Source: Psychrobacter sp. P11G3 (GTDB taxonomy: Bacteria; Pseudomonadota; Gammaproteobacteria; Pseudomonadales; Moraxellaceae). Taken from it: a stretch of DNA of 64,000 nucleotides. The translations under genes were made by a program, and so were the position numbers. The notes beneath the pieces were generated by a model. That model saw nothing but the letters and a program-made list of their open reading frames with translations. It ran no database searches and had not been told where the DNA came from. Location of the stretch: contig NZ_CM003596.1 of NCBI RefSeq assembly GCF_001435845.1, forward strand, positions 3,085,298-3,149,297, written 5' to 3'. Shown here one piece after another: positions 1 through 64,000 of this stretch; the stretch's first letter is position 1; each line of letters begins with the position of its first letter.

Positions 1-282
1 GGTCTTTGTAAATAATTTCATAGATTGACTCCCTTCATACAATGATTACTCGAAACGTTATGTTTCTGTTGTCCTATGCTTATCCTTTGCTAGAACCTTT
101 CATTACGAGCTTTACGGTTTCGACCTTTTTAAATGATAGTTACCATTACAACTTATAAGCTTTTGGTCAAAGATTCGAGCGACACAAGCGATGTCTTAAC
201 TCATTATAAGCAATTTTTAGGTTTTGCCTAGTAATTTTTTTACAGTTTCTTATTTCTGTAAAAATAAAACCATATCAAAGAC

Positions 283-546
283 TTATAGGAAAGGATTGTC
301 GATATCTTTATCTAATTGGTCATCATTTTCCTTTGACTTAGCATCATTCTTACTATATAGATTTTTATCTGCAAATGCTTGTACGATTTTCTCCGACAGC
401 TCATGTAACTGTTGGGCTTGCTCGTATCCTAACTCGTCAAAAGTGAGATCAATATCACCATATATAATAATCTTGTCTTTTTGATTTTCAATGACAAGAT
501 CACCAATCTGCATGCTTTGATGGTCGTTGGCGAATGGCTCAATCAT
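283..546 (-). CDS. Small acidic hypothetical protein
   Basis: An 87-residue protein that I cannot assign to a family. It is acidic, has no signal peptide or membrane segment, and ends in a charged Lys/Asp/Asn-rich tail (about residues 65-87). The start is supported by an AAGGA ribosome site six bases before the ATG. The overlapping plus-strand frame at 224-484 has no such signal and is taken as a shadow. Probably a cytoplasmic protein; no function is proposed. Confidence 0.55.
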   Translation of the reverse strand: MIEPFANDHQSMQIGDLVIENQKDKIIIYGDIDLTFDELGYEQAQQLHELSEKIVQAFADKNLYSKNDAKSKENDDQLDKDIDNPFL

Positions 547-617
547 TTGATTATCCTTATTATCAGTAACAATTTATATTTTTCGAAATGTGGCTATTTT
601 AGGGGCTTACTTTCAGT

Positions 618-1511
618 TTAAGCCTGAAATTGTGCAATTAACCACTCTAAAATAGCCCATACAAACAGCATCCACTCAGGCTCCTCCACTGGTGCCTCGG
701 GGGTATCTGAGCTCTCACCCGCCTTCAATGGTAAATCAAATGCTTGAGATTTGGACTGACTATCTAGCATAGGTAATACATCGATACCAATCTCAGTGGT
801 CAGCTCATCGATACTGATCACATCGATGCGTTCTGACTCATCATTTGGGGCGTAATACACGCCTGCTTGATTGGTTGCTGGGATATATACCGCTTTGAAG
901 AAATGACTAGGCACAAGGACACGGTTAGCGAGCTGCTTGGTTTTTTTATCGGTAAATGCCACACCTGTGATGGTATACACCTCACCGTATTGCTGCGTTA
1001 AATACCGAGTGGCAGATTCAATATTACGCCAGATATAGCGATTGTTACGTGGTGACTGCGGAGCGATATTCGCTAAACTAAAACTATCATACTGCTGGCT
1101 GCGATTGGCCATATTGGCATTGGGTGCCAAATGTCCTCGATCATAGCCAGAGCCTGAATAGTCAGATAATGAGGCTCGTGCTGACTTTGGTAGCTTACTT
1201 TCTTCATGAAAGCTGTCTTCACGATCGATCTGCTTAGCTTGTTGCAGACGTGTGCGATCGAGATACTCTGCTGACCAAAGCGGTGTACGTGATACCCCCG
1301 AGTACATAACCGCAAAGCCATCCATACATAGCGCTTGTGTGTCTTTTTTTAACTTGGTATTGGTAAATTCAGGATAAATACCACCATAGAAAGACTGGCT
1401 ACACTGGGTCAAATCATCAGCGTGTGCTTGAGTAATACCCGTCGCGACAAGCAATACTGCCATCAGCGCACTATTCTTACATCCGTACTTAAGCCTACTA
1501 AAACTTATCAT
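618..1511 (-). CDS. Secreted DNA/RNA non-specific endonuclease (NUC family)
   Basis: A 297-residue endonuclease of the Serratia-nuclease/EndA type (beta-beta-alpha metal fold), which cuts DNA and RNA without sequence specificity. The N-terminus is a signal peptide (basic start, hydrophobic run, cut near TQAHA-DD), so it should be exported. The catalytic motif is visible as DRGHLAPNANM near residues 124-134, with the general-base His inside DRGH, followed by the conserved SFSLANIAPQ block and a downstream asparagine (RYIWRNIES) expected to bind the metal. The last 30 residues (EAPVEEPEWMLFVWAILEWL) are hydrophobic and unusual, perhaps a membrane tether. A GAGAG sequence precedes the ATG. A role in nutrient scavenging or extracellular DNA degradation is inference. 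Confidence 0.85.
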   Translation of the reverse strand: MISFSRLKYGCKNSALMAVLLVATGITQAHADDLTQCSQSFYGGIYPEFTNTKLKKDTQALCMDGFAVMYSGVSRTPLWSAEYLDRTRLQQAKQIDREDSFHEESKLPKSARASLSDYSGSGYDRGHLAPNANMANRSQQYDSFSLANIAPQSPRNNRYIWRNIESATRYLTQQYGEVYTITGVAFTDKKTKQLANRVLVPSHFFKAVYIPATNQAGVYYAPNDESERIDVISIDELTTEIGIDVLPMLDSQSKSQAFDLPLKAGESSDTPEAPVEEPEWMLFVWAILEWLIAQFQA

Positions 1512-1595
1512 TCAACTCTCAACCATTTATACTTGCCGTTACATACTTGCTATCCTAGCAGGCGCTTGCCAATAAAGAAAGATAGCGCGCAAGTC

Positions 1596-1624
1596 GTGAC
1601 ATTCTAAATGGTATCCGCTATACT
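1596..1624 (+). promoter_or_regulatory. Promoter of tRNA-Ser
   Basis: GTGACA (1596-1601), a 17-base spacer, and TATACT (1619-1624), about 17 bases before the tRNA. Sigma-70 type; predicted by eye. Confidence 0.6.
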
Positions 1625-1640
1625 TAGGCGTTCAAAAAAC

Positions 1641-1731
1641 GGTGAAGTGGGTGAGTGGCTGAAACCGCACGCCTGGAAAGTGTGTATACGTTCATAGCGT
1701 ATCGAGGGTTCGAATCCCTCCTTCACCGCCA
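1641..1731 (+). tRNA. tRNA-Ser (anticodon GGA)
   Basis: A 91-nt class II tRNA with an encoded CCA end. The acceptor strands GGTGAAG/CTTCACC pair fully, the anticodon arm reads CCTGGAAAG with anticodon GGA, a long variable arm follows (TATACGTTCATAGCGTA), and the T arm carries GGTTCGAATCC. The long variable arm and the GGA anticodon identify serine (UCC/UCU codons). Confidence 0.96.
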
Positions 1732-2224
1732 ATCTTATTCTGCTTAAGCAAAACCTCAGTTTTTCTATCTTGTTCTACCCTTCTCTCAATATTCTTTATA
1801 TTTTTTAACAGTAAGACTTTCAGTCTATACTCATCCTCTACTGCTGTCTGAAATACTTCTGTTTAGCCTTAACTTCGTGTGTTGTATGAGATCTAATAAC
1901 TATATATCTAATTGAATAACACATTGATTGACCAAGCTAAAAAACTTGTATCATGGACTGAGAGTGACTCATAAAATGAGTCGATATTCTATTACGATAC
2001 GTTTTATTATCAGCTTAATTTTATTCCTAGACCCTTATACGAAAATGCTTTGAGTTTTTCTGTGGCGCTTAATCTAACTTTATATCTATATTTACCATCA
2101 TTGCTATACCGTACAAAAATGTAATAACAGTAGGGTCACTGATACTCGGCAGATGCCATTGTCCAAAAATTGGATTATAGTAGATATCAATAGTATTTAT
2201 TTAAATAAACTAAAGGATACAACA
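1732..2224. other. Intergenic region, no gene seen
   Basis: 493 bases between tRNA-Ser and the lipoprotein gene. It is AT-rich. The only structure noted is a perfect 7-bp inverted repeat with a 3-base loop, GACTCAT-AAA-ATGAGTC (1966-1982), too short and without a T-run to call a terminator. No credible reading frame was found. Confidence 0.5.
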
Positions 2225-2944
2225 ATGAAAACACTAGGAATGTGTATCGTAGCAGGACTCGGATTGAGTGCTTGCGCTACTGGCATAGGCGGCATGGTAA
2301 CAGGTAATACCAATCAAAATAATAGCTCTGATAAAGTCGTCACTCAATACCCAGTTGAGACTGCCATACTCAATATCTATACCAAACAACGTAGTGAAAA
2401 ACTAGTAGCTACTGTCGGCGGACAAAGCGTAGCCGCAGATATTCAAATCACCCCTAAAGGCAGCATGCGCTTTAATAATAAAATGGTACAAGGCGCAGAA
2501 GTCAGCACAATCAACACAGTGAATCAGCAGATTACGGATCAGTCAGTCGCTATCAATTATTTTACGCTAAATCCATTGGTGTTCCATGGTTTTACGGATA
2601 GTACGGGTGAGTATTCAATCGCTAACCAAACGACGAGTATCCCTAAGATAGCTACGGTGGGCGACTCAAGTCAGCTTATCACTGAAAACGTATATGCTGA
2701 CAGCAGTATGCGTCAGAAAACCGCCACCTATAAGCAGGACTGGTCGCTCACACAAGATACAAATAACACGGCGTGGCTCTGTATAGAAACCTCAGGCAAT
2801 CTACTTTTGACGTCTGATACTGCAGGTACGTCGTCAGAATGCTATAAAATCAATGCTAAAGGCGATGTTTTAAGTAGTAAAGTGACACTCACTCAGCCTA
2901 ATAAAAATGGCCTGTTCAAATCAATGACGTTTATCAGTCAGTAG
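2225..2944 (+). CDS. Lipoprotein of unknown function
   Basis: A 239-residue protein with a typical lipoprotein signal: MKTLGMCIVAGLGLSACATG, where LSAC is the lipobox and Cys is expected to be lipidated after signal peptidase II cleavage. The residue after Cys is not Asp, so outer-membrane sorting is likely (inference). The rest is Ser/Thr/Asn-rich and probably beta-structured. I do not recognise a family. The start at 2225 is chosen over an upstream in-frame start at 2153 because AAAGGA lies just before it and because it places the signal peptide at the N-terminus. Confidence 0.75.
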   Translation: MKTLGMCIVAGLGLSACATGIGGMVTGNTNQNNSSDKVVTQYPVETAILNIYTKQRSEKLVATVGGQSVAADIQITPKGSMRFNNKMVQGAEVSTINTVNQQITDQSVAINYFTLNPLVFHGFTDSTGEYSIANQTTSIPKIATVGDSSQLITENVYADSSMRQKTATYKQDWSLTQDTNNTAWLCIETSGNLLLTSDTAGTSSECYKINAKGDVLSSKVTLTQPNKNGLFKSMTFISQ

Positions 2945-2989
2945 CACTTGCTCAACTAGTAACGATCAATAGTGTCATATAAGAACAAA

Positions 2990-3020
2990 AAAAATAGCGC
3001 CTCATTAAGGCGCTATTTTT
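2990..3020. terminator. Bidirectional terminator
   Basis: Stem AATAGCGCC / GGCGCTATT with a 7-base loop, A-run on one side and T-run on the other. It serves the lipoprotein gene on the plus strand and the convergent small secreted-protein gene on the minus strand. Confidence 0.85.
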
Positions 3021-3039
3021 GGATGCTAGGATCGTGTTT

Positions 3040-3354
3040 TTACGAGCGACGGTCATGGTTATTTTTGTCATGATTGTTTTTGTCGTGGCTATTTTTAGCA
3101 TTGCTGTTTTTAGCATGGACATTTTTGGCTGTTGCTTTGTGCTTAGTAGCCACTATTTTCGCTTTGTGATGTGACTTTGCTGCCTTAGCTTTGGCATGCT
3201 TATAGTTATTACTCGCTTTATTGCTGCTGTGTTTTTGTTGCTGTACCTGAGCTGTATGATGCTTATCAAAATTAGGCGTAGCATTGGCCTGACCGACCAT
3301 CGACAAACAAGCAGTAGCGGCTAAAATCGAACTAACTAGTATCTTTTTCATCAT
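3040..3354 (-). CDS. Secreted His/Lys/Asn-rich repeat mini-protein
   Basis: A 104-residue protein with a clear signal peptide (MMKKILVSSILAATACLSMV, cut near ANA-TP). The mature part is about 80 residues, almost entirely His, Lys, Asn, Ala and Ser, with short repeats at the C-terminus (AKNS, then three NNHD-type units). It has no hydrophobic core and is probably disordered. Histidine-rich composition suggests metal binding in the periplasm, but this is inference only; no family is recognised. It ends at the shared terminator 3' of the lipoprotein gene. Confidence 0.7.
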   Translation of the reverse strand: MMKKILVSSILAATACLSMVGQANATPNFDKHHTAQVQQQKHSSNKASNNYKHAKAKAAKSHHKAKIVATKHKATAKNVHAKNSNAKNSHDKNNHDKNNHDRRS

Positions 3355-3779
3355 TTTATTCCTTTGAATTCATATTTAGAGTAGTTATAAATAATTCACT
3401 TAGTTTTAAATGAACTATCGTGATAAAGCTTTACTCTATCGACAAAGAGAATAATAAATGATTCTAGTATTAAGTAGATTTATGAAACTTGAAGAAAGGT
3501 TGCGATTGTTACGAGGGCATGCGTGCTTAAAGGCATGTTAGATGTTGGCGTAATATTTGGTTAAATGACAGTGTATTTACGCTTTATCGGTAAGCATCGT
3601 AGACAGGATGTGTATAAAAACGCGAATTACTATCTACTTAATGAGGAATATGGTTACGGTTAAGCCAAATTTCCTAATATCAATATTTCTGCTATTCGAA
3701 AAACTTAACTCATTAGAAGTTGCTGGTTAATGTTTAAAACGAGCATAGCAATACTCCATACTACTATGCTCTAAATGTG
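3355..3779. other. Intergenic region with the rlmA terminator
   Basis: 425 bases between rlmA and the secreted mini-protein gene, both on the minus strand. It holds the rlmA terminator (3735-3771) and presumably the promoter of the mini-protein gene, which I could not place with confidence. No reading frame stands out. Confidence 0.5.
3735..3771 (-). terminator. rlmA terminator
   Basis: Perfect 8-bp stem GAGCATAG / CTATGCTC with a 15-base loop, followed on the minus strand by GTTTTAAA. The long loop makes it a moderate rather than a strong call. Confidence 0.55.
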
Positions 3780-4727
3780 CTAAACAGACGTTTTCTGCAA
3801 AATATAAACCACAAACTTGGCCTCTGTGCTAAATGCTGCTGTTTCTACGGCGGCCAGTAGTGCTTGCCTTTTTTCGCTGCGGGCACGATAAGCGTAAGGT
3901 GTCATCGTCATCAAATCAGCCAAATCCTCTGCGGATAACGTCAGCTCTGTACTGACACGGCAGGTCTCAACCAACGTAAAATATGGTACCAATTCTTGCA
4001 AAAATTTATCAGAATCGTGCTCACGTACATCATCAAATAACGCATCACGCATCGTTGCCAAATGCCCGATATCAGGTTTGGCAATAATCAGATAGCCACC
4101 ATTCATCAATACATTATCAAACGCCTCGGGCAAAATAGGGCTAAAAATACTACTAATACCCGTCATACTGTGCGGGCGTAACGGTAGATGTGCAGCACTG
4201 GTCACTAATGGATAGACCGCAGTCGTCTTGGCAGTATCTTCTTTACGCGGCTGATACCATAGACGACCTGCTAGTTTACTGACTTTGGCCAGCTCAACCA
4301 CTGCAGGCTTACTGATGTCAGCGGCTATAAGCGTATCTATAACATTCAAGCTCATTTGTGCCATTGCCTGCGTGTAGTAACCTTCACCGCAGCCAATATC
4401 AAGCCAATTGACTGGCTTGATATCTTGCTCGTTTATGAACTCATCGTTAGACAGCAACTCTGTCATTTTTTGACTAATTAGTTTTTGGAGCAAGGCATAG
4501 TGCCCATGATTCAAGAACCGTTTACGCGCATCGATAGATTCTTGGCTGTCCCCAGGTGCTTTGGACTTTTTTTGTTGTACTGGCAGCAGGTTGACATAGC
4601 CTTGACGCGCTACATCAAAGGGATGTGAAGTCTGCTTAGGGTGCAAACTACCATCACAGCGCCAAGTATCTGCAGCGGGCTGTAGCGGTGACTGACAAAG
4701 TGGACAAATAAATAACGACACGGGCAT
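3780..4727 (-). CDS. rlmA: 23S rRNA (guanine-N1)-methyltransferase RlmA
   Basis: A 315-residue S-adenosylmethionine-dependent methyltransferase matching the RlmA family, which methylates N1 of G745 in 23S rRNA. The N-terminal zinc finger is visible (CPLC near residues 8-11, then a Cys and His about 15-20 residues on), followed by the family signature FDVARQGYVNLLPVQ and the PGDS block. The SAM-binding glycine loop is DIGCGEGYYTQ. The start at 4727 (ATG) is preferred over an in-frame TTG at 4763 because RlmA proteins begin a few residues before the zinc finger. It is a separate unit, downstream of the mraY terminator. Confidence 0.85.
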   Translation of the reverse strand: MPVSLFICPLCQSPLQPAADTWRCDGSLHPKQTSHPFDVARQGYVNLLPVQQKKSKAPGDSQESIDARKRFLNHGHYALLQKLISQKMTELLSNDEFINEQDIKPVNWLDIGCGEGYYTQAMAQMSLNVIDTLIAADISKPAVVELAKVSKLAGRLWYQPRKEDTAKTTAVYPLVTSAAHLPLRPHSMTGISSIFSPILPEAFDNVLMNGGYLIIAKPDIGHLATMRDALFDDVREHDSDKFLQELVPYFTLVETCRVSTELTLSAEDLADLMTMTPYAYRARSEKRQALLAAVETAAFSTEAKFVVYILQKTSV

Positions 4728-4784
4728 CTCAAAGTGATAGCAGTATGCTTGGCATTTTAACAAAATTCATGGGTCTTGAGCGAC

Positions 4785-4820
4785 AAAAAGCCGTCTCAAT
4801 CATGATTGAAACGGCTTTTT
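4785..4820. terminator. Terminator of the mur/fts cluster
   Basis: Stem AAAAAGCCGT...ACGGCTTTTT, extended inward by TCAATCATGATTGA with one mismatch, and flanked by A- and T-runs. It lies just past the mraY stop codon on the minus strand and separates the cluster from rlmA. Confidence 0.85.
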
Positions 4821-4866
4821 GGAGTTTTGCAAATTGATATCTATATAGATATTCGACGGTTATAGC

Positions 4867-5985
4867 TTAACGTAGCTTTAGCGTCATTAGCCCAAGGATG
4901 ACAAGGATAATGGCAATAATCCAAAATCTCGCCACCACTTGTGTTTCTTTCCAACCAATTTCTTCGAAATGATGATGCAGCGGCGCCATACGGAAGACGC
5001 GTTTTTTGCGCAGTTTATACGAGCCAACCTGTAACATAACTGATAGCGCTTCTGCGACAAACAAACCACCCATAATCGCAAAGGCGATCTCTTGGCGGGT
5101 CATCACGGCGATAGTACCTAGCATTGCACCCAGTGCTAGCGCGCCAACATCACCCATAAATACTTGTGCTGGATGCGCGTTGAACCATAAGAAACCAAGA
5201 CCTGCTCCGACCATTGAGCCACAGACGATGATGACTTCGGAGTTATAAGGAATATAAGGTACATGCAAGTAATCAGCAAAGCGTACATCGCCTGATACAT
5301 AGGCCATCGCGCCCAAACCTGCAGCGACGAGAACGACTGGCAAAATCGCCAAACCATCCAAACCGTCGGTTAGATTGACTGCGTTAGAAGCACCATTAAT
5401 CACAAAATAGGTAAAGATAATAAAGCCAATACCAAATGGCACTGCTGAAAATGGAATCATCCAGTCTTTGAATACTGGCAATAGCAGATCCTGCATCTCA
5501 CGCGTGGTATTGATATCGGGTTGTAGCGTGGCGATATAGTACAAAGAAACACCGACAAATAACGCACCCATAGACAGCCAAAAATACTTTTTGCGAGCGA
5601 TTAAGCCTTTTGGATCTTTATACTTAATTTTTAACCAATCATCAGCCCAACCTACGGCACCAAAGATAACCATAACCACGAGCAAAATCCAAACATAAGG
5701 ATTGTTTAATCGTGCCCACAGTAGCGTCGATATCCCAATCGCACTGAGGATCAATACCCCGCCCATGGTTGGTGTGCCAGTCTTGGCCAAATGCGACTGA
5801 GGCCCATCATTACGAATGGCCTGACCATATTTGAGTGATCGCAAGTGCCGAATAACACGGCCACCAAACATCATGCTAAACATAAGGGCGGTAACAACGG
5901 CAAGCAATGCTCGAAGTGTCAACGAAGAAACCGCAGAAAACGGCGTATAATACTGGCCAAGCCAGCCGAACAACCAAACTAACAC
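4867..5985 (-). CDS. mraY: Phospho-N-acetylmuramoyl-pentapeptide-transferase MraY
   Basis: A 372-residue polytopic inner-membrane enzyme that transfers phospho-MurNAc-pentapeptide to undecaprenyl phosphate to form lipid I. About ten membrane segments are visible. The aspartate motif [16 protein letters not shown] (near residues 111-126), [10 protein letters not shown], and the histidine cluster MAPLHHHFE near residue 325 are all present. Length matches the family (about 360-370). The start is GTG at 5985, with GAGGAG eight bases upstream; it follows the murF stop codon by three bases. This is the last gene of the cluster here. Confidence 0.97.
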
Positions 5986-5988
5986 CGC

Positions 5989-7437
5989 CTACTCCTCTAC
6001 TAGCGCATGAATAAGTGTTTCCATTCCCATGGAACGAGAGCCTTTGAACAACACAGTACAAGGCTTAGCTTGTTGCGCTTGCAAATACGGCTGTAAATAC
6101 TCTAATAAACTGTCTTTGTTGGCAAAGGCATGCGCACTGATATCAGACACTTCTTGCGCACCCGCAACGGTATAAGGGGCATATTCGCCAACACAAAGCA
6201 GCACGTTGATACCTGTGGTCGCGATAGTACGGCCCAAGCTCTGATGCTCACTAATAGCCGCCTCTCCTAGCTCACCGATATCGCCCAGTACCATCACTTG
6301 CGTACCTGTTTGCGCAGCCAATACTTTGGCGGCAGCACGTACTGAATGCGGGTTGGCATTATAAGTGTCATCAATGAGACGATGCATACCAAGTATCTGG
6401 CTATTTAAACGACCTTTAGCAGGACGCGCATTTTCGAGCCCAACCACAATGTCGCTTACCTCAATATTTAGCGCATGCGCACAGGCAGCAGCAGCCAAGG
6501 CATTATTGACATTGTGTTCACCTGCCAATGGCAAGTTGATAGCATGGATTTGGTTACCGATATGTAGCTTAAATTCGCTACGCTCAGGCTCTACGTCTAG
6601 ATGGCTTGCGCTTACATCCGTATTACCAAAGCCAATCACATGTGAGGTATGCTTTTCAGCGATACGACGTAGCTGATTGGTAAAATCATCCTTATCAGGA
6701 ACAATTGCAAACTGCGCGTCTGTCAATGTATGGTAAATCTCAGCCTTGGTTTGGCAGATGCCTTCACGGCTACCGAACTCGCCCAAATGCGCTGTACCGA
6801 TGTTTAAGATACAGGCCACATCAGGCTGAACAATTTCAGTCGTATAAGCAATCTCGCCAATATGGTTTGCGCCCAACTCCAAAATAGCGTAACGATGATG
6901 ATCTGATAGCTCAAGCAACATCATTGGTACACCCAAATCGTTATTGAGGTTACCACGAGTGATTAAGGTCGGTGCCAATCTACCAAAAATACTGCCAAGC
7001 ATTTCTTTGCAGGTGGTCTTGCCGCTAGAACCCGTAATAGCAATCACGGTTAAATCTTTGTGCTGCTGACGACGATATGCTGCCAATTGACCTAACGCCA
7101 AACGAGTATCGCTGACCACCAATTGTGGAATAGCAGTTGGGCCGGACAACGAAGTAGGACGCGAGACGACAGCGGCAACAGCGCCTTTTGATATTGCTGT
7201 CTCGATATAATCATGTCCATCGAAATTATCGCCGCTTAATGCCAAAAATATATCGCCTGGCTTTATCGTGCGAGTATCAGTGGCTATCCGCTTACTGGCT
7301 AAAGCAGTCTGCTCTTCTGCATGGCCTCGTGGTAGTTGCCAATGCCCATCGAGCGACGTGGTCGCTGCGAGCAGATTGTCCATTTGCCAGACATAGAGCC
7401 CTTGCGTCTGGGCAGTATTATCGGTGTCGGCTGTCAT
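5989..7437 (-). CDS. murF: UDP-N-acetylmuramoyl-tripeptide--D-alanyl-D-alanine ligase MurF
   Basis: A 482-residue cytoplasmic Mur ligase that adds D-Ala-D-Ala to UDP-MurNAc-tripeptide using ATP. The ATP loop is ITGSSGKTTCKE (near residues 133-144), followed by the central-domain blocks NLNNDLGVP and ELGANHIGEI and the C-terminal RLIDDTYNANPHS. The N-terminal domain (residues 1-110) binds UDP. It lies 82 bases downstream of murE and three bases before mraY, so it is very likely in one operon. Confidence 0.96.
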   Translation of the reverse strand: MTADTDNTAQTQGLYVWQMDNLLAATTSLDGHWQLPRGHAEEQTALASKRIATDTRTIKPGDIFLALSGDNFDGHDYIETAISKGAVAAVVSRPTSLSGPTAIPQLVVSDTRLALGQLAAYRRQQHKDLTVIAITGSSGKTTCKEMLGSIFGRLAPTLITRGNLNNDLGVPMMLLELSDHHRYAILELGANHIGEIAYTTEIVQPDVACILNIGTAHLGEFGSREGICQTKAEIYHTLTDAQFAIVPDKDDFTNQLRRIAEKHTSHVIGFGNTDVSASHLDVEPERSEFKLHIGNQIHAINLPLAGEHNVNNALAAAACAHALNIEVSDIVVGLENARPAKGRLNSQILGMHRLIDDTYNANPHSVRAAAKVLAAQTGTQVMVLGDIGELGEAAISEHQSLGRTIATTGINVLLCVGEYAPYTVAGAQEVSDISAHAFANKDSLLEYLQPYLQAQQAKPCTVLFKGSRSMGMETLIHALVEE

Positions 7438-7519
7438 AATGATTACCTTATATGATGACTACTTAATTTTTATATTTAATGATCAATTTTTACTAATGCA
7501 TGCATCGAAAGCCTATCAA

Positions 7520-9235
7520 TTACACACGTCCCGCTTGACTCAATGCCTGCTGCAAAACAACACTGTCATCGAAATCATAGCGAACGTTGTTAATCTCTTG
7601 ATAGGTTTCGTGACCTTTACCTGCGATGACAACGATATCATCTACACCTGAGTGACTAACTGCATATTCAATAGCAGTTTGGCGGGCAGGCTCGATATGG
7701 GTTCGTTGATATTGCTCAGCGGCCATACCAGCCTGCATATCTTGCAAAATTACATTTGGGTCTTCGGTACGTGGATTATCCGCGGTCAAAATAACTTGAT
7801 CAGCACCTGCTAGACCTGCTTGCGCCATCAATGGTCGCTTGCCTGCATCACGATCTCCACCGCAACCAAATACTGCCCATAGCTGACCTTTACAGTGGGT
7901 TTTTAAACTTGCCAGCACTTGGCTTAGCGCATCTGGAGTATGCGCATAATCCACGATAAAGCAGCCATCATTTGATGGTACGCGTTGCATACGCCCAACC
8001 GCACCTTGCAACTGTGCAACAGCAGGTGCAATACGCTCGATATTTATGGCCAAATCATCATCGAGTGCTACGACAGCTGCTATCGCTGCGAGCAAATTGG
8101 CTACATTGAAGCGACCTAATAATGGACTGATAATCTCTATGTTGTCAGCTTTGTCATCGCCAAAATCAGTACGCAGATTTATTTTGACGCCTTGCAAACT
8201 GGGCGCGATATCAGCGGCAACAAAAGTAGCCGCTTTTGATGAATCCAAACTATATGTCCATACCGTTAAACCGCTGGCGTTTGCTGTATCTAACATAACC
8301 TGAGCATGCTCATCATCGATATTAATAATAGCATGGGTCAAATCTGGGAAATGAGCTTTATCAAACAGCTTGGCTTTGGCAGCAGCATATTCTGCCATAT
8401 CAGCATGATAGTCTAAATGGTCACGGCTCAAATTGGTATAAATCGCTACAGTGACTGGCATACCTTGTAGACGTTGCTGATCCAACCCATGAGAGCTGGC
8501 CTCTAATGCCAATATTTCTGCCTGCTCTGTTCCCATTTGATATAGGAACTGCTGGACAGCTAACGCATCGCCCGTGGTATGGCTGGCTTGCACTAGAGCA
8601 CCAAGTCTACCATTACCTGCCGTACCCATCACCGCGCTACTCTGACCCATCAACTGGGTAAGCTGTGCTACTAATTGACTGATGGTTGTTTTACCATTTG
8701 TACCAGTCACCGCAACCACGGTCGGTAGAGTCACTGGCTGCTGATATTGCAGGCGCGCTTGAATTAAGCTACCTAAAAAATCACGAATATTAGGAACGTA
8801 CAATACAGGGCATGGCAATGCTGCTAGTTGCTGAGGTGCATTAGCAATAATATCTATCTGCGGTTCACTACTGGTATTTGAGGGATTATTTGCTTCGCTA
8901 AGCAAAACGCTAGGGTCAATCTCTGAGAGAACAAATGCGGCTTGCTCAGCGGCCTGCAGTAAATAGTCGCGACTTTTTTGAGAGTTGGCTGTTTGACTTT
9001 TTAACAGAACAAATACGTCATTCGCTTCCAACTGGCGATTGTCCAAGCGAAACTGTTGAAACGGAATATGGGCAATAGATTGAGCTTGATTTAAACTCGC
9101 TTGATTGGATGTTTCCTGAATCGATGTTGCTATCATCGCTGTAAGCTGCTCAGCCAGTTTTTGCTGCTGGCTTTTATTGGCATCTATAAGCTGTTGTAAA
9201 GTCACAGTAGCGCTATCTAGCGATGATATAGTCAT
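7520..9235 (-). CDS. murE: UDP-MurNAc-L-Ala-D-Glu--meso-DAP ligase MurE
   Basis: A 571-residue Mur ligase adding meso-diaminopimelate to UDP-MurNAc-dipeptide. The ATP loop is VTGTNGKTTISQL; ALEASSHGLDQQR and NLSRDHLDYH follow, and the DNPRTEDP motif shows selectivity for meso-DAP rather than lysine. It is longer than the typical 490-500 residues, with extra sequence in the N-terminal UDP-binding domain (a Ser/Asn/Gln-rich stretch around residues 85-145). It lies 66 bases after ftsI. The start is an ATG at 9235. Confidence 0.95.
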   Translation of the reverse strand: MTISSLDSATVTLQQLIDANKSQQQKLAEQLTAMIATSIQETSNQASLNQAQSIAHIPFQQFRLDNRQLEANDVFVLLKSQTANSQKSRDYLLQAAEQAAFVLSEIDPSVLLSEANNPSNTSSEPQIDIIANAPQQLAALPCPVLYVPNIRDFLGSLIQARLQYQQPVTLPTVVAVTGTNGKTTISQLVAQLTQLMGQSSAVMGTAGNGRLGALVQASHTTGDALAVQQFLYQMGTEQAEILALEASSHGLDQQRLQGMPVTVAIYTNLSRDHLDYHADMAEYAAAKAKLFDKAHFPDLTHAIINIDDEHAQVMLDTANASGLTVWTYSLDSSKAATFVAADIAPSLQGVKINLRTDFGDDKADNIEIISPLLGRFNVANLLAAIAAVVALDDDLAINIERIAPAVAQLQGAVGRMQRVPSNDGCFIVDYAHTPDALSQVLASLKTHCKGQLWAVFGCGGDRDAGKRPLMAQAGLAGADQVILTADNPRTEDPNVILQDMQAGMAAEQYQRTHIEPARQTAIEYAVSHSGVDDIVVIAGKGHETYQEINNVRYDFDDSVVLQQALSQAGRV

Positions 9236-9301
9236 AGATAAATCCTAAACAGTTAAAACGTGTCAGCTCAGTAGAGCTGGACATTTAAAATAATTGAACG
9301 C

Positions 9302-11392
9302 TTACTGCGCTTCCGTTTTTAGTGGCTTATCCAAAGGCACATTATACAATCGCAATGCTTCTTTCATTACATTATGGAAGACAGGTGCGACCGTTAGACC
9401 AGCATAAATCTGACCGCGCGGGTCTTCGATAAGCATTACGCCTACCAGCTTTGGATTGGATGCAGGTGCCATGCCAGCAAAGACGTTACGATACTGGTCG
9501 GTATAGTAGCCACCATCTGGATTGATACGGCGTGACGTACCTGTCTTACCTGCCACGCGATACCCATCAATGGCGGCGGCTTTCGCCGTACCACCAGGCT
9601 CAGTCACGCTCTCAAGCATCTGTACGATAGACATTGCTTGCTCATGCGCCATAATACGTTTGCTTGGCTGCGACTTATCATCTTTAATTAAAGTTAATGG
9701 ATGCATGACTCCACCTGCTGCTAGGGCTGAATACGCCTGTGCAACCTGTGCCAATGTCACTTGTAGACCATAACCATAACTGACCGTCGCGCGGCGCGAG
9801 GTTTCTTTCTCTTTTGGCGTAACGATTAAACCACTGCCCTCACCTGGGAACTGCAAAGGTGTTTTTGAGCCAAAGCCAAACTGTCGTTGCATATTACTAA
9901 TAGCATCGGCTGGCAGTGATAGCGCAATCTTGGTAGAGGCAACGTTACTGGATTTCTGTAATAGCGTGGCCATGTTAATCATGCCCAGGTTGTTATGATC
10001 TCGAATGGTATAGCCACGTACGCGAATCGAACCAGGATTGGTATCAATTAAAGTTGTTGGCGTATATTTACCCGAGTCTAGCGCTGCCGCCACGGTAAAC
10101 GGTTTCATCACCGAACCTGGCTCAAACACATCTAACAGTGCGCGGTTACGCTGATTTTCACCTGTCATCTCGTTGAGGTTGTTTGAGTTAAACGACGGCC
10201 ATGTCGATAACGCCAATACTTCACCAGTTTGCACGTCAACGATCATACCTGTTGACCAGCGTGCTTTTTGTAAGCGTCCAGCTTTTTCTAACTCTTTATA
10301 TAGCAAATACTGTAAGCGCGAATCAATCGTTAATGCCACATCTTTGCCGGGTACTTCTGGCTCAATCTGCTTGATTTCTTTTAGACTGTTTTGTTTGGCG
10401 TCTTTTAGAACCAGTACTTTTCCGTCATCACCTGCCAAATCTTTTTCATACTGACGCTCAATACCAGCACGGCCTTCGTAGCCGCCTTCAGGATCTTTGG
10501 CGTTTTGACCCATAAATCCTAGCAACTGTGCATTAGACTGTGGCTGTGGATAATAACGCTGAAAGAAATTCTTTTCGTAGACGCCAGGGAAGTCAAGTGA
10601 GCTGACGCTTTGGGCAATCTCAGGTGTGACCTTATTAAGCAGTGGTAAATAGTGCGAGCCTGCGCCAGATGGCAAAGCAGCTTTTACGGCTTTCTCATCG
10701 GTCACATCGATACTGTCATCAATAGCCGTGACTTTTTTCAACTCATCGACCGATATATTTGCAGCAGCGGCTAACTTTGTCAGATCCATATTATCCAGAC
10801 GCTTTTGCATACGCGCCTGTAATTGTGGACTGCTAGGATTGGTAATAATAATGCGCTTTAGCTCGTAATATTCACGCGAATAATCATGCGGACTAAACGA
10901 AACCGTCGCGAGCGGTGCACTGACTGCGAGCGGTAGATTATTACGGTCGGTAATCATACCGCGATAAGATTTTTGGGTGCGCTCACTGGTAATGAGCTCA
11001 TTACCTTTGTCTTGATAAAACTGTGCGTTGGCAACCTGAATATAATAGGCGCGGCTAATCAGTAGCGCTAATATGACCAGCGCTAGACCCCAGACCATAC
11101 GAAAACGGTTTTTGTCTTGTTCGAAACCACCAAGAGCAGAAGCACCTGACGCTTTGCTCGAAAAAACCATTTTACTTTTGCGATTTTTTACACTGGTATA
11201 AGCGCCTTGGGTGTCACTTTTTTTGATGCGACCAAACAATTTGGCCTTACGATTGCTTGCAGCTTTATCAGGTTTGCTGCTCGTCTGACCAGATTTAGCA
11301 GCACTGGCTCGGCGTAGAGGTTTGGTTACCTTACCGCTGGCTGGTTTTTTGCTAGTGTTCTTTGCGGTGGATTTAGGCTTTTTCTCACTCAT
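9302..11392 (-). CDS. ftsI: Peptidoglycan D,D-transpeptidase FtsI (PBP3)
   Basis: A 696-residue septal class B penicillin-binding protein that cross-links division peptidoglycan. There is one membrane anchor at residues 98-115, a pedestal domain, then the transpeptidase domain with active-site Ser427 (SVMK), SSN at 481-483 and KTG at 616-618. The cytoplasmic N-terminus is unusual: about 95 residues, strongly Lys/Ser/Ala-rich, against about 20 in E. coli. It overlaps ftsL by four bases (ATGA), which indicates translational coupling. Confidence 0.96.
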   Translation of the reverse strand: MSEKKPKSTAKNTSKKPASGKVTKPLRRASAAKSGQTSSKPDKAASNRKAKLFGRIKKSDTQGAYTSVKNRKSKMVFSSKASGASALGGFEQDKNRFRMVWGLALVILALLISRAYYIQVANAQFYQDKGNELITSERTQKSYRGMITDRNNLPLAVSAPLATVSFSPHDYSREYYELKRIIITNPSSPQLQARMQKRLDNMDLTKLAAAANISVDELKKVTAIDDSIDVTDEKAVKAALPSGAGSHYLPLLNKVTPEIAQSVSSLDFPGVYEKNFFQRYYPQPQSNAQLLGFMGQNAKDPEGGYEGRAGIERQYEKDLAGDDGKVLVLKDAKQNSLKEIKQIEPEVPGKDVALTIDSRLQYLLYKELEKAGRLQKARWSTGMIVDVQTGEVLALSTWPSFNSNNLNEMTGENQRNRALLDVFEPGSVMKPFTVAAALDSGKYTPTTLIDTNPGSIRVRGYTIRDHNNLGMINMATLLQKSSNVASTKIALSLPADAISNMQRQFGFGSKTPLQFPGEGSGLIVTPKEKETSRRATVSYGYGLQVTLAQVAQAYSALAAGGVMHPLTLIKDDKSQPSKRIMAHEQAMSIVQMLESVTEPGGTAKAAAIDGYRVAGKTGTSRRINPDGGYYTDQYRNVFAGMAPASNPKLVGVMLIEDPRGQIYAGLTVAPVFHNVMKEALRLYNVPLDKPLKTEAQ

Positions 11393-11871
11393 TGTCCTGC
11401 CTCCGTCGCTGGTTCTTCAGGAGAGATGTCGGTAGAGGCACGTGGCCCAATAACGTCAGACATATCTTCATCTGAGTCTTCCGTAACCACTGGCACCAAT
11501 GCAGTAGCGACACCAGGCTGGATAATCAGCTTATCCTTTAATGTTGGCGAATACATACCCAATTCAGCAACCGCTCGACTGGCAATCTGCGGTGTGGCGC
11601 TAAAGGTTTGCTGCTCAATCAATAGACGCTGATGCTCTACTTGTAGCTTACGTTCTTGTTTTTTCATGTCTTGCAAGGTTTTGTAGTCCTGATGATATTG
11701 CTGAACTTCTTCGGCAGTTTTGATACCACTCCATACAATCGTGGCTGCCAATAGCAGTAGCACGACCACATAAATGCTCACCACATTAAACCGGCGCACG
11801 AACAGCTCGCCGACATCGGTATTATAAGGTGTAGCAGTGCGGCGATTCGCAGGTTTGTCAGATATTGCCAT
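11389..11871 (-). CDS. ftsL: Cell division protein FtsL
   Basis: A 160-residue bitopic protein of the FtsQLB divisome subcomplex. It has a short cytoplasmic N-terminus, one membrane segment (VVSIYVVVLLLLAATIVW, about residues 31-48), and a periplasmic coiled coil (about 52-95) rich in Glu, Lys, Gln and Leu. An acidic C-terminal tail of about 40 residues (EDSDEDMSDV) is longer than in E. coli FtsL (121 residues). The call rests on topology and on position between rsmH and ftsI, because FtsL sequences diverge. Confidence 0.88.
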   Translation of the reverse strand: MAISDKPANRRTATPYNTDVGELFVRRFNVVSIYVVVLLLLAATIVWSGIKTAEEVQQYHQDYKTLQDMKKQERKLQVEHQRLLIEQQTFSATPQIASRAVAELGMYSPTLKDKLIIQPGVATALVPVVTEDSDEDMSDVIGPRASTDISPEEPATEAGQ

Positions 11872-12302
11872 GACGATCTCAAAAAGGTGAACGTAAACGA
11901 TAGAGTAGATAACGGATTGCGAAAGATGAACGTGTCATTATTCGGTCGTACCATCGATAAATATAAAACCAAAGACACTTATAAGTGTAAAAACTACACT
12001 TAAAAAACGAACGTAAAAAATATATTCAATAGCCAATTTATTTAAGAGCCACAAGTCATCACAACTCATGGCTATCAATATGTCATACCACAACCAAACA
12101 TGTTGTATGGCTGTACTACATATAAATCTGTGCAACTATCATGCAGATAAAAACCAACTGCTGAGCCTAACAGACAATATTTACAGATTTTTAACAGTGG
12201 CGTAGCCATTAGGACATTTGCGCATCATTTAGACAAACATTAGCAATCTTAGACAATTCAATAATCATATTCGACTATGACTTGCGGCGTCATGATGTTC
12301 TT
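11872..12302. other. rsmH-ftsL intergenic gap
   Basis: 431 bases inside the cluster, where these genes are normally nearly adjacent. Short frames on the minus strand (for example 11938-12135) have no ribosome site or recognisable product. A 14-bp perfect palindrome ACACTTATAAGTGT lies at 11975-11988. The gap probably carries an internal promoter for ftsL and the genes after it (inference). Confidence 0.5.
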
Positions 12303-13547
12303 CTATAGCCCTGTTGTCTGCTCATAAGCTGTGTCGGTGCGAGTTGCCATACGCAGCCATGCACTACGCGCGCGCGGATTCTGACTCGTCTCAGCTTTGC
12401 TTGGGCCGACACGTTTTGGTTTGCTAAAATAGCGCGGGCGATTCGGCGGCATTGGCAGGTTTTCGTCTTCTGGATATTGCCCTTTGCTATGTCGCTGCAA
12501 GAACTGCTTGATACGGCGATCTTCTAATGAGTGAAAGCTAATGACCGCAAGCTGCCCACCTGACTTTAAGATAGGAATACTTTGCTCTAAAAAGTCGTCA
12601 ACATCGCCCAGCTCATTATTAATAAAAATACGCATGGCCTGAAAGCTTTGCGTCGCTGGATGTTTGCCGCGCTGCCAGTTGGGATGCGCTACTTTGATGA
12701 CTTCTGCCAATTCAAGCGTAGACTCGTAGCTCTCCATCTGTTTGATAGCGCGCGCAATACGGCGACTATGACGCTCTTCGCCAAACTCATAAAGCACATT
12801 GGCCAACGTTTCATCATCGACTGTTTCAAGCCATTCAGCAACTGACTGGCCTCGACTGGTGTCCATACGCATGTCTACTGCCCCGTCACGCATAAAGCTA
12901 AAGCCGCGACTACCATCATCAATCTGCGGTGATGAAATGCCCAAATCTGCCATCAATCCATCAACTTCAGTGATGCCCTTAGCAGCCAGACTGTCGGTCA
13001 ACGTCGCAAAACTATCGTGAACCACACGCACACGGCTGTCTTTGCTTGCCAGCTCTTGCGCCACGCTAATGGCTGTCAGATCTTTGTCAAAGACAATCAG
13101 TATTGCGTCATCAGCAAGTTGGCTTAATAGTAGCCTGCTATGGCCGCCACGACCAAAGGTTGCATCAACGTAGATACCACTTATATTTAAGCTATTTTGG
13201 TCGCCTTCTGTTTGCTTGGGCAAGGATTTTACACCCAGTACTGCTGCGACAGTCTCTTGCAGCAGCACCGCATCATGGACAAAACTCAATTCATCAGACG
13301 TGATATCGCCCTCATGACGGGCGTGAGTAACATCCAGATCGACATCTTGCGTAGACGCATCCTTTACAGCAGAAGGATTAGACGCTGACTCAGAGAGATC
13401 AGCGGCGGCAGAAGGACTGGCTTTCGATTTTGGCTTAGACTTTGATAGGGACACAAACAACTCAATAGATGACGACCATACTGGCCAGTAATTAGATGAA
13501 AATAAACAAGTTATGACTTGCTTAGCATTATTATCGCAAGGATACAC
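12303..13547 (-). CDS. rsmH: 16S rRNA (cytosine1402-N4)-methyltransferase RsmH
   Basis: A SAM-dependent methyltransferase that modifies C1402 of 16S rRNA. The core begins near residue 92 (FVHDAVLLQETV), with the SAM loop YVDATFGRGGHSR, MADLGISSPQIDD, GFSFMRDGAVDMRMD and the C-terminal AVISFHSLEDRRIKQF. The core (about 320 residues) matches the family. The first 90 residues are low-complexity (Ser/Lys/Ala, then Asp-rich) and the annotated start is a GTG without a clear ribosome site, so the exact start is uncertain; GTG at 13454 is an alternative. No mraZ lies upstream; the neighbour is the divergent gltX. Confidence 0.92.
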   Translation of the reverse strand: MYPCDNNAKQVITCLFSSNYWPVWSSSIELFVSLSKSKPKSKASPSAAADLSESASNPSAVKDASTQDVDLDVTHARHEGDITSDELSFVHDAVLLQETVAAVLGVKSLPKQTEGDQNSLNISGIYVDATFGRGGHSRLLLSQLADDAILIVFDKDLTAISVAQELASKDSRVRVVHDSFATLTDSLAAKGITEVDGLMADLGISSPQIDDGSRGFSFMRDGAVDMRMDTSRGQSVAEWLETVDDETLANVLYEFGEERHSRRIARAIKQMESYESTLELAEVIKVAHPNWQRGKHPATQSFQAMRIFINNELGDVDDFLEQSIPILKSGGQLAVISFHSLEDRRIKQFLQRHSKGQYPEDENLPMPPNRPRYFSKPKRVGPSKAETSQNPRARSAWLRMATRTDTAYEQTTGL

Positions 13548-13596
13548 CTGTAGTCAAGCACTAGAAGGGCTTTTCATTAAAAATATCACATGTCTC

Positions 13597-13605
13597 TGTT
13601 ATACT
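13597..13605 (+). promoter_or_regulatory. Extended -10 element upstream of gltX
   Basis: TG-T-TATACT, an extended -10 hexamer, in the divergent region between rsmH and gltX. The -35 match is weak, as is usual for extended -10 promoters. It lies about 100 bases before the gltX ATG. Confidence 0.45.
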
Positions 13606-13704
13606 AGCGCTATATTTTACGCTATTTCTTAACATCGACTTCATATCTTTCATCGCTATTTATACTAATAGCTTATATCGATAGCAAACTTTGAGACTTT
13701 TATC

Positions 13705-15228
13705 ATGCAAACCTCTACTGACAGCACGCGCCCTGTGCGCACGCGTATCGCTCCATCACCAACTGGCTTCCCACACGTAGGTACTGCCTATATTGCCCTA
13801 TTTAACTTAGCCTTTGCCAAAGCGCATGGCGGCGAATTCATCTTACGTATCGAAGACACTGATCAGACTCGCTCAACTGAGCAATCAGAGCAAATGATTT
13901 TGGACGCCCTACGTTGGGTTGGTCTGGATTGGATCGAGGGTCCAGATATTGGCGGCCCACACGCCCCTTATCGTCAGAGCGAGCGTAGCGATATCTACAA
14001 AAAACACGCCGAGATACTCATAGAAAAAGACCATGCGTTCCGCTGTTTTTGTACCAGTGAAGAGTTAGACGCTATGCGTGCTGAGCAAATGGCCAATGGC
14101 GAGACTCCTCGTTATGATGGTCGCTGTGCTCATCGTGCACCAGAAAAAACCGAGCAATTGGTAAGCGAGGGCAAACCGCACGTGATTCGTATGCGTGTAC
14201 CGACCGAAGGCACTTGTCAGGTACAAGACATGCTACGTGGCACCGTTGAGTTCCCTTGGACTCAAGTCGATATGCAAGTACTGCTAAAAACAGACGGCAT
14301 GCCAACGTATCATCTCGCCAACGTCGTCGATGACCATTTGATGGAAATCACTCATGTGATGCGCGGTGAAGAGTGGTTGAACTCTGCGCCTAAGCATCAA
14401 CTGCTATATGATTATTTTGGTTGGGAAATGCCGACACTTTGCCATATGCCACTACTGCGTAACCCTGATAAATCAAAACTGTCTAAGCGTAAAAACCCAA
14501 CCTCTATCACCTACTATCGTGATGCAGGCGTGCTGCCCGAAGCATTATTAAACTATCTTGGTCGTATGGGCTACTCAATGCCCAATGATGCTGAGCAGTT
14601 TACGCTAGAAGAAATGATCGCCAGCTTTGATATTCAGCGTGTGTCGCTTGGTGGCCCTATCTTCGATATCGAAAAATTAAACTGGCTCAATGCAGAATGG
14701 CTACGTGTGCTTAGCCCTGAAGAATTAAAGAATAAAATCCTTGAGTGGGCCAGCAACAGTGACAAGCTCACCGCTATCGCAGCGGCGATTCAGCCACGTA
14801 TTGAGCTATTGTCTGATGCGGTTAATTGGGGTGGTTTCTACTTCCAAAACTTACCTGACATCAATGCTGAGAGCTTCACTCATAAATCGCTCACCCCTGA
14901 GCAAATTATCGAGATGCTGCAATTAGCGCTTTGGCAATTAGAAGTCTTGCCAACGTGGTCAGAAGAAAATATCTACGCCACGCTAAAAGGCCTTGCTGCT
15001 CACCTTGATATCAAGATGCGTGACTTTATGGCGCCGTTCTTTATCGCTATCGCTGGTAGCACCTCATCGACGCCAGTCATGAACTCTATGGCGATTATCG
15101 GTGCTGATATGACCTTGACTCGCTTGCGTCATGCAGTTGATGTATTAGGCGGCCTCGGTAAAAAGAAACTGAAAAAACTTGAGAAACAAGCGGCAGAATT
15201 GCCAGATTTCTTAGCTGCTACTGAATAA
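13705..15228 (+). CDS. gltX: Glutamyl-tRNA synthetase
   Basis: A 507-residue class I aminoacyl-tRNA synthetase that charges tRNA-Glu. The ATP-binding HIGH-type motif reads [15 protein letters not shown] (residues 18-32) and the second signature is SKLSKRKNP. The length agrees with bacterial GltX (about 470-510), and the absence of a GlnRS-type C-terminal barrel argues against glnS. It is transcribed alone and ends at a strong terminator. tRNA-Glu lies less than 1 kb downstream but behind that terminator. Confidence 0.97.
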
Positions 15229-15269
15229 CTTATCTACTAAACAGTTAACTAGCTAAACTTGTCGAATGT

Positions 15270-15300
15270 AAAAGGGTCAGTCCATCTCTGACCCTTTTTT
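15270..15300 (+). terminator. gltX terminator
   Basis: Stem AAAGGGTCAG / CTGACCCTTT with a 7-base loop and a T-run, 45 bases after the gltX stop codon. Confidence 0.9.
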
Positions 15301-15370
15301 CGTTGTTATTAGCCACTACACCCTCAGATTGTTAGATGTCTTTTATTAAACCTTTTAATTGGAAACAAAC

Positions 15371-15736
15371 ATGGCCGCCAAAACCGTCACGATAGAAAGT
15401 AAAGATTATGTATTTGACACCCTAAAAGAAGCACAGAAATATTATGATGCCATCGTAAAAGAGCTGTTTGATGCAACGTTGACTCTGACCAAGGGCCAAG
15501 ACTACGAAGATTTAAAATGGATATACAGCACTTACTGCGGTTACACCAAGCATAATCTAGATAAATTAGGCGAATACGACATCATTGGCGTCAAAGGTAT
15601 CAGAACGATCCGAGAAAAAGGCGGTCAATATATGCCAACTGAATGCTGTGCGATTATTTTCTCTGATGGTAGCGAAGCAGAGTTTTATACCGATAAAGCC
15701 CTAAAAGAGATTGCACTGAAGCAAAATCCACGTTAA
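15371..15736 (+). CDS. Small DUF3223-like protein
   Basis: A 121-residue soluble protein without signal peptide. The pattern (FDTLKEAQKYYDAIVKELF, then a helical middle, then IRTIREKGGQ and CCAIIFSDGSEAEFYTDKAL at the end) resembles the DUF3223 fold, but this is from memory of the pattern, not a search. The start at the ATG (15371) is preferred over an in-frame TTG at 15359 because of the GGAAAC sequence just before it. Function unknown. Confidence 0.6.
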   Translation: MAAKTVTIESKDYVFDTLKEAQKYYDAIVKELFDATLTLTKGQDYEDLKWIYSTYCGYTKHNLDKLGEYDIIGVKGIRTIREKGGQYMPTECCAIIFSDGSEAEFYTDKALKEIALKQNPR

Positions 15737-15812
15737 TTTGGGCTTGTTAAGCTTTTAGAGTAGGCTAAATCGCTTTTTTTTGCATATTTATGCATTATTT
15801 TTAAAATAGTGG

Positions 15813-15841
15813 TTGACAGAGCTGCTGGTCTTGCATAAAAT
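15813..15841 (+). promoter_or_regulatory. Strong promoter of tRNA-Ala
   Basis: TTGACA (15813-15818), a 17-base spacer, TAAAAT (15836-15841), then a short discriminator before the tRNA. A near-consensus sigma-70 promoter, as expected for a stable RNA. tRNA-Glu may be read from it too. Confidence 0.85.
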
Positions 15842-15858
15842 ACGCACACTCTTAGCGA

Positions 15859-15934
15859 GGGGCTATAGCTCAGTTGGTAGAGCACTTGCATGGCATGCAA
15901 GGGGTCAACGGTTCGACTCCGTTTAGCTCCACCA
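15859..15934 (+). tRNA. tRNA-Ala (anticodon GGC)
   Basis: A 76-nt tRNA with encoded CCA. The acceptor stem is GGGGCTA/TAGCTCC with the G-U pair at position 3-70 that marks alanine; the anticodon stem CTTGC/GCAAG encloses ATGGCAT, giving anticodon GGC. The T arm carries GGTTCGACTCC. Confidence 0.96.
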
Positions 15935-16082
15935 TACTTATTTATAGCAACGCTCAGTATTACTGAAACGTAATCATAAATACTCGCTAGTAGGACGATA
16001 TCAGCACCTAGGCAATGCTTATTTAATAAGCTATCTGATATTGTGAAGTACCGTTGTAACCACTGGTTATAACACTCTATGC

Positions 16083-16158
16083 GTCCCCATCGTCTAGAGG
16101 CCTAGGACACCGCCCTTTCACGGCGGTAACGGGGGTTCGAATCCCCCTGGGGACGCCA
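16083..16158 (+). tRNA. tRNA-Glu (anticodon TTC)
   Basis: A 76-nt tRNA with encoded CCA. The acceptor strands GTCCCCA/TGGGGAC pair, the anticodon stem CCGCC/GGCGG encloses CTTTCAC, giving anticodon TTC. It lies 148 bases after tRNA-Ala with no clear promoter of its own, so co-transcription is likely. Confidence 0.96.
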
Positions 16159-16220
16159 CTATTCGGCGTCACTTATTAGCACTTTTGCTTAGCATCAGAT
16201 TAGACTAATAAGCGAACAAT

Positions 16221-16258
16221 AAAAAAGCCCAGTCATCATACGGTGACTGGGCTTTTTT
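16221..16258. terminator. Terminator after the tRNA pair
   Basis: A 13-bp stem AAAAGCCCAGTCA / TGACTGGGCTTTT with an 8-base loop, followed by a T-run. Confidence 0.88.
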
Positions 16259-16450
16259 ATGTCTGTCATTTCTCAAAACCCTCTATTCTATTGTCGTTAG
16301 CTTATTATTAATAGCTGCTAGCTTACTGTTGATAGCGCTATTGCCAACCTATCTAATACTCGTTAATATCGACCTGACAAGCTTATTTATAATGTGCACC
16401 TACCTACTATAAATGATGGGGCTTAGCGTGATTAAAGGGAAGTGATTGCG

Positions 16451-17104
16451 ATGTTTGGTATCGAAAATTATCTAGGGTTTATCTTGGCAGCTATTTTGTT
16501 AAACCTAACGCCAGGTACGGATAGCATGTACATCATCACCCGTAGTGTTTCACAGGGGCAAACAGCAGGGTTTTATTCTGTTCTTGGCATTACTTTGGGT
16601 ATTTTGGTACATACGTTATTGGCGGCGCTAGGATTATCAGTACTGCTTGCCAACTCCCCTACCGTTTTTATGATTGTTAAATATATTGGGGCCAGCTATT
16701 TGTGTTATTTAGGCTTTAAGATGCTGACGAGCAAAAACTCTAACTCAATAACGAACAATTTATCCAAAGATCAGGACGTGACCAGCCGAAAGGCTGTAGA
16801 TGGTTGGCAAATATATAAGCAAGGCGTGTTAACCAATACTTTTAATCCAAAAGTCGCTTTATTCTTCTTGGCGTTCTTCCCTCAGTTTATCGACGCTAGT
16901 TATGCTTATGGCATGCTGTCATTTTTGATGTTAGGGCTGACTTTTGCCACCACAGGCTTTATATGGTGCTTGAGTTTGGCGATGTTGGCGTCAAAGTTCA
17001 GCAAAAAACTAAGAGAGAATCCAAAAATTGAATCCATGATGAATAAAATAAGTGGTGTCGTATTTATGGGGCTAGGAATTAAGCTGTTGACTGAGAAGGC
17101 TTGA
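16451..17104 (+). CDS. LysE/RhtB-family amino-acid exporter
   Basis: A 217-residue inner-membrane protein with about six hydrophobic segments. The family signature near the N-terminus, LLNLTPGTDSMYIITRSVSQG (key residues N-TPG-D), is clear, as is NPKVALFFLAFFPQF in the second half. These proteins export amino acids such as lysine, homoserine or threonine; the substrate cannot be read here. The ATG at 16451 is preferred over a GTG at 16442 because AAGGGA lies ten bases before it and homologues start at this point. It ends at a shared terminator with acnA. Confidence 0.85.
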   Translation: MFGIENYLGFILAAILLNLTPGTDSMYIITRSVSQGQTAGFYSVLGITLGILVHTLLAALGLSVLLANSPTVFMIVKYIGASYLCYLGFKMLTSKNSNSITNNLSKDQDVTSRKAVDGWQIYKQGVLTNTFNPKVALFFLAFFPQFIDASYAYGMLSFLMLGLTFATTGFIWCLSLAMLASKFSKKLRENPKIESMMNKISGVVFMGLGIKLLTEKA

Positions 17105-17138
17105 AGAGTAAAGTAACAAGAAGGAAAACGTCTTCCAT

Positions 17139-17180
17139 AAAAAAGCCCAATCCCCTACTTTGATGGAGATTGGGCTTTTT
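17139..17180. terminator. Bidirectional terminator between exporter gene and acnA
   Basis: Stem AAAAAGCCCAATC / GATTGGGCTTTTT with a loop of about 15 bases. It serves the plus-strand exporter gene and the convergent acnA. Confidence 0.85.
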
Positions 17181-17203
17181 GTCATATAAAGCTTAACTAA
17201 TTA

Positions 17204-20041
17204 CTAGCCAGCTTCTTTACTTTCGCTTGCCAATTGACGTAGCACATAATGCAACACGCCGCCATGACGCACATATTCGCGCTCTTTTGGGGTTTGTAGA
17301 CCGACATTGACTTCAAAGGTTTCGCTCGATCCGTCAGCACGTGTAGCCGTAACCGTGGCTGTTTTACTCTCGCCATTGTCCAGACCTGTGATGCTCAGCA
17401 CTTCAGAACCATCTAGTTTATATGTCTCTGCATTTTGACCGTCTTTAAACGTCAATGGCAGCACACCCATACCGACTAGGTTTGAACGGTGAATACGCTC
17501 AAACGAGCTGGTTAGCACTGCTTTTACACCTAGCAAGATAGTACCTTTAGCTGCCCAGTCACGGCTCGAACCAGAACCATACTCTGCACCGCCCAATACC
17601 ACTAGCGGACGCTTATCTTCTTTATACTTCATCGCTGCGTTATAGATAGGCATTTCTTCGCCATCTTGTAGCGTAGCGCTGTCATCTTTGAAGTAATAGG
17701 TATAGCCACCTTCTTTACCGCCCATCATGGCGTTTTTGATACGGATATTGGCAAAGGTACCACGAGTCATGACTGCATCATTACCACGGCGTGAACCATA
17801 GCTGTTGAAGTCTGCTTCCATCACACCGCGCTCTTGCAAGTACTTACCTGCTGGTGAGTCTGGATCGATATTACCTGCTGGTGAGATATGATCGGTGGTG
17901 ATTGAGTCACCAAATAGACCTAGGATACGCGCGCCTTCGATATCAGGGATACCTTCTGGCTTCATGGTCATACCATCAAAGAACGGTGGGTTTTTAATAT
18001 AGGTCGAGCCTTCGTCCCACGGATACAGCTGACTATCCGCTGAGCTAATGGCGTTCCACGCTGCACTACCATCGAACACTTCACCGTAGTTTTTGCGGAA
18101 CATATCAGCATCGATATTATTGGCAATTAGCTCGTTGATCTCTTCTGATGTCGGCCAGATATCTTTTAGATAGACATCGTTACCGTCTTGATCTTGTGCT
18201 AGTGGATGTGTTGTTAAGTCAATATCGACTGTACCTGCCAACGCATAGGCAACTACTAGCGGCGGTGATGCCAAATAACTGGCCTTCACATGTGAGTGGA
18301 TACGACCTTCAAAGTTACGGTTACCTGACAGTACGGCAGCAGCAACCAAGTCGTTCTCTTCAATACCTTTTTCAATCGCTTCAGGAAGTGGTCCTGAGTT
18401 ACCGATACAGGTGGTACACCCATAACCCACAAGATAGAAGCCTGTTTTTTCTAGCTCATCCATGAGGTTGGTTTTTTCTAAGTAATCAGTGACAACTTTA
18501 GAGCCAGGAGCCAATGACGTTTTAACCCAAGGTTTGGCTTTAAGGCCTTTTGCAGCCGCTTTTTTGGCAACCAAACCTGCACCGATCATAACTGCTGGGT
18601 TTGAGGTATTGGTACAAGAGGTAATGGCAGCAATTACGACTGAGCCATCACGCAATTTGTGCTGCTTGTCATCAATACTAACATTTGAAAACACACTGTT
18701 TGCTGGAGCATGCTTGAGATCATCATCTCTTGTGTCGACTTCGATCTTTGGTTCAGCCGCTAGATCTTCTGCTTGCTCTTGCTCACCGCCCTCTTGATCG
18801 AAACGTATTTTGCCATGTACCTCTACTTTGCGGTCTTTATTCATCTTCTCTAGCGTTTCGCCAAATTTTTCATGCATATCAGACAGATTGATACGCTGCT
18901 GTGGCAAGTTAGGACCAGCCAATGCTGGCTGTACTGAAGATAAGTCTAGCTCTAGTTTACTAGAATAAGTCGCCGCTGGTGTATCGGCATCGTGCCATAA
19001 GCCTTGCGCCTTGGCATACTTTTCAACCAGCTCAATCTGCTCTTCGTCACGGCCAGATAAACGCAGGTAATCAATCGCCATTTGGTCAATTGGGAAAATA
19101 CCACAAGTCGCACCATACTCTGGTGACATATTGGCAATGGTGGCGCGATCCGCTAGCGGCATACTGTGTAAGCCTTCGCCATAAAACTCGACGAACTTGC
19201 CCACTACGCCATGTGCACGCAGCATTTCAACGACACGTAATACCAAATCGGTCGCCGTGACGCCTTCAGTTAGCTTGCCTTTTAGCTCAAAACCGACTAC
19301 TTGTGGAATCAGCATCGATGACGGTTGACCTAGCATTGCAGCTTCAGCTTCGATACCGCCCACACCCCAACCAAGCACACCAATACCATTAATCATCGTA
19401 GTATGGCTGTCTGTACCAAACACTGTATCTGGATAAGCCGTCAGCTCGCCATCGACGTCTGCTGCCATCACAACACGGGCTAAATACTCAAGGTTAACCT
19501 GATGCACGATACCTGTCGCTGGCGGTACTACGACAAAGTTTTCAAAGGCTTGCTTGCCCCAATGCAAAAACTCATAGCGCTCATTGTTACGCTTAAATTC
19601 AATTTTTTCGTTCAAATCTAGCGCATCTTCGCGGCCATAAGCATCGACCTGTACAGAGTGATCGACGACCAGCTCACTAGGGATAAACGGATTGATCTGC
19701 TCAGCCTTACCGCCAAGTTCGACCACTGCATCACGCATCGCAGCCAAATCGACTACTGATGGTACACCAGTGAAATCCTGCAATACCACACGCGCTGGCA
19801 TAAAGGCGATTTCTTTTGACGCCTCAGCCCCTGCATCCCAGTTGGCAACCGCTTCGATATGGTTTTTACCAACCGACTGGCCGCCATCTTCGTTACGCAA
19901 TAAGTTTTCTAATACCACTTTCATACAAAATGGTAGTGTCTTGATATGCTCATAAGTTTCGGTCAGCTTTGGCAGGCTGTAGTAGGCATGTTCCTTACCA
20001 GCAACCGAAAGGGTGTCTTTTACATCAAAAATATCACTCAT
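17204..20041 (-). CDS. acnA: Aconitate hydratase AcnA
   Basis: A 945-residue TCA-cycle enzyme converting citrate to isocitrate through cis-aconitate with a [4Fe-4S] cluster. The cluster cysteines are visible in AITSCTNTSNP and YGCTTCIGNSGPLPE. FGTDSHTTMINGIGVLGWGVGGIEAE and the C-terminal swivel domain (GDSITTDHISPAGNI; YGSGSSRDWAAKG) are typical. The length and architecture fit the AcnA/IRP1 branch rather than AcnB. There is an acidic insert around residues 410-450 (GGEQEQAEDLAAEPK). The ATG at 20041, with AAGGA ten bases upstream, is preferred over one 36 bases earlier. Confidence 0.95.
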   Translation of the reverse strand: MSDIFDVKDTLSVAGKEHAYYSLPKLTETYEHIKTLPFCMKVVLENLLRNEDGGQSVGKNHIEAVANWDAGAEASKEIAFMPARVVLQDFTGVPSVVDLAAMRDAVVELGGKAEQINPFIPSELVVDHSVQVDAYGREDALDLNEKIEFKRNNERYEFLHWGKQAFENFVVVPPATGIVHQVNLEYLARVVMAADVDGELTAYPDTVFGTDSHTTMINGIGVLGWGVGGIEAEAAMLGQPSSMLIPQVVGFELKGKLTEGVTATDLVLRVVEMLRAHGVVGKFVEFYGEGLHSMPLADRATIANMSPEYGATCGIFPIDQMAIDYLRLSGRDEEQIELVEKYAKAQGLWHDADTPAATYSSKLELDLSSVQPALAGPNLPQQRINLSDMHEKFGETLEKMNKDRKVEVHGKIRFDQEGGEQEQAEDLAAEPKIEVDTRDDDLKHAPANSVFSNVSIDDKQHKLRDGSVVIAAITSCTNTSNPAVMIGAGLVAKKAAAKGLKAKPWVKTSLAPGSKVVTDYLEKTNLMDELEKTGFYLVGYGCTTCIGNSGPLPEAIEKGIEENDLVAAAVLSGNRNFEGRIHSHVKASYLASPPLVVAYALAGTVDIDLTTHPLAQDQDGNDVYLKDIWPTSEEINELIANNIDADMFRKNYGEVFDGSAAWNAISSADSQLYPWDEGSTYIKNPPFFDGMTMKPEGIPDIEGARILGLFGDSITTDHISPAGNIDPDSPAGKYLQERGVMEADFNSYGSRRGNDAVMTRGTFANIRIKNAMMGGKEGGYTYYFKDDSATLQDGEEMPIYNAAMKYKEDKRPLVVLGGAEYGSGSSRDWAAKGTILLGVKAVLTSSFERIHRSNLVGMGVLPLTFKDGQNAETYKLDGSEVLSITGLDNGESKTATVTATRADGSSETFEVNVGLQTPKEREYVRHGGVLHYVLRQLASESKEAG

Positions 20042-20337
20042 GATAGCTTCCTTATCGTTGTTATAAATCCTGAACATAAATTATTATAAGTTTATGTATG
20101 ACTGGTGGCTCAATAAATGATTGATCTGTCTTAAATCAATACTGCAGTTTCGCAAAACTGTCTAATATGAGTCATTGTTAACAAAAGAGATAATCATATC
20201 TGTAGTGATTAACAGAAACTCCCTTTTACCATAACAAACATACAAGGCTTTGTTAACGTCTGGACGTTGTCGAATCGTGGCACAATCGTAAACGTAACAA
20301 CGGTTTAGCGAGCTATGTTTAAGCAATCCCTTTCTAT

Positions 20338-21417
20338 TTATTTTTTGTCTTTTTTACGTCGTCCATTGCGAAACACGTAGCTGTCTTCATAAAAGTCAGT
20401 ATTGGCATTCTCTGCCCAAAAATGCGGCACCCCTAAAATCGGTAGCGGCGCAAGCTGGCGCGGTTTGACGTCATCATCGGACAATAATGTATCCATGTAT
20501 TCAGCAACTTTGTCATCCAAATAGCTCATACGTCCAGCTAACGATAAGGTAAAGAATTCTTGTGCAACATGAATGATAATGCTGTGAGCGCATAGAGGTT
20601 TGCGTGGGTGTACCAACTGCTCAAGCAATGCATGGCCAAAGATATAAACTGCGGCTTGAGCACTGTCATCAGGCTGGGTTGGGTTGTCCCATTTAGCACG
20701 TGGTTTCACCAAACTTGCCTGCCAGTCAAAATTGACTAATGCCTCACCGATACTAGCATCAGAAGTCACTAGCACTGCGCCATTCTCATCAAACACAGTA
20801 ATAGTGTCGCGCACACGCCCTCGATGCTCGCTGATGCCTTGCTTTGCGATTTCTAGCATATGGTAATAGTTCAGCATGGCTTTAGTCTTCGGAAAGGTCA
20901 GCCAAATACTGCCATTAAACAAGTCATGTAAGTTATCACGCGTCGGGATATTGCCAGTTGTGCCGATAAAGTGCTCATAGGCATCCCCTTCAGGCAATGC
21001 ATCTTGAGAGACGAATTGTAGCGTCTGAGATTTGTGGTCATGAGCAGGTTTGGTATGCGGTAACGGCTGTTGCAAATATTCAGCCTGCTGCGCCATCGCC
21101 GTTTTTAAGACCTTAGCAATCGTGTCAGGCGTATTGATGTCAGAAGCATTTATATCGTACTTATTTAGACTTTTCACATTATCCAAACTTTCTGAATCAC
21201 CCAAATTACCTAAACCATCTAAGCTATTCCTCTGCGGTTCTGAGCGACTAAGGCGTTCAATCGTGTTGCTGATATAACTCAATTGAGTAATATGCGACAA
21301 CCACGGCACTTGCCAATCAATGGTAGCAAAGCTGTTATCAAGCTGACCTTCTACTACTGGCGGCTGCTTAGTATGAGTATCAGAGTTAAGTGTGGCGGGT
21401 AAATCACTGGCAGGCAT
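20338..21417 (-). CDS. DUF3025-family protein
   Basis: A 359-residue protein with the pattern I associate with DUF3025: YEHFIGTTGNIPTRDNLHDLFNGSIWLTFPKTKAMLN (key residues TR-N-HD-FN) around residues 140-175, then RGRVRDTITVFDENGAVLVTSD. No signal peptide or membrane span. The first 60 residues and the Ser/Leu-Asn-rich stretch at 60-80 are variable. The biochemical role of the family is unknown to me. GAGAGAG lies eight bases before the ATG. It is divergent from the membrane hydrolase gene. Confidence 0.7.
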   Translation of the reverse strand: MPASDLPATLNSDTHTKQPPVVEGQLDNSFATIDWQVPWLSHITQLSYISNTIERLSRSEPQRNSLDGLGNLGDSESLDNVKSLNKYDINASDINTPDTIAKVLKTAMAQQAEYLQQPLPHTKPAHDHKSQTLQFVSQDALPEGDAYEHFIGTTGNIPTRDNLHDLFNGSIWLTFPKTKAMLNYYHMLEIAKQGISEHRGRVRDTITVFDENGAVLVTSDASIGEALVNFDWQASLVKPRAKWDNPTQPDDSAQAAVYIFGHALLEQLVHPRKPLCAHSIIIHVAQEFFTLSLAGRMSYLDDKVAEYMDTLLSDDDVKPRQLAPLPILGVPHFWAENANTDFYEDSYVFRNGRRKKDKK

Positions 21418-21534
21418 AGAAGCTCTCTCTTACAGGCTATCTCTATTAGACGTATGGACGGTCTATGGTATCATGGTGCGCTTTTTTACTGCTAGATGCG
21501 CCGCTCGAAAGGACTTTTTGAGCGCTATGGATGA

Positions 21535-22260
21535 ATGAGTTTTATGGCAAATTTTAATACCCACTTAAATGTCGCTTTTATGGTCAGCGGCACACTGAGT
21601 TTGACGGTTTATAAAGCTGGATTGATTGATGATTCAGGGTTTTTGGTGTGCGTGGCGCTTGGTACTATCGGCGGGTTGTTGCCAGACTTGGACTCTGATA
21701 ATTCAACACCGATTAAGCTCGGTTTTAATATTACCTCGTTCATATTTGCCTTTGGTCTGGTCATGCATTGGCGTAGTGACTTGAGCTTACTGGCATTGAT
21801 AGTATTGTGGCTAGCAGGCTACGGTTTTATGCGCTACGTCGTTTTTCATATTTTTACTACTATGACGGTGCATCGCGGCGTCATCCACTCTGTGCCTTAT
21901 ATGGCAATACTGGGATTGGGTCTGACCTGTTTAAGCTATTATGGCTTGCACCTACCGCTGACAACCAGTTGGTTTTATGGGCTGTTTTTATTTGGTGGCG
22001 CGATGGTGCATTTGTCATTGGACGAGCTGTATAGCGTCAATCTGTCCAATATGAAAATGAAGCGCTCATCGGGCACGGCGATGAAGTTTTATCAGCCAAA
22101 AGACAAATGGTGGTATTTGCTTTTATACACTATCCTTGCGCTACTGGTGTATGCCGTCCCACCTTTTGAGATGTTTTGGTCACGACTAAGTGACCCTTCT
22201 GCATGGGCGCAGCTCAAAGTTGGTATATTGCCAGAATTAATAAAAAGCATGCTGCAATAA
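21535..22260 (+). CDS. YdjM-type membrane-bound metal-dependent hydrolase
   Basis: A 241-residue polytopic membrane protein of the YdjM/DUF457 family. The family marks are visible: the acidic LGTIGGLLPDLDSDNS motif near residues 41-56 and the His-containing TVHRGVIHSVPY near 116-127, both of which are predicted metal ligands, with several hydrophobic segments between. The substrate is unknown. A second in-frame ATG nine bases downstream (21544) could be the start. The SEC-C protein gene follows 59 bases later, perhaps in the same transcript. Confidence 0.75.
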   Translation: MSFMANFNTHLNVAFMVSGTLSLTVYKAGLIDDSGFLVCVALGTIGGLLPDLDSDNSTPIKLGFNITSFIFAFGLVMHWRSDLSLLALIVLWLAGYGFMRYVVFHIFTTMTVHRGVIHSVPYMAILGLGLTCLSYYGLHLPLTTSWFYGLFLFGGAMVHLSLDELYSVNLSNMKMKRSSGTAMKFYQPKDKWWYLLLYTILALLVYAVPPFEMFWSRLSDPSAWAQLKVGILPELIKSMLQ

Positions 22261-22319
22261 AGTTATCAAAAGACCACTGAGCCTAAACGAATAAGCCCAA
22301 ACAAAAATTAGAGTAAAAC

Positions 22320-22910
22320 ATGCAACCTTACCCAGATACTTGCCCTTGCCAAATCAATCTAACAGCAGAGACGGCAAACGCTCCGCTATCCTATCAAAAC
22401 TGCTGCCAGCCTTATCATTATGCTTTTTATAATGCTGCTTTTTATAATGATGAGGTTGACGAAGCAGATGGTATAAAAGCGGAGACAGCCGAACGGCTCA
22501 TGCGTACGCGCTATAGTGCGTTTGTACTCGTGAAACCAGAGTATATCGTCAAGACCACAGTACCTGCTCAGCAAGCACTACTTAATGTTGCAGCGATTGA
22601 AAGTTGGGCAAAAGAGACAGATTGGGCAGGATTAGAGATTGTAGAGCACACGCCAAAACTCGGTAAACGTCATGCACAGGTTGAGTTTAAGGCTTATTTT
22701 AAAAGTCCTGAGGAAACAGCCAGTGATTTAGCAGAAAAAACACAGGCGCATCATGAGCTGTCCACCTTTGTAAAGGTAAAAGACAAGGCTAATAACGATG
22801 TGCGCTGGTATTTCTTAGATCCGACGATTGCGATGACTGTTAGCCAAAAGCAACCGTGTATTTGTGGTTCTGGGGAGAAGTTTAAGCGGTGTTGTGGGAG
22901 TTTTATTTAA
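22320..22910 (+). CDS. YchJ-like SEC-C motif protein
   Basis: A 196-residue protein of the YchJ (UPF0225) type. It has a short Cys motif at the N-terminus (DTCPCQ), a central NTF2-like domain with the RLMRTRYSAFVLVKPEYIVKT signature (RSRYSA-type block), and a C-terminal zinc-binding SEC-C motif PCICGSGEKFKRCCGSF. A Tyr/Asn-rich insert (residues 30-50) precedes the core. Function is not established; SEC-C motifs bind zinc and partner proteins. Confidence 0.8.
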   Translation: MQPYPDTCPCQINLTAETANAPLSYQNCCQPYHYAFYNAAFYNDEVDEADGIKAETAERLMRTRYSAFVLVKPEYIVKTTVPAQQALLNVAAIESWAKETDWAGLEIVEHTPKLGKRHAQVEFKAYFKSPEETASDLAEKTQAHHELSTFVKVKDKANNDVRWYFLDPTIAMTVSQKQPCICGSGEKFKRCCGSFI

Positions 22911-22930
22911 ACAACATTAATTATCGCTCC

Positions 22931-23851
22931 CTAAACACTCGCCCCAACGGCTCGTGCAATCGCAATGCCTTCGTCCACTGTCAAAAACTTGCGCTGGCTT
23001 GGGCTATCTTTATAAATGACATCACCATCTTGAAAGATTAAGCATTCATTGACCGCCAACTGTTGCCATTTCTCATTTTCAGTTAATGGCACAGTGACTA
23101 AAATAGTGACTTTATCCGTGTCTGTAGTCACATCACCAAAGTTAATCGCCATATCATCATCAGCGAGTTTCGCTTCACCAAATGGCGCTTTACGTGTGAG
23201 ATAAAACAGCAAGCTACCCGCATAAGCCAGTTGCCACCTGCCATTCGATATTAAGCAATTAAATAACCCATTGGCAGAGAGATAGCGACACTGTGTGGTC
23301 AAAAAATTAAACAGCGTTTTGTCATCAGGACGCGACTTAAAGCTGCTTTTTAGACGATTGACCAAATAACAGAATGCCATTTCAGAATCAGTTGAACCGA
23401 CTGGCTGACAGTGTGAGGCGTTGCCGTTATCTTGCAAGCGCTGGCAGCGTTTGATAAATTCGCTATTCATCTGCCCATTATGAGCAAATACCCACTGCTC
23501 GCCCCATACTTCACGGACGAATGGATGGGTGTTTGCCAAGCAGTTCTGCCCTTGTGTCGCCTTACGAATATGCGCAATGACGTTCATGGCTTTGATTGGA
23601 TAGTTATTGACCAAGTCAGCGACTGGCGACAGATGGCTTGGACGATTATCATGAAACAAACGCAAACCCGTTGAGTCATTTGCCGTCTCATCGTTGGTTT
23701 TGTCATTATTGCTGCATTCGCTGCGCTCGAAAAAGGCAATACCAAAGCCATCTTCATGACTGTCCGTCATACCGCCGCGCTTGCGAAACCCTGCGAAGCT
23801 AAAGCCAATATCCGTTGGGGTATTACAGTTCATTCCTAAGAGTTGACACAT
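22931..23851 (-). CDS. Class II glutamine amidotransferase (paralogue 1)
   Basis: A 306-residue protein of the YafJ-like class II (Ntn) glutamine amidotransferase family. It begins MCQLLGMNCNTP: Cys2 becomes the N-terminal nucleophile after Met removal. The conserved RGG...DGFGIAFFE, the arginine block AHIRKATQG and HNG (WVFAHNGQ) are present. The partner domain and product are unknown. The ATG follows directly on the stop codon of the DUF2007 gene, so the two are co-transcribed. A similar gene lies 2.7 kb away (25,707-26,555) with the same order of motifs. Confidence 0.85.
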   Translation of the reverse strand: MCQLLGMNCNTPTDIGFSFAGFRKRGGMTDSHEDGFGIAFFERSECSNNDKTNDETANDSTGLRLFHDNRPSHLSPVADLVNNYPIKAMNVIAHIRKATQGQNCLANTHPFVREVWGEQWVFAHNGQMNSEFIKRCQRLQDNGNASHCQPVGSTDSEMAFCYLVNRLKSSFKSRPDDKTLFNFLTTQCRYLSANGLFNCLISNGRWQLAYAGSLLFYLTRKAPFGEAKLADDDMAINFGDVTTDTDKVTILVTVPLTENEKWQQLAVNECLIFQDGDVIYKDSPSQRKFLTVDEGIAIARAVGASV

Positions 23852-24214
23852 TTAATCGTTACCGCCATTGTTATTATTAAGCGAATCATCGTTTATGATC
23901 GGTTCATCATTTACTGTCAGGTTGCCTTGGGGAGCGTTACTTTGAGCGGTAGATAGCGCATCAAAGTCAGCATCACTCATTTCATCTAGTAAGGCCGCCC
24001 CATCAGTTGGGATGGTATCCAAAATGCGCTGAGCTTCTGCCAGATCAGCACTTTCTACCCAGAGAACGATACCCGAGTTCATACCAGGGATAGCGCTAAG
24101 CGGCTGCAAGGATACGGTAATGCCGTTATTACGTAGTAGGTTGGCGTGCAGCTCACCTTGCATATTGGTATCGTAGCGCGCCAGTTTGTGCCAGTTATCA
24201 ACTTGATCGGTCAT
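23852..24214 (-). CDS. DUF2007 domain protein
   Basis: A 120-residue protein whose first 70 residues fit DUF2007 (putative signal-transducing fold): WHKLARYDTNMQGELHANLL, then NGITVSLQPL and VLWVESADLAEAQRIL. The C-terminal 45 residues are acidic and Asn-rich and look disordered. It abuts the glutamine amidotransferase start codon, which suggests translational coupling. The function of the family is not known to me. Confidence 0.75.
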   Translation of the reverse strand: MTDQVDNWHKLARYDTNMQGELHANLLRNNGITVSLQPLSAIPGMNSGIVLWVESADLAEAQRILDTIPTDGAALLDEMSDADFDALSTAQSNAPQGNLTVNDEPIINDDSLNNNNGGND

Positions 24215-24286
24215 GGGGTCGCCTCTAAGGTTTCGGTGCTAAAATTAGTACTAGCATTGGTACTAGAATAAATGAATAGGCAATGC

Positions 24287-25450
24287 TTAAGACAATTGAT
24301 CTAGCGTATATTCTTTGATTGCAAACTCACTACTATTTAATTTTTCCTGCGCTTGATCAGCTTGAGTAATACTGCTAAATACACCAACTATTTGATTATC
24401 TGGTTTGCTTAATAGTACAAATACGGTATTTTGCGACTTTTCAACATGCGCCCAATGATAAGCGGCCAGACGTTTCATTAAGTCAGGGTTTTTGACCATG
24501 ATGTTATCACCCGTACGGCCTTCGGTACGATTATAGTGAATCACGTTTAAACGTAACAACCAGAAAATCACCGCGGCCTTTGCTAGCATAACAGGTAGTG
24601 CACGCTTTTCATCACTGTTTAGCGGGCGTATCGATTCATAACCTTGTAAGAACGCCGCCATTTTACTGCGATCAAAGTTAACGGATTCGCCTTGCTCTGC
24701 AACGCCCCACGTAGTACAAAAATCATTTATGGTAATGGCAATATCCATCACGTAATGCTCAACGCTGACTTCGGTAAAGTCTAATAGACCTGTCAGACGC
24801 GCTTCACCTTTTTGCAGATTCCATAAGGTATTGTCAGCAAACATATCTAAATGGCATAGGCCTTTTGGCAAGGTTGCCAATGGCAATTCTGAATAAGAGC
24901 GCCAGATATCGCTCATCAGCTTAGCTTCGTCACCTGGCATGAACTGCATTTCACGGTCGCGCACATCTGCCCATGGGTACAGAGGCACGCCATACTGCTC
25001 ACTTGGTTGTAGTGCTTGTAGCGTTTCATGCAGCATTGCTAATGCCGCGCCAATATCATGACACATCGCTTGCGTGGTTTGATCCGGATGTGAGCCTGCT
25101 AGACACGGTACTAGCGTAATCGCTTTGTCTTCATAATGGATAACATAGCGCTTATCATCACCATTCATTTGCGAACCATTTGATTCAATAACGGCTAGCG
25201 GCGCGGCAACTGGCAGTTTGCCATTTAACTGATTAAGAATAACGGCCATTTTTTCGATATCAGCGGGCGGACGCTCTTCAAACAACGTGAACACGTAAGA
25301 GTATGTACCATCTACATCGTCAGTCGTTTGAATAAACCAGTTTGAGTTTTTAATACCTTGAGTGATCGGAATCGCACGGGCAAAAGACACGCCAAAGCTT
25401 TGGCAAAAGGCGGCAAACTGATCATCGGTTAACTGGGTATAGACGGACAT
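24287..25450 (-). CDS. thrB: Homoserine kinase ThrB (APH-fold type)
   Basis: A 387-residue cytoplasmic kinase that phosphorylates homoserine in threonine synthesis. It is of the aminoglycoside-phosphotransferase fold (type II homoserine kinase), not the GHMP fold of E. coli. Typical are TQGIKNSNWFIQT near residues 26-38, the catalytic block LCHLDMFADNTLW (Brenner-type HxDxxxxN) and LLDFTEVSVEHYVMDIA. The family is about 315 residues; here an extra C-terminal segment of about 60 residues (VFVLLSKPDNQIVGVFSS) is present. No other threonine genes are adjacent. Confidence 0.85.
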   Translation of the reverse strand: MSVYTQLTDDQFAAFCQSFGVSFARAIPITQGIKNSNWFIQTTDDVDGTYSYVFTLFEERPPADIEKMAVILNQLNGKLPVAAPLAVIESNGSQMNGDDKRYVIHYEDKAITLVPCLAGSHPDQTTQAMCHDIGAALAMLHETLQALQPSEQYGVPLYPWADVRDREMQFMPGDEAKLMSDIWRSYSELPLATLPKGLCHLDMFADNTLWNLQKGEARLTGLLDFTEVSVEHYVMDIAITINDFCTTWGVAEQGESVNFDRSKMAAFLQGYESIRPLNSDEKRALPVMLAKAAVIFWLLRLNVIHYNRTEGRTGDNIMVKNPDLMKRLAAYHWAHVEKSQNTVFVLLSKPDNQIVGVFSSITQADQAQEKLNSSEFAIKEYTLDQLS

Positions 25451-25706
25451 GACATCTCACTTATGACGGTTAAATGGTAGAAGTAGTAGGTGAAATAATA
25501 AATTCAATTTGGGTAATAATAAATGTGGCGGCAGACAATAATAGTGACCATTACGTCGCCGATAAGCAAACTTTAAATATCGTTAGGATATTTTGTCAAC
25601 CAGCTAAGCTCTACAACGTGGCCGATACTGTTATTGATAAAAGTAGCCACTTAGCAAAATAACGACTCATTAAGACAACTACTTAATAAATCAGCTAACA
25701 CATAGG

Positions 25707-26555
25707 CTAGGCATTTTTTGCAATCTTCAAACCCTCTTCAATCGATAAATAAACAGGGGAATTAGGAACATCTTGATAAACCACATGCCCATCTGCAAAA
25801 ATAATGCACTCATCAACGGCCAGCTGTTGCCAGTTTTCATCACTGGTAAGCGGGGTAGTAGCGAGCACTGTCATGACATCATCTGTCTCGTTAACGGTCT
25901 CAAAGTCCATCGTCACATCCACATCAATGAGAGCTGCTGAACCAAATGGTGCTTGACGGGTCACATGAAATAATAACGTATTGGCATAACCAAGCATCCA
26001 CTCACCATTGGACATCAAACAATTAAACAATCCATATTTTGCCAAAAAACGGCATTGCACGGTCAAGAACTCATACAATGTCCGCGCATCAGGCTTGTAC
26101 TCAAATTGGTCTTTCAACTGATTAAGCAAATAACAAAACGCAAACTCCGAATCAGTGTCACCTACTGGACAATAGTGATGTGACTTGCCCTGCTTGATAG
26201 GGTCACTATCGTCTGCTTCTTCGATGGTCATTTTACCGTTATGAGAAAACACCCAAGCCTCACCCCAAATCTCACGCGTAAAAGGATGAGCATTACTGAG
26301 TAATTGATCATCTGATTTGCGTATATGGACAATAGTATTGTCAGCTTTTACTCGGGTTTGACTGACCAATTCAGCAAGTGGAGAGTCCATCGCTGCGCGA
26401 TTATCACAGTACAAACGCAGTCCCGTTGGCTCAAAATAAGCGATGCCAAAACCGTCAACATGATCGTCTGTAAGGCCACCACGAGCCCGAAAACCAGCAA
26501 AAGAGAAACCGATATCAGCAGGATTTTTACTGTTCATGCCAAGCAGTTGACACAT
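25707..26555 (-). CDS. Class II glutamine amidotransferase (paralogue 2)
   Basis: A 282-residue paralogue of the protein at 22,931-23,851, with the same motifs: MCQLLGMNSKNP start with nucleophilic Cys2, RARGGLTDDHVDGFGIAYFE, VHIRKS, WVFSHNGKM and DTDSEFAFCYLLNQL. The start at 26,555 is fixed by the need for Cys at position 2 and by AAAGGG just upstream; an in-frame start 153 bases further up would bury that Cys. It is divergent from hisF, and the two share a gap of only 97 bases. Confidence 0.85.
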   Translation of the reverse strand: MCQLLGMNSKNPADIGFSFAGFRARGGLTDDHVDGFGIAYFEPTGLRLYCDNRAAMDSPLAELVSQTRVKADNTIVHIRKSDDQLLSNAHPFTREIWGEAWVFSHNGKMTIEEADDSDPIKQGKSHHYCPVGDTDSEFAFCYLLNQLKDQFEYKPDARTLYEFLTVQCRFLAKYGLFNCLMSNGEWMLGYANTLLFHVTRQAPFGSAALIDVDVTMDFETVNETDDVMTVLATTPLTSDENWQQLAVDECIIFADGHVVYQDVPNSPVYLSIEEGLKIAKNA

Positions 26556-26652
26556 AAGCACCCTTTGCATTTGTTTTGTAAAATAGTTACGCGTATCATA
26601 GCATTTTATGTGATGTATCTTTGTATTCTTGCGCGAATTAATAGGCGGTTTT

Positions 26653-27435
26653 ATGCTAGCAAAACGTATTATTCCCTGTCTTGACGTAGACAATGGCCGC
26701 GTGGTCAAAGGTGTTCAGTTTGTTGATATCAAAGACGCAGGCGATCCTGTTGAAGTAGCCAAACGTTACAACGAGCAAGGCGCTGATGAGATTACTTTTT
26801 TGGATATTACTGCGACCAATGATGAGCGCGATACCACTTATCATACTGTTGAGCGCATGGCAGAAACGGTATTCGTTCCGCTGACTGTTGGCGGCGGCGT
26901 TCGAAAAATCGCTGATATCCGCAATTTACTCAATGCTGGCGCGGATAAAGTGGCGATTAACTCAGCAGCTGTATTTACGCCGGAGTTCGTTGGTGAAGCC
27001 GCGCAGAAATTTGGTAATCAGTGTATCGTCGTTGCCATCGATGCCAAACGTGTCGCTGATATCAATGTCGATGGTGTTGTCGTGCCACGTTGGGAGATTT
27101 TCACTCATGGTGGCCGTAAACCAACGGGTATCGATGCCGTTGCTTGGGCGAGCAAAATGGCAGAGTTGGGCGCTGGTGAACTACTGGTCACCTCAATGGA
27201 CGGTGATGGCACCAAAAAAGGCTATGATTTGGCGCTGATGCAGCAAATTACGAGCCGTGTTAATGTACCAGTTATTGCCTCAGGCGGCGTCGGTAACCTG
27301 CAACATTTAGCAGAAGGCGTACTAGAAGGCGGCGTAGATGCCGTACTTGCCGCCAGTATTTTTCACTTCGGTGAGTACACGGTATTGGAGGCCAAAGAGT
27401 ATATGGCAGCGCAAGGAATACAGATGCGTCTTTAG
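26653..27435 (+). CDS. hisF: Imidazole glycerol phosphate synthase subunit HisF
   Basis: A 260-residue TIM-barrel cyclase of histidine synthesis. With HisH it converts PRFAR and ammonia to imidazole glycerol phosphate and AICAR. The N-terminal [19 protein letters not shown] holds the catalytic Asp11, and VVAIDAKR the second catalytic Asp. The phosphate-binding loops TVGGGVRK and ASGGVGN are seen. The start at 26,653 is preceded by AGGCGG; an in-frame TTG eight codons earlier is rejected. No hisH or hisA is adjacent in this window. Confidence 0.95.
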
Positions 27436-27620
27436 CACGCTCGTAATATACAAATAAAACCCAAAAAAATGCTATCATAGCGCTAACCATTTATTTTCGT
27501 TCAATTAACTAAGGCAACGCCAAAATAATAGGCGACCGAGTCGATTGAACGCATCAGACTATTTAGCTATTTATTGACGCCTATATTTCAATTGAACGCT
27601 TATTAAGCAAAGGATTTTTT

Positions 27621-28139
27621 ATGTCGAACTTACAACAGCAGCGCAACGACGTGACTCATATCGATGGTAACCTACATCAAAACGCTGATGCTCGCATTGG
27701 TATCGTTGTTGGTCGTTTTAACGGTTTTGTCGTTGAGTCATTAGTCGATGGTGCAATCGATGCCCTACTCCGTCATGGCGTACTGGGTAGCAACATTACT
27801 GTTATTCGTGTGCCTGGCGCATTTGAGCTACCACTTGTTGCCCAACGTGCTGCTGAGTCAGATCGTTTTGACGCGATTGTGGCACTGGGTGCAATCATCC
27901 GTGGCAGCACGCCGCATTTTGATATTGTAGCTAGCGAATCTGCCAAAGGTTTGAGCGCTGTTGCAATGGATTATAATATCCCTGTTGCTAACGGTATCAT
28001 CACTACTGATAGCATCGAGCAAGCTATCGAGCGCTCTGGTACTAAAGCTGGTAACAAAGGCTCTGAAGCTGCGATGGTTGTACTAGAAATGATCGCTGTT
28101 TTGTCACAGCTAGATATTGATGATATCGATGAAGCGTAA
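27621..28139 (+). CDS. ribH: 6,7-dimethyl-8-ribityllumazine synthase RibH
   Basis: A 172-residue riboflavin-pathway enzyme condensing 5-amino-6-ribitylaminouracil with dihydroxybutanone phosphate. The family landmarks are [45 protein letters not shown] (phosphate/substrate loop) and [34 protein letters not shown] lies before the ATG. It heads the usual ribH-nusB-thiL-pgpA order. Confidence 0.96.
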
Positions 28140-28355
28140 GCTTTAAAGCTCAAATTTATTAGTTTAACTGGTGCTGCTATTTAGTAATAACAGCACCTCA
28201 TAGCACTAGCCAGCTATCAAAACAATTGGCTATTTTTTGAATTTTCGCCGTATTTCTATACCCTTTGAAATTTTGAATAAACAAAGCTAAAAAGCTACTT
28301 TGTTCATTTATATTTTGACTGGGTATCATCTCAAAAATTTAGGTACAGACCCCCT

Positions 28356-29198
28356 ATGACTGACCAACTCAAGCGCGCTATTAGCGCTGCGAAAACCGCA
28401 CAAGCCAATGATGGACAAGCTGAGGCTACCCGTATAGCGAGCAGTAGTGCGGGTGATCAAACATTCGATATGAGTGAGTCTTCTTACAAGACCAGTCACA
28501 CTGCTATCCGTAAGGCACGTCGCTTTGCGATGCAGGGCCTATACGAATGGCTCGTTACTGATCGCCGCTTTGATGTAGATGGCAAGCTTGGCTGGAAAGC
28601 CAATGCTCCGCACGATATTGCTGCTCGCACGCGTGCAACCAATGCCATGCATACCGTCCATATCGGTTATTATCATGAAATGATGCGCGACATCCCAGAG
28701 CAGATTGAAGCACTCGATGCGCTTATCAGTCAGCATCTCGATCGTGAGGTTGATAAGCTAGATACGGTTGAACACGCTATCTTGTTGATTGGCGCGTATG
28801 AGCTACAAAACCGTGTAGAGATTCCTTATAAAGTCGTGCTTGATGAAGCGATGAAGCTAAATAATCACTTTGGGGCGACTGATGCTCATAAATTGATTAA
28901 TGCGGTACTGGATAAAATGGCTGGTGAGCTGCGCGCAGTCGAAGTGCAAGCAGATACTAATGCCAATCTACGTACGTCACAAAAAGCGGCGGCTAAACAG
29001 CCTGAAGTAAGTTCAGCCGATAATATCGAAACTGCTGCTGAAATAGAAAGCGCTATCGTCGATGAGCCGACTGCATCAAATAAGCCGCGTATTAGTGCTA
29101 ACAAAGCTAACGTCAAACGCAGTAGTGCCAGTAAAGCCAGTGCAAATATCAGTGACTTTAAGGCGAGCAAGAAAAACGCTAACGATACCAAAGACTAA
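28356..29198 (+). CDS. nusB: Transcription antitermination factor NusB, with long tail
   Basis: NusB binds boxA RNA with NusE (S10) in antitermination of rRNA operons. The NusB fold covers about residues 45-195, with [15 protein letters not shown] at the start and [16 protein letters not shown] and [33 protein letters not shown] at the end. The protein is 280 residues against about 140-150 for the family. It has an N-terminal extension of about 45 residues and a C-terminal tail of about 85 residues rich in Ala, Ser, Lys and Asn, probably disordered. thiL starts two bases after its stop codon. Confidence 0.93.
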
Positions 29199-29200
29199 CC

Positions 29201-30232
29201 ATGAACGAGTTTGAGCTGATTGAGCGTATATTCTCACAGATGCAGGCCACGCATGCGCCATTAACTGGTATCGAAAAAGGTATCGGTGACGACGCGGCTG
29301 TGATGGCATTGCCAGTAGGATCACGTTTGGTTAGCTGTATTGATACACTGGTTCAAGGTCGTCACTTTCATGCTGATTGGCAAAGAGTTGACGAATTAGC
29401 ATTTGCGATTGGCTATAAAGCCGTAGCTGTTAATGTCTCAGACATTGCTGCTATGGGTGCGACGCCGCATAGCATTATGCTAGCGCTGGCACTACCTGAA
29501 CGTCTAGCAAATTACGAATGGCTCACTGAGTTTGCCAAAGGGCTGTTTCATGCTTGCCAGCTGTTTGGCGTGACGCTGATCGGTGGTGATACGACACGCA
29601 GTGAGCGCTTAGTACTTAGTATCAGCGCACAAGGGTTGCTGACTGCAGATATACCTGCCATTTACCGCTCAGGTGCACAAGTGGGTGATAAGGTTTATGT
29701 CTCAGGCACACTTGGTGATGCCGCTTTCGCCTTACAGCATCCTGACAGCGCACAAGGTATCGAGTTAGCACATCGTCTACATATGCCGACGCCGCGTATT
29801 GCGCTAGGTGCAGCATTGGCAAAGATGGGTGCAACAGCGATGATAGATATCTCCGACGGTCTTTATCAAGATCTTGGTCATATCTGTCAGCAAAGCTCTG
29901 TCGGCATGCGCATCCATTTAGATAAGCTACCGAGTAGCGAATCATTGTCTACTGTCGATTTGTCTAATCGTTTGTTAGGTCAACTAGCGGGCGGCGATGA
30001 TTATGAACTGGCATTTACCTTACCTGCTCATATCAAACCGCCTATAGGCAACACACCTGTCACTTGTATCGGCGAGGTAATTGCACTATCAGATCCTATA
30101 GCGACAAATACCAAGTCTGCTGATAACTCACGTCTTGAACTGTTTTATCAAAATCAGCCAGTGACGCCAACTCAGCCCGCACCGTTTTTAACGTGGCCCA
30201 ATCTTACTGGTTACCAACACTTTACAGGCTAA
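29201..30232 (+). CDS. thiL: Thiamine-monophosphate kinase ThiL
   Basis: A 343-residue ATP-dependent kinase forming thiamine diphosphate from thiamine monophosphate. The N-terminal FELIERIFSQM, the metal-binding GIGDDAAVM, the VNVSDIAAMGATPHSIMLAL block and LIGGDTTRS and MIDISDGLYQDLGHIC blocks are all typical. It is tightly packed between nusB (2-base gap) and pgpA (3-base gap), so one operon is very likely. Confidence 0.95.
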   Translation: MNEFELIERIFSQMQATHAPLTGIEKGIGDDAAVMALPVGSRLVSCIDTLVQGRHFHADWQRVDELAFAIGYKAVAVNVSDIAAMGATPHSIMLALALPERLANYEWLTEFAKGLFHACQLFGVTLIGGDTTRSERLVLSISAQGLLTADIPAIYRSGAQVGDKVYVSGTLGDAAFALQHPDSAQGIELAHRLHMPTPRIALGAALAKMGATAMIDISDGLYQDLGHICQQSSVGMRIHLDKLPSSESLSTVDLSNRLLGQLAGGDDYELAFTLPAHIKPPIGNTPVTCIGEVIALSDPIATNTKSADNSRLELFYQNQPVTPTQPAPFLTWPNLTGYQHFTG

Positions 30233-30235
30233 TCC

Positions 30236-30829
30236 ATGACTGATCACGACTTATCTAAGCCTGACATCCGTAAAGCAAATGACTGCCCACCATTACCAGT
30301 CGGTGCCAGCATGCTTGACCGTGTGGTTTATTGGCTTGGGCTAGGTTTAGGTAGTGGTCTGCCACGCCGTGCACCTGGCACTTGGGGTACCGTTGGCGGG
30401 CTGATTGTGGGCGTGCCCCTCATGAGTCTAGGTTTTATTCCTTTTTTACTGCTGACTATTTTATCTTGTTTGGTTGGTATCTGGATCTGTGGGCGTACTT
30501 CTGAATTAATGAAGGTGCACGATGATCCACATATTGTGTGGGATGAATGGGCAGGCATGTGGATTACCTTATTACCGTTATCTTACATTTTGTCTTATTT
30601 ATTTCCTAAGCCTGAAAACACATTGTCGTTAATGATGATGCCTATGTTTTGGGGCTGGCTACCGACCGCCTTTATCCTATTTCGCGTATTTGATATTTTA
30701 AAGCCGCCACCGATTGGCTGGGTAGACAAAAGGGTCGCTGGTGGGTTAGGTATTATGCTTGATGACATCATCGCCGGTATCATGGCAGCAGTAGTATGGG
30801 TAGCGGTTATGTTTGGTGTGCTGTTATAA
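30236..30829 (+). CDS. pgpA: Phosphatidylglycerophosphatase A
   Basis: A 197-residue inner-membrane phosphatase that removes phosphate from phosphatidylglycerol phosphate. PgpA landmarks are RRAPGTWGTVGGLIVG near residues 42-57, VWDEWAGMWITLL near 100, and FRVFDILKPPPIGWVDKRVAGGLGIMLDDIIAG near the C-terminus. Four hydrophobic segments are visible. It closes the ribH-nusB-thiL-pgpA run. Confidence 0.93.
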   Translation: MTDHDLSKPDIRKANDCPPLPVGASMLDRVVYWLGLGLGSGLPRRAPGTWGTVGGLIVGVPLMSLGFIPFLLLTILSCLVGIWICGRTSELMKVHDDPHIVWDEWAGMWITLLPLSYILSYLFPKPENTLSLMMMPMFWGWLPTAFILFRVFDILKPPPIGWVDKRVAGGLGIMLDDIIAGIMAAVVWVAVMFGVLL

Positions 30830-30971
30830 GTTACCTTAACTACTTCGATACTGTGCTAACTACTCTATAACCGCTTAGCCTAGCAACGTTATCAATTTGA
30901 ACGCTACTCTCTTGCATAGATGATTGATTTATTGTCAGCAGGTTGTATTACAAAGCCTGCACATCACAGCG

Positions 30972-31000
30972 TTTTTATAAATGAACATTTGCGCTATAAT
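30972..31000 (+). promoter_or_regulatory. Putative glmU promoter
   Basis: A consensus -10 TATAAT at 30,995-31,000 with a weak -35 (TTTTTA) 17 bases upstream, about 35 bases before the glmU ATG. Confidence 0.5.
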
Positions 31001-31035
31001 CCAATCTTATATTTTGTTACATTTGCGAGCCTATT

Positions 31036-32412
31036 ATGACATCTCCTCTTTCTGTAATTATTTTAGCTGCCGGTAAAGGCACACGTATGCAATCAGCAAA
31101 GCCAAAGGTATTGCAGACCTTGGCTGGGAAGTCTTTATTAGGTCATGTGCTAGATACTTGTCATCAGCTCACTGTTAATGAAACCATCATTGTTCATGGC
31201 TTTGGTGGTGATCAAGTAAAGTCAGAGATTACCAATCAATATACACAAGCATCGATTACTTGGGTTGCTCAAACTGAGCAATTGGGAACTGGCCATGCGG
31301 TCAAGGTGACACTGTCTGATTTACCCAAGTCAGGACAAAGTCTCATTCTTTACGGTGATGTGCCATTGGTCAGCTGTCAAACGCTAACGGCATTAAAAAC
31401 TGCCAATACTAATGGTATGTCGATGCTGACGCTGACGGTCGATAATCCGTTTGGATTGGGTCGGATTAAGCGTGACCAAGCGGGTAATATTGAAGCCATC
31501 GTTGAACAAAAAGATGCTGATGCTGAAGAGCAAAGCATTAGAGAAATTAATAGCGGTATTTACTGTGTCGACAATGCGCTACTGCACAAATATTTACCTG
31601 AGCTCTCTAACGATAATGCACAGCAAGAATATTATCTGACGGATATCGTCAAAATGGCAGTTGCCGATGGTATTACTATCGCAGCGATTGAGCCTGAGCA
31701 TACGTTTGAGATTGAAGGAGTTAATAATCGCCAACAGCTTGCTAGTCTAGAACGCACTTGGCAACGTAAGCTAGTTGCTGACTTACAAGAAGCTGGCGTA
31801 CAGTTTGCCGACCCTACTCGTGTCGATATCCGTGGTACGTTAAGCGCTGGTCAAGACGTGTTTATTGACGTTAATGTGGTGTTTGAAGGTGACTGTACCT
31901 TAGGTGACAACGTCTATATCGAAGCGGGCTGTATTATTAAAAATGCCAAGATTGGTAATGCCTGCTATATCAAACCGTATTGCGTGATCGATCGCGCTGA
32001 TATCGGTGCTGGTGTTGATATCGGGCCTTTTGCGCACTTGCGTCCTGATACCGTACTATCTGATAACAGCAAAGTTGGTAACTTTGTCGAAATTAAGAAA
32101 TCGACTATCGGCAAAGGCAGTAAAGTAAATCACTTAAGCTACGTCGGCGATGCGACTGTCGGTACAGGCGTTAATATCGGTGCTGGTGTCATTACTTGTA
32201 ACTATGACGGTGCTAATAAATCGCAAACCATCATTGAAGACAATGCGTTTATCGGCTCTAATGCTAGCTTAGTCGCGCCAGTGACTATTGGCGATACTGC
32301 TACCGTTGCCGCTGGTTCTGTGATTACCAAAGACGTTGATCGTAGTGCCTTAGCGTTTGGTCGTGCGCGTCAAGTACAAAAAAATGACTTTCAAAGACCC
32401 ATTAAAAAATAA
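31036..32412 (+). CDS. glmU: Bifunctional GlmU: acetyltransferase and uridylyltransferase
   Basis: A 458-residue cytoplasmic enzyme that acetylates glucosamine-1-phosphate and then makes UDP-GlcNAc. The N-terminal uridylyltransferase shows [22 protein letters not shown] (residues 9-30). From about residue 255 a left-handed beta-helix of hexapeptide repeats follows ([21 protein letters not shown] and so on), with the active-site segment [23 protein letters not shown] and [13 protein letters not shown]. Full length. It lies 182 bases upstream of glmS, the enzyme that supplies its precursor. Confidence 0.97.
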
Positions 32413-32594
32413 TTGCTCATTGGTGGTTTAGCCAACCTCAGTCATTCTTGAACCAATTTAAGCAGTGCGGCAACCTTTGTGGTGCTGCTTCACTATATTT
32501 GTCGTTTGATGATTCATCATTAATGACCAACCAAATTTTTTGATCTTGCACCATTATATATTGAACTACTAAAAATTGAATCTAAGGAATAGCC

Positions 32595-34439
32595 ATGTGT
32601 GGAATTGTAGGCGCCGTTGCTGAGCGAAATATCGCTAATATCTTACTTGAAGGCCTAAAGCGTTTAGAATATCGCGGCTATGACTCAGCTGGCCTGACGG
32701 TTATTCGTGATGATGAACTACACCGTGAGCGCCAAGTGGGTAAAGTACAGGCACTGGTTAATGCCGTTGCTATCAACCCAGAGTTTTTTGATGGCCATAT
32801 CGGTATTGCTCATACGCGCTGGGCAACTCATGGTGAGCCAGCACAGCGTAATGCGCACCCACACGTATCAGGCAAAATTGCGGTCGTGCACAATGGTATC
32901 GTCGAAAACTACGCTGAGCTGAAAGAAGAGTTAATAGCCAAAGGCTACGTATTTACTTCACAGACAGATACTGAAGTTGTGGCGCATCTAATCCATGATA
33001 TCTACAAAAAGACACCTGACTTATTAGAAGCGGTCCGCACCATTATCCCGTTATTGCACGGTGCTTTTGCATTGGGTATCGTCCACGTAGATTGCCCTGA
33101 TGAGCTCATTACTGTACGTCTAGGCTCACCTTTAGTGATTGGTGTCGGTATCGGTGAGAACTTTATCGCATCAGATCAGTTGGCGTTGCTGCCGGTGACT
33201 AACCGCTTTATGTACCTAGAAGAAGGTGATATCGCCAAATTAACTCGTAATAACATTCAAGTTTATGCAGATGGTGTTGAAGTCCAACGTCAGATACATG
33301 AAATTGATGCAACCCAGCACAATGCCGATAAAGGCGAGTTCAAACATTATATGCTCAAAGAAATTTACGAGCAGCCAGATGCCGTCGCTCGTACGATAGA
33401 GATGGCTTTGGATAATGGTGAAACCACCAAACTACGCGACGATTTTTTACAGCGTCATGAGACACTGTTATCAGGTGTTCGTCATGTACAAGTCATTGCT
33501 TGTGGTACCAGTTATCACGCTGGTATGGTCGCAAAATACTGGTTTGAGAGCCTTATTCGTATACCTTGTTCCGTCGAGGTTGCCAGCGAATTCCGCTATC
33601 GCAATCCTGTCGTTGTCGATAATACTTTGGTCATCTGTATTTCTCAATCTGGTGAAACGGCCGACACCTTATCAGCGTTACGTGATATCCAGAAGCAAAC
33701 ACCAGCAGGCTTAGTCAGCTTGGCATTATGTAATGTACCGACGTCATCGCTGGTACGCGAAACAGACATTTTCTTGCCAACATTGGCAGGGCCTGAGATT
33801 GGCGTCGCCTCTACCAAAGCATTTACCACTCAGCTTGTGGCTTTGATACTATTGATATTAAAAGTTGGCGTCACGCAGCAGCGCATGACTGACGACCACT
33901 TAAATACGTTATTAAGTGAGTTACATCAATTACCAGGACAACTCTACGCCAGCTTAAACCTTGATGCTCCTATCAAGACCATGAGTGAAAGCTTTGAAGA
34001 TAAGAAAAGCTGTCTATTCTTAGGTCGCGGGTTACAGTTCCCGATTGCGCTAGAAGGAGCATTAAAGCTAAAAGAAATTTCTTACATTCATGCAGAAGGT
34101 TATGCGGCAGGTGAACTCAAACACGGTCCATTAGCATTGGTCGATAAAGACATGCCAATCGTCGTACTAGCGCCCAAAGACAGTATGTTTGATAAATTAA
34201 AAGCCAACATGCAAGAAGTGCATGCGCGTCATGGTGAGCTATTTGTATTTGCTAGCGAAGCCAGTCAAATGGTCGCGGAAGATAGACTGCACTTAGTATA
34301 TGTGCCCGATGTTTGCGAGACGCTTGCCCCTATCGTCTACAGCGTGCCTGTTCAGTTGTTGTCATACCATGTAGCAGTACTGCGTGGCACAGATGTCGAC
34401 CAGCCACGCAATTTGGCAAAATCAGTCACGGTAGAATAA
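32595..34439 (+). CDS. glmS: Glutamine--fructose-6-phosphate aminotransferase GlmS
   Basis: A 614-residue enzyme making glucosamine-6-phosphate from fructose-6-phosphate and glutamine. It begins MCGIVGAVAER with the nucleophilic Cys2 of the glutaminase domain; two SIS sugar-isomerase domains follow (CGTSYHAGMVAKYW; SQSGETADTLSAL; LGRGLQFPIALEGALKLKEISY). The C-terminus ends DQPRNLAKSVTVE, the conserved end whose DNA is the recognition site for TnsD. The Tn7 element lies 25 bases past the stop codon, so the coding sequence is intact but its terminator has been moved. Confidence 0.98.
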   Translation: MCGIVGAVAERNIANILLEGLKRLEYRGYDSAGLTVIRDDELHRERQVGKVQALVNAVAINPEFFDGHIGIAHTRWATHGEPAQRNAHPHVSGKIAVVHNGIVENYAELKEELIAKGYVFTSQTDTEVVAHLIHDIYKKTPDLLEAVRTIIPLLHGAFALGIVHVDCPDELITVRLGSPLVIGVGIGENFIASDQLALLPVTNRFMYLEEGDIAKLTRNNIQVYADGVEVQRQIHEIDATQHNADKGEFKHYMLKEIYEQPDAVARTIEMALDNGETTKLRDDFLQRHETLLSGVRHVQVIACGTSYHAGMVAKYWFESLIRIPCSVEVASEFRYRNPVVVDNTLVICISQSGETADTLSALRDIQKQTPAGLVSLALCNVPTSSLVRETDIFLPTLAGPEIGVASTKAFTTQLVALILLILKVGVTQQRMTDDHLNTLLSELHQLPGQLYASLNLDAPIKTMSESFEDKKSCLFLGRGLQFPIALEGALKLKEISYIHAEGYAAGELKHGPLALVDKDMPIVVLAPKDSMFDKLKANMQEVHARHGELFVFASEASQMVAEDRLHLVYVPDVCETLAPIVYSVPVQLLSYHVAVLRGTDVDQPRNLAKSVTVE

Positions 34440-34459
34440 GAAAAACTACTCTACACTAA

Positions 34460-34464
34460 CCTGA
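34460..34464 (+). repeat. Tn7 target-site duplication, right side (CCTGA)
   Basis: CCTGA lies directly outside the transposon end next to glmS and is repeated exactly at 55,125-55,129 outside the other end. A 5-bp duplication is what Tn7 makes. Confidence 0.93.
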
Positions 34465-34530
34465 TGTCATTGAGTAATTACTTATCATACCAAGTAATTA
34501 CTTATCATACTGATTAATTACCTATCATAC
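34465..34530 (+). repeat. Tn7 right end with three tandem TnsB-type sites
   Basis: Three direct copies with a 20-base period: AGTAATTACTTATCATAC at 34,473-34,490 and 34,493-34,510, and ATTAATTACCTATCATAC at 34,513-34,530. Closely packed sites at the tnsA-side end match the Tn7 right-end design. A -10-like CATACT (34,526-34,531) and TATGAT (34,536-34,541) lie within or just after the last site, so TnsB bound here would also repress the tns operon (inference). Confidence 0.88.
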
Positions 34531-34590
34531 TATTGTATGATGATTGATCCTTTGCTATCTTGTATTAACGAGATGGCAAAGGATTTTTTT

Positions 34591-35400
34591 GTGAATAACA
34601 GAAATAGAAAAGGATCTACAACAACTGAGTCTTCGAAAGATTATCAGCCATTTATCAAAGTAGCTGATATATCCTCACTTGGAAGATCTCATCGTGTCTT
34701 TGGCCATAAGACTAAACGAACACATCACCTACTCTCTGATCTTGAGCTTGCAGTATTTTTACTTTTCGAGTGGCAAAGTAGTACTGAGGATATACAAGAG
34801 CAGTTCCCTTTAGATATCAACATAACTAAGCAAATTGCTGATGATGTAGGAATTAAACATCCATCTCAAAAAGGTGAGCTTAAAATAATGACTACTGACT
34901 TTTACGTCATATCTAAAAACATTAACTCAGTAACGTCTCAATTAGCGCTCCAAGCTAAATATAGCAATCATTTAGATGATAATAGAACTATAGAAAAGTT
35001 AGAATTAGAGCGCAGATACTGGGAACAAAAAGATGTGGATTTCAAAATCATTACTGAAAAAGACATTCCTAGAGCTGTAACTGACAATATAAAATGGTTG
35101 TACCCCTCTAAGAATACTTATCTGATTACTATTGAAAAAAACGATTTCACTTTCTATTCAGAACAGATTATTGAAAGCCCTACTCTAAAAATCATAGATT
35201 TTTGTAAGAAAATTGACTCTTCTTACGACCACCCTCTTGGTACAGCATTAGGCAAACTAAAGAATTTAATAGCCCACGGTTATATCAGCTTTGATATACG
35301 AAAAGATTACCGAAAGATCGTTTGTGCTGAACTATCCATAGTAGATAAGGTTTATTCTAATTACATAGACAGGGAGCTCAAACATGCTTCGAATCAATGA
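34591..35400 (+). CDS. tnsA: Tn7 transposase subunit TnsA
   Basis: A 269-residue restriction-endonuclease-fold protein that cuts the 5' ends of Tn7 so that it moves by cut-and-paste. It matches Tn7 TnsA along its length (KDYQPFIKV, SHRVFGHKT, HHLLSDLELAVFL, KLELERRYW). The catalytic triad is present: Glu52, Asp103 (MTTDF) and Lys123 (LQAKY), spaced as in Tn7. The GTG start at 34,591 has AAAGGA seven bases upstream and gives about the Tn7 length (273). ATG codons at 34,537 and 34,573 are in frame, but the first falls within the likely promoter. It overlaps tnsB by 17 bases. Confidence 0.94.
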   Translation: MNNRNRKGSTTTESSKDYQPFIKVADISSLGRSHRVFGHKTKRTHHLLSDLELAVFLLFEWQSSTEDIQEQFPLDINITKQIADDVGIKHPSQKGELKIMTTDFYVISKNINSVTSQLALQAKYSNHLDDNRTIEKLELERRYWEQKDVDFKIITEKDIPRAVTDNIKWLYPSKNTYLITIEKNDFTFYSEQIIESPTLKIIDFCKKIDSSYDHPLGTALGKLKNLIAHGYISFDIRKDYRKIVCAELSIVDKVYSNYIDRELKHASNQ

Positions 35401-37477
35401 TGTTTATGACTATAAGCAAACGAAATTCAGGTTATTGAGTGAAATAATATCTGGATATATTTGGATTAATATTGATGACAAATCTGCCTTGCCAGAGTTT
35501 ATAGACCGATTAAGCTTGAATGTACTCATTGAAGAGGAGGCTTGTATACTGACCCAGGATCCTTATGAGAATTTACGTTTGACTAATGAACCTAGCGCCT
35601 CATCACGAGCAATTAAGCGAGATAATAATTATGCATTAATATCTCCCATAATATTAAACCCAGATCACTATGAGGCAAACGTTAGAGGCCCATTAATTAA
35701 TGATGTCTTAGCTCAAAATAAAACTACTAAACAAACTTTATATCGCTTACTAAGGAATTATTGGCAGAGAGGACAAACTCCTAATGCTCTACTGCCTGTG
35801 CGCACAAATAAGCGTAAAGATGGCAAAGAACGTCAAATAAAGAAGAAGCTTGGCCGACCTCGTATTTATAGCGATGGCAAAGGTATGATAATAACTGATG
35901 AAATTGCAAGGTTATTTAATTTAGTTATTAATCGTCATTTACTAAATCAGAGTAAGCATACGATAGGCTATGCATATCGTAAGTTTCAATCAATTTATCG
36001 TTCTAAATATCCTCAAATTGACGACACAGAAATCCCTACTATCTGGCAATTTAAATATCATTACGATACTAAGTTTAATACATTAGAAAAGCTCAGAAGC
36101 CGCACTAATAATAAGATATTTAATAAAGACATACGCCCGCTACACTCAACAGTAAATACGCATATTCTAGGCCCTGGTTCAAAGTATGAAATTGATGCAA
36201 CCATAGCTGACATTTATCTATTATCTGACTCTGATAGAGCTAGCATCGTTGGTAGACCAATTGTTTATTTGGTAGCAGATGTGTTTTCCAGAATGGTGGC
36301 AGGTTTTTATATAGGATTTGAAAACCCATCCTATGTAACAAGCGTACAAGCAATAAAAACAGCCGTCTGTGATAAAACAAGTATATGCAAAAAGTTTGGT
36401 ATAGATATTTCTTTAGAGGATTGGCCATGCATCGGCTTACCTGAATCGATACTTGCCGATAGAGGAGAGTTACTAAGCTCTCAAATTGAAACGCTTGAGA
36501 AGAGCTTTTCAGTAAGAATTGAAAATACGCCCGCTTATCGAGGTGATTTGAAGGGTATCGTTGAAAGATACTTCCATACTATTCAAGCAAAATTTAAACC
36601 TCATACGACCAAAATGGGAGTAGTACAGGGTATAAAAGAAGTACGAAAAGGTGGACACGACTATCGCATAGATGCCACTTTAACTATTACAGATTTTACT
36701 CAAATCATCATAAATTCAATAATTATACATAATAAGTCTCATCTATTAGCTAGCTATGATAGAGAGGCTGATATGCCTCCAGATATGCCGCTTATACCAA
36801 TTAAGATATGGAACTGGGGATTGCAAAATAGAACTGGTCAACTAAGAGCTGTCGATGCAGATAGCATTCATGTAGCCTTATTACCACGACATACAGCAAC
36901 TATCTCGAACTTAGGTATAAAGTTGTTTGGTGTTTACTATACATGCTCTGAGATAATGCAACATGGCTGGCTACATCGCAAAGGTACTATTAAAAGACCT
37001 AGATCTATTCAGGTAGGATATGATTTAATTGATGCCTCAAAAATTTATATTTTTTATGAGGATAATAGTCTTAATTACTGGATTGGAACACTTGCAGATC
37101 GCTCAAGGGAGTTCAAAAACTGTAGTTGGTGGGAGGTATGGCAGGTTCAAAAAATACAAAAAGTAGCTAATGCAAAACAAGAAATGAAAAGCAGAATTGC
37201 TTTAATAGACTTAGAAGATGAAATAAAGGCTATTCTAAAAGATTCTGAGATTAAAAAGAATAACAGTAATGAATCTAATCACTCCCGAATCTCAAAAATC
37301 AGAAGTAATCGAGATGTAGAAAAAGATTCAGAACGCCATCAACGGAGACAATTCCATCAAACAAATAAAAAATCTCATTTAAAAATAATGAAGAGTGAGT
37401 CTGAAAATGAACTGTCTGATGAAGAGCTTGCTCTAAGCAACCCGACTTATACATCGCTGTTATTTGAGGACGAATGA
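35384..37477 (+). CDS. tnsB: Tn7 transposase subunit TnsB (DDE)
   Basis: A 697-residue DDE transposase of the retroviral-integrase type that binds the transposon ends, cuts the 3' strands and joins them to target DNA. The catalytic residues are Asp271 (KYEIDATIAD), Asp359 (ILADRGE) and Glu394 (GIVERYF), each two positions before those of Tn7 TnsB (273, 361, 396). The N-terminal half (to about 250) carries the helix-turn-helix end-binding domains with NYWQRGQTPNALLP. The Lys/Ser-rich C-terminal tail ends SNPTYTSLLFEDE, the part that contacts TnsC in Tn7. It is one base before tnsC. Confidence 0.96.
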   Translation: MLRINDVYDYKQTKFRLLSEIISGYIWINIDDKSALPEFIDRLSLNVLIEEEACILTQDPYENLRLTNEPSASSRAIKRDNNYALISPIILNPDHYEANVRGPLINDVLAQNKTTKQTLYRLLRNYWQRGQTPNALLPVRTNKRKDGKERQIKKKLGRPRIYSDGKGMIITDEIARLFNLVINRHLLNQSKHTIGYAYRKFQSIYRSKYPQIDDTEIPTIWQFKYHYDTKFNTLEKLRSRTNNKIFNKDIRPLHSTVNTHILGPGSKYEIDATIADIYLLSDSDRASIVGRPIVYLVADVFSRMVAGFYIGFENPSYVTSVQAIKTAVCDKTSICKKFGIDISLEDWPCIGLPESILADRGELLSSQIETLEKSFSVRIENTPAYRGDLKGIVERYFHTIQAKFKPHTTKMGVVQGIKEVRKGGHDYRIDATLTITDFTQIIINSIIIHNKSHLLASYDREADMPPDMPLIPIKIWNWGLQNRTGQLRAVDADSIHVALLPRHTATISNLGIKLFGVYYTCSEIMQHGWLHRKGTIKRPRSIQVGYDLIDASKIYIFYEDNSLNYWIGTLADRSREFKNCSWWEVWQVQKIQKVANAKQEMKSRIALIDLEDEIKAILKDSEIKKNNSNESNHSRISKIRSNRDVEKDSERHQRRQFHQTNKKSHLKIMKSESENELSDEELALSNPTYTSLLFEDE

Positions 37478-37478
37478 T

Positions 37479-39155
37479 ATGATATCTGTAAACACTGTTG
37501 TGGCTGACTATAGAAAAACAGATATACCTAGATATAACGATAACCCATTCATTGAAGCACTACCTCCTATCGCTGAACCGAAAGCTGTTATTGAGACACT
37601 TAGAAGTCGTGTTGATATCTTATATTCAGATAAAAATGCAAGTCCTACTAGGAGAGCCCACTTACTCGTAGGACTGATGAATAATTTTTTTCAGCCAATT
37701 ATTCGACATATTCAATTAGAAAGCAAACTTTCCATTATGCTACGTGAAGGTTATGTGGGAAGGAATTTACATGGTGGTAACCTAGCTCAGTCTCTACAAG
37801 AAGGTTATAGAAGAGTTAAAGATGGTGAAGCAGACAGCTTTCAGTATGGTCCTCTAGAATCTACAGCTAGCAGCCTAGCTTTTATAGGTTGCTCAGGAAG
37901 TGGAAAAACTACCACAATCAGTCGTATTCTTAATACCTACCCCCAATGTATCTACCATACAAAACATAACTTCACTCAAATCGTATACTTAAAAATAGAT
38001 TGTCCACACGATGGTTCTCTAAAAAGTCTCTGCCTACATTTTTTTCGTGCTATTGATAAGGCATTGAGCACAAACTACGAAAAACGATATGGTCAAAAAA
38101 GGAACAGTATTGAAACACTAATGAGTTTAATGGGGCAGCTGGCGAACCATCATGCTATTGGCTTACTGATTATCGATGAAATCCAACATTTAAGTATTAG
38201 TAAATCTGGTGGTAGCGAGAAAATGTTGAATTTTTTTGTGACGCTAGTTAATACTATCAATCTACCAGTCGTTATGATCGGTACACCTAAAGCCCGTTTT
38301 ATATTTGATGAAGACTTTCGTTCTGCTAGACGTGGTGCTGGAATGGGTTCTGTATTTTGGGAACAAATGAAACAAGGAAGCTGTAAACATACCTCTCAGG
38401 AATGGCATTCATTTACAAATACGCTATGGAAATATCAATGGCTAAACCGGGCTGACACTGAGTTATCCAAGGAAATACGTGATGTATGGTATGAATTATC
38501 ACAAGGTATTTTAGACATTGTCGTAAAAATATTTGTATTAGCTCAATTTAGAGCAATAGAATCTGGCATTGAGAAAATTACAGTCAGAGTATTACAAACA
38601 ACCTATGAAGAAGACCTGAAACCGATTCATCCAATGATAAAAGCCCTACAGTCAGGGATCCCTGACCGTATCGCACAGTATTCAGATCTTGTCACTCCAG
38701 AAGTTGATCAAAAAATACTACAGTTCCAGCAGCGTATTAATGAAAAGTTAGATGATATAGACGATGAGACTATTTATCAGGGTGATGAATCAAGCATCAG
38801 ATTGCATCGTTTACTCAAGGATACAGGGTGTGATTCAGAGCTACTTCCTACTGTAGTAACACAAATCGTAGCAACACACCCTAATACTGAGACACTACAA
38901 CTCCTTGTCATGGCAGCTCAACAGTTAAAGGATTTACAGGCTAGTCCCTCAATACCAAATGGAAGCAATCACAGTAATATTATAAAAGCGCAAAAATCAA
39001 AACTTATCAGGAAAAATGATTGGCAAAAACTTGATAACAATGACCTTAGATTCCTATACAGCCAAAAGTCTGAATCACTACCATTTTATGACTACTTGAA
39101 GAGTAATCATAAAACGGTAGTCTTCGACTTTAATAAATGGTTAGAAGCTATCTAA
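37479..39155 (+). CDS. tnsC: Tn7 target regulator TnsC (AAA+ ATPase)
   Basis: A 558-residue AAA+ ATPase linking the target selector (TnsD or TnsE) to the TnsAB transposase and enforcing target immunity. Walker A is GCSGSGKTT (residues 137-145) and Walker B LLIIDE (229-234). The length agrees with Tn7 TnsC (555). The ATG at 37,479 with GAGGA eight bases upstream is preferred over an in-frame TTG at 37,464. tnsD starts one base after its stop codon. Confidence 0.95.
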   Translation: MISVNTVVADYRKTDIPRYNDNPFIEALPPIAEPKAVIETLRSRVDILYSDKNASPTRRAHLLVGLMNNFFQPIIRHIQLESKLSIMLREGYVGRNLHGGNLAQSLQEGYRRVKDGEADSFQYGPLESTASSLAFIGCSGSGKTTTISRILNTYPQCIYHTKHNFTQIVYLKIDCPHDGSLKSLCLHFFRAIDKALSTNYEKRYGQKRNSIETLMSLMGQLANHHAIGLLIIDEIQHLSISKSGGSEKMLNFFVTLVNTINLPVVMIGTPKARFIFDEDFRSARRGAGMGSVFWEQMKQGSCKHTSQEWHSFTNTLWKYQWLNRADTELSKEIRDVWYELSQGILDIVVKIFVLAQFRAIESGIEKITVRVLQTTYEEDLKPIHPMIKALQSGIPDRIAQYSDLVTPEVDQKILQFQQRINEKLDDIDDETIYQGDESSIRLHRLLKDTGCDSELLPTVVTQIVATHPNTETLQLLVMAAQQLKDLQASPSIPNGSNHSNIIKAQKSKLIRKNDWQKLDNNDLRFLYSQKSESLPFYDYLKSNHKTVVFDFNKWLEAI

Positions 39156-39156
39156 A

Positions 39157-40716
39157 ATGCTTAACTTTCCCATGCTGTATAAAAATGAACTGATCTATAG
39201 TGTCATTGCTAGAGCTGGTGTCAGAGCTGGCATTACGAGCCCAAAACAGCTACTTGATGAGGTTTTTGATAATCGAAAAGTCATTGCCACAATTGATTTA
39301 CCTAACCAGGTATCCTCTATCGTAAAGTTATATCGTAGCCATCAATACAAAATAGAAACCTTAATCTATAGCCATACCCTATTTCCTATTTATGCATCAT
39401 TTATTCCTGAAGGTAGACGTAGACAGTGCTTAGCATGGATGAAAGAAGAGTCACGCGGTTCCGTACATCTAGCAGTAGGACTAAACGCTTCCAGCGTACC
39501 CACACCTAAAAAAGTGCGCTATTGCCCCTCTTGTTTTAAAAAACAGCTAGAAGTTTTAGGTGAGTGTTACTGGTCAAGACTGTGGCAAATACAGGGAGTG
39601 AATTGCTGCCTTAAACATGGCACTCTAATTGAGTCTGAGCTTGATTTTCGTCCTAGTGCACGACATTCATATGTTTCAGCCAATTTTGAAGATAATGCTG
39701 CTATCGTTCAAACCAATGCATCCGAAACAGATATTTTTGTCACCCATAAAGCCCTAGAGTTGTTAACCTTACCGCCTTTACCATCTCCTAGCTATGAACA
39801 ATGGTCTCTGTTTTACAAAAACTTAGCCTTGTCGGCCAATTGTAATAGAGGCTCGGGACATATCGACTTTGATAGTATCGTAAATAAGTTGTTAGATAGA
39901 TGGAGTATCAGTAATCTACATCAATTCAACTTGCATGATTTAGATGCAGATAATAGCTGGTTACGTTCAATATTTCGTAAACACAGAAAAAGCTTCAGCT
40001 ACCTTCAGCATCTTATTGTCATTGAAGCATTTATTGACCGGAACTGGTATTTTAAAGAGATTATTTCGCACGTAAGTGCGCTAAGTATAAAAAAAGAAGA
40101 TGAATCACTAAAATCTAGCGAAAAGCCTGCTTCAAATGTACAACTTAAGCGCGACCAATGGCAAAACCTATTAGTAGCGTGTCAGAAAAGCATCAAGCAA
40201 GCTCGGCAAAAAGATGGTGGGTTATATGCTTGGCTCTACCGTCATGATAAATCATGGCTACTTTCTTACAACAGGTCCCATCATAGTAAACATATTGAAA
40301 ATGGTATAAAGCACGATTGGCCCAAACGAGATAGATTGTACGTAAGGCAGCTAATAAACATTAAAAACACCCTAATATGGAATCTAGATAGCCCTAGAAG
40401 ATCAAGCAACTGGTGGTTACATCAAGCCAAAACCTCTTCGACAGTTGAGAAGAACTTGGACAAACTGCCTTTGATATCTAGCTTTCTCTCTAAATATAGT
40501 GAGAGTGTAAGCGATTATCAAATTAGGCGACTAACTCGGGTATATATATCTAGAATCTCTAGCGGTGAGTCACTATCAGACTGGATAATACTACGCAAAG
40601 CTGGATTAAGTGAGCAAAGACTCACTGCAGAGGCTAGCCGTTTTCACAGATCCATAGGTCGTTTAATTGAAATAGAAAATTGGAACTTTAAACATGGAAA
40701 TAACAGTCTTACCTAA
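39157..40716 (+). CDS. tnsD: Tn7 target selector TnsD (TniQ family)
   Basis: A 519-residue TniQ-family DNA-binding protein that recognises the 3' end of glmS and directs insertion just downstream. It begins FPMLYKNELIYSVIARAGV like Tn7 TnsD. The zinc finger is CPSC (near residue 126) followed by C-x2-H in NCCLKHGT. KSIFRKHRKSFSYLQH-type and DYQIRRLTR blocks are conserved. The element sits at the attTn7 site, as expected for an active TnsD. Its 3' end overlaps tnsE by 23 bases. Confidence 0.95.
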   Translation: MLNFPMLYKNELIYSVIARAGVRAGITSPKQLLDEVFDNRKVIATIDLPNQVSSIVKLYRSHQYKIETLIYSHTLFPIYASFIPEGRRRQCLAWMKEESRGSVHLAVGLNASSVPTPKKVRYCPSCFKKQLEVLGECYWSRLWQIQGVNCCLKHGTLIESELDFRPSARHSYVSANFEDNAAIVQTNASETDIFVTHKALELLTLPPLPSPSYEQWSLFYKNLALSANCNRGSGHIDFDSIVNKLLDRWSISNLHQFNLHDLDADNSWLRSIFRKHRKSFSYLQHLIVIEAFIDRNWYFKEIISHVSALSIKKEDESLKSSEKPASNVQLKRDQWQNLLVACQKSIKQARQKDGGLYAWLYRHDKSWLLSYNRSHHSKHIENGIKHDWPKRDRLYVRQLINIKNTLIWNLDSPRRSSNWWLHQAKTSSTVEKNLDKLPLISSFLSKYSESVSDYQIRRLTRVYISRISSGESLSDWIILRKAGLSEQRLTAEASRFHRSIGRLIEIENWNFKHGNNSLT

Positions 40717-42286
40717 TGATGCATATTTGACCAACATAGGCTCCTTATCTAGGAAATCAGGATATGACAGCTGGCTAATAACTGTAAATTATAGTAATGG
40801 CAAAGGTGAAAACGACTGGAAAGGCATAAAATTTAGCAATGCGCCTGCTCTATGTCGCGGCAGAATTTACTCAAATGACTATTATGATGGCAGTAAAAAA
40901 GGTCCTGTTTTTGAGTTTACTATTGACGATCTGGAAGACTGGTTTGATTTTGAGTACTTCCATGCTAAATATTTTGAATCCCCTACTTCGGTTACATTAA
41001 GCTCAGTAGGCGCTCGAAATATTTCAGCGGTATGCCATATCCCAAAATTTGAATTAGCCAGAGTTCTGTTTTTTTATAATGCATACTTAGCAACATCTGG
41101 ACTTCAAGAGAGAGCCTTACATCTCGATTTCAATACTAGTTTTATTGATGGGAAACACATTATAGAGGTACTGCCACATTGTCCACTTACCCAAAAAGAT
41201 TTTAAAGATGATGTACTGAGAAGTCATTTAGCTTGGTTACTACTAAATAATGAGATGCGCCAAAGCTATGACAGTATCTATAAGCACCTAATACGAGAAA
41301 CCACACATAATAGTGACTACGAAAACTGGATTTTTAATTTCACACCACCACCGCTTAAAAACATTAAGATTAAAGCACGATTTTATAAGAATCAGAATGG
41401 TGTTTATCGAGTTGATGAAATTCTATCTATCAGCAACCTAATCTCTAATATTGACTTTGATGTACACTTCATAGGAGAGCACTTTGTAGACAATAAACAA
41501 TCTATCAATCCATTGGCTACTGAAGTGGCGGTTAAACCTCAAAATAGCGACAACTCACATACTATTGATGATGCCAGTGAGGCTGATATTGATAGAAGCA
41601 AACAAACTATAGATACAAATCAAGTCGCCTTACAGTTTCAAGACCCTATTAAAACAAGCCTCGATTATAAAAAAATCAGGTCAAGAAAAGGTCCTAAACT
41701 AGCAGATGAGGAAGATATTGATGGCGAACCCAAGACAAACTTTGTGGCGACTGACGACGCAACTGTATTTGGCAACGTTGCACAAGGTGACTATCAGAAT
41801 ATCCAAAAAAACCCTGACCAGACTATCAATAACGCAAAAAGCTTTAAAGCAATTACTGAACTTTTAGAACGTTTTACAGCTGAGTATGATACTGATCTTT
41901 TCCGACAGTTTCATAAGCTTCCTAAAGTGAAGTACTGTCGTAGGCACATAACTGAAGATGGGCTTCCACGTAATATGATGGAAGCTAGGTTTGAATATGA
42001 TAACCAACTATTCTCAGTTTTTGAGGTATATACTAAAGATATTAAAAAACGCTTATCAACGCTAATCGTTAAGGTTGACAGCTACAATCAACTTGAACGC
42101 AAAATGCAGAGGTTTATGACGAGTATAGTCAAAGGCTCAATCTCTTGGACAGATGCGGCACTGCTATTGGGTGATTACAAAACGCTTAATCATCCTACTG
42201 GCTTTTATGAAAAAGAATGCGATGAAAGAATGCTACAAAAATGGCTCAACGGTCTGGAAAAAGAAGTGATTTCATTGGTTTCTTAG
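40694..42286 (+). CDS. tnsE: Tn7 target selector TnsE
   Basis: A 530-residue protein matching Tn7 TnsE (538 residues), which directs transposition into replicating DNA such as conjugal plasmids by binding the sliding clamp and 3'-recessed ends. Shared blocks are IGSLSRKSGYDSWLITV at the N-terminus, HIPKFELARVLFFYNAYL (about 111-128), the FTPPPLKNIKIKARF stretch, and the C-terminal domain from about residue 395 (LPKVKYCRRHITEDGLPRN; NHPTGFYE). The middle (270-390) is acidic and variable. The presence of tnsE suggests that the element can also spread by plasmids. Confidence 0.9.
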   Translation: MEITVLPNDAYLTNIGSLSRKSGYDSWLITVNYSNGKGENDWKGIKFSNAPALCRGRIYSNDYYDGSKKGPVFEFTIDDLEDWFDFEYFHAKYFESPTSVTLSSVGARNISAVCHIPKFELARVLFFYNAYLATSGLQERALHLDFNTSFIDGKHIIEVLPHCPLTQKDFKDDVLRSHLAWLLLNNEMRQSYDSIYKHLIRETTHNSDYENWIFNFTPPPLKNIKIKARFYKNQNGVYRVDEILSISNLISNIDFDVHFIGEHFVDNKQSINPLATEVAVKPQNSDNSHTIDDASEADIDRSKQTIDTNQVALQFQDPIKTSLDYKKIRSRKGPKLADEEDIDGEPKTNFVATDDATVFGNVAQGDYQNIQKNPDQTINNAKSFKAITELLERFTAEYDTDLFRQFHKLPKVKYCRRHITEDGLPRNMMEARFEYDNQLFSVFEVYTKDIKKRLSTLIVKVDSYNQLERKMQRFMTSIVKGSISWTDAALLLGDYKTLNHPTGFYEKECDERMLQKWLNGLEKEVISLVS

Positions 42287-42335
42287 AAACTGTATTAACT
42301 GTTAAACAAGCACGGGTTTGACATAAACACTGCAT

Positions 42336-42364
42336 AAAAAATCCGACTCGAAGTCGGATTTTTT
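42336..42364. terminator. Bidirectional terminator between tnsE and hsdS
   Basis: Stem AAAAAATCCGACT / AGTCGGATTTTTT with a 3-base loop. It closes the tns operon on the plus strand and the hsd operon on the minus strand, and so marks the border between transposition genes and cargo. Confidence 0.93.
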
Positions 42365-42397
42365 ATGTCACCTAAATATCTAGCCCAATACTAAAAC

Positions 42398-44188
42398 TCA
42401 CCCCAAAGCCTGATCAACCAACGCGTCGGTAAGCTGAACTTGCGTCTCTTGAGACTGTCTTATCTTCTCTTTTAGCTGGTCGCAAATAGCCATTAGCTCG
42501 TCGATTTTAGCAACGATGCGCAGCTGTTCTGCAAGAGGTGGTGTTGGCAATAAGATTGCACGACTTTTTGTGACTGAAATATTATCCTGACCAGCTGTTC
42601 CTATTAGCGCAATCTTGTCAAGAAACATACCTGAAACTAAGTAGGTATAGATAAATTTATTTAGATCTGAAATGAATGGTCTAAACATCACAATGGCCTG
42701 ATTGCAGTTCCATTGTGGATAGGTATCGGGAATGATAGCTATCTTTCCTAGAGGTGGACCTACAATATTCATTATCACATCTCCTGGGCAAAGCTGAGAG
42801 CGCTTCAAACTTGAAGAGTGATAACTTTCCTCAATAAATTGTGGTTGGTATTCAAAATCTATTTTTTGGTTTCTTATATTATAAACCTTCAAGTATGGGA
42901 TACCTGTTTCATCTATAAATGAATTCTTAGGTGGCGTTGATCCAGAAGTTATACCATCGCATATATCATCTAATCGACACCATTCCCACCCTAATGGTAA
43001 ATCAAATAATTTTTCTTCATTTTCGATAGGTGGTAATGCTTTACGTGGCTTAATTTTCTTATCTTGAATCAACTGCTCTTTCTCTTCCGCAATCTTTTCT
43101 AACAACACCGAAGCAGGCTCATCTTCTGGATTCTGCGGAACTAACTTACCCATCACCGCCAATTGTAATACAGTTTGCTTTAGGGCTTCGATGCTTTGCT
43201 CAGTCGTAAATAGGCTATCAAAATGCTCAGAAATTCTCGCCCAGTTTTGCGCTAATTCATCAGAATCAGTGCTATCTGTCAACGTGGCTAATAAGACTTC
43301 TACAAGCGTGGCGTGAGCGTCGATACTGGCTTCGGTTTGCTGCTCTAGCTGATCACATAGCATCATGAGTTCATCGACTTTAGCGACAATACGGTGTTGT
43401 TCGTTGGTAGGTGGTATAGGAATTAAGCCACTAAAAAACTGCTTATCGTTAATAGCTGGATAAGCAATACCAGTTTGGCAGCTCTCTACATAGCTAACGA
43501 AACTAGGTGACCTTAAGTATCGATATACAAAGCTACTAGATATACCGTCTAAAGGATGTATTATAGAAAATGCAGTGCTAGCAATAGGTTCTGGCTCAAA
43601 CTCTCTATTAACAACTGCAATATTCAAGAGATAAGGTCTAATAGTCGAATATATAACAGTCCCTTTTTTTACAATCTTTCTTGCTCGGGAGGGAGCATTA
43701 TCAGCATTTAAAACATCAGCATTTTCAATTAGACCAAGCTTTTTGTCTATTGACCCGACATCTATATACGTGAAATCGGTATCTGGATTTTTTTGTCCCC
43801 AATCATGTCCAATATCTAATAACAGACACCACTCCCAGCCTAATGGCAACTCAAAAGGCTCATCTTCTTTAATAAATTTTGGCAGTGTTCTCGGTTTTTT
43901 GATTTTTTTGTCTTTAATTAACTGAGCCTTTTCAACTGCTATTTTCTCTAACAAAATAGAGGCAGACTCATCATTAGCATCCTGCGGCACTAGCTTGCCA
44001 CGTACTGCCAACTCCAAGATCAGCTCACGTAATTTGCTAATGCCGTATAGCTCATACTTCTTACTGCTACCACGCCCACTAGTCGATTTAGGCAATATAG
44101 CGCTGGTCCAGATATCGATATGTTCAGTGATTAGCTGCTCTGGCTTGCTTATGTCTTTACTCATCTCTAAGCTCGTTTTTACATTCAT
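42398..44188 (-). CDS. hsdS: Type I restriction-modification specificity subunit HsdS
   Basis: A 596-residue subunit that reads the bipartite DNA target for the type I enzyme. There are two target-recognition domains (about residues 115-270 and 400-560), each preceded by a near-repeat: LRELILELAVRGKLVPQDAND...LPLGWEWC and LKQTVLQLAVMGKLVPQNPED...LPLGWEWC, and each followed by a helical spacer with PPTNEQHRIVAKVDELM or PPLAEQLRIVAKIDELM. It is longer than many HsdS (about 400-460) because of the long spacers. It starts two bases after hsdM. The recognised sequence cannot be predicted. Confidence 0.93.
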   Translation of the reverse strand: MNVKTSLEMSKDISKPEQLITEHIDIWTSAILPKSTSGRGSSKKYELYGISKLRELILELAVRGKLVPQDANDESASILLEKIAVEKAQLIKDKKIKKPRTLPKFIKEDEPFELPLGWEWCLLLDIGHDWGQKNPDTDFTYIDVGSIDKKLGLIENADVLNADNAPSRARKIVKKGTVIYSTIRPYLLNIAVVNREFEPEPIASTAFSIIHPLDGISSSFVYRYLRSPSFVSYVESCQTGIAYPAINDKQFFSGLIPIPPTNEQHRIVAKVDELMMLCDQLEQQTEASIDAHATLVEVLLATLTDSTDSDELAQNWARISEHFDSLFTTEQSIEALKQTVLQLAVMGKLVPQNPEDEPASVLLEKIAEEKEQLIQDKKIKPRKALPPIENEEKLFDLPLGWEWCRLDDICDGITSGSTPPKNSFIDETGIPYLKVYNIRNQKIDFEYQPQFIEESYHSSSLKRSQLCPGDVIMNIVGPPLGKIAIIPDTYPQWNCNQAIVMFRPFISDLNKFIYTYLVSGMFLDKIALIGTAGQDNISVTKSRAILLPTPPLAEQLRIVAKIDELMAICDQLKEKIRQSQETQVQLTDALVDQALG

Positions 44189-44190
44189 AG

Positions 44191-45666
44191 CTACTTGTCC
44201 TCTGTCGTGTTAGCAGACAGTGCAGCACCCAGTACTTCTTTTAATTGGCTGCGTAACGTATCGATGCTCTGTTGTTGCTCTGCATATTCAGCCAGTAGCT
44301 TATTAGGATCATAATCAATGACCTCGCCTTGGTAGGGGTTTGAGATATCAAGGTTATAGTTACGCTCGATGACCTCTTCAATACTGACCTTCCAAGCATG
44401 ATTGTTTTCAACACGACTGGCGAAGCCGTCAGATTCATCACCCCACCAGTCAATCTCGGTTTGAAACTCTTCAAACTTCATTGGTTTGGTTTTGCTGTAG
44501 TTTTTGACGCCTTCAGGATAAGGATGCTCATAAAACCAAATATCTTTGGTTGGCTGGCCTTTGGTAAAGAAGAGAATATTGGTCTTAATACCCGTATAAG
44601 GGTTAAACACACCGTTTGGTAAGCGCACGATAGTATGCAGATTACATTCTTCTGTCAGCATCTTCTTTAGCTTGGTTTTTACCCCTTCGCCAAATAAAGT
44701 ACCATCAGGTAATACGATGGCAGCGCGACCTTTATCTTTCAAAACCTCAATGATTAATTGTAAAAACAAATCAGCCGTTTCGCGCGTTTGGAACTCAGCA
44801 GGGAAGTTTTTTTCGATACCGTGCTCTTCAGTGCCACCAAAAGGCGGATTGGTTACGATGACATCAATATCGCTGTCCCAGCTAGACAGCGGCTTATTTA
44901 AGGTATTATCGTGGCGTATCTGTACGGGAACTTCGATACCATGCAGCATCATATTGGTCGTACAGAGCAAATGCGGCAGTTGTTTCTTTTCAAACCCTAG
45001 AATCTGCTGCTGTAGTACTTGGTGATCTTCAGCAGTTTCAACATAGTTGTTTTTGACATGATCGAACGAACAGGCCAAAAACCCACCTGTACCACAAGCT
45101 GGATCCATGACGCGCTCACCGAGCTTTGGATCCACACGGTCAACGATGAAGCGTGTCACAGCACGAGGGGTATAAAACTCACCTGCATTGCCTGCACTCT
45201 GTAAATCACGCAGCAGTTGCTCATAAATATCACCAAATAGATGACGCTCATCTGAGCGGTTAAAATCCACTTCGTTGAGCTTATTAATCACTTGGCGTAG
45301 CAGCGTGCCGTTTTTCATATAGTTGTAGGCATCGCTCAAACCTTGACGCACCACAAAGCCACGTGGGTTGGTATCTACTGGCGCTGTTAGGTTTTTTAGC
45401 TCAACGAATATTTCATCGTTTACGAACTCTAGTAACTCCTCACCAGTGATACCTTCGGGATCAGCCGCCCAATTACGCCAAAGGTATTGCTCAGGGATGG
45501 GAGTTTTATAGTTTTCTTGTTCGAACTCAAGCGCTTCTTCTTGCGCATCAAATATCTTGAGAAACAATAACCATGACAATTGGCTTAAACGTTGGGCATC
45601 ACCATCGACACCAGCATCTTGACGCATGATATCTTGAATAGACTTGATAACTGAACTGATTGACAT
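44191..45666 (-). CDS. hsdM: Type I restriction-modification methyltransferase HsdM
   Basis: A 491-residue N6-adenine DNA methyltransferase. The helical N-terminal domain (HsdM_N) covers about residues 1-140, followed by the SAM motif DPACGTGGFL at 188-197 and the catalytic NPPF at 273-276. It works with HsdS to methylate the target and with HsdR to restrict unmodified DNA. It is the middle gene of the hsdR-hsdM-hsdS run, 127 bases after hsdR. Confidence 0.95.
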   Translation of the reverse strand: MSISSVIKSIQDIMRQDAGVDGDAQRLSQLSWLLFLKIFDAQEEALEFEQENYKTPIPEQYLWRNWAADPEGITGEELLEFVNDEIFVELKNLTAPVDTNPRGFVVRQGLSDAYNYMKNGTLLRQVINKLNEVDFNRSDERHLFGDIYEQLLRDLQSAGNAGEFYTPRAVTRFIVDRVDPKLGERVMDPACGTGGFLACSFDHVKNNYVETAEDHQVLQQQILGFEKKQLPHLLCTTNMMLHGIEVPVQIRHDNTLNKPLSSWDSDIDVIVTNPPFGGTEEHGIEKNFPAEFQTRETADLFLQLIIEVLKDKGRAAIVLPDGTLFGEGVKTKLKKMLTEECNLHTIVRLPNGVFNPYTGIKTNILFFTKGQPTKDIWFYEHPYPEGVKNYSKTKPMKFEEFQTEIDWWGDESDGFASRVENNHAWKVSIEEVIERNYNLDISNPYQGEVIDYDPNKLLAEYAEQQQSIDTLRSQLKEVLGAALSANTTEDK

Positions 45667-45793
45667 GTTGTTTCTCTTTTTAATAAACGGTAGGTCTTAA
45701 TAAACGATAGATTTTAATAAATAGTATGAATAAAACAAGCCTCAATAAGAGGCTTAGATATATATATATTGTAGCTAAGTTCTTTATAGTCAC

Positions 45794-48229
45794 TTAAGCT
45801 TGTTTAGGTGGCGGTGCCCAATAGATTTCGTTTTCAAGATCACTGATGGCTTGCTGGTAGTCTTGTTTACTACCAAAGCCTTCTCTGACAATTTCCATCG
45901 GACTACCCAGCTGATCAAGTGGCTTTACTTTGAGCACGTTAAGGCTTTCGATTTCTTCTACACCCGCATCAGCATATTTATCGAGCAAGGCATTCAGTAC
46001 TTTTTGAGCAGTTTCTGAATACTTGGTAAAGTAATTGCGTTTTTTAACTTCATTCGCACGTTCACGACGGGTCAAAGGTGGTTGATCATATACCACATGG
46101 CAAATTAGGTCGAAGGGATCCATATCTGACCCAATTTCTTCCTGCAATGCTTCCCAAATGATACCAGCGTTTGCCAGCTCATCGATGATGGTTTGTTTAC
46201 GCTCAGTATCGTTCCAACGCTTGGTAAACTCATCCAAACTAGCGAACTGTTTGGTAAAAGTTTTGCGAGTATAGTCCTGAAAAGACTCGGTGACCAGCTT
46301 GCCATCAGTATCATAATACTGGATACGCTGTGCCATGACTTGGACAGACACACCTTTCACATGGTATTTTTTCGCAGGTTCACTGACACCCATGTCATCA
46401 CCCATACCAACCCCTAAATCAAAGCCGCTCTTATCATCTTGGGTTGTATAGGCTAGCTCAGTGCCACTCGCAATATCTAACTCTGCGTCTGACTCGCCAT
46501 CGACCACTTCGTCCAGTTCAGCGCTCCCTTCATTAATCTGTGATGGCGTCACAGTCATGATACGTTCAGGAATACCATCGAAGCGCTCATCTGCAAATAG
46601 CTCAGTCGCTTTTTTGAAGTCGAGAATCGTAAACCAAAGCTTGCCATATTTATCATTGATACGAGTACCACGGCCAATAACCTGCTTAAATTTGGTCATC
46701 GATTTGATATTTTGATCTAAGACGATTAGCTTACAAGTTTGAGCATCAACACCAGTCGTCATCAGCTCTGACGTTGTCGCTATTACTGGATAAGGTTTCT
46801 TTGGGTTGATGAAGTTATCAAGCTGCGCTTTGCCCAACTCATCATCACCCGTGATTTTCATGACGTATTTTTCATTCTTTTTAACCTGCTCTGGATTGCA
46901 GTTAATCAAAGCACGGCGCATGCGCTCTGCATGATCAATATCATTACAGAACACAATGGTTTTGGCCATTGGGTCAGTGCGCTGAAGGTAGCTAGTGATG
47001 GTCTGAGCCACCAATTCAGTACGCTCATCAATCACTAAGCTACGATCAAAGTCTTTTTGGTTATAGATACGATCCTCAATTAACTCACCATGCTTATCTG
47101 TCTGTCCTTTGGTTGGACGCCAGCCTTGCATATCGACATCGATATCAACTCGAACCACTTTATAGGGCGCTAAAAATCCATCTTCGATACCCTGTTTTAA
47201 GGTATAGGTATAAACAGGATCTCCAAAGTAATAAGAATTAGAGACATCTTCAGTCTCTTTAGGAGTCGCTGTTAAGCCTACTTGTGTGGCGCTATTAAAG
47301 TACTCTAATATCTCACGCCAAGCACTGTCTTCAGCAGCGCTACCTCGGTGGCACTCGTCAATGACAATCAGGTCAAAAAAGTCTGGCGCAACCTGTTTAA
47401 AGGCTTTCTGATGCTCTTCTGGACCTGTTAATGCTTGATATAAGCCAAGATGAATCTCAAATGCTGGATCAACGGTACGGCCTTCTATTTTGGTCATCGC
47501 AGTGCCAAAAGGCTGAAAGTCATTCACCCGAGTTTGATCGACCAAAATATTGCGGTCTGCTAAAAATAAGATACGTTTCTTTTCTCTCGCTTTCCACAGA
47601 CGCCAGATGATTTGAAATGCAGTGTAGGTTTTACCTGTCCCTGTTGCCATTACGAGTAGGATGCGATCCTGTCCACGAGAAATGGCTTCTATGGTCTTAT
47701 TTATGGCTTGTAGCTGATAGTAGCGTGGTGACTTACCACTGCCATCATCATGATAGTCTTGAGTGATAATAGGCAGTTGAGCTTGCGTATAGCCTTTCCA
47801 CTGGCAGTACTTATTCCATAGCTCAGCTGGCGTCGGAAAATCCCCTAGTGAAATCTCTGTTTCGAGGACAGTAGTACTGGTTTTATCATGAAAAATAAAG
47901 CCATCACCATTGGATGAGAACACAAACGGCACTTCGAGCAGCCCAGCATAATCAAGCGCTTGCTGCATCCCTTTACCAATAGAGTGTTTATTCGCTTTGG
48001 CCTCGATAACCGCAAGCGGTAGATTAGGCTTATGATATAGAACGATATCAGCAGACTTGACCGTTTTACGCACTGCCATTTGACCACGGACGATAACTTT
48101 ACCGTCACGAAGCTTCACCTCTTCGCGAATTTGTGTCATGTCATCCCAACCTGAACTCTTAATGGCAGGCAGAATGAACTTGCTAATAATATCTGTTTCG
48201 GATAACTCTAATTTGTTGATACCAGCCAT
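45794..48229 (-). CDS. hsdR: Type I restriction endonuclease subunit HsdR
   Basis: An 811-residue subunit for DNA translocation and cutting. The N-terminal nuclease domain has Asp61 and Glu76-Ala-Lys78 (VIEAK); the SF2 helicase has Walker A MATGTGKT (194-201) and Walker B DECH (291-294), then the second RecA domain ([22 protein letters not shown]). The last 170 residues resemble the EcoEI-type C-terminal domain, so the system is probably of the EcoEI (type IB) branch. An acidic linker lies at about 565-590. The ATG at 48,229 is the first gene of the operon. Confidence 0.93.
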
Positions 48230-48496
48230 GGCAGTAGGCTTCCTATCTAGCTAGTGTTGGGTGTAACTTATACTTTAACATATGTTGTGTATTATTCTTC
48301 TGTTGAAGTATCAACCTTGTAGTAGCTAAATACCTTTGAGGCAAAATTAGTCGAATAGAATAACTTGTCAAAGCTGCTATAAAGATTTTTATAGCATAAG
48401 AAATAAATAAACATTTTTTTAGTAAAATTAAATCGATTTTATTTTAAAACAACTATACTTTCCTAAAATCTACTAATAATAGTCACGGGGAATTAC

Positions 48497-48934
48497 ATGC
48501 TAAGTACAACAAAATCACTAGCAATTATCTTTGTAGGTCTGATGCTCGGTCAAACAGCTAATGCTAAAGCAATGACATCTCAAGAGATATTAAAGCTAAA
48601 GGACGTAATCATTTATGAAGAGCCCGTAACCGAAACAGAGAAAACGACTGATTGGTATGCCACTCCTATCTCAGTTATGGCTGAGAATGCAAAAACCAGA
48701 AGACCTGAAGCTATATTCTTTTTTGTAGAATCTACTGGTTACTATGGTGCATTTGCCAACCATGTCCAAATCAACTGCCTCAACCCTTCAGAGTCTTTTG
48801 TCAAAATAGATAATAACAAAAATATAAGTCTAAAAACCTCAATGGCTTTTGAAGAAAATCCTTATGATAAGAATTTCGAATATCGTATGGACAGAAAAGC
48901 AGTTGAAGGAATTTTTGCCAAGTTCTGTAAATAG
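48497..48934 (+). CDS. Small secreted protein of unknown function
   Basis: A 145-residue protein with a signal peptide (MLSTTKSLAIIFVGLMLGQT, cut near ANA-KA) and a mature part of about 122 residues with two Cys (in INCLNP and the final FCK) that could form a disulphide. GGGGAA precedes the ATG. I recognise no family. It lies between the restriction operon and the DRT2 module, divergent from hsdR, and reads toward the ncRNA. A link to defence is only suggested by position. Confidence 0.65.
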   Translation: MLSTTKSLAIIFVGLMLGQTANAKAMTSQEILKLKDVIIYEEPVTETEKTTDWYATPISVMAENAKTRRPEAIFFFVESTGYYGAFANHVQINCLNPSESFVKIDNNKNISLKTSMAFEENPYDKNFEYRMDRKAVEGIFAKFCK

Positions 48935-49041
48935 GGTTTGAAGGCTAGCACTGTAATTAGATTGATATCTACTTCCACACAATAGACTTCGTATTATATT
49001 CAATGCTGCAATAATACAAATATTCTGAAACCAGATTTTAA

Positions 49042-49069
49042 TTGACAAAATTACAGATTTAGATAGAAT
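49042..49069 (+). promoter_or_regulatory. Promoter of the DRT2 ncRNA
   Basis: TTGACA (49,042-49,047), a 16-base spacer and TAGAAT (49,064-49,069). Transcription is expected to begin near 49,075-49,077, just at the base of the first hairpin, about 290 bases upstream of the reverse transcriptase. Confidence 0.8.
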
Positions 49070-49075
49070 CATAGA

Positions 49076-49350
49076 GCATTTAGGATTTTGTCTAAATGGA
49101 AGCTTGTGTCAACCATTGGACTCCAGTATCAATTAATCCTGATAGTACTATCAGTATCAATTGAGCCTGTCCATGATCTTTATTTAGATACTGTAAGACA
49201 GTATTTATGATGATTAGTGTTAGCATAGCACGACTCCTTCGATATGTTAGACTGCGCCACGAGGAGGGATATCTTTTGATATTCGTATGACTTTGGAGGG
49301 GTACTTCATAAGAAGTAAAAGATTGCAGTCATCTGACCCTCCTAAGTTGG
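49076..49350 (+). ncRNA. Candidate DRT2 template RNA, structured and pseudoknotted
   Basis: No plus-strand gene fits this gap, yet it is rich in structure. Hairpins: 49,077-49,098 (CATTTAG/CTAAATG); 49,188-49,204 (ATACTGT/ACAGTAT); 49,234-49,266 (CTCCTTCG with CGAGGAG, one bulge); 49,268-49,283 (GATATC-TTTT-GATATT); 49,290-49,347 (ACTTTGGAGGG with CCCTCCTAAGT, one mismatch), which encloses TACTTC-ATAA-GAAGTA (49,302-49,317). GACTGC in the loop of the third stem (49,250-49,255) can pair with GCAGTC (49,325-49,330) in the last, a pseudoknot. Known DRT2 systems use an upstream pseudoknotted RNA as template. The ends are approximate; the 3' end may simply run into the reverse transcriptase mRNA. 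Confidence 0.78.
49107..49247 (-). other. neo: Predicted DRT2 cDNA repeat carrying a 'neo' endless reading frame
   Basis: The complement of the RNA is stop-free in one frame from 49,328 down to 49,095. UGU triplets at 49,107-49,109 and 49,245-49,247 are 138 nt (46 codons) apart. If cDNA ending in ACA re-pairs with the second UGU, each repeat joins to the next in frame. The joint makes TTGACA (49,107-49,112), a 17-base spacer, and extended -10 TGC-TATGCT (49,222-49,230). GAAGGAG (49,234-49,240) lies seven bases before ATG (49,224-49,226) in the same frame. The unit starts MLTLIIINTVLQYLNKDHG and is mostly helical/hydrophobic. The jump point is inferred, not observed. Confidence 0.6.
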
Positions 49351-49362
49351 CAAGGACATACA

Positions 49363-50694
49363 ATGATAGAGCTTGATCAGAATTTCTTTAAGCAAAGACA
49401 AAAAAACCGAAACTATCTACACTTCGACGAAAAACCCTCCTATACTTTTCTCTATGAATATGTCACTCAACCTTCGAACATAGAACAACACTCATTTTAT
49501 CCTTTTATTTCGTACAACATAGTTGACGAAAAAATCAGAAAATCAAATAAAAAAATTGTTATTTCACCCAAAGATAGGCTGATTAACTATCCAAGCCATG
49601 TCGATAGTAGTATCTACGCTTATTACTCTAAATCCTTAGAAATCCCTTATGAGTCTTATTTATCAGAAAATTCACTCACAGATACTGTTTTAGCATTTAG
49701 AAAAATTGAGAAGACTATCAATGGTAATAGAGTATCTCAGTGCAATATACATTTTAGCAAGAACGTCTTTGACTATATTACTCAGAAAAAAGATTGCTTA
49801 GTTCTTTGTTATGACATAACAAAGTTTTTTGATAATCTCGATCATCGCATTCTGAAAGACAACTGGATTCGCTTGTTAGACACTAGTGGCTTACCAAAGG
49901 ATCACTATAAAATATACAGGTCTTTGACAAGATTTGCTTCAGTGGATAAGAAAGGGCTATATAAAGAGCTAGGTTTATCACTACATTCTAGAACTCTAAA
50001 TAAACGGCTGGATAGACTGTGTTCTGTCAAAGACTTCCGAGAAAAAATCAGAAAAAATGGTCTAGTAACAACTAATAAAAGTGGCAAAGGCATTCCCCAA
50101 GGCTCACCTATGAGTGGCTTGCTATCTAATATCTATATGATGGATTTCGATGAAGCAGTAAGTAAGTACCTAGCAGAAATAGACGGCAAATATTTTAGGT
50201 ACTGTGATGACATGATCTTCGTTTTTGATAAAAGCCGTAAGTTGGAAGTAGAAAGTCTAGTCAAAGCTGAAATCAGTAAATTAAGACTTCCAATAAATAA
50301 TAAAAAGACTCAGCAAATAGAGTTTAAAAACGGAATTTCAAATTTCAATTCAAGGAGTATTAGTTATAGCAATCCTTGTAAGCTCCAGTATTTAGGGTTG
50401 TTATTTGACGGTGAGAACATTTACTTAAGAGAGACTGGTCTATCTAGATATAATCGTAAGCTAAGAAAAGCCATCAGAATGAGAACCTCCCATTACCAAA
50501 GACTAGAACCTAGTCAGCGTAATGGGAACAGTATGTATATGCGAAAGCTTCATACTAGATTTACTTATATTGGTAAAAGAAACTATATTGGTTATGTTTT
50601 CCGGGTTGCGAATGTGCATGGCTCTAATAATGTTAAGAGACAAGTGAAAGGACATTATAGGCTTTTTAATGAATATTTAGCTAAGAAGGCATAA
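49363..50694 (+). CDS. drt2: DRT2-type antiviral reverse transcriptase
   Basis: A 443-residue reverse transcriptase. Visible motifs are the first catalytic Asp151 in CYDITKFFDNLDH, IPQGSPMSGLLSN (244-256) and the YCDD box (280-283), then the NNKKT and LQYLGLLFDG blocks. There is no maturase, endonuclease or extra effector domain, and no msr/msd retron pattern. Size, YCDD, single-gene layout and a structured RNA of about 290 nt directly upstream fit DRT2 (UG2), in which the RNA is copied by rolling-circle jumping into a concatemeric gene after phage infection. AAGGA precedes the ATG. Alternatives are another DRT class; a group II intron is unlikely. Confidence 0.82.
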   Translation: MIELDQNFFKQRQKNRNYLHFDEKPSYTFLYEYVTQPSNIEQHSFYPFISYNIVDEKIRKSNKKIVISPKDRLINYPSHVDSSIYAYYSKSLEIPYESYLSENSLTDTVLAFRKIEKTINGNRVSQCNIHFSKNVFDYITQKKDCLVLCYDITKFFDNLDHRILKDNWIRLLDTSGLPKDHYKIYRSLTRFASVDKKGLYKELGLSLHSRTLNKRLDRLCSVKDFREKIRKNGLVTTNKSGKGIPQGSPMSGLLSNIYMMDFDEAVSKYLAEIDGKYFRYCDDMIFVFDKSRKLEVESLVKAEISKLRLPINNKKTQQIEFKNGISNFNSRSISYSNPCKLQYLGLLFDGENIYLRETGLSRYNRKLRKAIRMRTSHYQRLEPSQRNGNSMYMRKLHTRFTYIGKRNYIGYVFRVANVHGSNNVKRQVKGHYRLFNEYLAKKA

Positions 50695-50736
50695 TTTTAG
50701 TCGGTAACTGTAGGTACGCCTACTTAATAAAACTAC

Positions 50737-52092
50737 CTATACATTACTGCTCTCAAGGTAATCAATCTCTTCGATCAATTGCGACTTAATCTCTTCAAAG
50801 TATGCATTCCAATTGTTAATAGCGCTTATTTTTTGATAATCATCACTATCCTTGATCGCAAAAAGCTCTTGTTCAACCTTTTCAATCTTATGTTTGAGTA
50901 TCTGAATGATGACTTTAAGCTGATCAGCTTTACTTACGGTTTCTGAGCGAGGTTTGAACATACCTTGCTTTAGCTCTGATAAAATCCTTTTTACCTCAGC
51001 TAAGTCGTTTTTTCTGTAAGCTTCGTTAAGCTGAATGAATAATTCTTCAGCAATACCTTTCATCTCCTCATTAACGCGGTCTGGATGGCATATTTGACTG
51101 GCTTGACGATATGCCTTCTTCAAATCAGTACGCTCATCATTATTTAACTCATAGATAGTTTTTTCTAACTCAGTTTTAATGTGCTTGTTATAGTCTTGCT
51201 CATCCTGCACAGCTTCTGCATACTCTTGAGGATTATCTTTAGTGGATATTTTTCGTAGATATAGTAACTGTTTAATAAAGCTTCCAAGCTCACTGGTATG
51301 CTTGTGATGAAATTCTGAGAGTAACTGTTCCAACTCTATTTTTTCATTGTCATAGGCATTGAGTTGGTGCTCGAGCTGGCGAATCTCGAGTTTTAAAGCA
51401 CTAACGTCAATATCGTTATATATGACTAAGGCATGATGGTTTTTGATGAACTGATCAATAAGAGTTATTGCGGTCTCAAAGCTATGCTGCTGCAAAGCTT
51501 GGGTAATATCAGCAATATCTTGTTGAAAAGCATATGTCTTTAGCTTGGTGTTTTCGCGGGTGATATCTTCTACGCCTTCTAGGATAACGTAATTTTTAAT
51601 AATCTCGAGACGCTTAATGATTTTATCGAGAGGCAGCTCTGGCGTGGAATCTTGATGATCAAAGTAGGTATTGCGAATTTTCTTAAATTGCTTGATGAAC
51701 TGCTCAGCTAAGACACTATCGCCTTTAGTAATCAGGATATTCTCGTGATTCTTCTCAGCTTTGTAGCTCCAGTTATAAGAGCCATTGATCACGGTGTCAT
51801 TATCAATGATACAAAACTTATTATGCATCAAACCTTGCTTACCATCACCAATGAGGTAGGCAGCTGAGTGACCAATATTTAACAGACTATAATCAACATA
51901 GCTCTGCTGGTTAATATGATCGTTGGATAGCATCAACTGAACGGTAACACCCTTTCGTGCTTTCTCAACAAGCGTGTTAAATAAGGTCCGATTGGTAAAC
52001 CAAGCAACAGCAATATAGATGCTGTGCTTTGCTTGCTCAAGCTCAAGGCCAATACGGTCTGCGATATCTTCAAATAGGGCTTCGGTTTGCAC
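50737..52092 (-). CDS. PLD-family nuclease fused to a J domain
   Basis: A 451-residue protein in three parts. Residues 1-145 are a phospholipase-D-type domain with one HxK motif (His90, Lys92, Asp97 in MHNKFCIID) and GSYNWS at 104-109; such single-motif proteins act as dimers, often as nucleases. Residues 230-320 are a predicted coiled coil. Residues 320-375 resemble a J domain with LKKAYRQASQICHPDRV, HPD at 336-338, which would recruit a DnaK-type chaperone. The last 60 residues are again coiled coil. The start is GTG with AGGTAGG upstream. It follows the LRR gene by 66 bases on the same strand. A role in defence is inferred from its place in the island. Confidence 0.75.
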   Translation of the reverse strand: MQTEALFEDIADRIGLELEQAKHSIYIAVAWFTNRTLFNTLVEKARKGVTVQLMLSNDHINQQSYVDYSLLNIGHSAAYLIGDGKQGLMHNKFCIIDNDTVINGSYNWSYKAEKNHENILITKGDSVLAEQFIKQFKKIRNTYFDHQDSTPELPLDKIIKRLEIIKNYVILEGVEDITRENTKLKTYAFQQDIADITQALQQHSFETAITLIDQFIKNHHALVIYNDIDVSALKLEIRQLEHQLNAYDNEKIELEQLLSEFHHKHTSELGSFIKQLLYLRKISTKDNPQEYAEAVQDEQDYNKHIKTELEKTIYELNNDERTDLKKAYRQASQICHPDRVNEEMKGIAEELFIQLNEAYRKNDLAEVKRILSELKQGMFKPRSETVSKADQLKVIIQILKHKIEKVEQELFAIKDSDDYQKISAINNWNAYFEEIKSQLIEEIDYLESSNV

Positions 52093-52158
52093 TTTTACCT
52101 ACCTTTGGATGATTAAAAAATAGAAAAATTTTTAAGACACTAGTTTTAAATTAGCGCT

Positions 52159-53091
52159 TTAGCCCCATGGTGCATTCCATATAGTATTTAAATCAGTGAT
52201 CTGTTCAAGGCCTTTAGGTAACTCTCTAAAATCATTACCATCAATATTGAGGTAAGTTAAGTTATTGAGTTGACCAATCCACTCCGGCAGTTCGGTAAGT
52301 CCACAGTCACTAATATCAAGATAAATTAAGTTGTTGAGTTGACCAATCCACTCTGGCAGTTCAACAATCCTAATGAATCTAATATTCAGATGAGTTAATT
52401 TAGTAAGTTTACTAATATTTTTTGGAAATTCGGTAATTTCAGTACAACTGATATCGAGGTGAGTTAAATTGGTAAGCTGACCAATACTTTCTGGTAGTTC
52501 AGTAATTTCATTGTTATTGATATGAAGATGAGTTAAGTTGGTAAGTTGGCCAATCCACTCTGGCATTTCGGTAAGCATACATTCATTAACATCGAGGTAA
52601 GTTAATTTAGTGAGTTGGCTAATCCAGTCTGGTAGTTTTTGAAGTTGGTTATGATAAATATCAAGATGAGTTAAGTTAGTAAGCTGACCAATACTACTTG
52701 GTAATAATATATCAAGACATTGTCCTCCAATATTAAGCTTAGTTAAATTGGTAAGTCGACCAATACTATCTGGTAAGTCCCAAATATCCCAACTTCCACT
52801 ATCCTCAGTAGGAAGGCTAGTTAATGCCATTAGAGCATCTTGATTACGGGGTATTATATTTTCATTAATTTCAAACCTATCTGCCCAATCCCAGATTTCT
52901 TGCATCCAACCACAATCAACTTCTAATTGGTTAGCCTTGCGCACGGCGATTGCTGAACTAATAATAGAGTCTGTCAATGCTAATAAGCTACCTTTACCTT
53001 TTATAGTGAGGGATTGGCGATTATCAACAGATTTTATGAGAGATTGAGACTCTACTTTGTTTTGATTAGCATTATTATAGTTTGGAGGCAT
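52159..53091 (-). CDS. Leucine-rich-repeat protein
   Basis: A 310-residue protein with no signal peptide. Residues 1-95 are a unique N-terminal region (polar, with a WMQEIWDWADRFEINENIIP stretch); from about 100 to 305 eight to nine leucine-rich repeats of 23 residues follow, of the form LTNLTHLDIS-x-x-x-ITELPESIGQ. Such solenoids bind other proteins. The DNA repeats are imperfect, so it is a protein repeat, not a recent tandem array. It lies upstream of the PLD-J gene on the same strand, and the two may act as sensor and effector, which is speculation. Confidence 0.85.
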   Translation of the reverse strand: MPPNYNNANQNKVESQSLIKSVDNRQSLTIKGKGSLLALTDSIISSAIAVRKANQLEVDCGWMQEIWDWADRFEINENIIPRNQDALMALTSLPTEDSGSWDIWDLPDSIGRLTNLTKLNIGGQCLDILLPSSIGQLTNLTHLDIYHNQLQKLPDWISQLTKLTYLDVNECMLTEMPEWIGQLTNLTHLHINNNEITELPESIGQLTNLTHLDISCTEITEFPKNISKLTKLTHLNIRFIRIVELPEWIGQLNNLIYLDISDCGLTELPEWIGQLNNLTYLNIDGNDFRELPKGLEQITDLNTIWNAPWG

Positions 53092-53379
53092 AATATTTTT
53101 AGCTTTTAGAAAAGTTTATTGAGCATTGGTTAAAATCATAGCATTTATAGATGATAAGAAGCTAAATAACCATGCACTTTTGAAACTTAAAAACGCTTTT
53201 ATATTTTGACTGAATGCGTATTGAGTCTTAAGTTACTTTTGACTGAATAGTTGTCCTACTGTTATCTTTATGGTTAAAGTATATTCAAAAAACTCAACTA
53301 AACAGCTATTTATCTAATCCTAACTTATAATTAAATCCAGTCCCAGGAACCTCTAATGTCACGAGATTTAGTTATAAGT

Positions 53380-53589
53380 CTAGACTAAGTCTTTTATCCC
53401 AATATCTAGTGCATCACATATCTCATACGCTTTCTTCAACGTAATATTTTTCTCACCACGCTCAATGTTTCCCATATAGCTTCTATCAATACCAGCCATC
53501 TCTGCCAATCTTTCTTGGGATATTCCTTTGCTTTTTCGCACCTCACGGACGCGCTTTCCAAAGGTAATCATACGCTCATCTGTTGTCAT
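53380..53589 (-). CDS. XRE-family HTH transcriptional regulator
   Basis: A 69-residue single-domain Cro/C1-type DNA-binding protein. The helix-turn-helix covers GISQERLAEMAGIDRSYMGNIERG, with the family's RSYMGNIERGEKN. It is of the size of restriction-modification controller (C) proteins. The ATG at 53,589 is taken as the start because the HTH proteins begin near MTTDERMITFGKRVRE; a TTG at 53,616 is possible. It is divergent from the zinc-ribbon protein gene (85 bases apart), so it may control that gene and itself. Confidence 0.85.
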   Translation of the reverse strand: MTTDERMITFGKRVREVRKSKGISQERLAEMAGIDRSYMGNIERGEKNITLKKAYEICDALDIGIKDLV

Positions 53590-53673
53590 CTCATTAACCA
53601 CTGCTAAAGATAGCAATACTCACAGTGGTAAGCTACAATATCCACGGGATATAGTCGGTATTGAGAGGTGGGC

Positions 53674-54957
53674 GTGAAAACTAAACTAGAGTATCAGCCA
53701 GATATAACAGAAACTAATAAGCTGATCTGTGAGAGGTACTGGCTAAGAGAAGGCGATAAACGAAGTGGTTTTATATATACCTGTAAAGAGATAGGTCAAG
53801 AGTTTGATGTTAAGTATCAAGATATACCTAGTATCGTTAAAGTAAATGCTCATCTTGCCGTACTAGACTGCCAATGCATAGACTGCGGTACAACTAAGAT
53901 TTGCTACACTCGTTCACAACTAATTCAATTAGATCTTATTAGATGGCGGTGTAATGATTGTCGGGAAGCGCTTCAAAAAAGAAGGGATCAAGAGCACTTA
54001 GATTATTGTCTTGAGCAAAAGCGTTTAAAAGAAGAGCAAAAACAAGCGGCTCTCGAATATATTGATGGTTACAGAGGTACTCAATTAACTAAAGTTCCGC
54101 TAATAACTGAGCTTAATGAAGTAGATAAGCTTTTACTTGCTACAACTATAGAAAGCTTAGGCTCAGAAAATCTAAAAACTACGATCTCTCTGCGCGATAA
54201 TATATCACTATTTTTATCACCGTTCTTTGGACTAGATCAAAAAATACTTAATCATCTTTTCAAACTAAATCTACTTTTATTGGCTCCTGAAGAGAGCTAT
54301 GAATATGTTAGTGTCAATAAAGAAAAAGAGTTAGAGATTGATTATTATCAGGCAACCTTTGAGTTTGCTTATGATATTAATGACCTCACTAAGATAATGG
54401 TAGATGCTAAATCCAAAAAAAATATCAGTGCTTTAGTCAGCAATACCCAGTTTGAAATGTGGTGTCAACAAATACAGCTAGGAGAGTGCATAAGCTATCT
54501 GATTACTAGGTCAAAACTAAACAATTTGGCACCACCTATTGGTGACAAGCTCATAAGCTTACTTAGAGCATGTATAGCTGAATGCTCTGTCTCTATTATG
54601 CACTATATAATCTATAAAGCGGTTGAAAGTGCCGCTGCATACGTGCAGAAACCGAATATTACTAGAAAGCATGCATCAAACTCTATTTCAGGTAATATCG
54701 AACGGGTTTTCGGTAAGATAGCTAGTGGCAATTGGCATCCTAACCAATCTTATCGCGATGCCAGTCATCCTCAGTCTGCTATGGCAAAGGTATTTTTTGA
54801 TTACGTGTTTGGAATGGAGGATTGTGGTTTTCATTACACTCTCGATGAGCTATTTAACCCTTATAAATCGCAGCAGGCTATTGGACAAGTAGGTTATGCC
54901 ACTCTAGGAAGTGCGCAAAGTAATAACTACTCAATCACGATCAATGGTTTGAAGTAG
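53674..54957 (+). CDS. Unrecognised zinc-ribbon protein at the Tn7 left end
   Basis: A 427-residue protein without signal peptide. Residues 68-100 carry two CxxC pairs (CIDCG and CNDC, about 25 residues apart) that should form a zinc ribbon; a highly charged helix follows (about 100-130, LEQKRLKEEQKQ), then a mostly helical region to 330. The last 90 residues contain NIERVFGKIASGNWHPNQ and HPQSAMAKVFFDYVFGMEDCG, with no catalytic motif that I know. The start is GTG with AGAGG upstream; another GTG lies six bases earlier. It is the last gene before the transposon end. No function is proposed. Confidence 0.7.
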   Translation: MKTKLEYQPDITETNKLICERYWLREGDKRSGFIYTCKEIGQEFDVKYQDIPSIVKVNAHLAVLDCQCIDCGTTKICYTRSQLIQLDLIRWRCNDCREALQKRRDQEHLDYCLEQKRLKEEQKQAALEYIDGYRGTQLTKVPLITELNEVDKLLLATTIESLGSENLKTTISLRDNISLFLSPFFGLDQKILNHLFKLNLLLLAPEESYEYVSVNKEKELEIDYYQATFEFAYDINDLTKIMVDAKSKKNISALVSNTQFEMWCQQIQLGECISYLITRSKLNNLAPPIGDKLISLLRACIAECSVSIMHYIIYKAVESAAAYVQKPNITRKHASNSISGNIERVFGKIASGNWHPNQSYRDASHPQSAMAKVFFDYVFGMEDCGFHYTLDELFNPYKSQQAIGQVGYATLGSAQSNNYSITINGLK

Positions 54958-54977
54958 TGTAAATAAACGCCATTTCA

Positions 54978-55124
54978 GTATGATAGGTAATTACTAAATA
55001 TTGGAATTACTTTATGATGTTCTCCTATGCAGTATGATAGGTAATTATTATTAGTAAATTTTACACTCTATATTAATCAATGACTTAGAAATATTTTAGT
55101 ATGATAGGTAATTACTCGGTGACA
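54978..55124 (-). repeat. Tn7 left end with three dispersed TnsB-type sites
   Basis: Three copies of GTATGATAGGTAATTACT or a one-base variant at 54,978-54,995, 55,032-55,049 and 55,099-55,116, inverted relative to the right-end copies. The spacing of 54 and 67 bases, against 20 at the other end, reproduces the asymmetric Tn7 design (three separate sites left, packed sites right). The terminal TGACA is at 55,120-55,124. Confidence 0.9.
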
Positions 55125-55129
55125 CCTGA
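55125..55129 (+). repeat. Tn7 target-site duplication, left side (CCTGA)
   Basis: The exact partner of 34,460-34,464, directly outside the terminal TGACA. Confidence 0.93.
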
Positions 55130-55145
55130 AAAGACAAATATTTAC

Positions 55146-55180
55146 CCCTGCTATTGTAAACTCAGTAGCAGGGTTTTTTT
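55146..55180 (+). terminator. Original glmS terminator, displaced by Tn7
   Basis: Stem CCCTGCTA / TAGCAGGG with a 12-base loop, then seven T. It lies 16 bases past the duplicated target site. No plus-strand host gene lies before it on this side; removing the transposon puts it about 40 bases after the glmS stop codon. Confidence 0.85.
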
Positions 55181-55318
55181 ATAATTTTAAAACGACCTAC
55201 TAGCAGTTTAGAAAAAAGCAGTAAGAACTACATCAGTAAAGAATCAAATAAAAACACTTAGACCCAGTTCCAAATAACCCTCATATTTTAAAAACTGGTG
55301 AAAAGTAGAATTACGATA

Positions 55319-55363
55319 CAAAAAAATAGTGACACTCTATTTATTAATTAGAGTATCACTATT
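55319..55363 (-). terminator. Terminator of the alcohol dehydrogenase gene
   Basis: A 15-bp stem with one mismatch (AATAGTGA-C-ACTCTA with TAGAGT-A-TCACTATT), loop of nine bases, and a T-run on the minus strand. Confidence 0.8.
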
Positions 55364-55407
55364 ATTATGCTTATTTAGTGGCTACATTTAGTCGCCTATA
55401 GAGACGT

Positions 55408-56409
55408 TTAGTCTCTCTCTAGCACCACTCTATAGCGAGCATTACCACTTTCTAGTCGCTCAAACGCTTCATTAATTTCAGACATTTTGTATGTTTCAGT
55501 GACTGGCTGAATATTGTGTCGCGCAGCAAAATCTAACATTTTGCGTAGCGTCGATGGTGAGCCAACTGGCGAGCCTGATAGACTATTCTGAGCCATAATC
55601 ATTGGTGCAGCCGATATCTCTAATGGCGCTTCTAACAGTCCAACAAAATGCAGCTTACCTTTTGGTCTTAGCGTCTTGATCACAACATCCCAGTTCATAT
55701 CAACGTTCACTGTTGAGATGATTAGATCGAAAGAACCTGCGGCTTTTTCAATTTCGCTATCATCTCTTGAGTTTAGTGAATGGTGAGCGCCCATCTCTTT
55801 TGCTTCCTCCATTTTTGATTCACTGGTAAATGCCGTCACTTCACAGCCCCACGCATTGGCAAACTGCAATGCCAAATGACCCAAACCACCAATACCAATT
55901 ACAGCCACTCTAGAAGTTGGTTTGATGTCGTACTGCATAAGTGGGTTAAACACTGTGACACCGCCACATAACAGTGGTCCTACTGCGTTAAAATCAAGCC
56001 CTTCAGGTATCTTGATGACGCTAGTATCTTTTGCGCGTACTTTATCTGCAAAGCCGCCATGATTACCAATGATCGTGCCTTCTTGCTCAGGGCATAAGTT
56101 ATGATCCCCATCGATGCATAGATCGCAGACGTTGCAATACCCTTTATGCCAGCCAAGTCCGACTTTATCGCCCAATTCTAGATGCTTGACGTGCTTGCCC
56201 TTATTAAGGACTTTACCTGCAACCTCATGTCCACCGACAAACGGATATTGAGTCATACCCCATTCATTTTGCCACATCGATAAATCACTATGGCAGATAC
56301 CGCAGCTATGTACTTCGATTTCTACTTCGTGATCGCCTAGAGCACCTGGGTCATATTCATAAGGCTCAAATTTGCCACCTTTCTCTTGTGCTGCATATGC
56401 GTTAATCAT
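55408..56409 (-). CDS. Zinc-dependent NAD(P) alcohol dehydrogenase
   Basis: A 333-residue medium-chain dehydrogenase of the cinnamyl-alcohol/YahK-Ahr group, which interconverts aldehydes and alcohols. The catalytic zinc ligands are Cys36 (SCGICHSD) and His61-Glu62 (GGHEVAGKV); the structural zinc is held by Cys92, 95, 98 and 106. The nucleotide-binding loop is [14 protein letters not shown]. The substrate cannot be told. It is transcribed alone, with a terminator before the transposon border. Confidence 0.9.
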
Positions 56410-56693
56410 AGTTATTCCTTATTTTCTAGTTTTTTTAGAGGTTAGTTTATAGAGATTGGTTTATCGTTCTAATAGCTACTTATCTATTAGTAAAATTAAA
56501 ATAGTGCTATAAGAGATAAAAAATTTCTTCAATAAATTTGATTGGACAGACTATAGCAAAAACTGACCCACCTAATCCATTCAACTTACCAGTTTTAGAC
56601 TAACGTCATACAAAGAATCATACTTAGCAGGCAGTAACTCATCAAAAGACTGCTTATCGTCAGAAATATTGCTTGATTACTTATATTGCTTGG

Positions 56694-57629
56694 TTACTTG
56701 TACAGTGCACGCCTTACTCGATAACCTGTCAGTTTTGGCGTTTTCATTACCTGCAATAAAAGACATATTATCATGAGTGACATCCCTAGCCAGCCGATAG
56801 GAGAGAATGTTTCACCGATTATAATGATAGCCAATATAGTGGCTACAATAGGTTCTAATAACGTGATAAGCGTCGCTTTGCTCGCCTCAATCACTCTCAA
56901 CGCTTGACCAAAAAGTAAATAACCAAAGAACATCGGCGCAATTGCCAGATATAGGGCAACGCTTATATGTTTTGCATCCAAAAACAGGTTTTCCCCTGTT
57001 AATAATAATGATGGCAACAATAAGATTGCCGACAGACCAAACATACTGGCCATTGCTGATTTCGAGTTTACCTCGTTCTCTATCATCTGACGTGCTGTCC
57101 ATGAATATGTGGCATAGGTCAATCCTGCAACTAACCCTAACAACACGCCTAGTATTCGATTATTTGCTTGTACGTTTATATCCAAATATTGGGTTTTCCC
57201 TAAAGTCAGCAAAATAACGCCAACCACACCAAATATAAAACTTACCACCCATCGACTAGTGACTATTTTATTGCTAATCAGACGCTCCATGATAACAGTG
57301 AAAAATGGTGCACTGGCAATTGAGATCACTGTACCAATAGCGACACCAGCCAATCTCATAGAGGAATAAAAAGCCAAAGGATAGATAGCAACGCATAGGC
57401 TACCGATGAATAAGAGACTAGGCTGAGAAAGTAGTTTCTGTCTATCGCTTAATAAATTATTCTTAGCATTCAATACTAGCAATACACCGCCTACCCCCAT
57501 CGAAAACGCACCAACGGCTAATGGACTAACGTCAGGTATAAAAGCAGAGGCTGTACCTGTCGTTCCCCAAAGGACACTGGCAGCTATCACACATAAAATA
57601 GCACTTAGACTAGATTTATTCTGCAGCAT
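56694..57629 (-). CDS. EamA/DMT-family transporter
   Basis: A 311-residue inner-membrane protein with ten hydrophobic segments in two EamA halves (about 8-140 and 155-300). AASVLWGTTGTASAF at the start and LLEPIVATILAIIIIGE near residue 260 are typical. Such proteins export amino acids or other metabolites; the substrate is unknown. The ATG at 57,629 with GAGGT upstream is preferred over a start 11 codons earlier. The AraC regulator gene lies 89 bases upstream on the same strand and probably controls it. Confidence 0.87.
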   Translation of the reverse strand: MLQNKSSLSAILCVIAASVLWGTTGTASAFIPDVSPLAVGAFSMGVGGVLLVLNAKNNLLSDRQKLLSQPSLLFIGSLCVAIYPLAFYSSMRLAGVAIGTVISIASAPFFTVIMERLISNKIVTSRWVVSFIFGVVGVILLTLGKTQYLDINVQANNRILGVLLGLVAGLTYATYSWTARQMIENEVNSKSAMASMFGLSAILLLPSLLLTGENLFLDAKHISVALYLAIAPMFFGYLLFGQALRVIEASKATLITLLEPIVATILAIIIIGETFSPIGWLGMSLMIICLLLQVMKTPKLTGYRVRRALYK

Positions 57630-57718
57630 AGTAGCTACCTCTAACGTTATAATGAATAACATTATTATAGAGAGTTACAGACTACTATTTGTGCAGATTG
57701 GACGGTTTGCATGTCTGG

Positions 57719-58429
57719 TTAGACGTGTTTTAATTTGGAAGGGGCAATACCAAAATAATTAGAAAAGCGGCGGCTAAAAGCACTAACATCCGTATAACCA
57801 ACCAGTTCGGCTATGATAGCGATAGGTGAGTCAGTATGTAGTAACAAAGCTTGCGCCTTTTGCATCCTGATCCTTGTGATGTACTCAGTGACGGTTTGGC
57901 TTGTTTGCGATTTGAAGTTCTTTTTAAACTGTGTGGCACTGAGACAAGAGATATCCGCCAACACTTCGACAGAAAGGTTTTTAGCAAAATTGTGGTGAAT
58001 ATATGCGACGACTTCTCTAATTCGAGCGTCATATTGCACAAATAGATTTTGTTGTTCTAGGAGTTTATAAAAGGTATCAAACATCAACTTCTCGACTTCA
58101 GGGTTGATTTGATACCTTAACTGACTCTCTGAAAACGCCAAAAATGCCAACAATGGCGAACTTATAGAAAAGACAATTTGTGATGAATAAAACACATTTT
58201 CTGGCAATAGATCTGTATCCACAACGATAAACTTTGCATTCTCCTCAGCACTAAAGTAGTGCTTTTCATTTGCCTTGACGACAACACATTCGCTTGGGAT
58301 AACCTTTCCAGTATAGCTCCCAACTTCGATATTGATTGCCCCTCGCAAAGGCAAAACAATCTGATGAAAGTCATGAGAATGTCCTCTAGTCTGACGAGTG
58401 TATGACCTAATCGAGAGCGTGTTAATCAT
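57719..58429 (-). CDS. AraC-family transcriptional regulator
   Basis: A 236-residue regulator. The N-terminal cupin-like sensing domain covers about residues 1-120 (HSHDFHQIVLPLRGAINIEV, then ANEKHYFSAEENAKFIVVD), and the two helix-turn-helix motifs lie in the last 100 (LSVEVLADISCLSATQFKKNFK and IAELVGYTDVSAFSRRFSNYFGIAPSKLK). It sits directly upstream of the EamA exporter on the same strand, a common regulator-exporter pair. Confidence 0.9.
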   Translation of the reverse strand: MINTLSIRSYTRQTRGHSHDFHQIVLPLRGAINIEVGSYTGKVIPSECVVVKANEKHYFSAEENAKFIVVDTDLLPENVFYSSQIVFSISSPLLAFLAFSESQLRYQINPEVEKLMFDTFYKLLEQQNLFVQYDARIREVVAYIHHNFAKNLSVEVLADISCLSATQFKKNFKSQTSQTVTEYITRIRMQKAQALLLHTDSPIAIIAELVGYTDVSAFSRRFSNYFGIAPSKLKHV

Positions 58430-58513
58430 TCAGCATTTTCCACATTGCTACTATTGTGTCGTGTCTTGGCTCACTATTTGGTTAGCTATTTGGCTCTCTA
58501 TGAGAAGTGACTA

Positions 58514-61500
58514 TTAGAGGTCACTAGGTTTGCCATGTGGAGCCAACCACTTAGCAAACCATCCTGATAGATCATCCATCAAGGTATAGACGACAGGAAT
58601 AACAACCAAGCTCAATAGCGTAGAGGTCACCAGACCACCCAGTACCGCTGCTGCCATCGGACGCCTAAACGTAGGATCTGCATCACCCCAACCAAATACT
58701 AGGGGCAACATACCTGCACCCATCGCAATAGTTGTCATGATAATAGGCCGTGCACGCTTGCGGCATGCATCTACGATAGCCTCAAAACGCGCCAGCCCTC
58801 GGCGTTGGGCAATCAACGCGTAATCGACCAGCAGGATTGAGTTTTTGGTCGCAATACCCATGAGCATAATAAAACCAATCATCGAAGGCATCGATAAGCT
58901 GCTATTTGTAATAACCAAGCCGACAAACGCCCCACCAATCGACAGAGGTAACGCCATCAGAATGGTAAAAGGCTGCAACAAACGACCAAAAAGTAGAATC
59001 AGCACGCCTAAAATACAAACCACACCGACGGACATCGCAATGATAAAGCCACTAAAGAGGTCTGCCATGTTTTCGGCTTGACCTTGGTCGATAATGGTAA
59101 TCGAAGGCGGCAGTTGCTGCATGGTCGGTACTGCTTTTACCGCCTGTACCAAATCGCCAAGCTCGCCACTCGCAGGTTGTACCGTGATACTAATAGCACG
59201 CTCTCGATCCAGTCTGCTAATTTGTGCAGGCCCAGTGCCAAAGTCTAGCGTAGCAACCTCACCGACGCGCACGCCTTGACCTGCAGGCATAGTACTCGGC
59301 ACGTACAAACCTTCTAGCTGACTAACATTTTGCTTAGCCACATCAGGTAAACGTACAACGATTGGTACTTGACGCGTATCAAGATTGAGCTTGGACAATT
59401 GCTGCTCGTAGTCGCCTACAGTCGCCACACGTAGAGTCGTAGCGATATCTTGCGTGGTCACCCCTTTGTCAGCCATTGCCAATCTATCTGGCGTTACCGT
59501 TAGCTCTTGGCGTGGCAGACTGCGATCACTGGTCACAGCACCTGCACTTGGTAGCCCTCGAATCTCAGACATGATTTTTTGTGCAGTTTGTTCAAGCAGT
59601 TGCGGATTGGTACTGGTTAATGAAAAGTTATAGCCACTCTCACCACCACTCGATAGCCCGACAGTAAACCGTGCTCCTGGCACCTCTTGCATCAGCTTGC
59701 TAATTTTGCGTTCTATCTCTTGCTTGGTGCCTCGTTCTGCACGCGGAGCAAGTACGATATCCAAGCCCGCGATGTTTTCAGCCTTACCGCCGCCACCATC
59801 CGACGCACCCATCGACGCCTGTGCCTCTCCCACTGAGGTAAAGATATTGGTCACCTCAGGCATGGCCAAAATGCGAGCACTCGCTAGTGCCGCCACGCGC
59901 TCAGTATCTGCCAACGACACGTCAGGTGTCAGCTCAATAGCCACTCGAGTTTGATCGATATCATTATCAGGGATAAATGACGTAGGTAGCAGCTTAACTA
60001 AAGCTAGCGATACCACAAATAAAACAAGCGTTGCACCCATGGTTATCCAGCGATGATGTAGGGTCCAAGACACAATCTTAAGATAGTACTTCATTATCGC
60101 GCTTTGTTTTTCGACGTGCTTTTTCTCAGGTCGTAAGATATAAGCTGCCATCATCGGGGTAATCAGGCGAGCTACCATTAGCGAGGCAAAAATTGATAAG
60201 GCAGCTGTCCAACCAAACTGACGGAAAAACTGTCCAACGATACCCCCCATAAAAGCCGTTGGTAAAAACACTGCAATCAAAGTAAAAGTAGTCGCGACAA
60301 CGGCCAGACCGATTTCATCAGCGGCTTCCATCGCCGCTTCATAAGGCGTTTTACCCATACGTAGATGGCGTATAATGTTTTCGACCTCAACGATTGCATC
60401 ATCGACCAGCACCCCAATGACCAGCGATAATGCCAGTAGTGAGATGATATTCAGACTAAAGCCAAACAGATACATACCTAAAAAAGTTGGAATGACTGAT
60501 AGCGGCAAAGCGACCGCGGCAACGATAGTCGCGCGAATATTGCGCAAAAACAGGAAGACTACCACTACAGCCAACAGCCCACCTTCGATGAGCATTCTTA
60601 ACGAAGCTTCATAGTCTTCTGCAATGGGTGTCGCTCGGTCATAGACTTTTTCAATACTGATATTGCCGACATCAGCAGTCAGCTTGGCAAGCTCCTCATC
60701 AACCAGGTCCATCACGTCGACCTCACTGGCACCGCGCGAGCGAGTGATGTTAAATGCCACCACTGTTTGACCGTCTAGCTTAGCAATAGAGCTTGCATCT
60801 GCTGCGCCGTCAGTAATTTTTGCCATACGACCTAAAGCTTGTGTGCCCCCCGTAGGGACAGCCACTTGCAAGTCGTTTAGCTCATTTGCTCGCTCAACGG
60901 CACCGAGAACACGGATGGTCTGAGTCGTATTGCCAACTTCCGCCTCCCCACCAGAACTGTCTTGCTGGATACCAGCGATTTGCTGCGATAATTGCGAAAT
61001 AGAAAACTTCAGACCACTTAACGCAATTGGGTCAGCAGCAACTGTGATTTCACGCTGCAACCCGCCAACACGGCTCACGGTACTAACACCTGGTATATCA
61101 GATAGCCGCTTGGTAACGGTATCATCAACAAACCAAGATAGATCCTCCACGCTCATATTCTCAGCAGCAACAGAGTAAGTAACCACTGGAAAACCAGCAG
61201 TAGATACTTTGGTAATAATAGGATCATTAGCCGCAGCTGGTAGATCACCACGTACTTCACCGACTGCTGACCGCACATCGTCTACCGCTTCTTGAATATC
61301 TTTTTCTAAGGTGAATTCAGTGGCAATGGTCGCCGCACCCGTCTGTAGCGTGGTGCGAATATGACTCACGCCTTCGATACTGGTCAGTTTGTTTTCAATC
61401 TTTTTGGCGATATCGTTTTCGAGCTGTGAGGGCGCGGCACCTGGTAGCGTCACCGTGACCACCACCGCTGGCAAATCTATGTCCGGAAACTGCTGGACTT

Positions 61501-61603
61501 TCATTTTCATGAAACCGTAAATGCCGCCCAGCGTCAGCAGCACAAACAGCAAGATAGCAACGAGCGGGTTCTTTATCGAATAAGCGGAGACGTTTAAGCT
61601 CAT
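58514..61603 (-). CDS. RND efflux permease (HAE1 family)
   Basis: A 1029-residue proton-driven inner-membrane pump with the RND layout: one N-terminal span, a large periplasmic loop, spans 2-7, a second loop, and spans 8-12. VVTVTLPGAAPSQLE at the first loop, VDDAIVEVENIIRHL in span 4 with the paired aspartates expected there, and the GIATKNSILLVDYAL block are typical. It starts four bases inside the adaptor gene (ATGA overlap), so the two are translated together. No outer-membrane channel gene is adjacent; one must be shared from elsewhere. Substrates are unknown, and antibiotic or solvent export is only likely. Confidence 0.92.
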   Translation of the reverse strand: MSLNVSAYSIKNPLVAILLFVLLTLGGIYGFMKMKVQQFPDIDLPAVVVTVTLPGAAPSQLENDIAKKIENKLTSIEGVSHIRTTLQTGAATIATEFTLEKDIQEAVDDVRSAVGEVRGDLPAAANDPIITKVSTAGFPVVTYSVAAENMSVEDLSWFVDDTVTKRLSDIPGVSTVSRVGGLQREITVAADPIALSGLKFSISQLSQQIAGIQQDSSGGEAEVGNTTQTIRVLGAVERANELNDLQVAVPTGGTQALGRMAKITDGAADASSIAKLDGQTVVAFNITRSRGASEVDVMDLVDEELAKLTADVGNISIEKVYDRATPIAEDYEASLRMLIEGGLLAVVVVFLFLRNIRATIVAAVALPLSVIPTFLGMYLFGFSLNIISLLALSLVIGVLVDDAIVEVENIIRHLRMGKTPYEAAMEAADEIGLAVVATTFTLIAVFLPTAFMGGIVGQFFRQFGWTAALSIFASLMVARLITPMMAAYILRPEKKHVEKQSAIMKYYLKIVSWTLHHRWITMGATLVLFVVSLALVKLLPTSFIPDNDIDQTRVAIELTPDVSLADTERVAALASARILAMPEVTNIFTSVGEAQASMGASDGGGGKAENIAGLDIVLAPRAERGTKQEIERKISKLMQEVPGARFTVGLSSGGESGYNFSLTSTNPQLLEQTAQKIMSEIRGLPSAGAVTSDRSLPRQELTVTPDRLAMADKGVTTQDIATTLRVATVGDYEQQLSKLNLDTRQVPIVVRLPDVAKQNVSQLEGLYVPSTMPAGQGVRVGEVATLDFGTGPAQISRLDRERAISITVQPASGELGDLVQAVKAVPTMQQLPPSITIIDQGQAENMADLFSGFIIAMSVGVVCILGVLILLFGRLLQPFTILMALPLSIGGAFVGLVITNSSLSMPSMIGFIMLMGIATKNSILLVDYALIAQRRGLARFEAIVDACRKRARPIIMTTIAMGAGMLPLVFGWGDADPTFRRPMAAAVLGGLVTSTLLSLVVIPVVYTLMDDLSGWFAKWLAPHGKPSDL

Positions 61604-62892
61604 GACTGTGCCTGCACTGGCTTACTGGTTTGAGACACACCGTCAACAACACGTACTAGGTCACCGTCATTTAAGAAGCTGCCGCCCTGTTTTACGATAC
61701 GACTGTCACTTGGCAAAGGCTCTAGCACTGCTACGCTCTCGCCCAATCGCTCACCCAATGTCACTCGCTGCTGCTTGATACGTCCCATCGATCGATCATC
61801 TCGAGTAGTCGATTCGGTAACGAGCATCACATAATCATAACCATCATTACTGACTACTGCGCTATTAGGAATCGTTTGCGTACTGGTACTTCCTAATAGG
61901 AATTCACCTGTTTGATACATGCCTGCACGTATCTTTGAGTTGGCAGCTAGGCTAGCATAAATCGTAATTTGGCGGTTGTTGTCTGCGGTTGGTGCGATGC
62001 GGTTTACTTGCCCCATCACTGTATCACCACCCGGCAGACTGACTTGTACAGGCGTACCGACGTCTATATCACCGACAAGCTTAGGATCTATATCTGCTCG
62101 CCATTCCAAAACCCCGCCTTTGATAATCGTAAATAGTGGATCCCCGCCTGCCACCTGCCCGACTTCTACCATTTTTTCACTGATAATACCGCTGACAGGA
62201 GCGACGACTTTTGCGTTCTCTAATGTTAAACGCTGATTACTCAAACGAGCTTTAGACGCTTGCAAAGAAGCTCTCGCACGGACTTCCGAAGTACGGTAGC
62301 GATCGGCTTCTTGTTTGCTAATGGCATCGATATCGATCAATGGCAGCACACGTGCAGCATCAGCGCTGGCATTGGCAAGGGTAGCTTCCGCTTCTGCAAC
62401 ATCTGCTTGCGCTTGTAGCACTTGCTGCTTCATAGCGTCCGTATCGAACACGGCTAAGACTTGACCTACTCTAACGCGGTCGCCTTCTTCGACCAAAATA
62501 CGCTCGATAGCCACACCATTGACTTTTGCACTGACATTCGCAGTATCTTTAGCATTGATGGTTCCATCGGCACTGAGCGTGCTGCCGATATCATTTTGGC
62601 TTGGACTAACTGTTTCTACTGAGAGTACTGATTGCTCAATACTGGCGTCACTGCCGGTTGCTTGATCGTTTGCGACAGAATTAGCAGTTGCTGACTCATC
62701 TGCAGCGGCATTACTATCATTGCCCCAGTACTTCCCAAGCAGCACCCCTATCACTAGCACGGCTGCCAATACGGGCCACAACCATATTGGTGGTTTTGCA
62801 GATGGTCTTTGAGATAAAGTGTCAGTTTGACGATATGGCGGCAACTCAGATTCAGCTGACGGCTTAGGATGGGTTTCTTCAAAATCGCTCAT
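61600..62892 (-). CDS. RND periplasmic adaptor (membrane fusion protein)
   Basis: A 430-residue adaptor that links the RND permease to an outer-membrane channel. It has a cytoplasmic N-terminus, one membrane anchor (about residues 35-53, IWLWPVLAAVLVIGVLLG) instead of a lipobox, a barrel-lipoyl split domain (GVAIERILVEEGDRVRVGQVLAVFD; VVAPVSGIISEKMVEVGQVAGG) around a helical hairpin (about 155-215), and a beta-barrel C-terminal half. It overlaps the permease gene by four bases. Confidence 0.92.
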   Translation of the reverse strand: MSDFEETHPKPSAESELPPYRQTDTLSQRPSAKPPIWLWPVLAAVLVIGVLLGKYWGNDSNAAADESATANSVANDQATGSDASIEQSVLSVETVSPSQNDIGSTLSADGTINAKDTANVSAKVNGVAIERILVEEGDRVRVGQVLAVFDTDAMKQQVLQAQADVAEAEATLANASADAARVLPLIDIDAISKQEADRYRTSEVRARASLQASKARLSNQRLTLENAKVVAPVSGIISEKMVEVGQVAGGDPLFTIIKGGVLEWRADIDPKLVGDIDVGTPVQVSLPGGDTVMGQVNRIAPTADNNRQITIYASLAANSKIRAGMYQTGEFLLGSTSTQTIPNSAVVSNDGYDYVMLVTESTTRDDRSMGRIKQQRVTLGERLGESVAVLEPLPSDSRIVKQGGSFLNDGDLVRVVDGVSQTSKPVQAQS

Positions 62893-63437
62893 GATAACTC
62901 TCTGTAGGTACAGTCAATATTGAAATACTCGATATAAAATGACTAAAAATATCAATCAGTCACAGCAATAATAAAAAGTGGCACGCAATCGAAGCAATGT
63001 TTGGACAGCCTGATATAGGGCTATGAGCGTTACTTACAGAGAGTATTACGATGTTCTCTAAAGCACTGTTTATTATTATAATAGTTCATCAAATTATCGA
63101 GAATAGCATATATTTAGTCATCATCTTATTTTTATATATAGCGTCTAGCGTTCATAGATTTAATTGAAACTTAGACCGAATATCTGTGCAATGTTCAAGG
63201 CATATCGACCAATTTAAAGAAATAAGAGCGCGTATAGCCAGTCGCTGAATATCTGATGTGTTCAACGACTGACTATGGATGGAGTGTTGTCTATAAATAA
63301 CTTTAACCTTGCGGCCATACTATTTGCCGATAATTAGAAATGTGTTCAATGACGCACTGAACCTACTTGCCAATACCGGTACTACACACTAAACACTGAT
63401 CACTAGACACTGGGTACTAAGCACTGATTACCAGACA
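62893..63437. other. Intergenic region between the efflux operon and recG
   Basis: 545 bases. It holds the promoter region of the efflux operon (minus strand) and the 3' flank of recG. At about 63,390-63,447 there is a degenerate tandem repeat, roughly 27 bases long, of CACTGAT-type and AGACACT-type units. No credible reading frame or T-run terminator was found. Confidence 0.5.
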
Positions 63438-64000
63438 CTAGGCATTGGTATAGCGACTTGCCTCAGGCATCCAGCGATGAATCAATTGACTAACATCTGC
63501 TTTTCGTGCAGGGTCTGCTATCAAATGCTTCGCTAACCGCTGAGCAATGGCAAATAATTGCTCATCACGGATCAAATCAGCCAAATAGTAGCCAACGTTA
63601 CCCGTTTGACGTTTGCCTAACAGCTCTCCTGGCCCACGTAGCTCTAAGTCTTTTTGGGCAATGACAAAACCATCGGTACTATCGCGTAGGACATTTAGTC
63701 GCTCAGTACCTGTCTCCGATAGCGGCTTTTGATATAACAGTACACAGAAGCTTTTGGTCGAGCCACGTCCGACTCGCCCGCGCAGCTGATGTAATTGTGA
63801 TAGTCCCAAACGCTCTGCATTTTCGATAACCATCAATGACGCATTGGGTACATCGACCCCTACCTCGATGACAGTCGTCGCAATCAACAAATCCAAATTA
63901 CCTGCTTTGAACTCTTGCATGATGGCTTGCTTATCAGCAGACTTCATTTTGCCATGCACCAGTCCAATACGAATATCTAGACGTTCATTTAAGTCTTCAT
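63438..64000 (-). CDS. recG: ATP-dependent DNA helicase RecG (C-terminal part)
   Basis: The 3' end of a gene that runs off the window; the frame stays open to base 64,000. About 187 residues are visible: the second RecA domain with HGKMKSADKQAIMQEFKAG, helicase motif V ATTVIEVGVDVPNA, motif VI QLRGRVGRGSTKSF, and the RecG C-terminal block LRGPGELLGKRQTGN. RecG remodels stalled replication forks and Holliday junctions. The true start lies outside the window. Confidence 0.93.
   Translation of the reverse strand, partial: EDLNERLDIRIGLVHGKMKSADKQAIMQEFKAGNLDLLIATTVIEVGVDVPNASLMVIENAERLGLSQLHQLRGRVGRGSTKSFCVLLYQKPLSETGTERLNVLRDSTDGFVIAQKDLELRGPGELLGKRQTGNVGYYLADLIRDEQLFAIAQRLAKHLIADPARKADVSQLIHRWMPEASRYTNA

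Follow-up and report, generated by a model that had tools for sequence, protein, structure and literature searches.

The DRT2 system of Klebsiella is described as a reverse transcriptase (RT) that jumps on the template of a non-coding RNA (ncRNA) and thereby yields a concatemeric cDNA encoding the protein Neo, the template being flanked on both sides by ACA motifs (Wilkinson et al. 2024, PMC12039810; Tang et al. 2024, PMC11100668). The Klebsiella ncRNA is given there as 280 nt long, and the repeat unit as 111–129 nt in 42 close homologues (PMC12039810). Neo frames are reported in most relatives of the Klebsiella system, five homologues having been tested, and the ACA motifs together with the junction promoter are reported to be strongly conserved, while Neo is said to be harder to annotate in the more divergent DRT2 clades, for which other mechanisms are possibly implied (Tang et al. 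2024, PMC11100668). Telomerase RNA and DRT10 are similar in that a template with an alignment repeat lets the product re-anneal, as these sources have it (PMC12039810, PMC12632851), the difference being that what is repeated here, instead of a short sequence, would be a 138-nt gene.

The locus considered here lies within a stretch of 64,000 nucleotides of Psychrobacter sp. P11G3 DNA, the whole of which is referred to as the window. It is very probable that the DRT2 of the window copies an ncRNA template into joined 138-nt repeats, which would create a promoter and an endless neo gene that are both absent from the genome. The way of building the gene is most likely the one already known from Klebsiella, with a jump signal and a start-site layout that differ. 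A separate clade would thus retain the gene-building trick despite another jump repeat and another arrangement of the start site; exact predicted junctions, predicted proteins and a testable two-junction requirement follow, and a rule suggests itself for seeking genes that genomes do not contain as such: tandem joining at a short repeat, a promoter with 17-nt spacing and a length divisible by three. The literature search returned no paper treating DRT2 together with Psychrobacter, and a search on DRT2, the neo gene and Moraxellaceae gave none with Moraxellaceae and no title about this clade among the matches listed; the supplementary trees of the founding papers may already hold it.

The Reverse Transcriptase and Its Relatives

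The RT gene (49363..50694, plus strand) encodes a protein of 443 aa with a YCDD motif, and its assignment to DRT2 comes from NCBIfam, from PADLOC and from its best solved relatives. The curated equivalog model NF041746 (Drt2) gives 485 bits, its cutoff being 390, and PADLOC calls the protein Drt2, which bears out the expectation of an earlier note on this DNA that the RT would belong to DRT2. The closest solved structures are chains of the Klebsiella DRT2, 40% identical over residues 14–439, and the catalytic YxDD motif, FRYCDDM in the translation, aligns with YRYCDDM of the Klebsiella enzyme.

In an RT tree of 27 rows (L004, L008–L013, L016 and L024–L026 being omitted) the window sits in a clade of 10 rows with a support of 98/96, and the clade containing Klebsiella, likewise of 10 rows, has a support of 98/95; the window RT thus falls outside the Klebsiella-type (ACA) DRT2 subclade, the two forming separate clades. 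Judging by the tree, the window clade is probably the sister of the Klebsiella one, a status that is probable and unsettled because the node uniting the two has a support of only 88/67. Ten loci were compared. Clade A comprises the window, L001 (RT 91% identical), L027 (77%, on a Psychrobacter plasmid), L014 (53%) and L032 (56%), and clade B comprises L015, L033, L034, L035 and L036, whose RTs are about 41–43% identical to that of the window. The clade count excludes L012 (the window itself), L013 (the same match as L001), and L016 and L026. The latter two are one contig, on which a 60% identical DRT2 RT is split into two pieces ~1.3 kb apart and which does not include the upstream region. The RT of L033 in clade B (L033:1498-2784) contains an in-frame TAA, yet the joined neo frame of that locus remains open.

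Matches at 1e-75 were found in 11 of the 299 genomes searched at the family level and matches at 1e-70 in 4 of the 105 searched at the genus level, the window's own genome being counted in both. Among viral contigs there were seven pattern matches, none of which encoded a relative, and the phage records searched gave five distant matches, none of them taken into the analysis. The clade of the window RT, as found here, would represent a Moraxellaceae DRT2 antiphage system, a defence role being suggested by analogy.

The Predicted Non-Coding RNA

The fold, covarying stems and a promoter-like site predict that a structured ncRNA is encoded immediately before the RT. The fold of 49040–49362 is 4.8 standard deviations better than that of shuffles (z −4.8). 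The predicted ncRNA of ~277 nt (49076..49352, plus strand) has its putative start placed near 49076 because of the predicted promoter TTGACA-16-TAGAAT and the 5′ hairpin, and its putative end at 49352 because of the conserved AAGUUGGCA element. The −35 of this promoter (TTGACA, 49042..49047, plus strand) and its −10 (TAGAAT, 49064..49069, plus strand), separated by a 16-nt spacer, together give 11 of 12 matches; TTGACA is kept in L001, L027 and L014 (the aligned stretch of L032 stops short of it), and TAAACT stands at the place of the −10 in L001 and L027.

Covariation points to a 5′ handle hairpin of eight pairs (49077..49098, plus strand), four of which are retained through two-sided changes, with 85% of the cells paired; this hairpin occupies the place of the 5′ handle described for the Klebsiella ncRNA. 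The template, which begins at about base 32 of the ncRNA (base 29 in Klebsiella, where it runs to base 148 and the primer corresponds to bases 142–146, according to PMC12039810), appears to be closed by a 5-bp SL2-like stem (49106..49110 with 49241..49245, plus strand) that pairs across five sequences, 24 of the 25 cells being paired and one pair switching from C-G to A-U. Positional analogy with the Klebsiella primer would give the ncRNA a 5-nt DNA extension copied from 49238–49242. The 3′ scaffold (49248..49352, plus strand) is marked by conservation together with paired stems. RNAalifold additionally paired UGUCAAC at the 5′ end of the template with GUUGGCA at its 3′ end, and this pairing, being without a two-sided change, was set aside. 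An Rfam search of the ncRNA gave no credible family, the sole match being mir-7918, whose 19.4 bits fall short of the gathering score (80).

The Proposed Joined Repeat Unit

The arrangement described in the earlier note was recovered from the sequence in each of its parts. One frame of the minus strand is without stops from 49,328 to 49,095, and two TGT triplets starting at 49107 and 49245 lie 138 nt, i.e., 46 codons, apart: UGU-1 (49107..49109, plus strand), at the 5′ end of the template, is the proposed jump-off, and UGU-2 (49245..49247, plus strand), just 3′ of the template, is the proposed landing site, both being present in all five clade A loci. The template or repeat unit between them (49107..49244, minus strand) carries the endless neo frame of 46 codons, YRRSRAMLTLIIINTVLQYLNKDHGQAQLILIVLSGLIDTGVQWLT. 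As had been claimed, TTGACA (49107..49112, minus strand, read from 49112 to 49107), the −35 of the junction promoter, lies genomically downstream of its −10, TATGCT (49222..49227, minus strand, read from 49227 to 49222), and end-to-end joining at the TGT sets the former 17 nt before the latter, a spacing that exists only once the unit is joined, with TG (49230–49229) one base before the −10. The ribosome-binding site GAAGGAG (49234..49240, minus strand, read from 49240 to 49234) lies within the promoter spacer and seven bases before the neo start codon ATG (49224..49226, minus strand, read from 49226 to 49224), which itself falls inside the −10 hexamer, a point absent from the earlier note. 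The remaining frames do all carry stops (0/9/2 on the cDNA strand and 7/2/3 on the RNA strand per joined unit). In the genome, the junction TTGACA has a weak partner, CAAAAT, at 16 nt; the two match at 10 of 12 positions and point outward from the template. Inside the template there is also an inverted repeat (49124–49169) with two 23-nt arms that are 83% complementary; it is largely kept in L001 and L027, and the same stretch supplies some of the codons in the predicted Neo repeat's second half.

How special this junction is was assessed by a scan for exact repeats of at least 3 nt with a separation of 84–179 nt; it covered 372 nt, the last of them just within the RT gene. No other of the 325 repeat pairs of the window reaches the promoter score of the UGU pair (11.5; the next seven listed all score 10.5). 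The longest match, taken alone as the rule for picking the junction, fails, as the match at the UGU junction spans only 3 bases in the window, and 5 in L001 and L027. A chance arrangement in an AT-rich ncRNA, spotted after the fact, might draw on the 95 candidate units of a length divisible by three, in 42 of which a frame is open. Against it stands a dinucleotide shuffle of the 300 nt preceding the RT, repeated 1000 times, in which four shuffles equalled the window's score with an open frame and one did so with a Shine–Dalgarno sequence (SD) and an ATG as well, and so does the recurrence of the pattern in relatives whose RTs are about 41–56% identical; chance therefore seems extremely improbable. 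The same shuffle test gave 3/1000 for L027, 1/1000 for L015 and 27/1000 for L014, where the best junction differed from the homologous one, and shuffling the 138-nt unit left a given frame open in 1.4% and any frame in 6.5% of cases. The comparative evidence, the recurrence of this joined-unit construction in nine relatives, is stronger than these chance tests.

That the start codon should sit within the −10 is unusual in a gene so close to its promoter and tells against this reading. Transcription begins downstream of the −10, so the start codon beside the promoter would be missing from the message; the first SD-ATG would be met one repeat further on, and Neo would therefore need at least two junctions. 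Weak alternative starts are TTG with GGAG at +110 in the window and L001 and, in L014, an ATG at +122 that has no more than TAAG.

Comparison with Klebsiella DRT2

The locus resembles the Klebsiella system as published in the RT family, in an upstream ncRNA of ~280 nt with a 5′ hairpin, in a template that can be joined in tandem, and in a junction-made promoter at 17 nt, a stop-free frame and a unit divisible by three. It departs from it in an RT that is 40% identical and of another clade, in a unit of 138 nt where Klebsiella has 120 (138–153 nt over the ten loci versus 111–129 nt in the 42 homologues; PMC12039810), in having a UGU repeat and no ACA pair, and in placing the SD in the spacer and the ATG in the −10, whereas the ribosome-binding site and start of the Klebsiella gene are described as lying downstream of the −10 (PMC12039810). 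Because the ncRNA of the window contains one ACA in all (49198), the published ACA pair is unavailable to it, and an ACA jump was rejected; across the ten loci, no ACA-flanked open-frame unit exceeded 8 of 12 promoter matches. The Klebsiella-like mechanism proposed in the earlier note is supported, with qualifications: the DRT2 RT, the frame, the promoter and the length rule in homologues agree with it, but the RT itself lies outside the Klebsiella subclade, the jump repeat would be UGU instead of ACA, and the ATG picked in the note falls inside the −10, where a transcript from that junction could not use it.

The proposed jump repeat in clade A is UGU, extended to AUGU or longer in L001, L027, L014 and L032, and in clade B it is AUCU in L015, L035 and L036, AUC in L034 and AUU in L033. 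On the Klebsiella side the scan yields varied repeats, namely ACA in L028, L031 and L017, CAA in L002, L003 and L004, AGAT in L029 and TGT in L018, and therefore the jump motif may not be fixed there either; in all eight of these loci a single open frame came out of the same scan, together with a junction promoter of the form TTGACA-17-TATAAT. A start codon with an SD stands at +25 after the −10 in 8 of the 10 Klebsiella-side loci (L002, L003 and L004 being near-identical), L030 has a spacer of 16 nt and starts with TTG at +17, and in L019 no junction fitting the rule was found in the scan. A broader proposition, for which the chances seem evenly balanced, is that in the Moraxellaceae DRT2 clade the position of the neo start in the junction promoter would make a single-junction transcript untranslatable, so that Neo would be made only at two or more junctions as a kind of built-in repeat count, and that a jump on UGU or AUC/AUU, not ACA, would show the need to be for a short match beside the closing stem and not for a fixed sequence.

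Recurrence across Ten Moraxellaceae Loci

At the chosen junctions, the joined units measure 138, 138, 138, 141 and 144 nt in clade A and 150, 153, 153, 147 and 141 nt in clade B, exactly one cDNA-strand frame and no RNA-strand frame is open in each of the ten loci, and every joined unit has a 17-nt-spaced junction promoter and an SD-ATG, with the start codon placed from −4 to +1 relative to the −10, which it overlaps or abuts, and its SD in the promoter spacer (10/10). The earlier note had called for homologous ncRNAs to be compared for the open frame, the −35/−10 pair and a length that is a multiple of three, and all three are kept in those examined. The choice of junction made use of the open frame, the length divisible by three and the promoter score, and not of the SD or ATG; by score, no other open junction equals or beats the chosen one in the window, L001, L027, L015, L033 and L035, whereas the chosen one ties in L014 and in L036 (one of two in each) and in L032 (one of at least five), and it ranks second in L034, homology having decided in these latter four. 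Because such a rule by itself selects for open frames, for multiples of three and for good promoters, tests that are free of it weigh more, among them the like placement of SD and ATG in all ten, and the ten loci do not amount to ten independent confirmations, both because they are related and because features of the rule entered the junction choice.

At the same spacing, joining raises the number of matches in the −35 (out of six) in every locus: from 4 to 6 in the window, from 3 to 6 in L001 and L027, from 4 to 5 in L014 and from 3 to 5 in L032 in clade A, and from 3 to 6 in L015 and L036, from 3 to 4 in L035, from 2 to 4 in L034 and from 1 to 4 in L033 in clade B. The smallest argument comes from L035, and the joined −35 of L033, L034 and L035 (4/6) is no better than the unjoined one of the window and L014 (4/6). 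These figures bear on a genome-encoded antisense peptide, small, hydrophobic and type I toxin-like (ATG at 49226 to a stop at 49094, 44 residues), that would require no joining at all: its ORF is present unjoined, has its own SD and is hydrophobic (unit GRAVY 0.47), and the unjoined −35 still matches at 4/6 in the window and L014. The range of 1–4/6 unjoined versus 4–6/6 joined, higher on joining in each of the ten loci, provides the main argument against it, however, and further ones are the multiple-of-three gaps throughout the template and the stop-free junction, for which such a peptide provides no purpose, and the description of the equivalent place in the Klebsiella ncRNA as the cDNA template (PMC12039810). 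It was rejected as the main reading on the joined versus unjoined −35 matches, the promoter score having been part of the junction choice, and seems very improbable.

In the whole-region alignments, all seven distinct gap sites within the template, the limits of which were those of the chosen junctions, are of 3 or 6 nt, and of the 11 gap sites outside it eight are never a multiple of three, two are mixed and one is of 9 nt. Substitutions were compared by codon position and by pN/pS. Between the window and L027, 28 of the 138 sites differ (codon positions 7/5/16), with a pN/pS of 0.42 in the neo frame and of 0.91 and 2.81 in the two remaining cDNA-strand frames; the values for L001 and L027 are 6/5/13 and 0.32 (0.73 and 2.09 in the others). 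For L035 and L036 the pN/pS is 0.43 in the neo frame (others 0.68 and 1.45), with the third-position excess absent (6/4/6), and the window and L001 differ at only eight sites. A frame of the RNA strand likewise has low values (0.51, 0.59 and 0.43 in the three clade A pairs). The Neo units are hydrophobic on average, with GRAVY values of 0.28 to 1.03 over the ten loci, and the identity to the window unit is 89% in L001, 67% in L027 and 33% in L014.

The substitutions are likewise of interest for a reading in which tandem cDNA is made with other or heterogeneous junctions and the DNA product acts instead of Neo, in the manner of DRT9, whose cDNA is itself reported to be toxic (PMC12632851). A jump microhomology of only 3 nt in the window and the lack of an ACA would suit such a product, and the preference of clade A substitutions for third codon positions and the coincidence of frame, promoter and start site at the chosen junction in ten loci would not, which leaves this reading very improbable. 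In the distant L021–L023, which the distant-relative junction scan took in (L005–L007 being left out), no clear junction stands out, the best scores being 11.5 in L021 and 10.5 and 10 in the others.

The Proposed Mechanism

The RT family, the RNA elements, the repeat rule, the frame and the promoter geometry, as well as the conservation of these, are established by the present analysis. In the preferred reading, copying into joined repeats that encode Neo, the RT would bind the ~277-nt ncRNA encoded just upstream of it and copy the template from 49244 to 49107, after which the ACA at the 3′ end of the cDNA (the copy of UGU-1) would shift to UGU-2 (49245–49247) and prime the next round, for many rounds. 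The resulting tandem cDNA would set TTGACA 17 nt before TATGCT, and because of this a strong promoter would exist only in the concatemer, which second-strand synthesis would render transcribable. The mRNA would then contain a frame free of stops, with 46 residues to each repeat and GAAGGAG-ATG as its start; a transcript from one junction would be translated first from the next repeat, at least two junctions being required, and the hydrophobic repeat protein (Neo) would arrest the infected cell. Analogy with the published mechanism is what suggests the tandem cDNA and its jump, the second strand, transcription, translation, the toxicity of Neo and the role in defence.

Genomic Setting

The system is carried by a Tn7-like transposon of ~20.7 kb (34465–55124) that lies downstream of a GlmS-type gene (32595–34439) and has both of its ends, the tips being TGTCATTGAGTA and TGTCACCGAGTA (10/12), with a 5-bp duplication, CCTGA, at both sides and three 20-bp repeats at the tns end. 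The tns genes (34537–42286) comprise tnsA, C, D and E as recognised by Pfam, and tnsB as recognised by a Mu-transposase C-terminal domain together with its position. DRT2 and a type I restriction system make up the cargo. Between hsdR and the ncRNA there is an ORF of 145 aa (48497–48934), the start of which looks like a signal peptide by eye and for which PADLOC, Pfam and NCBIfam gave no family. On the other side, the RT has two minus-strand neighbours, a PLD-like protein (50737–52092; a DrmC-like PADLOC hit) whose DnaJ match stays below the cutoff and a leucine-rich-repeat protein (52159–53091), and it is possible that both of these are further defence cargo.
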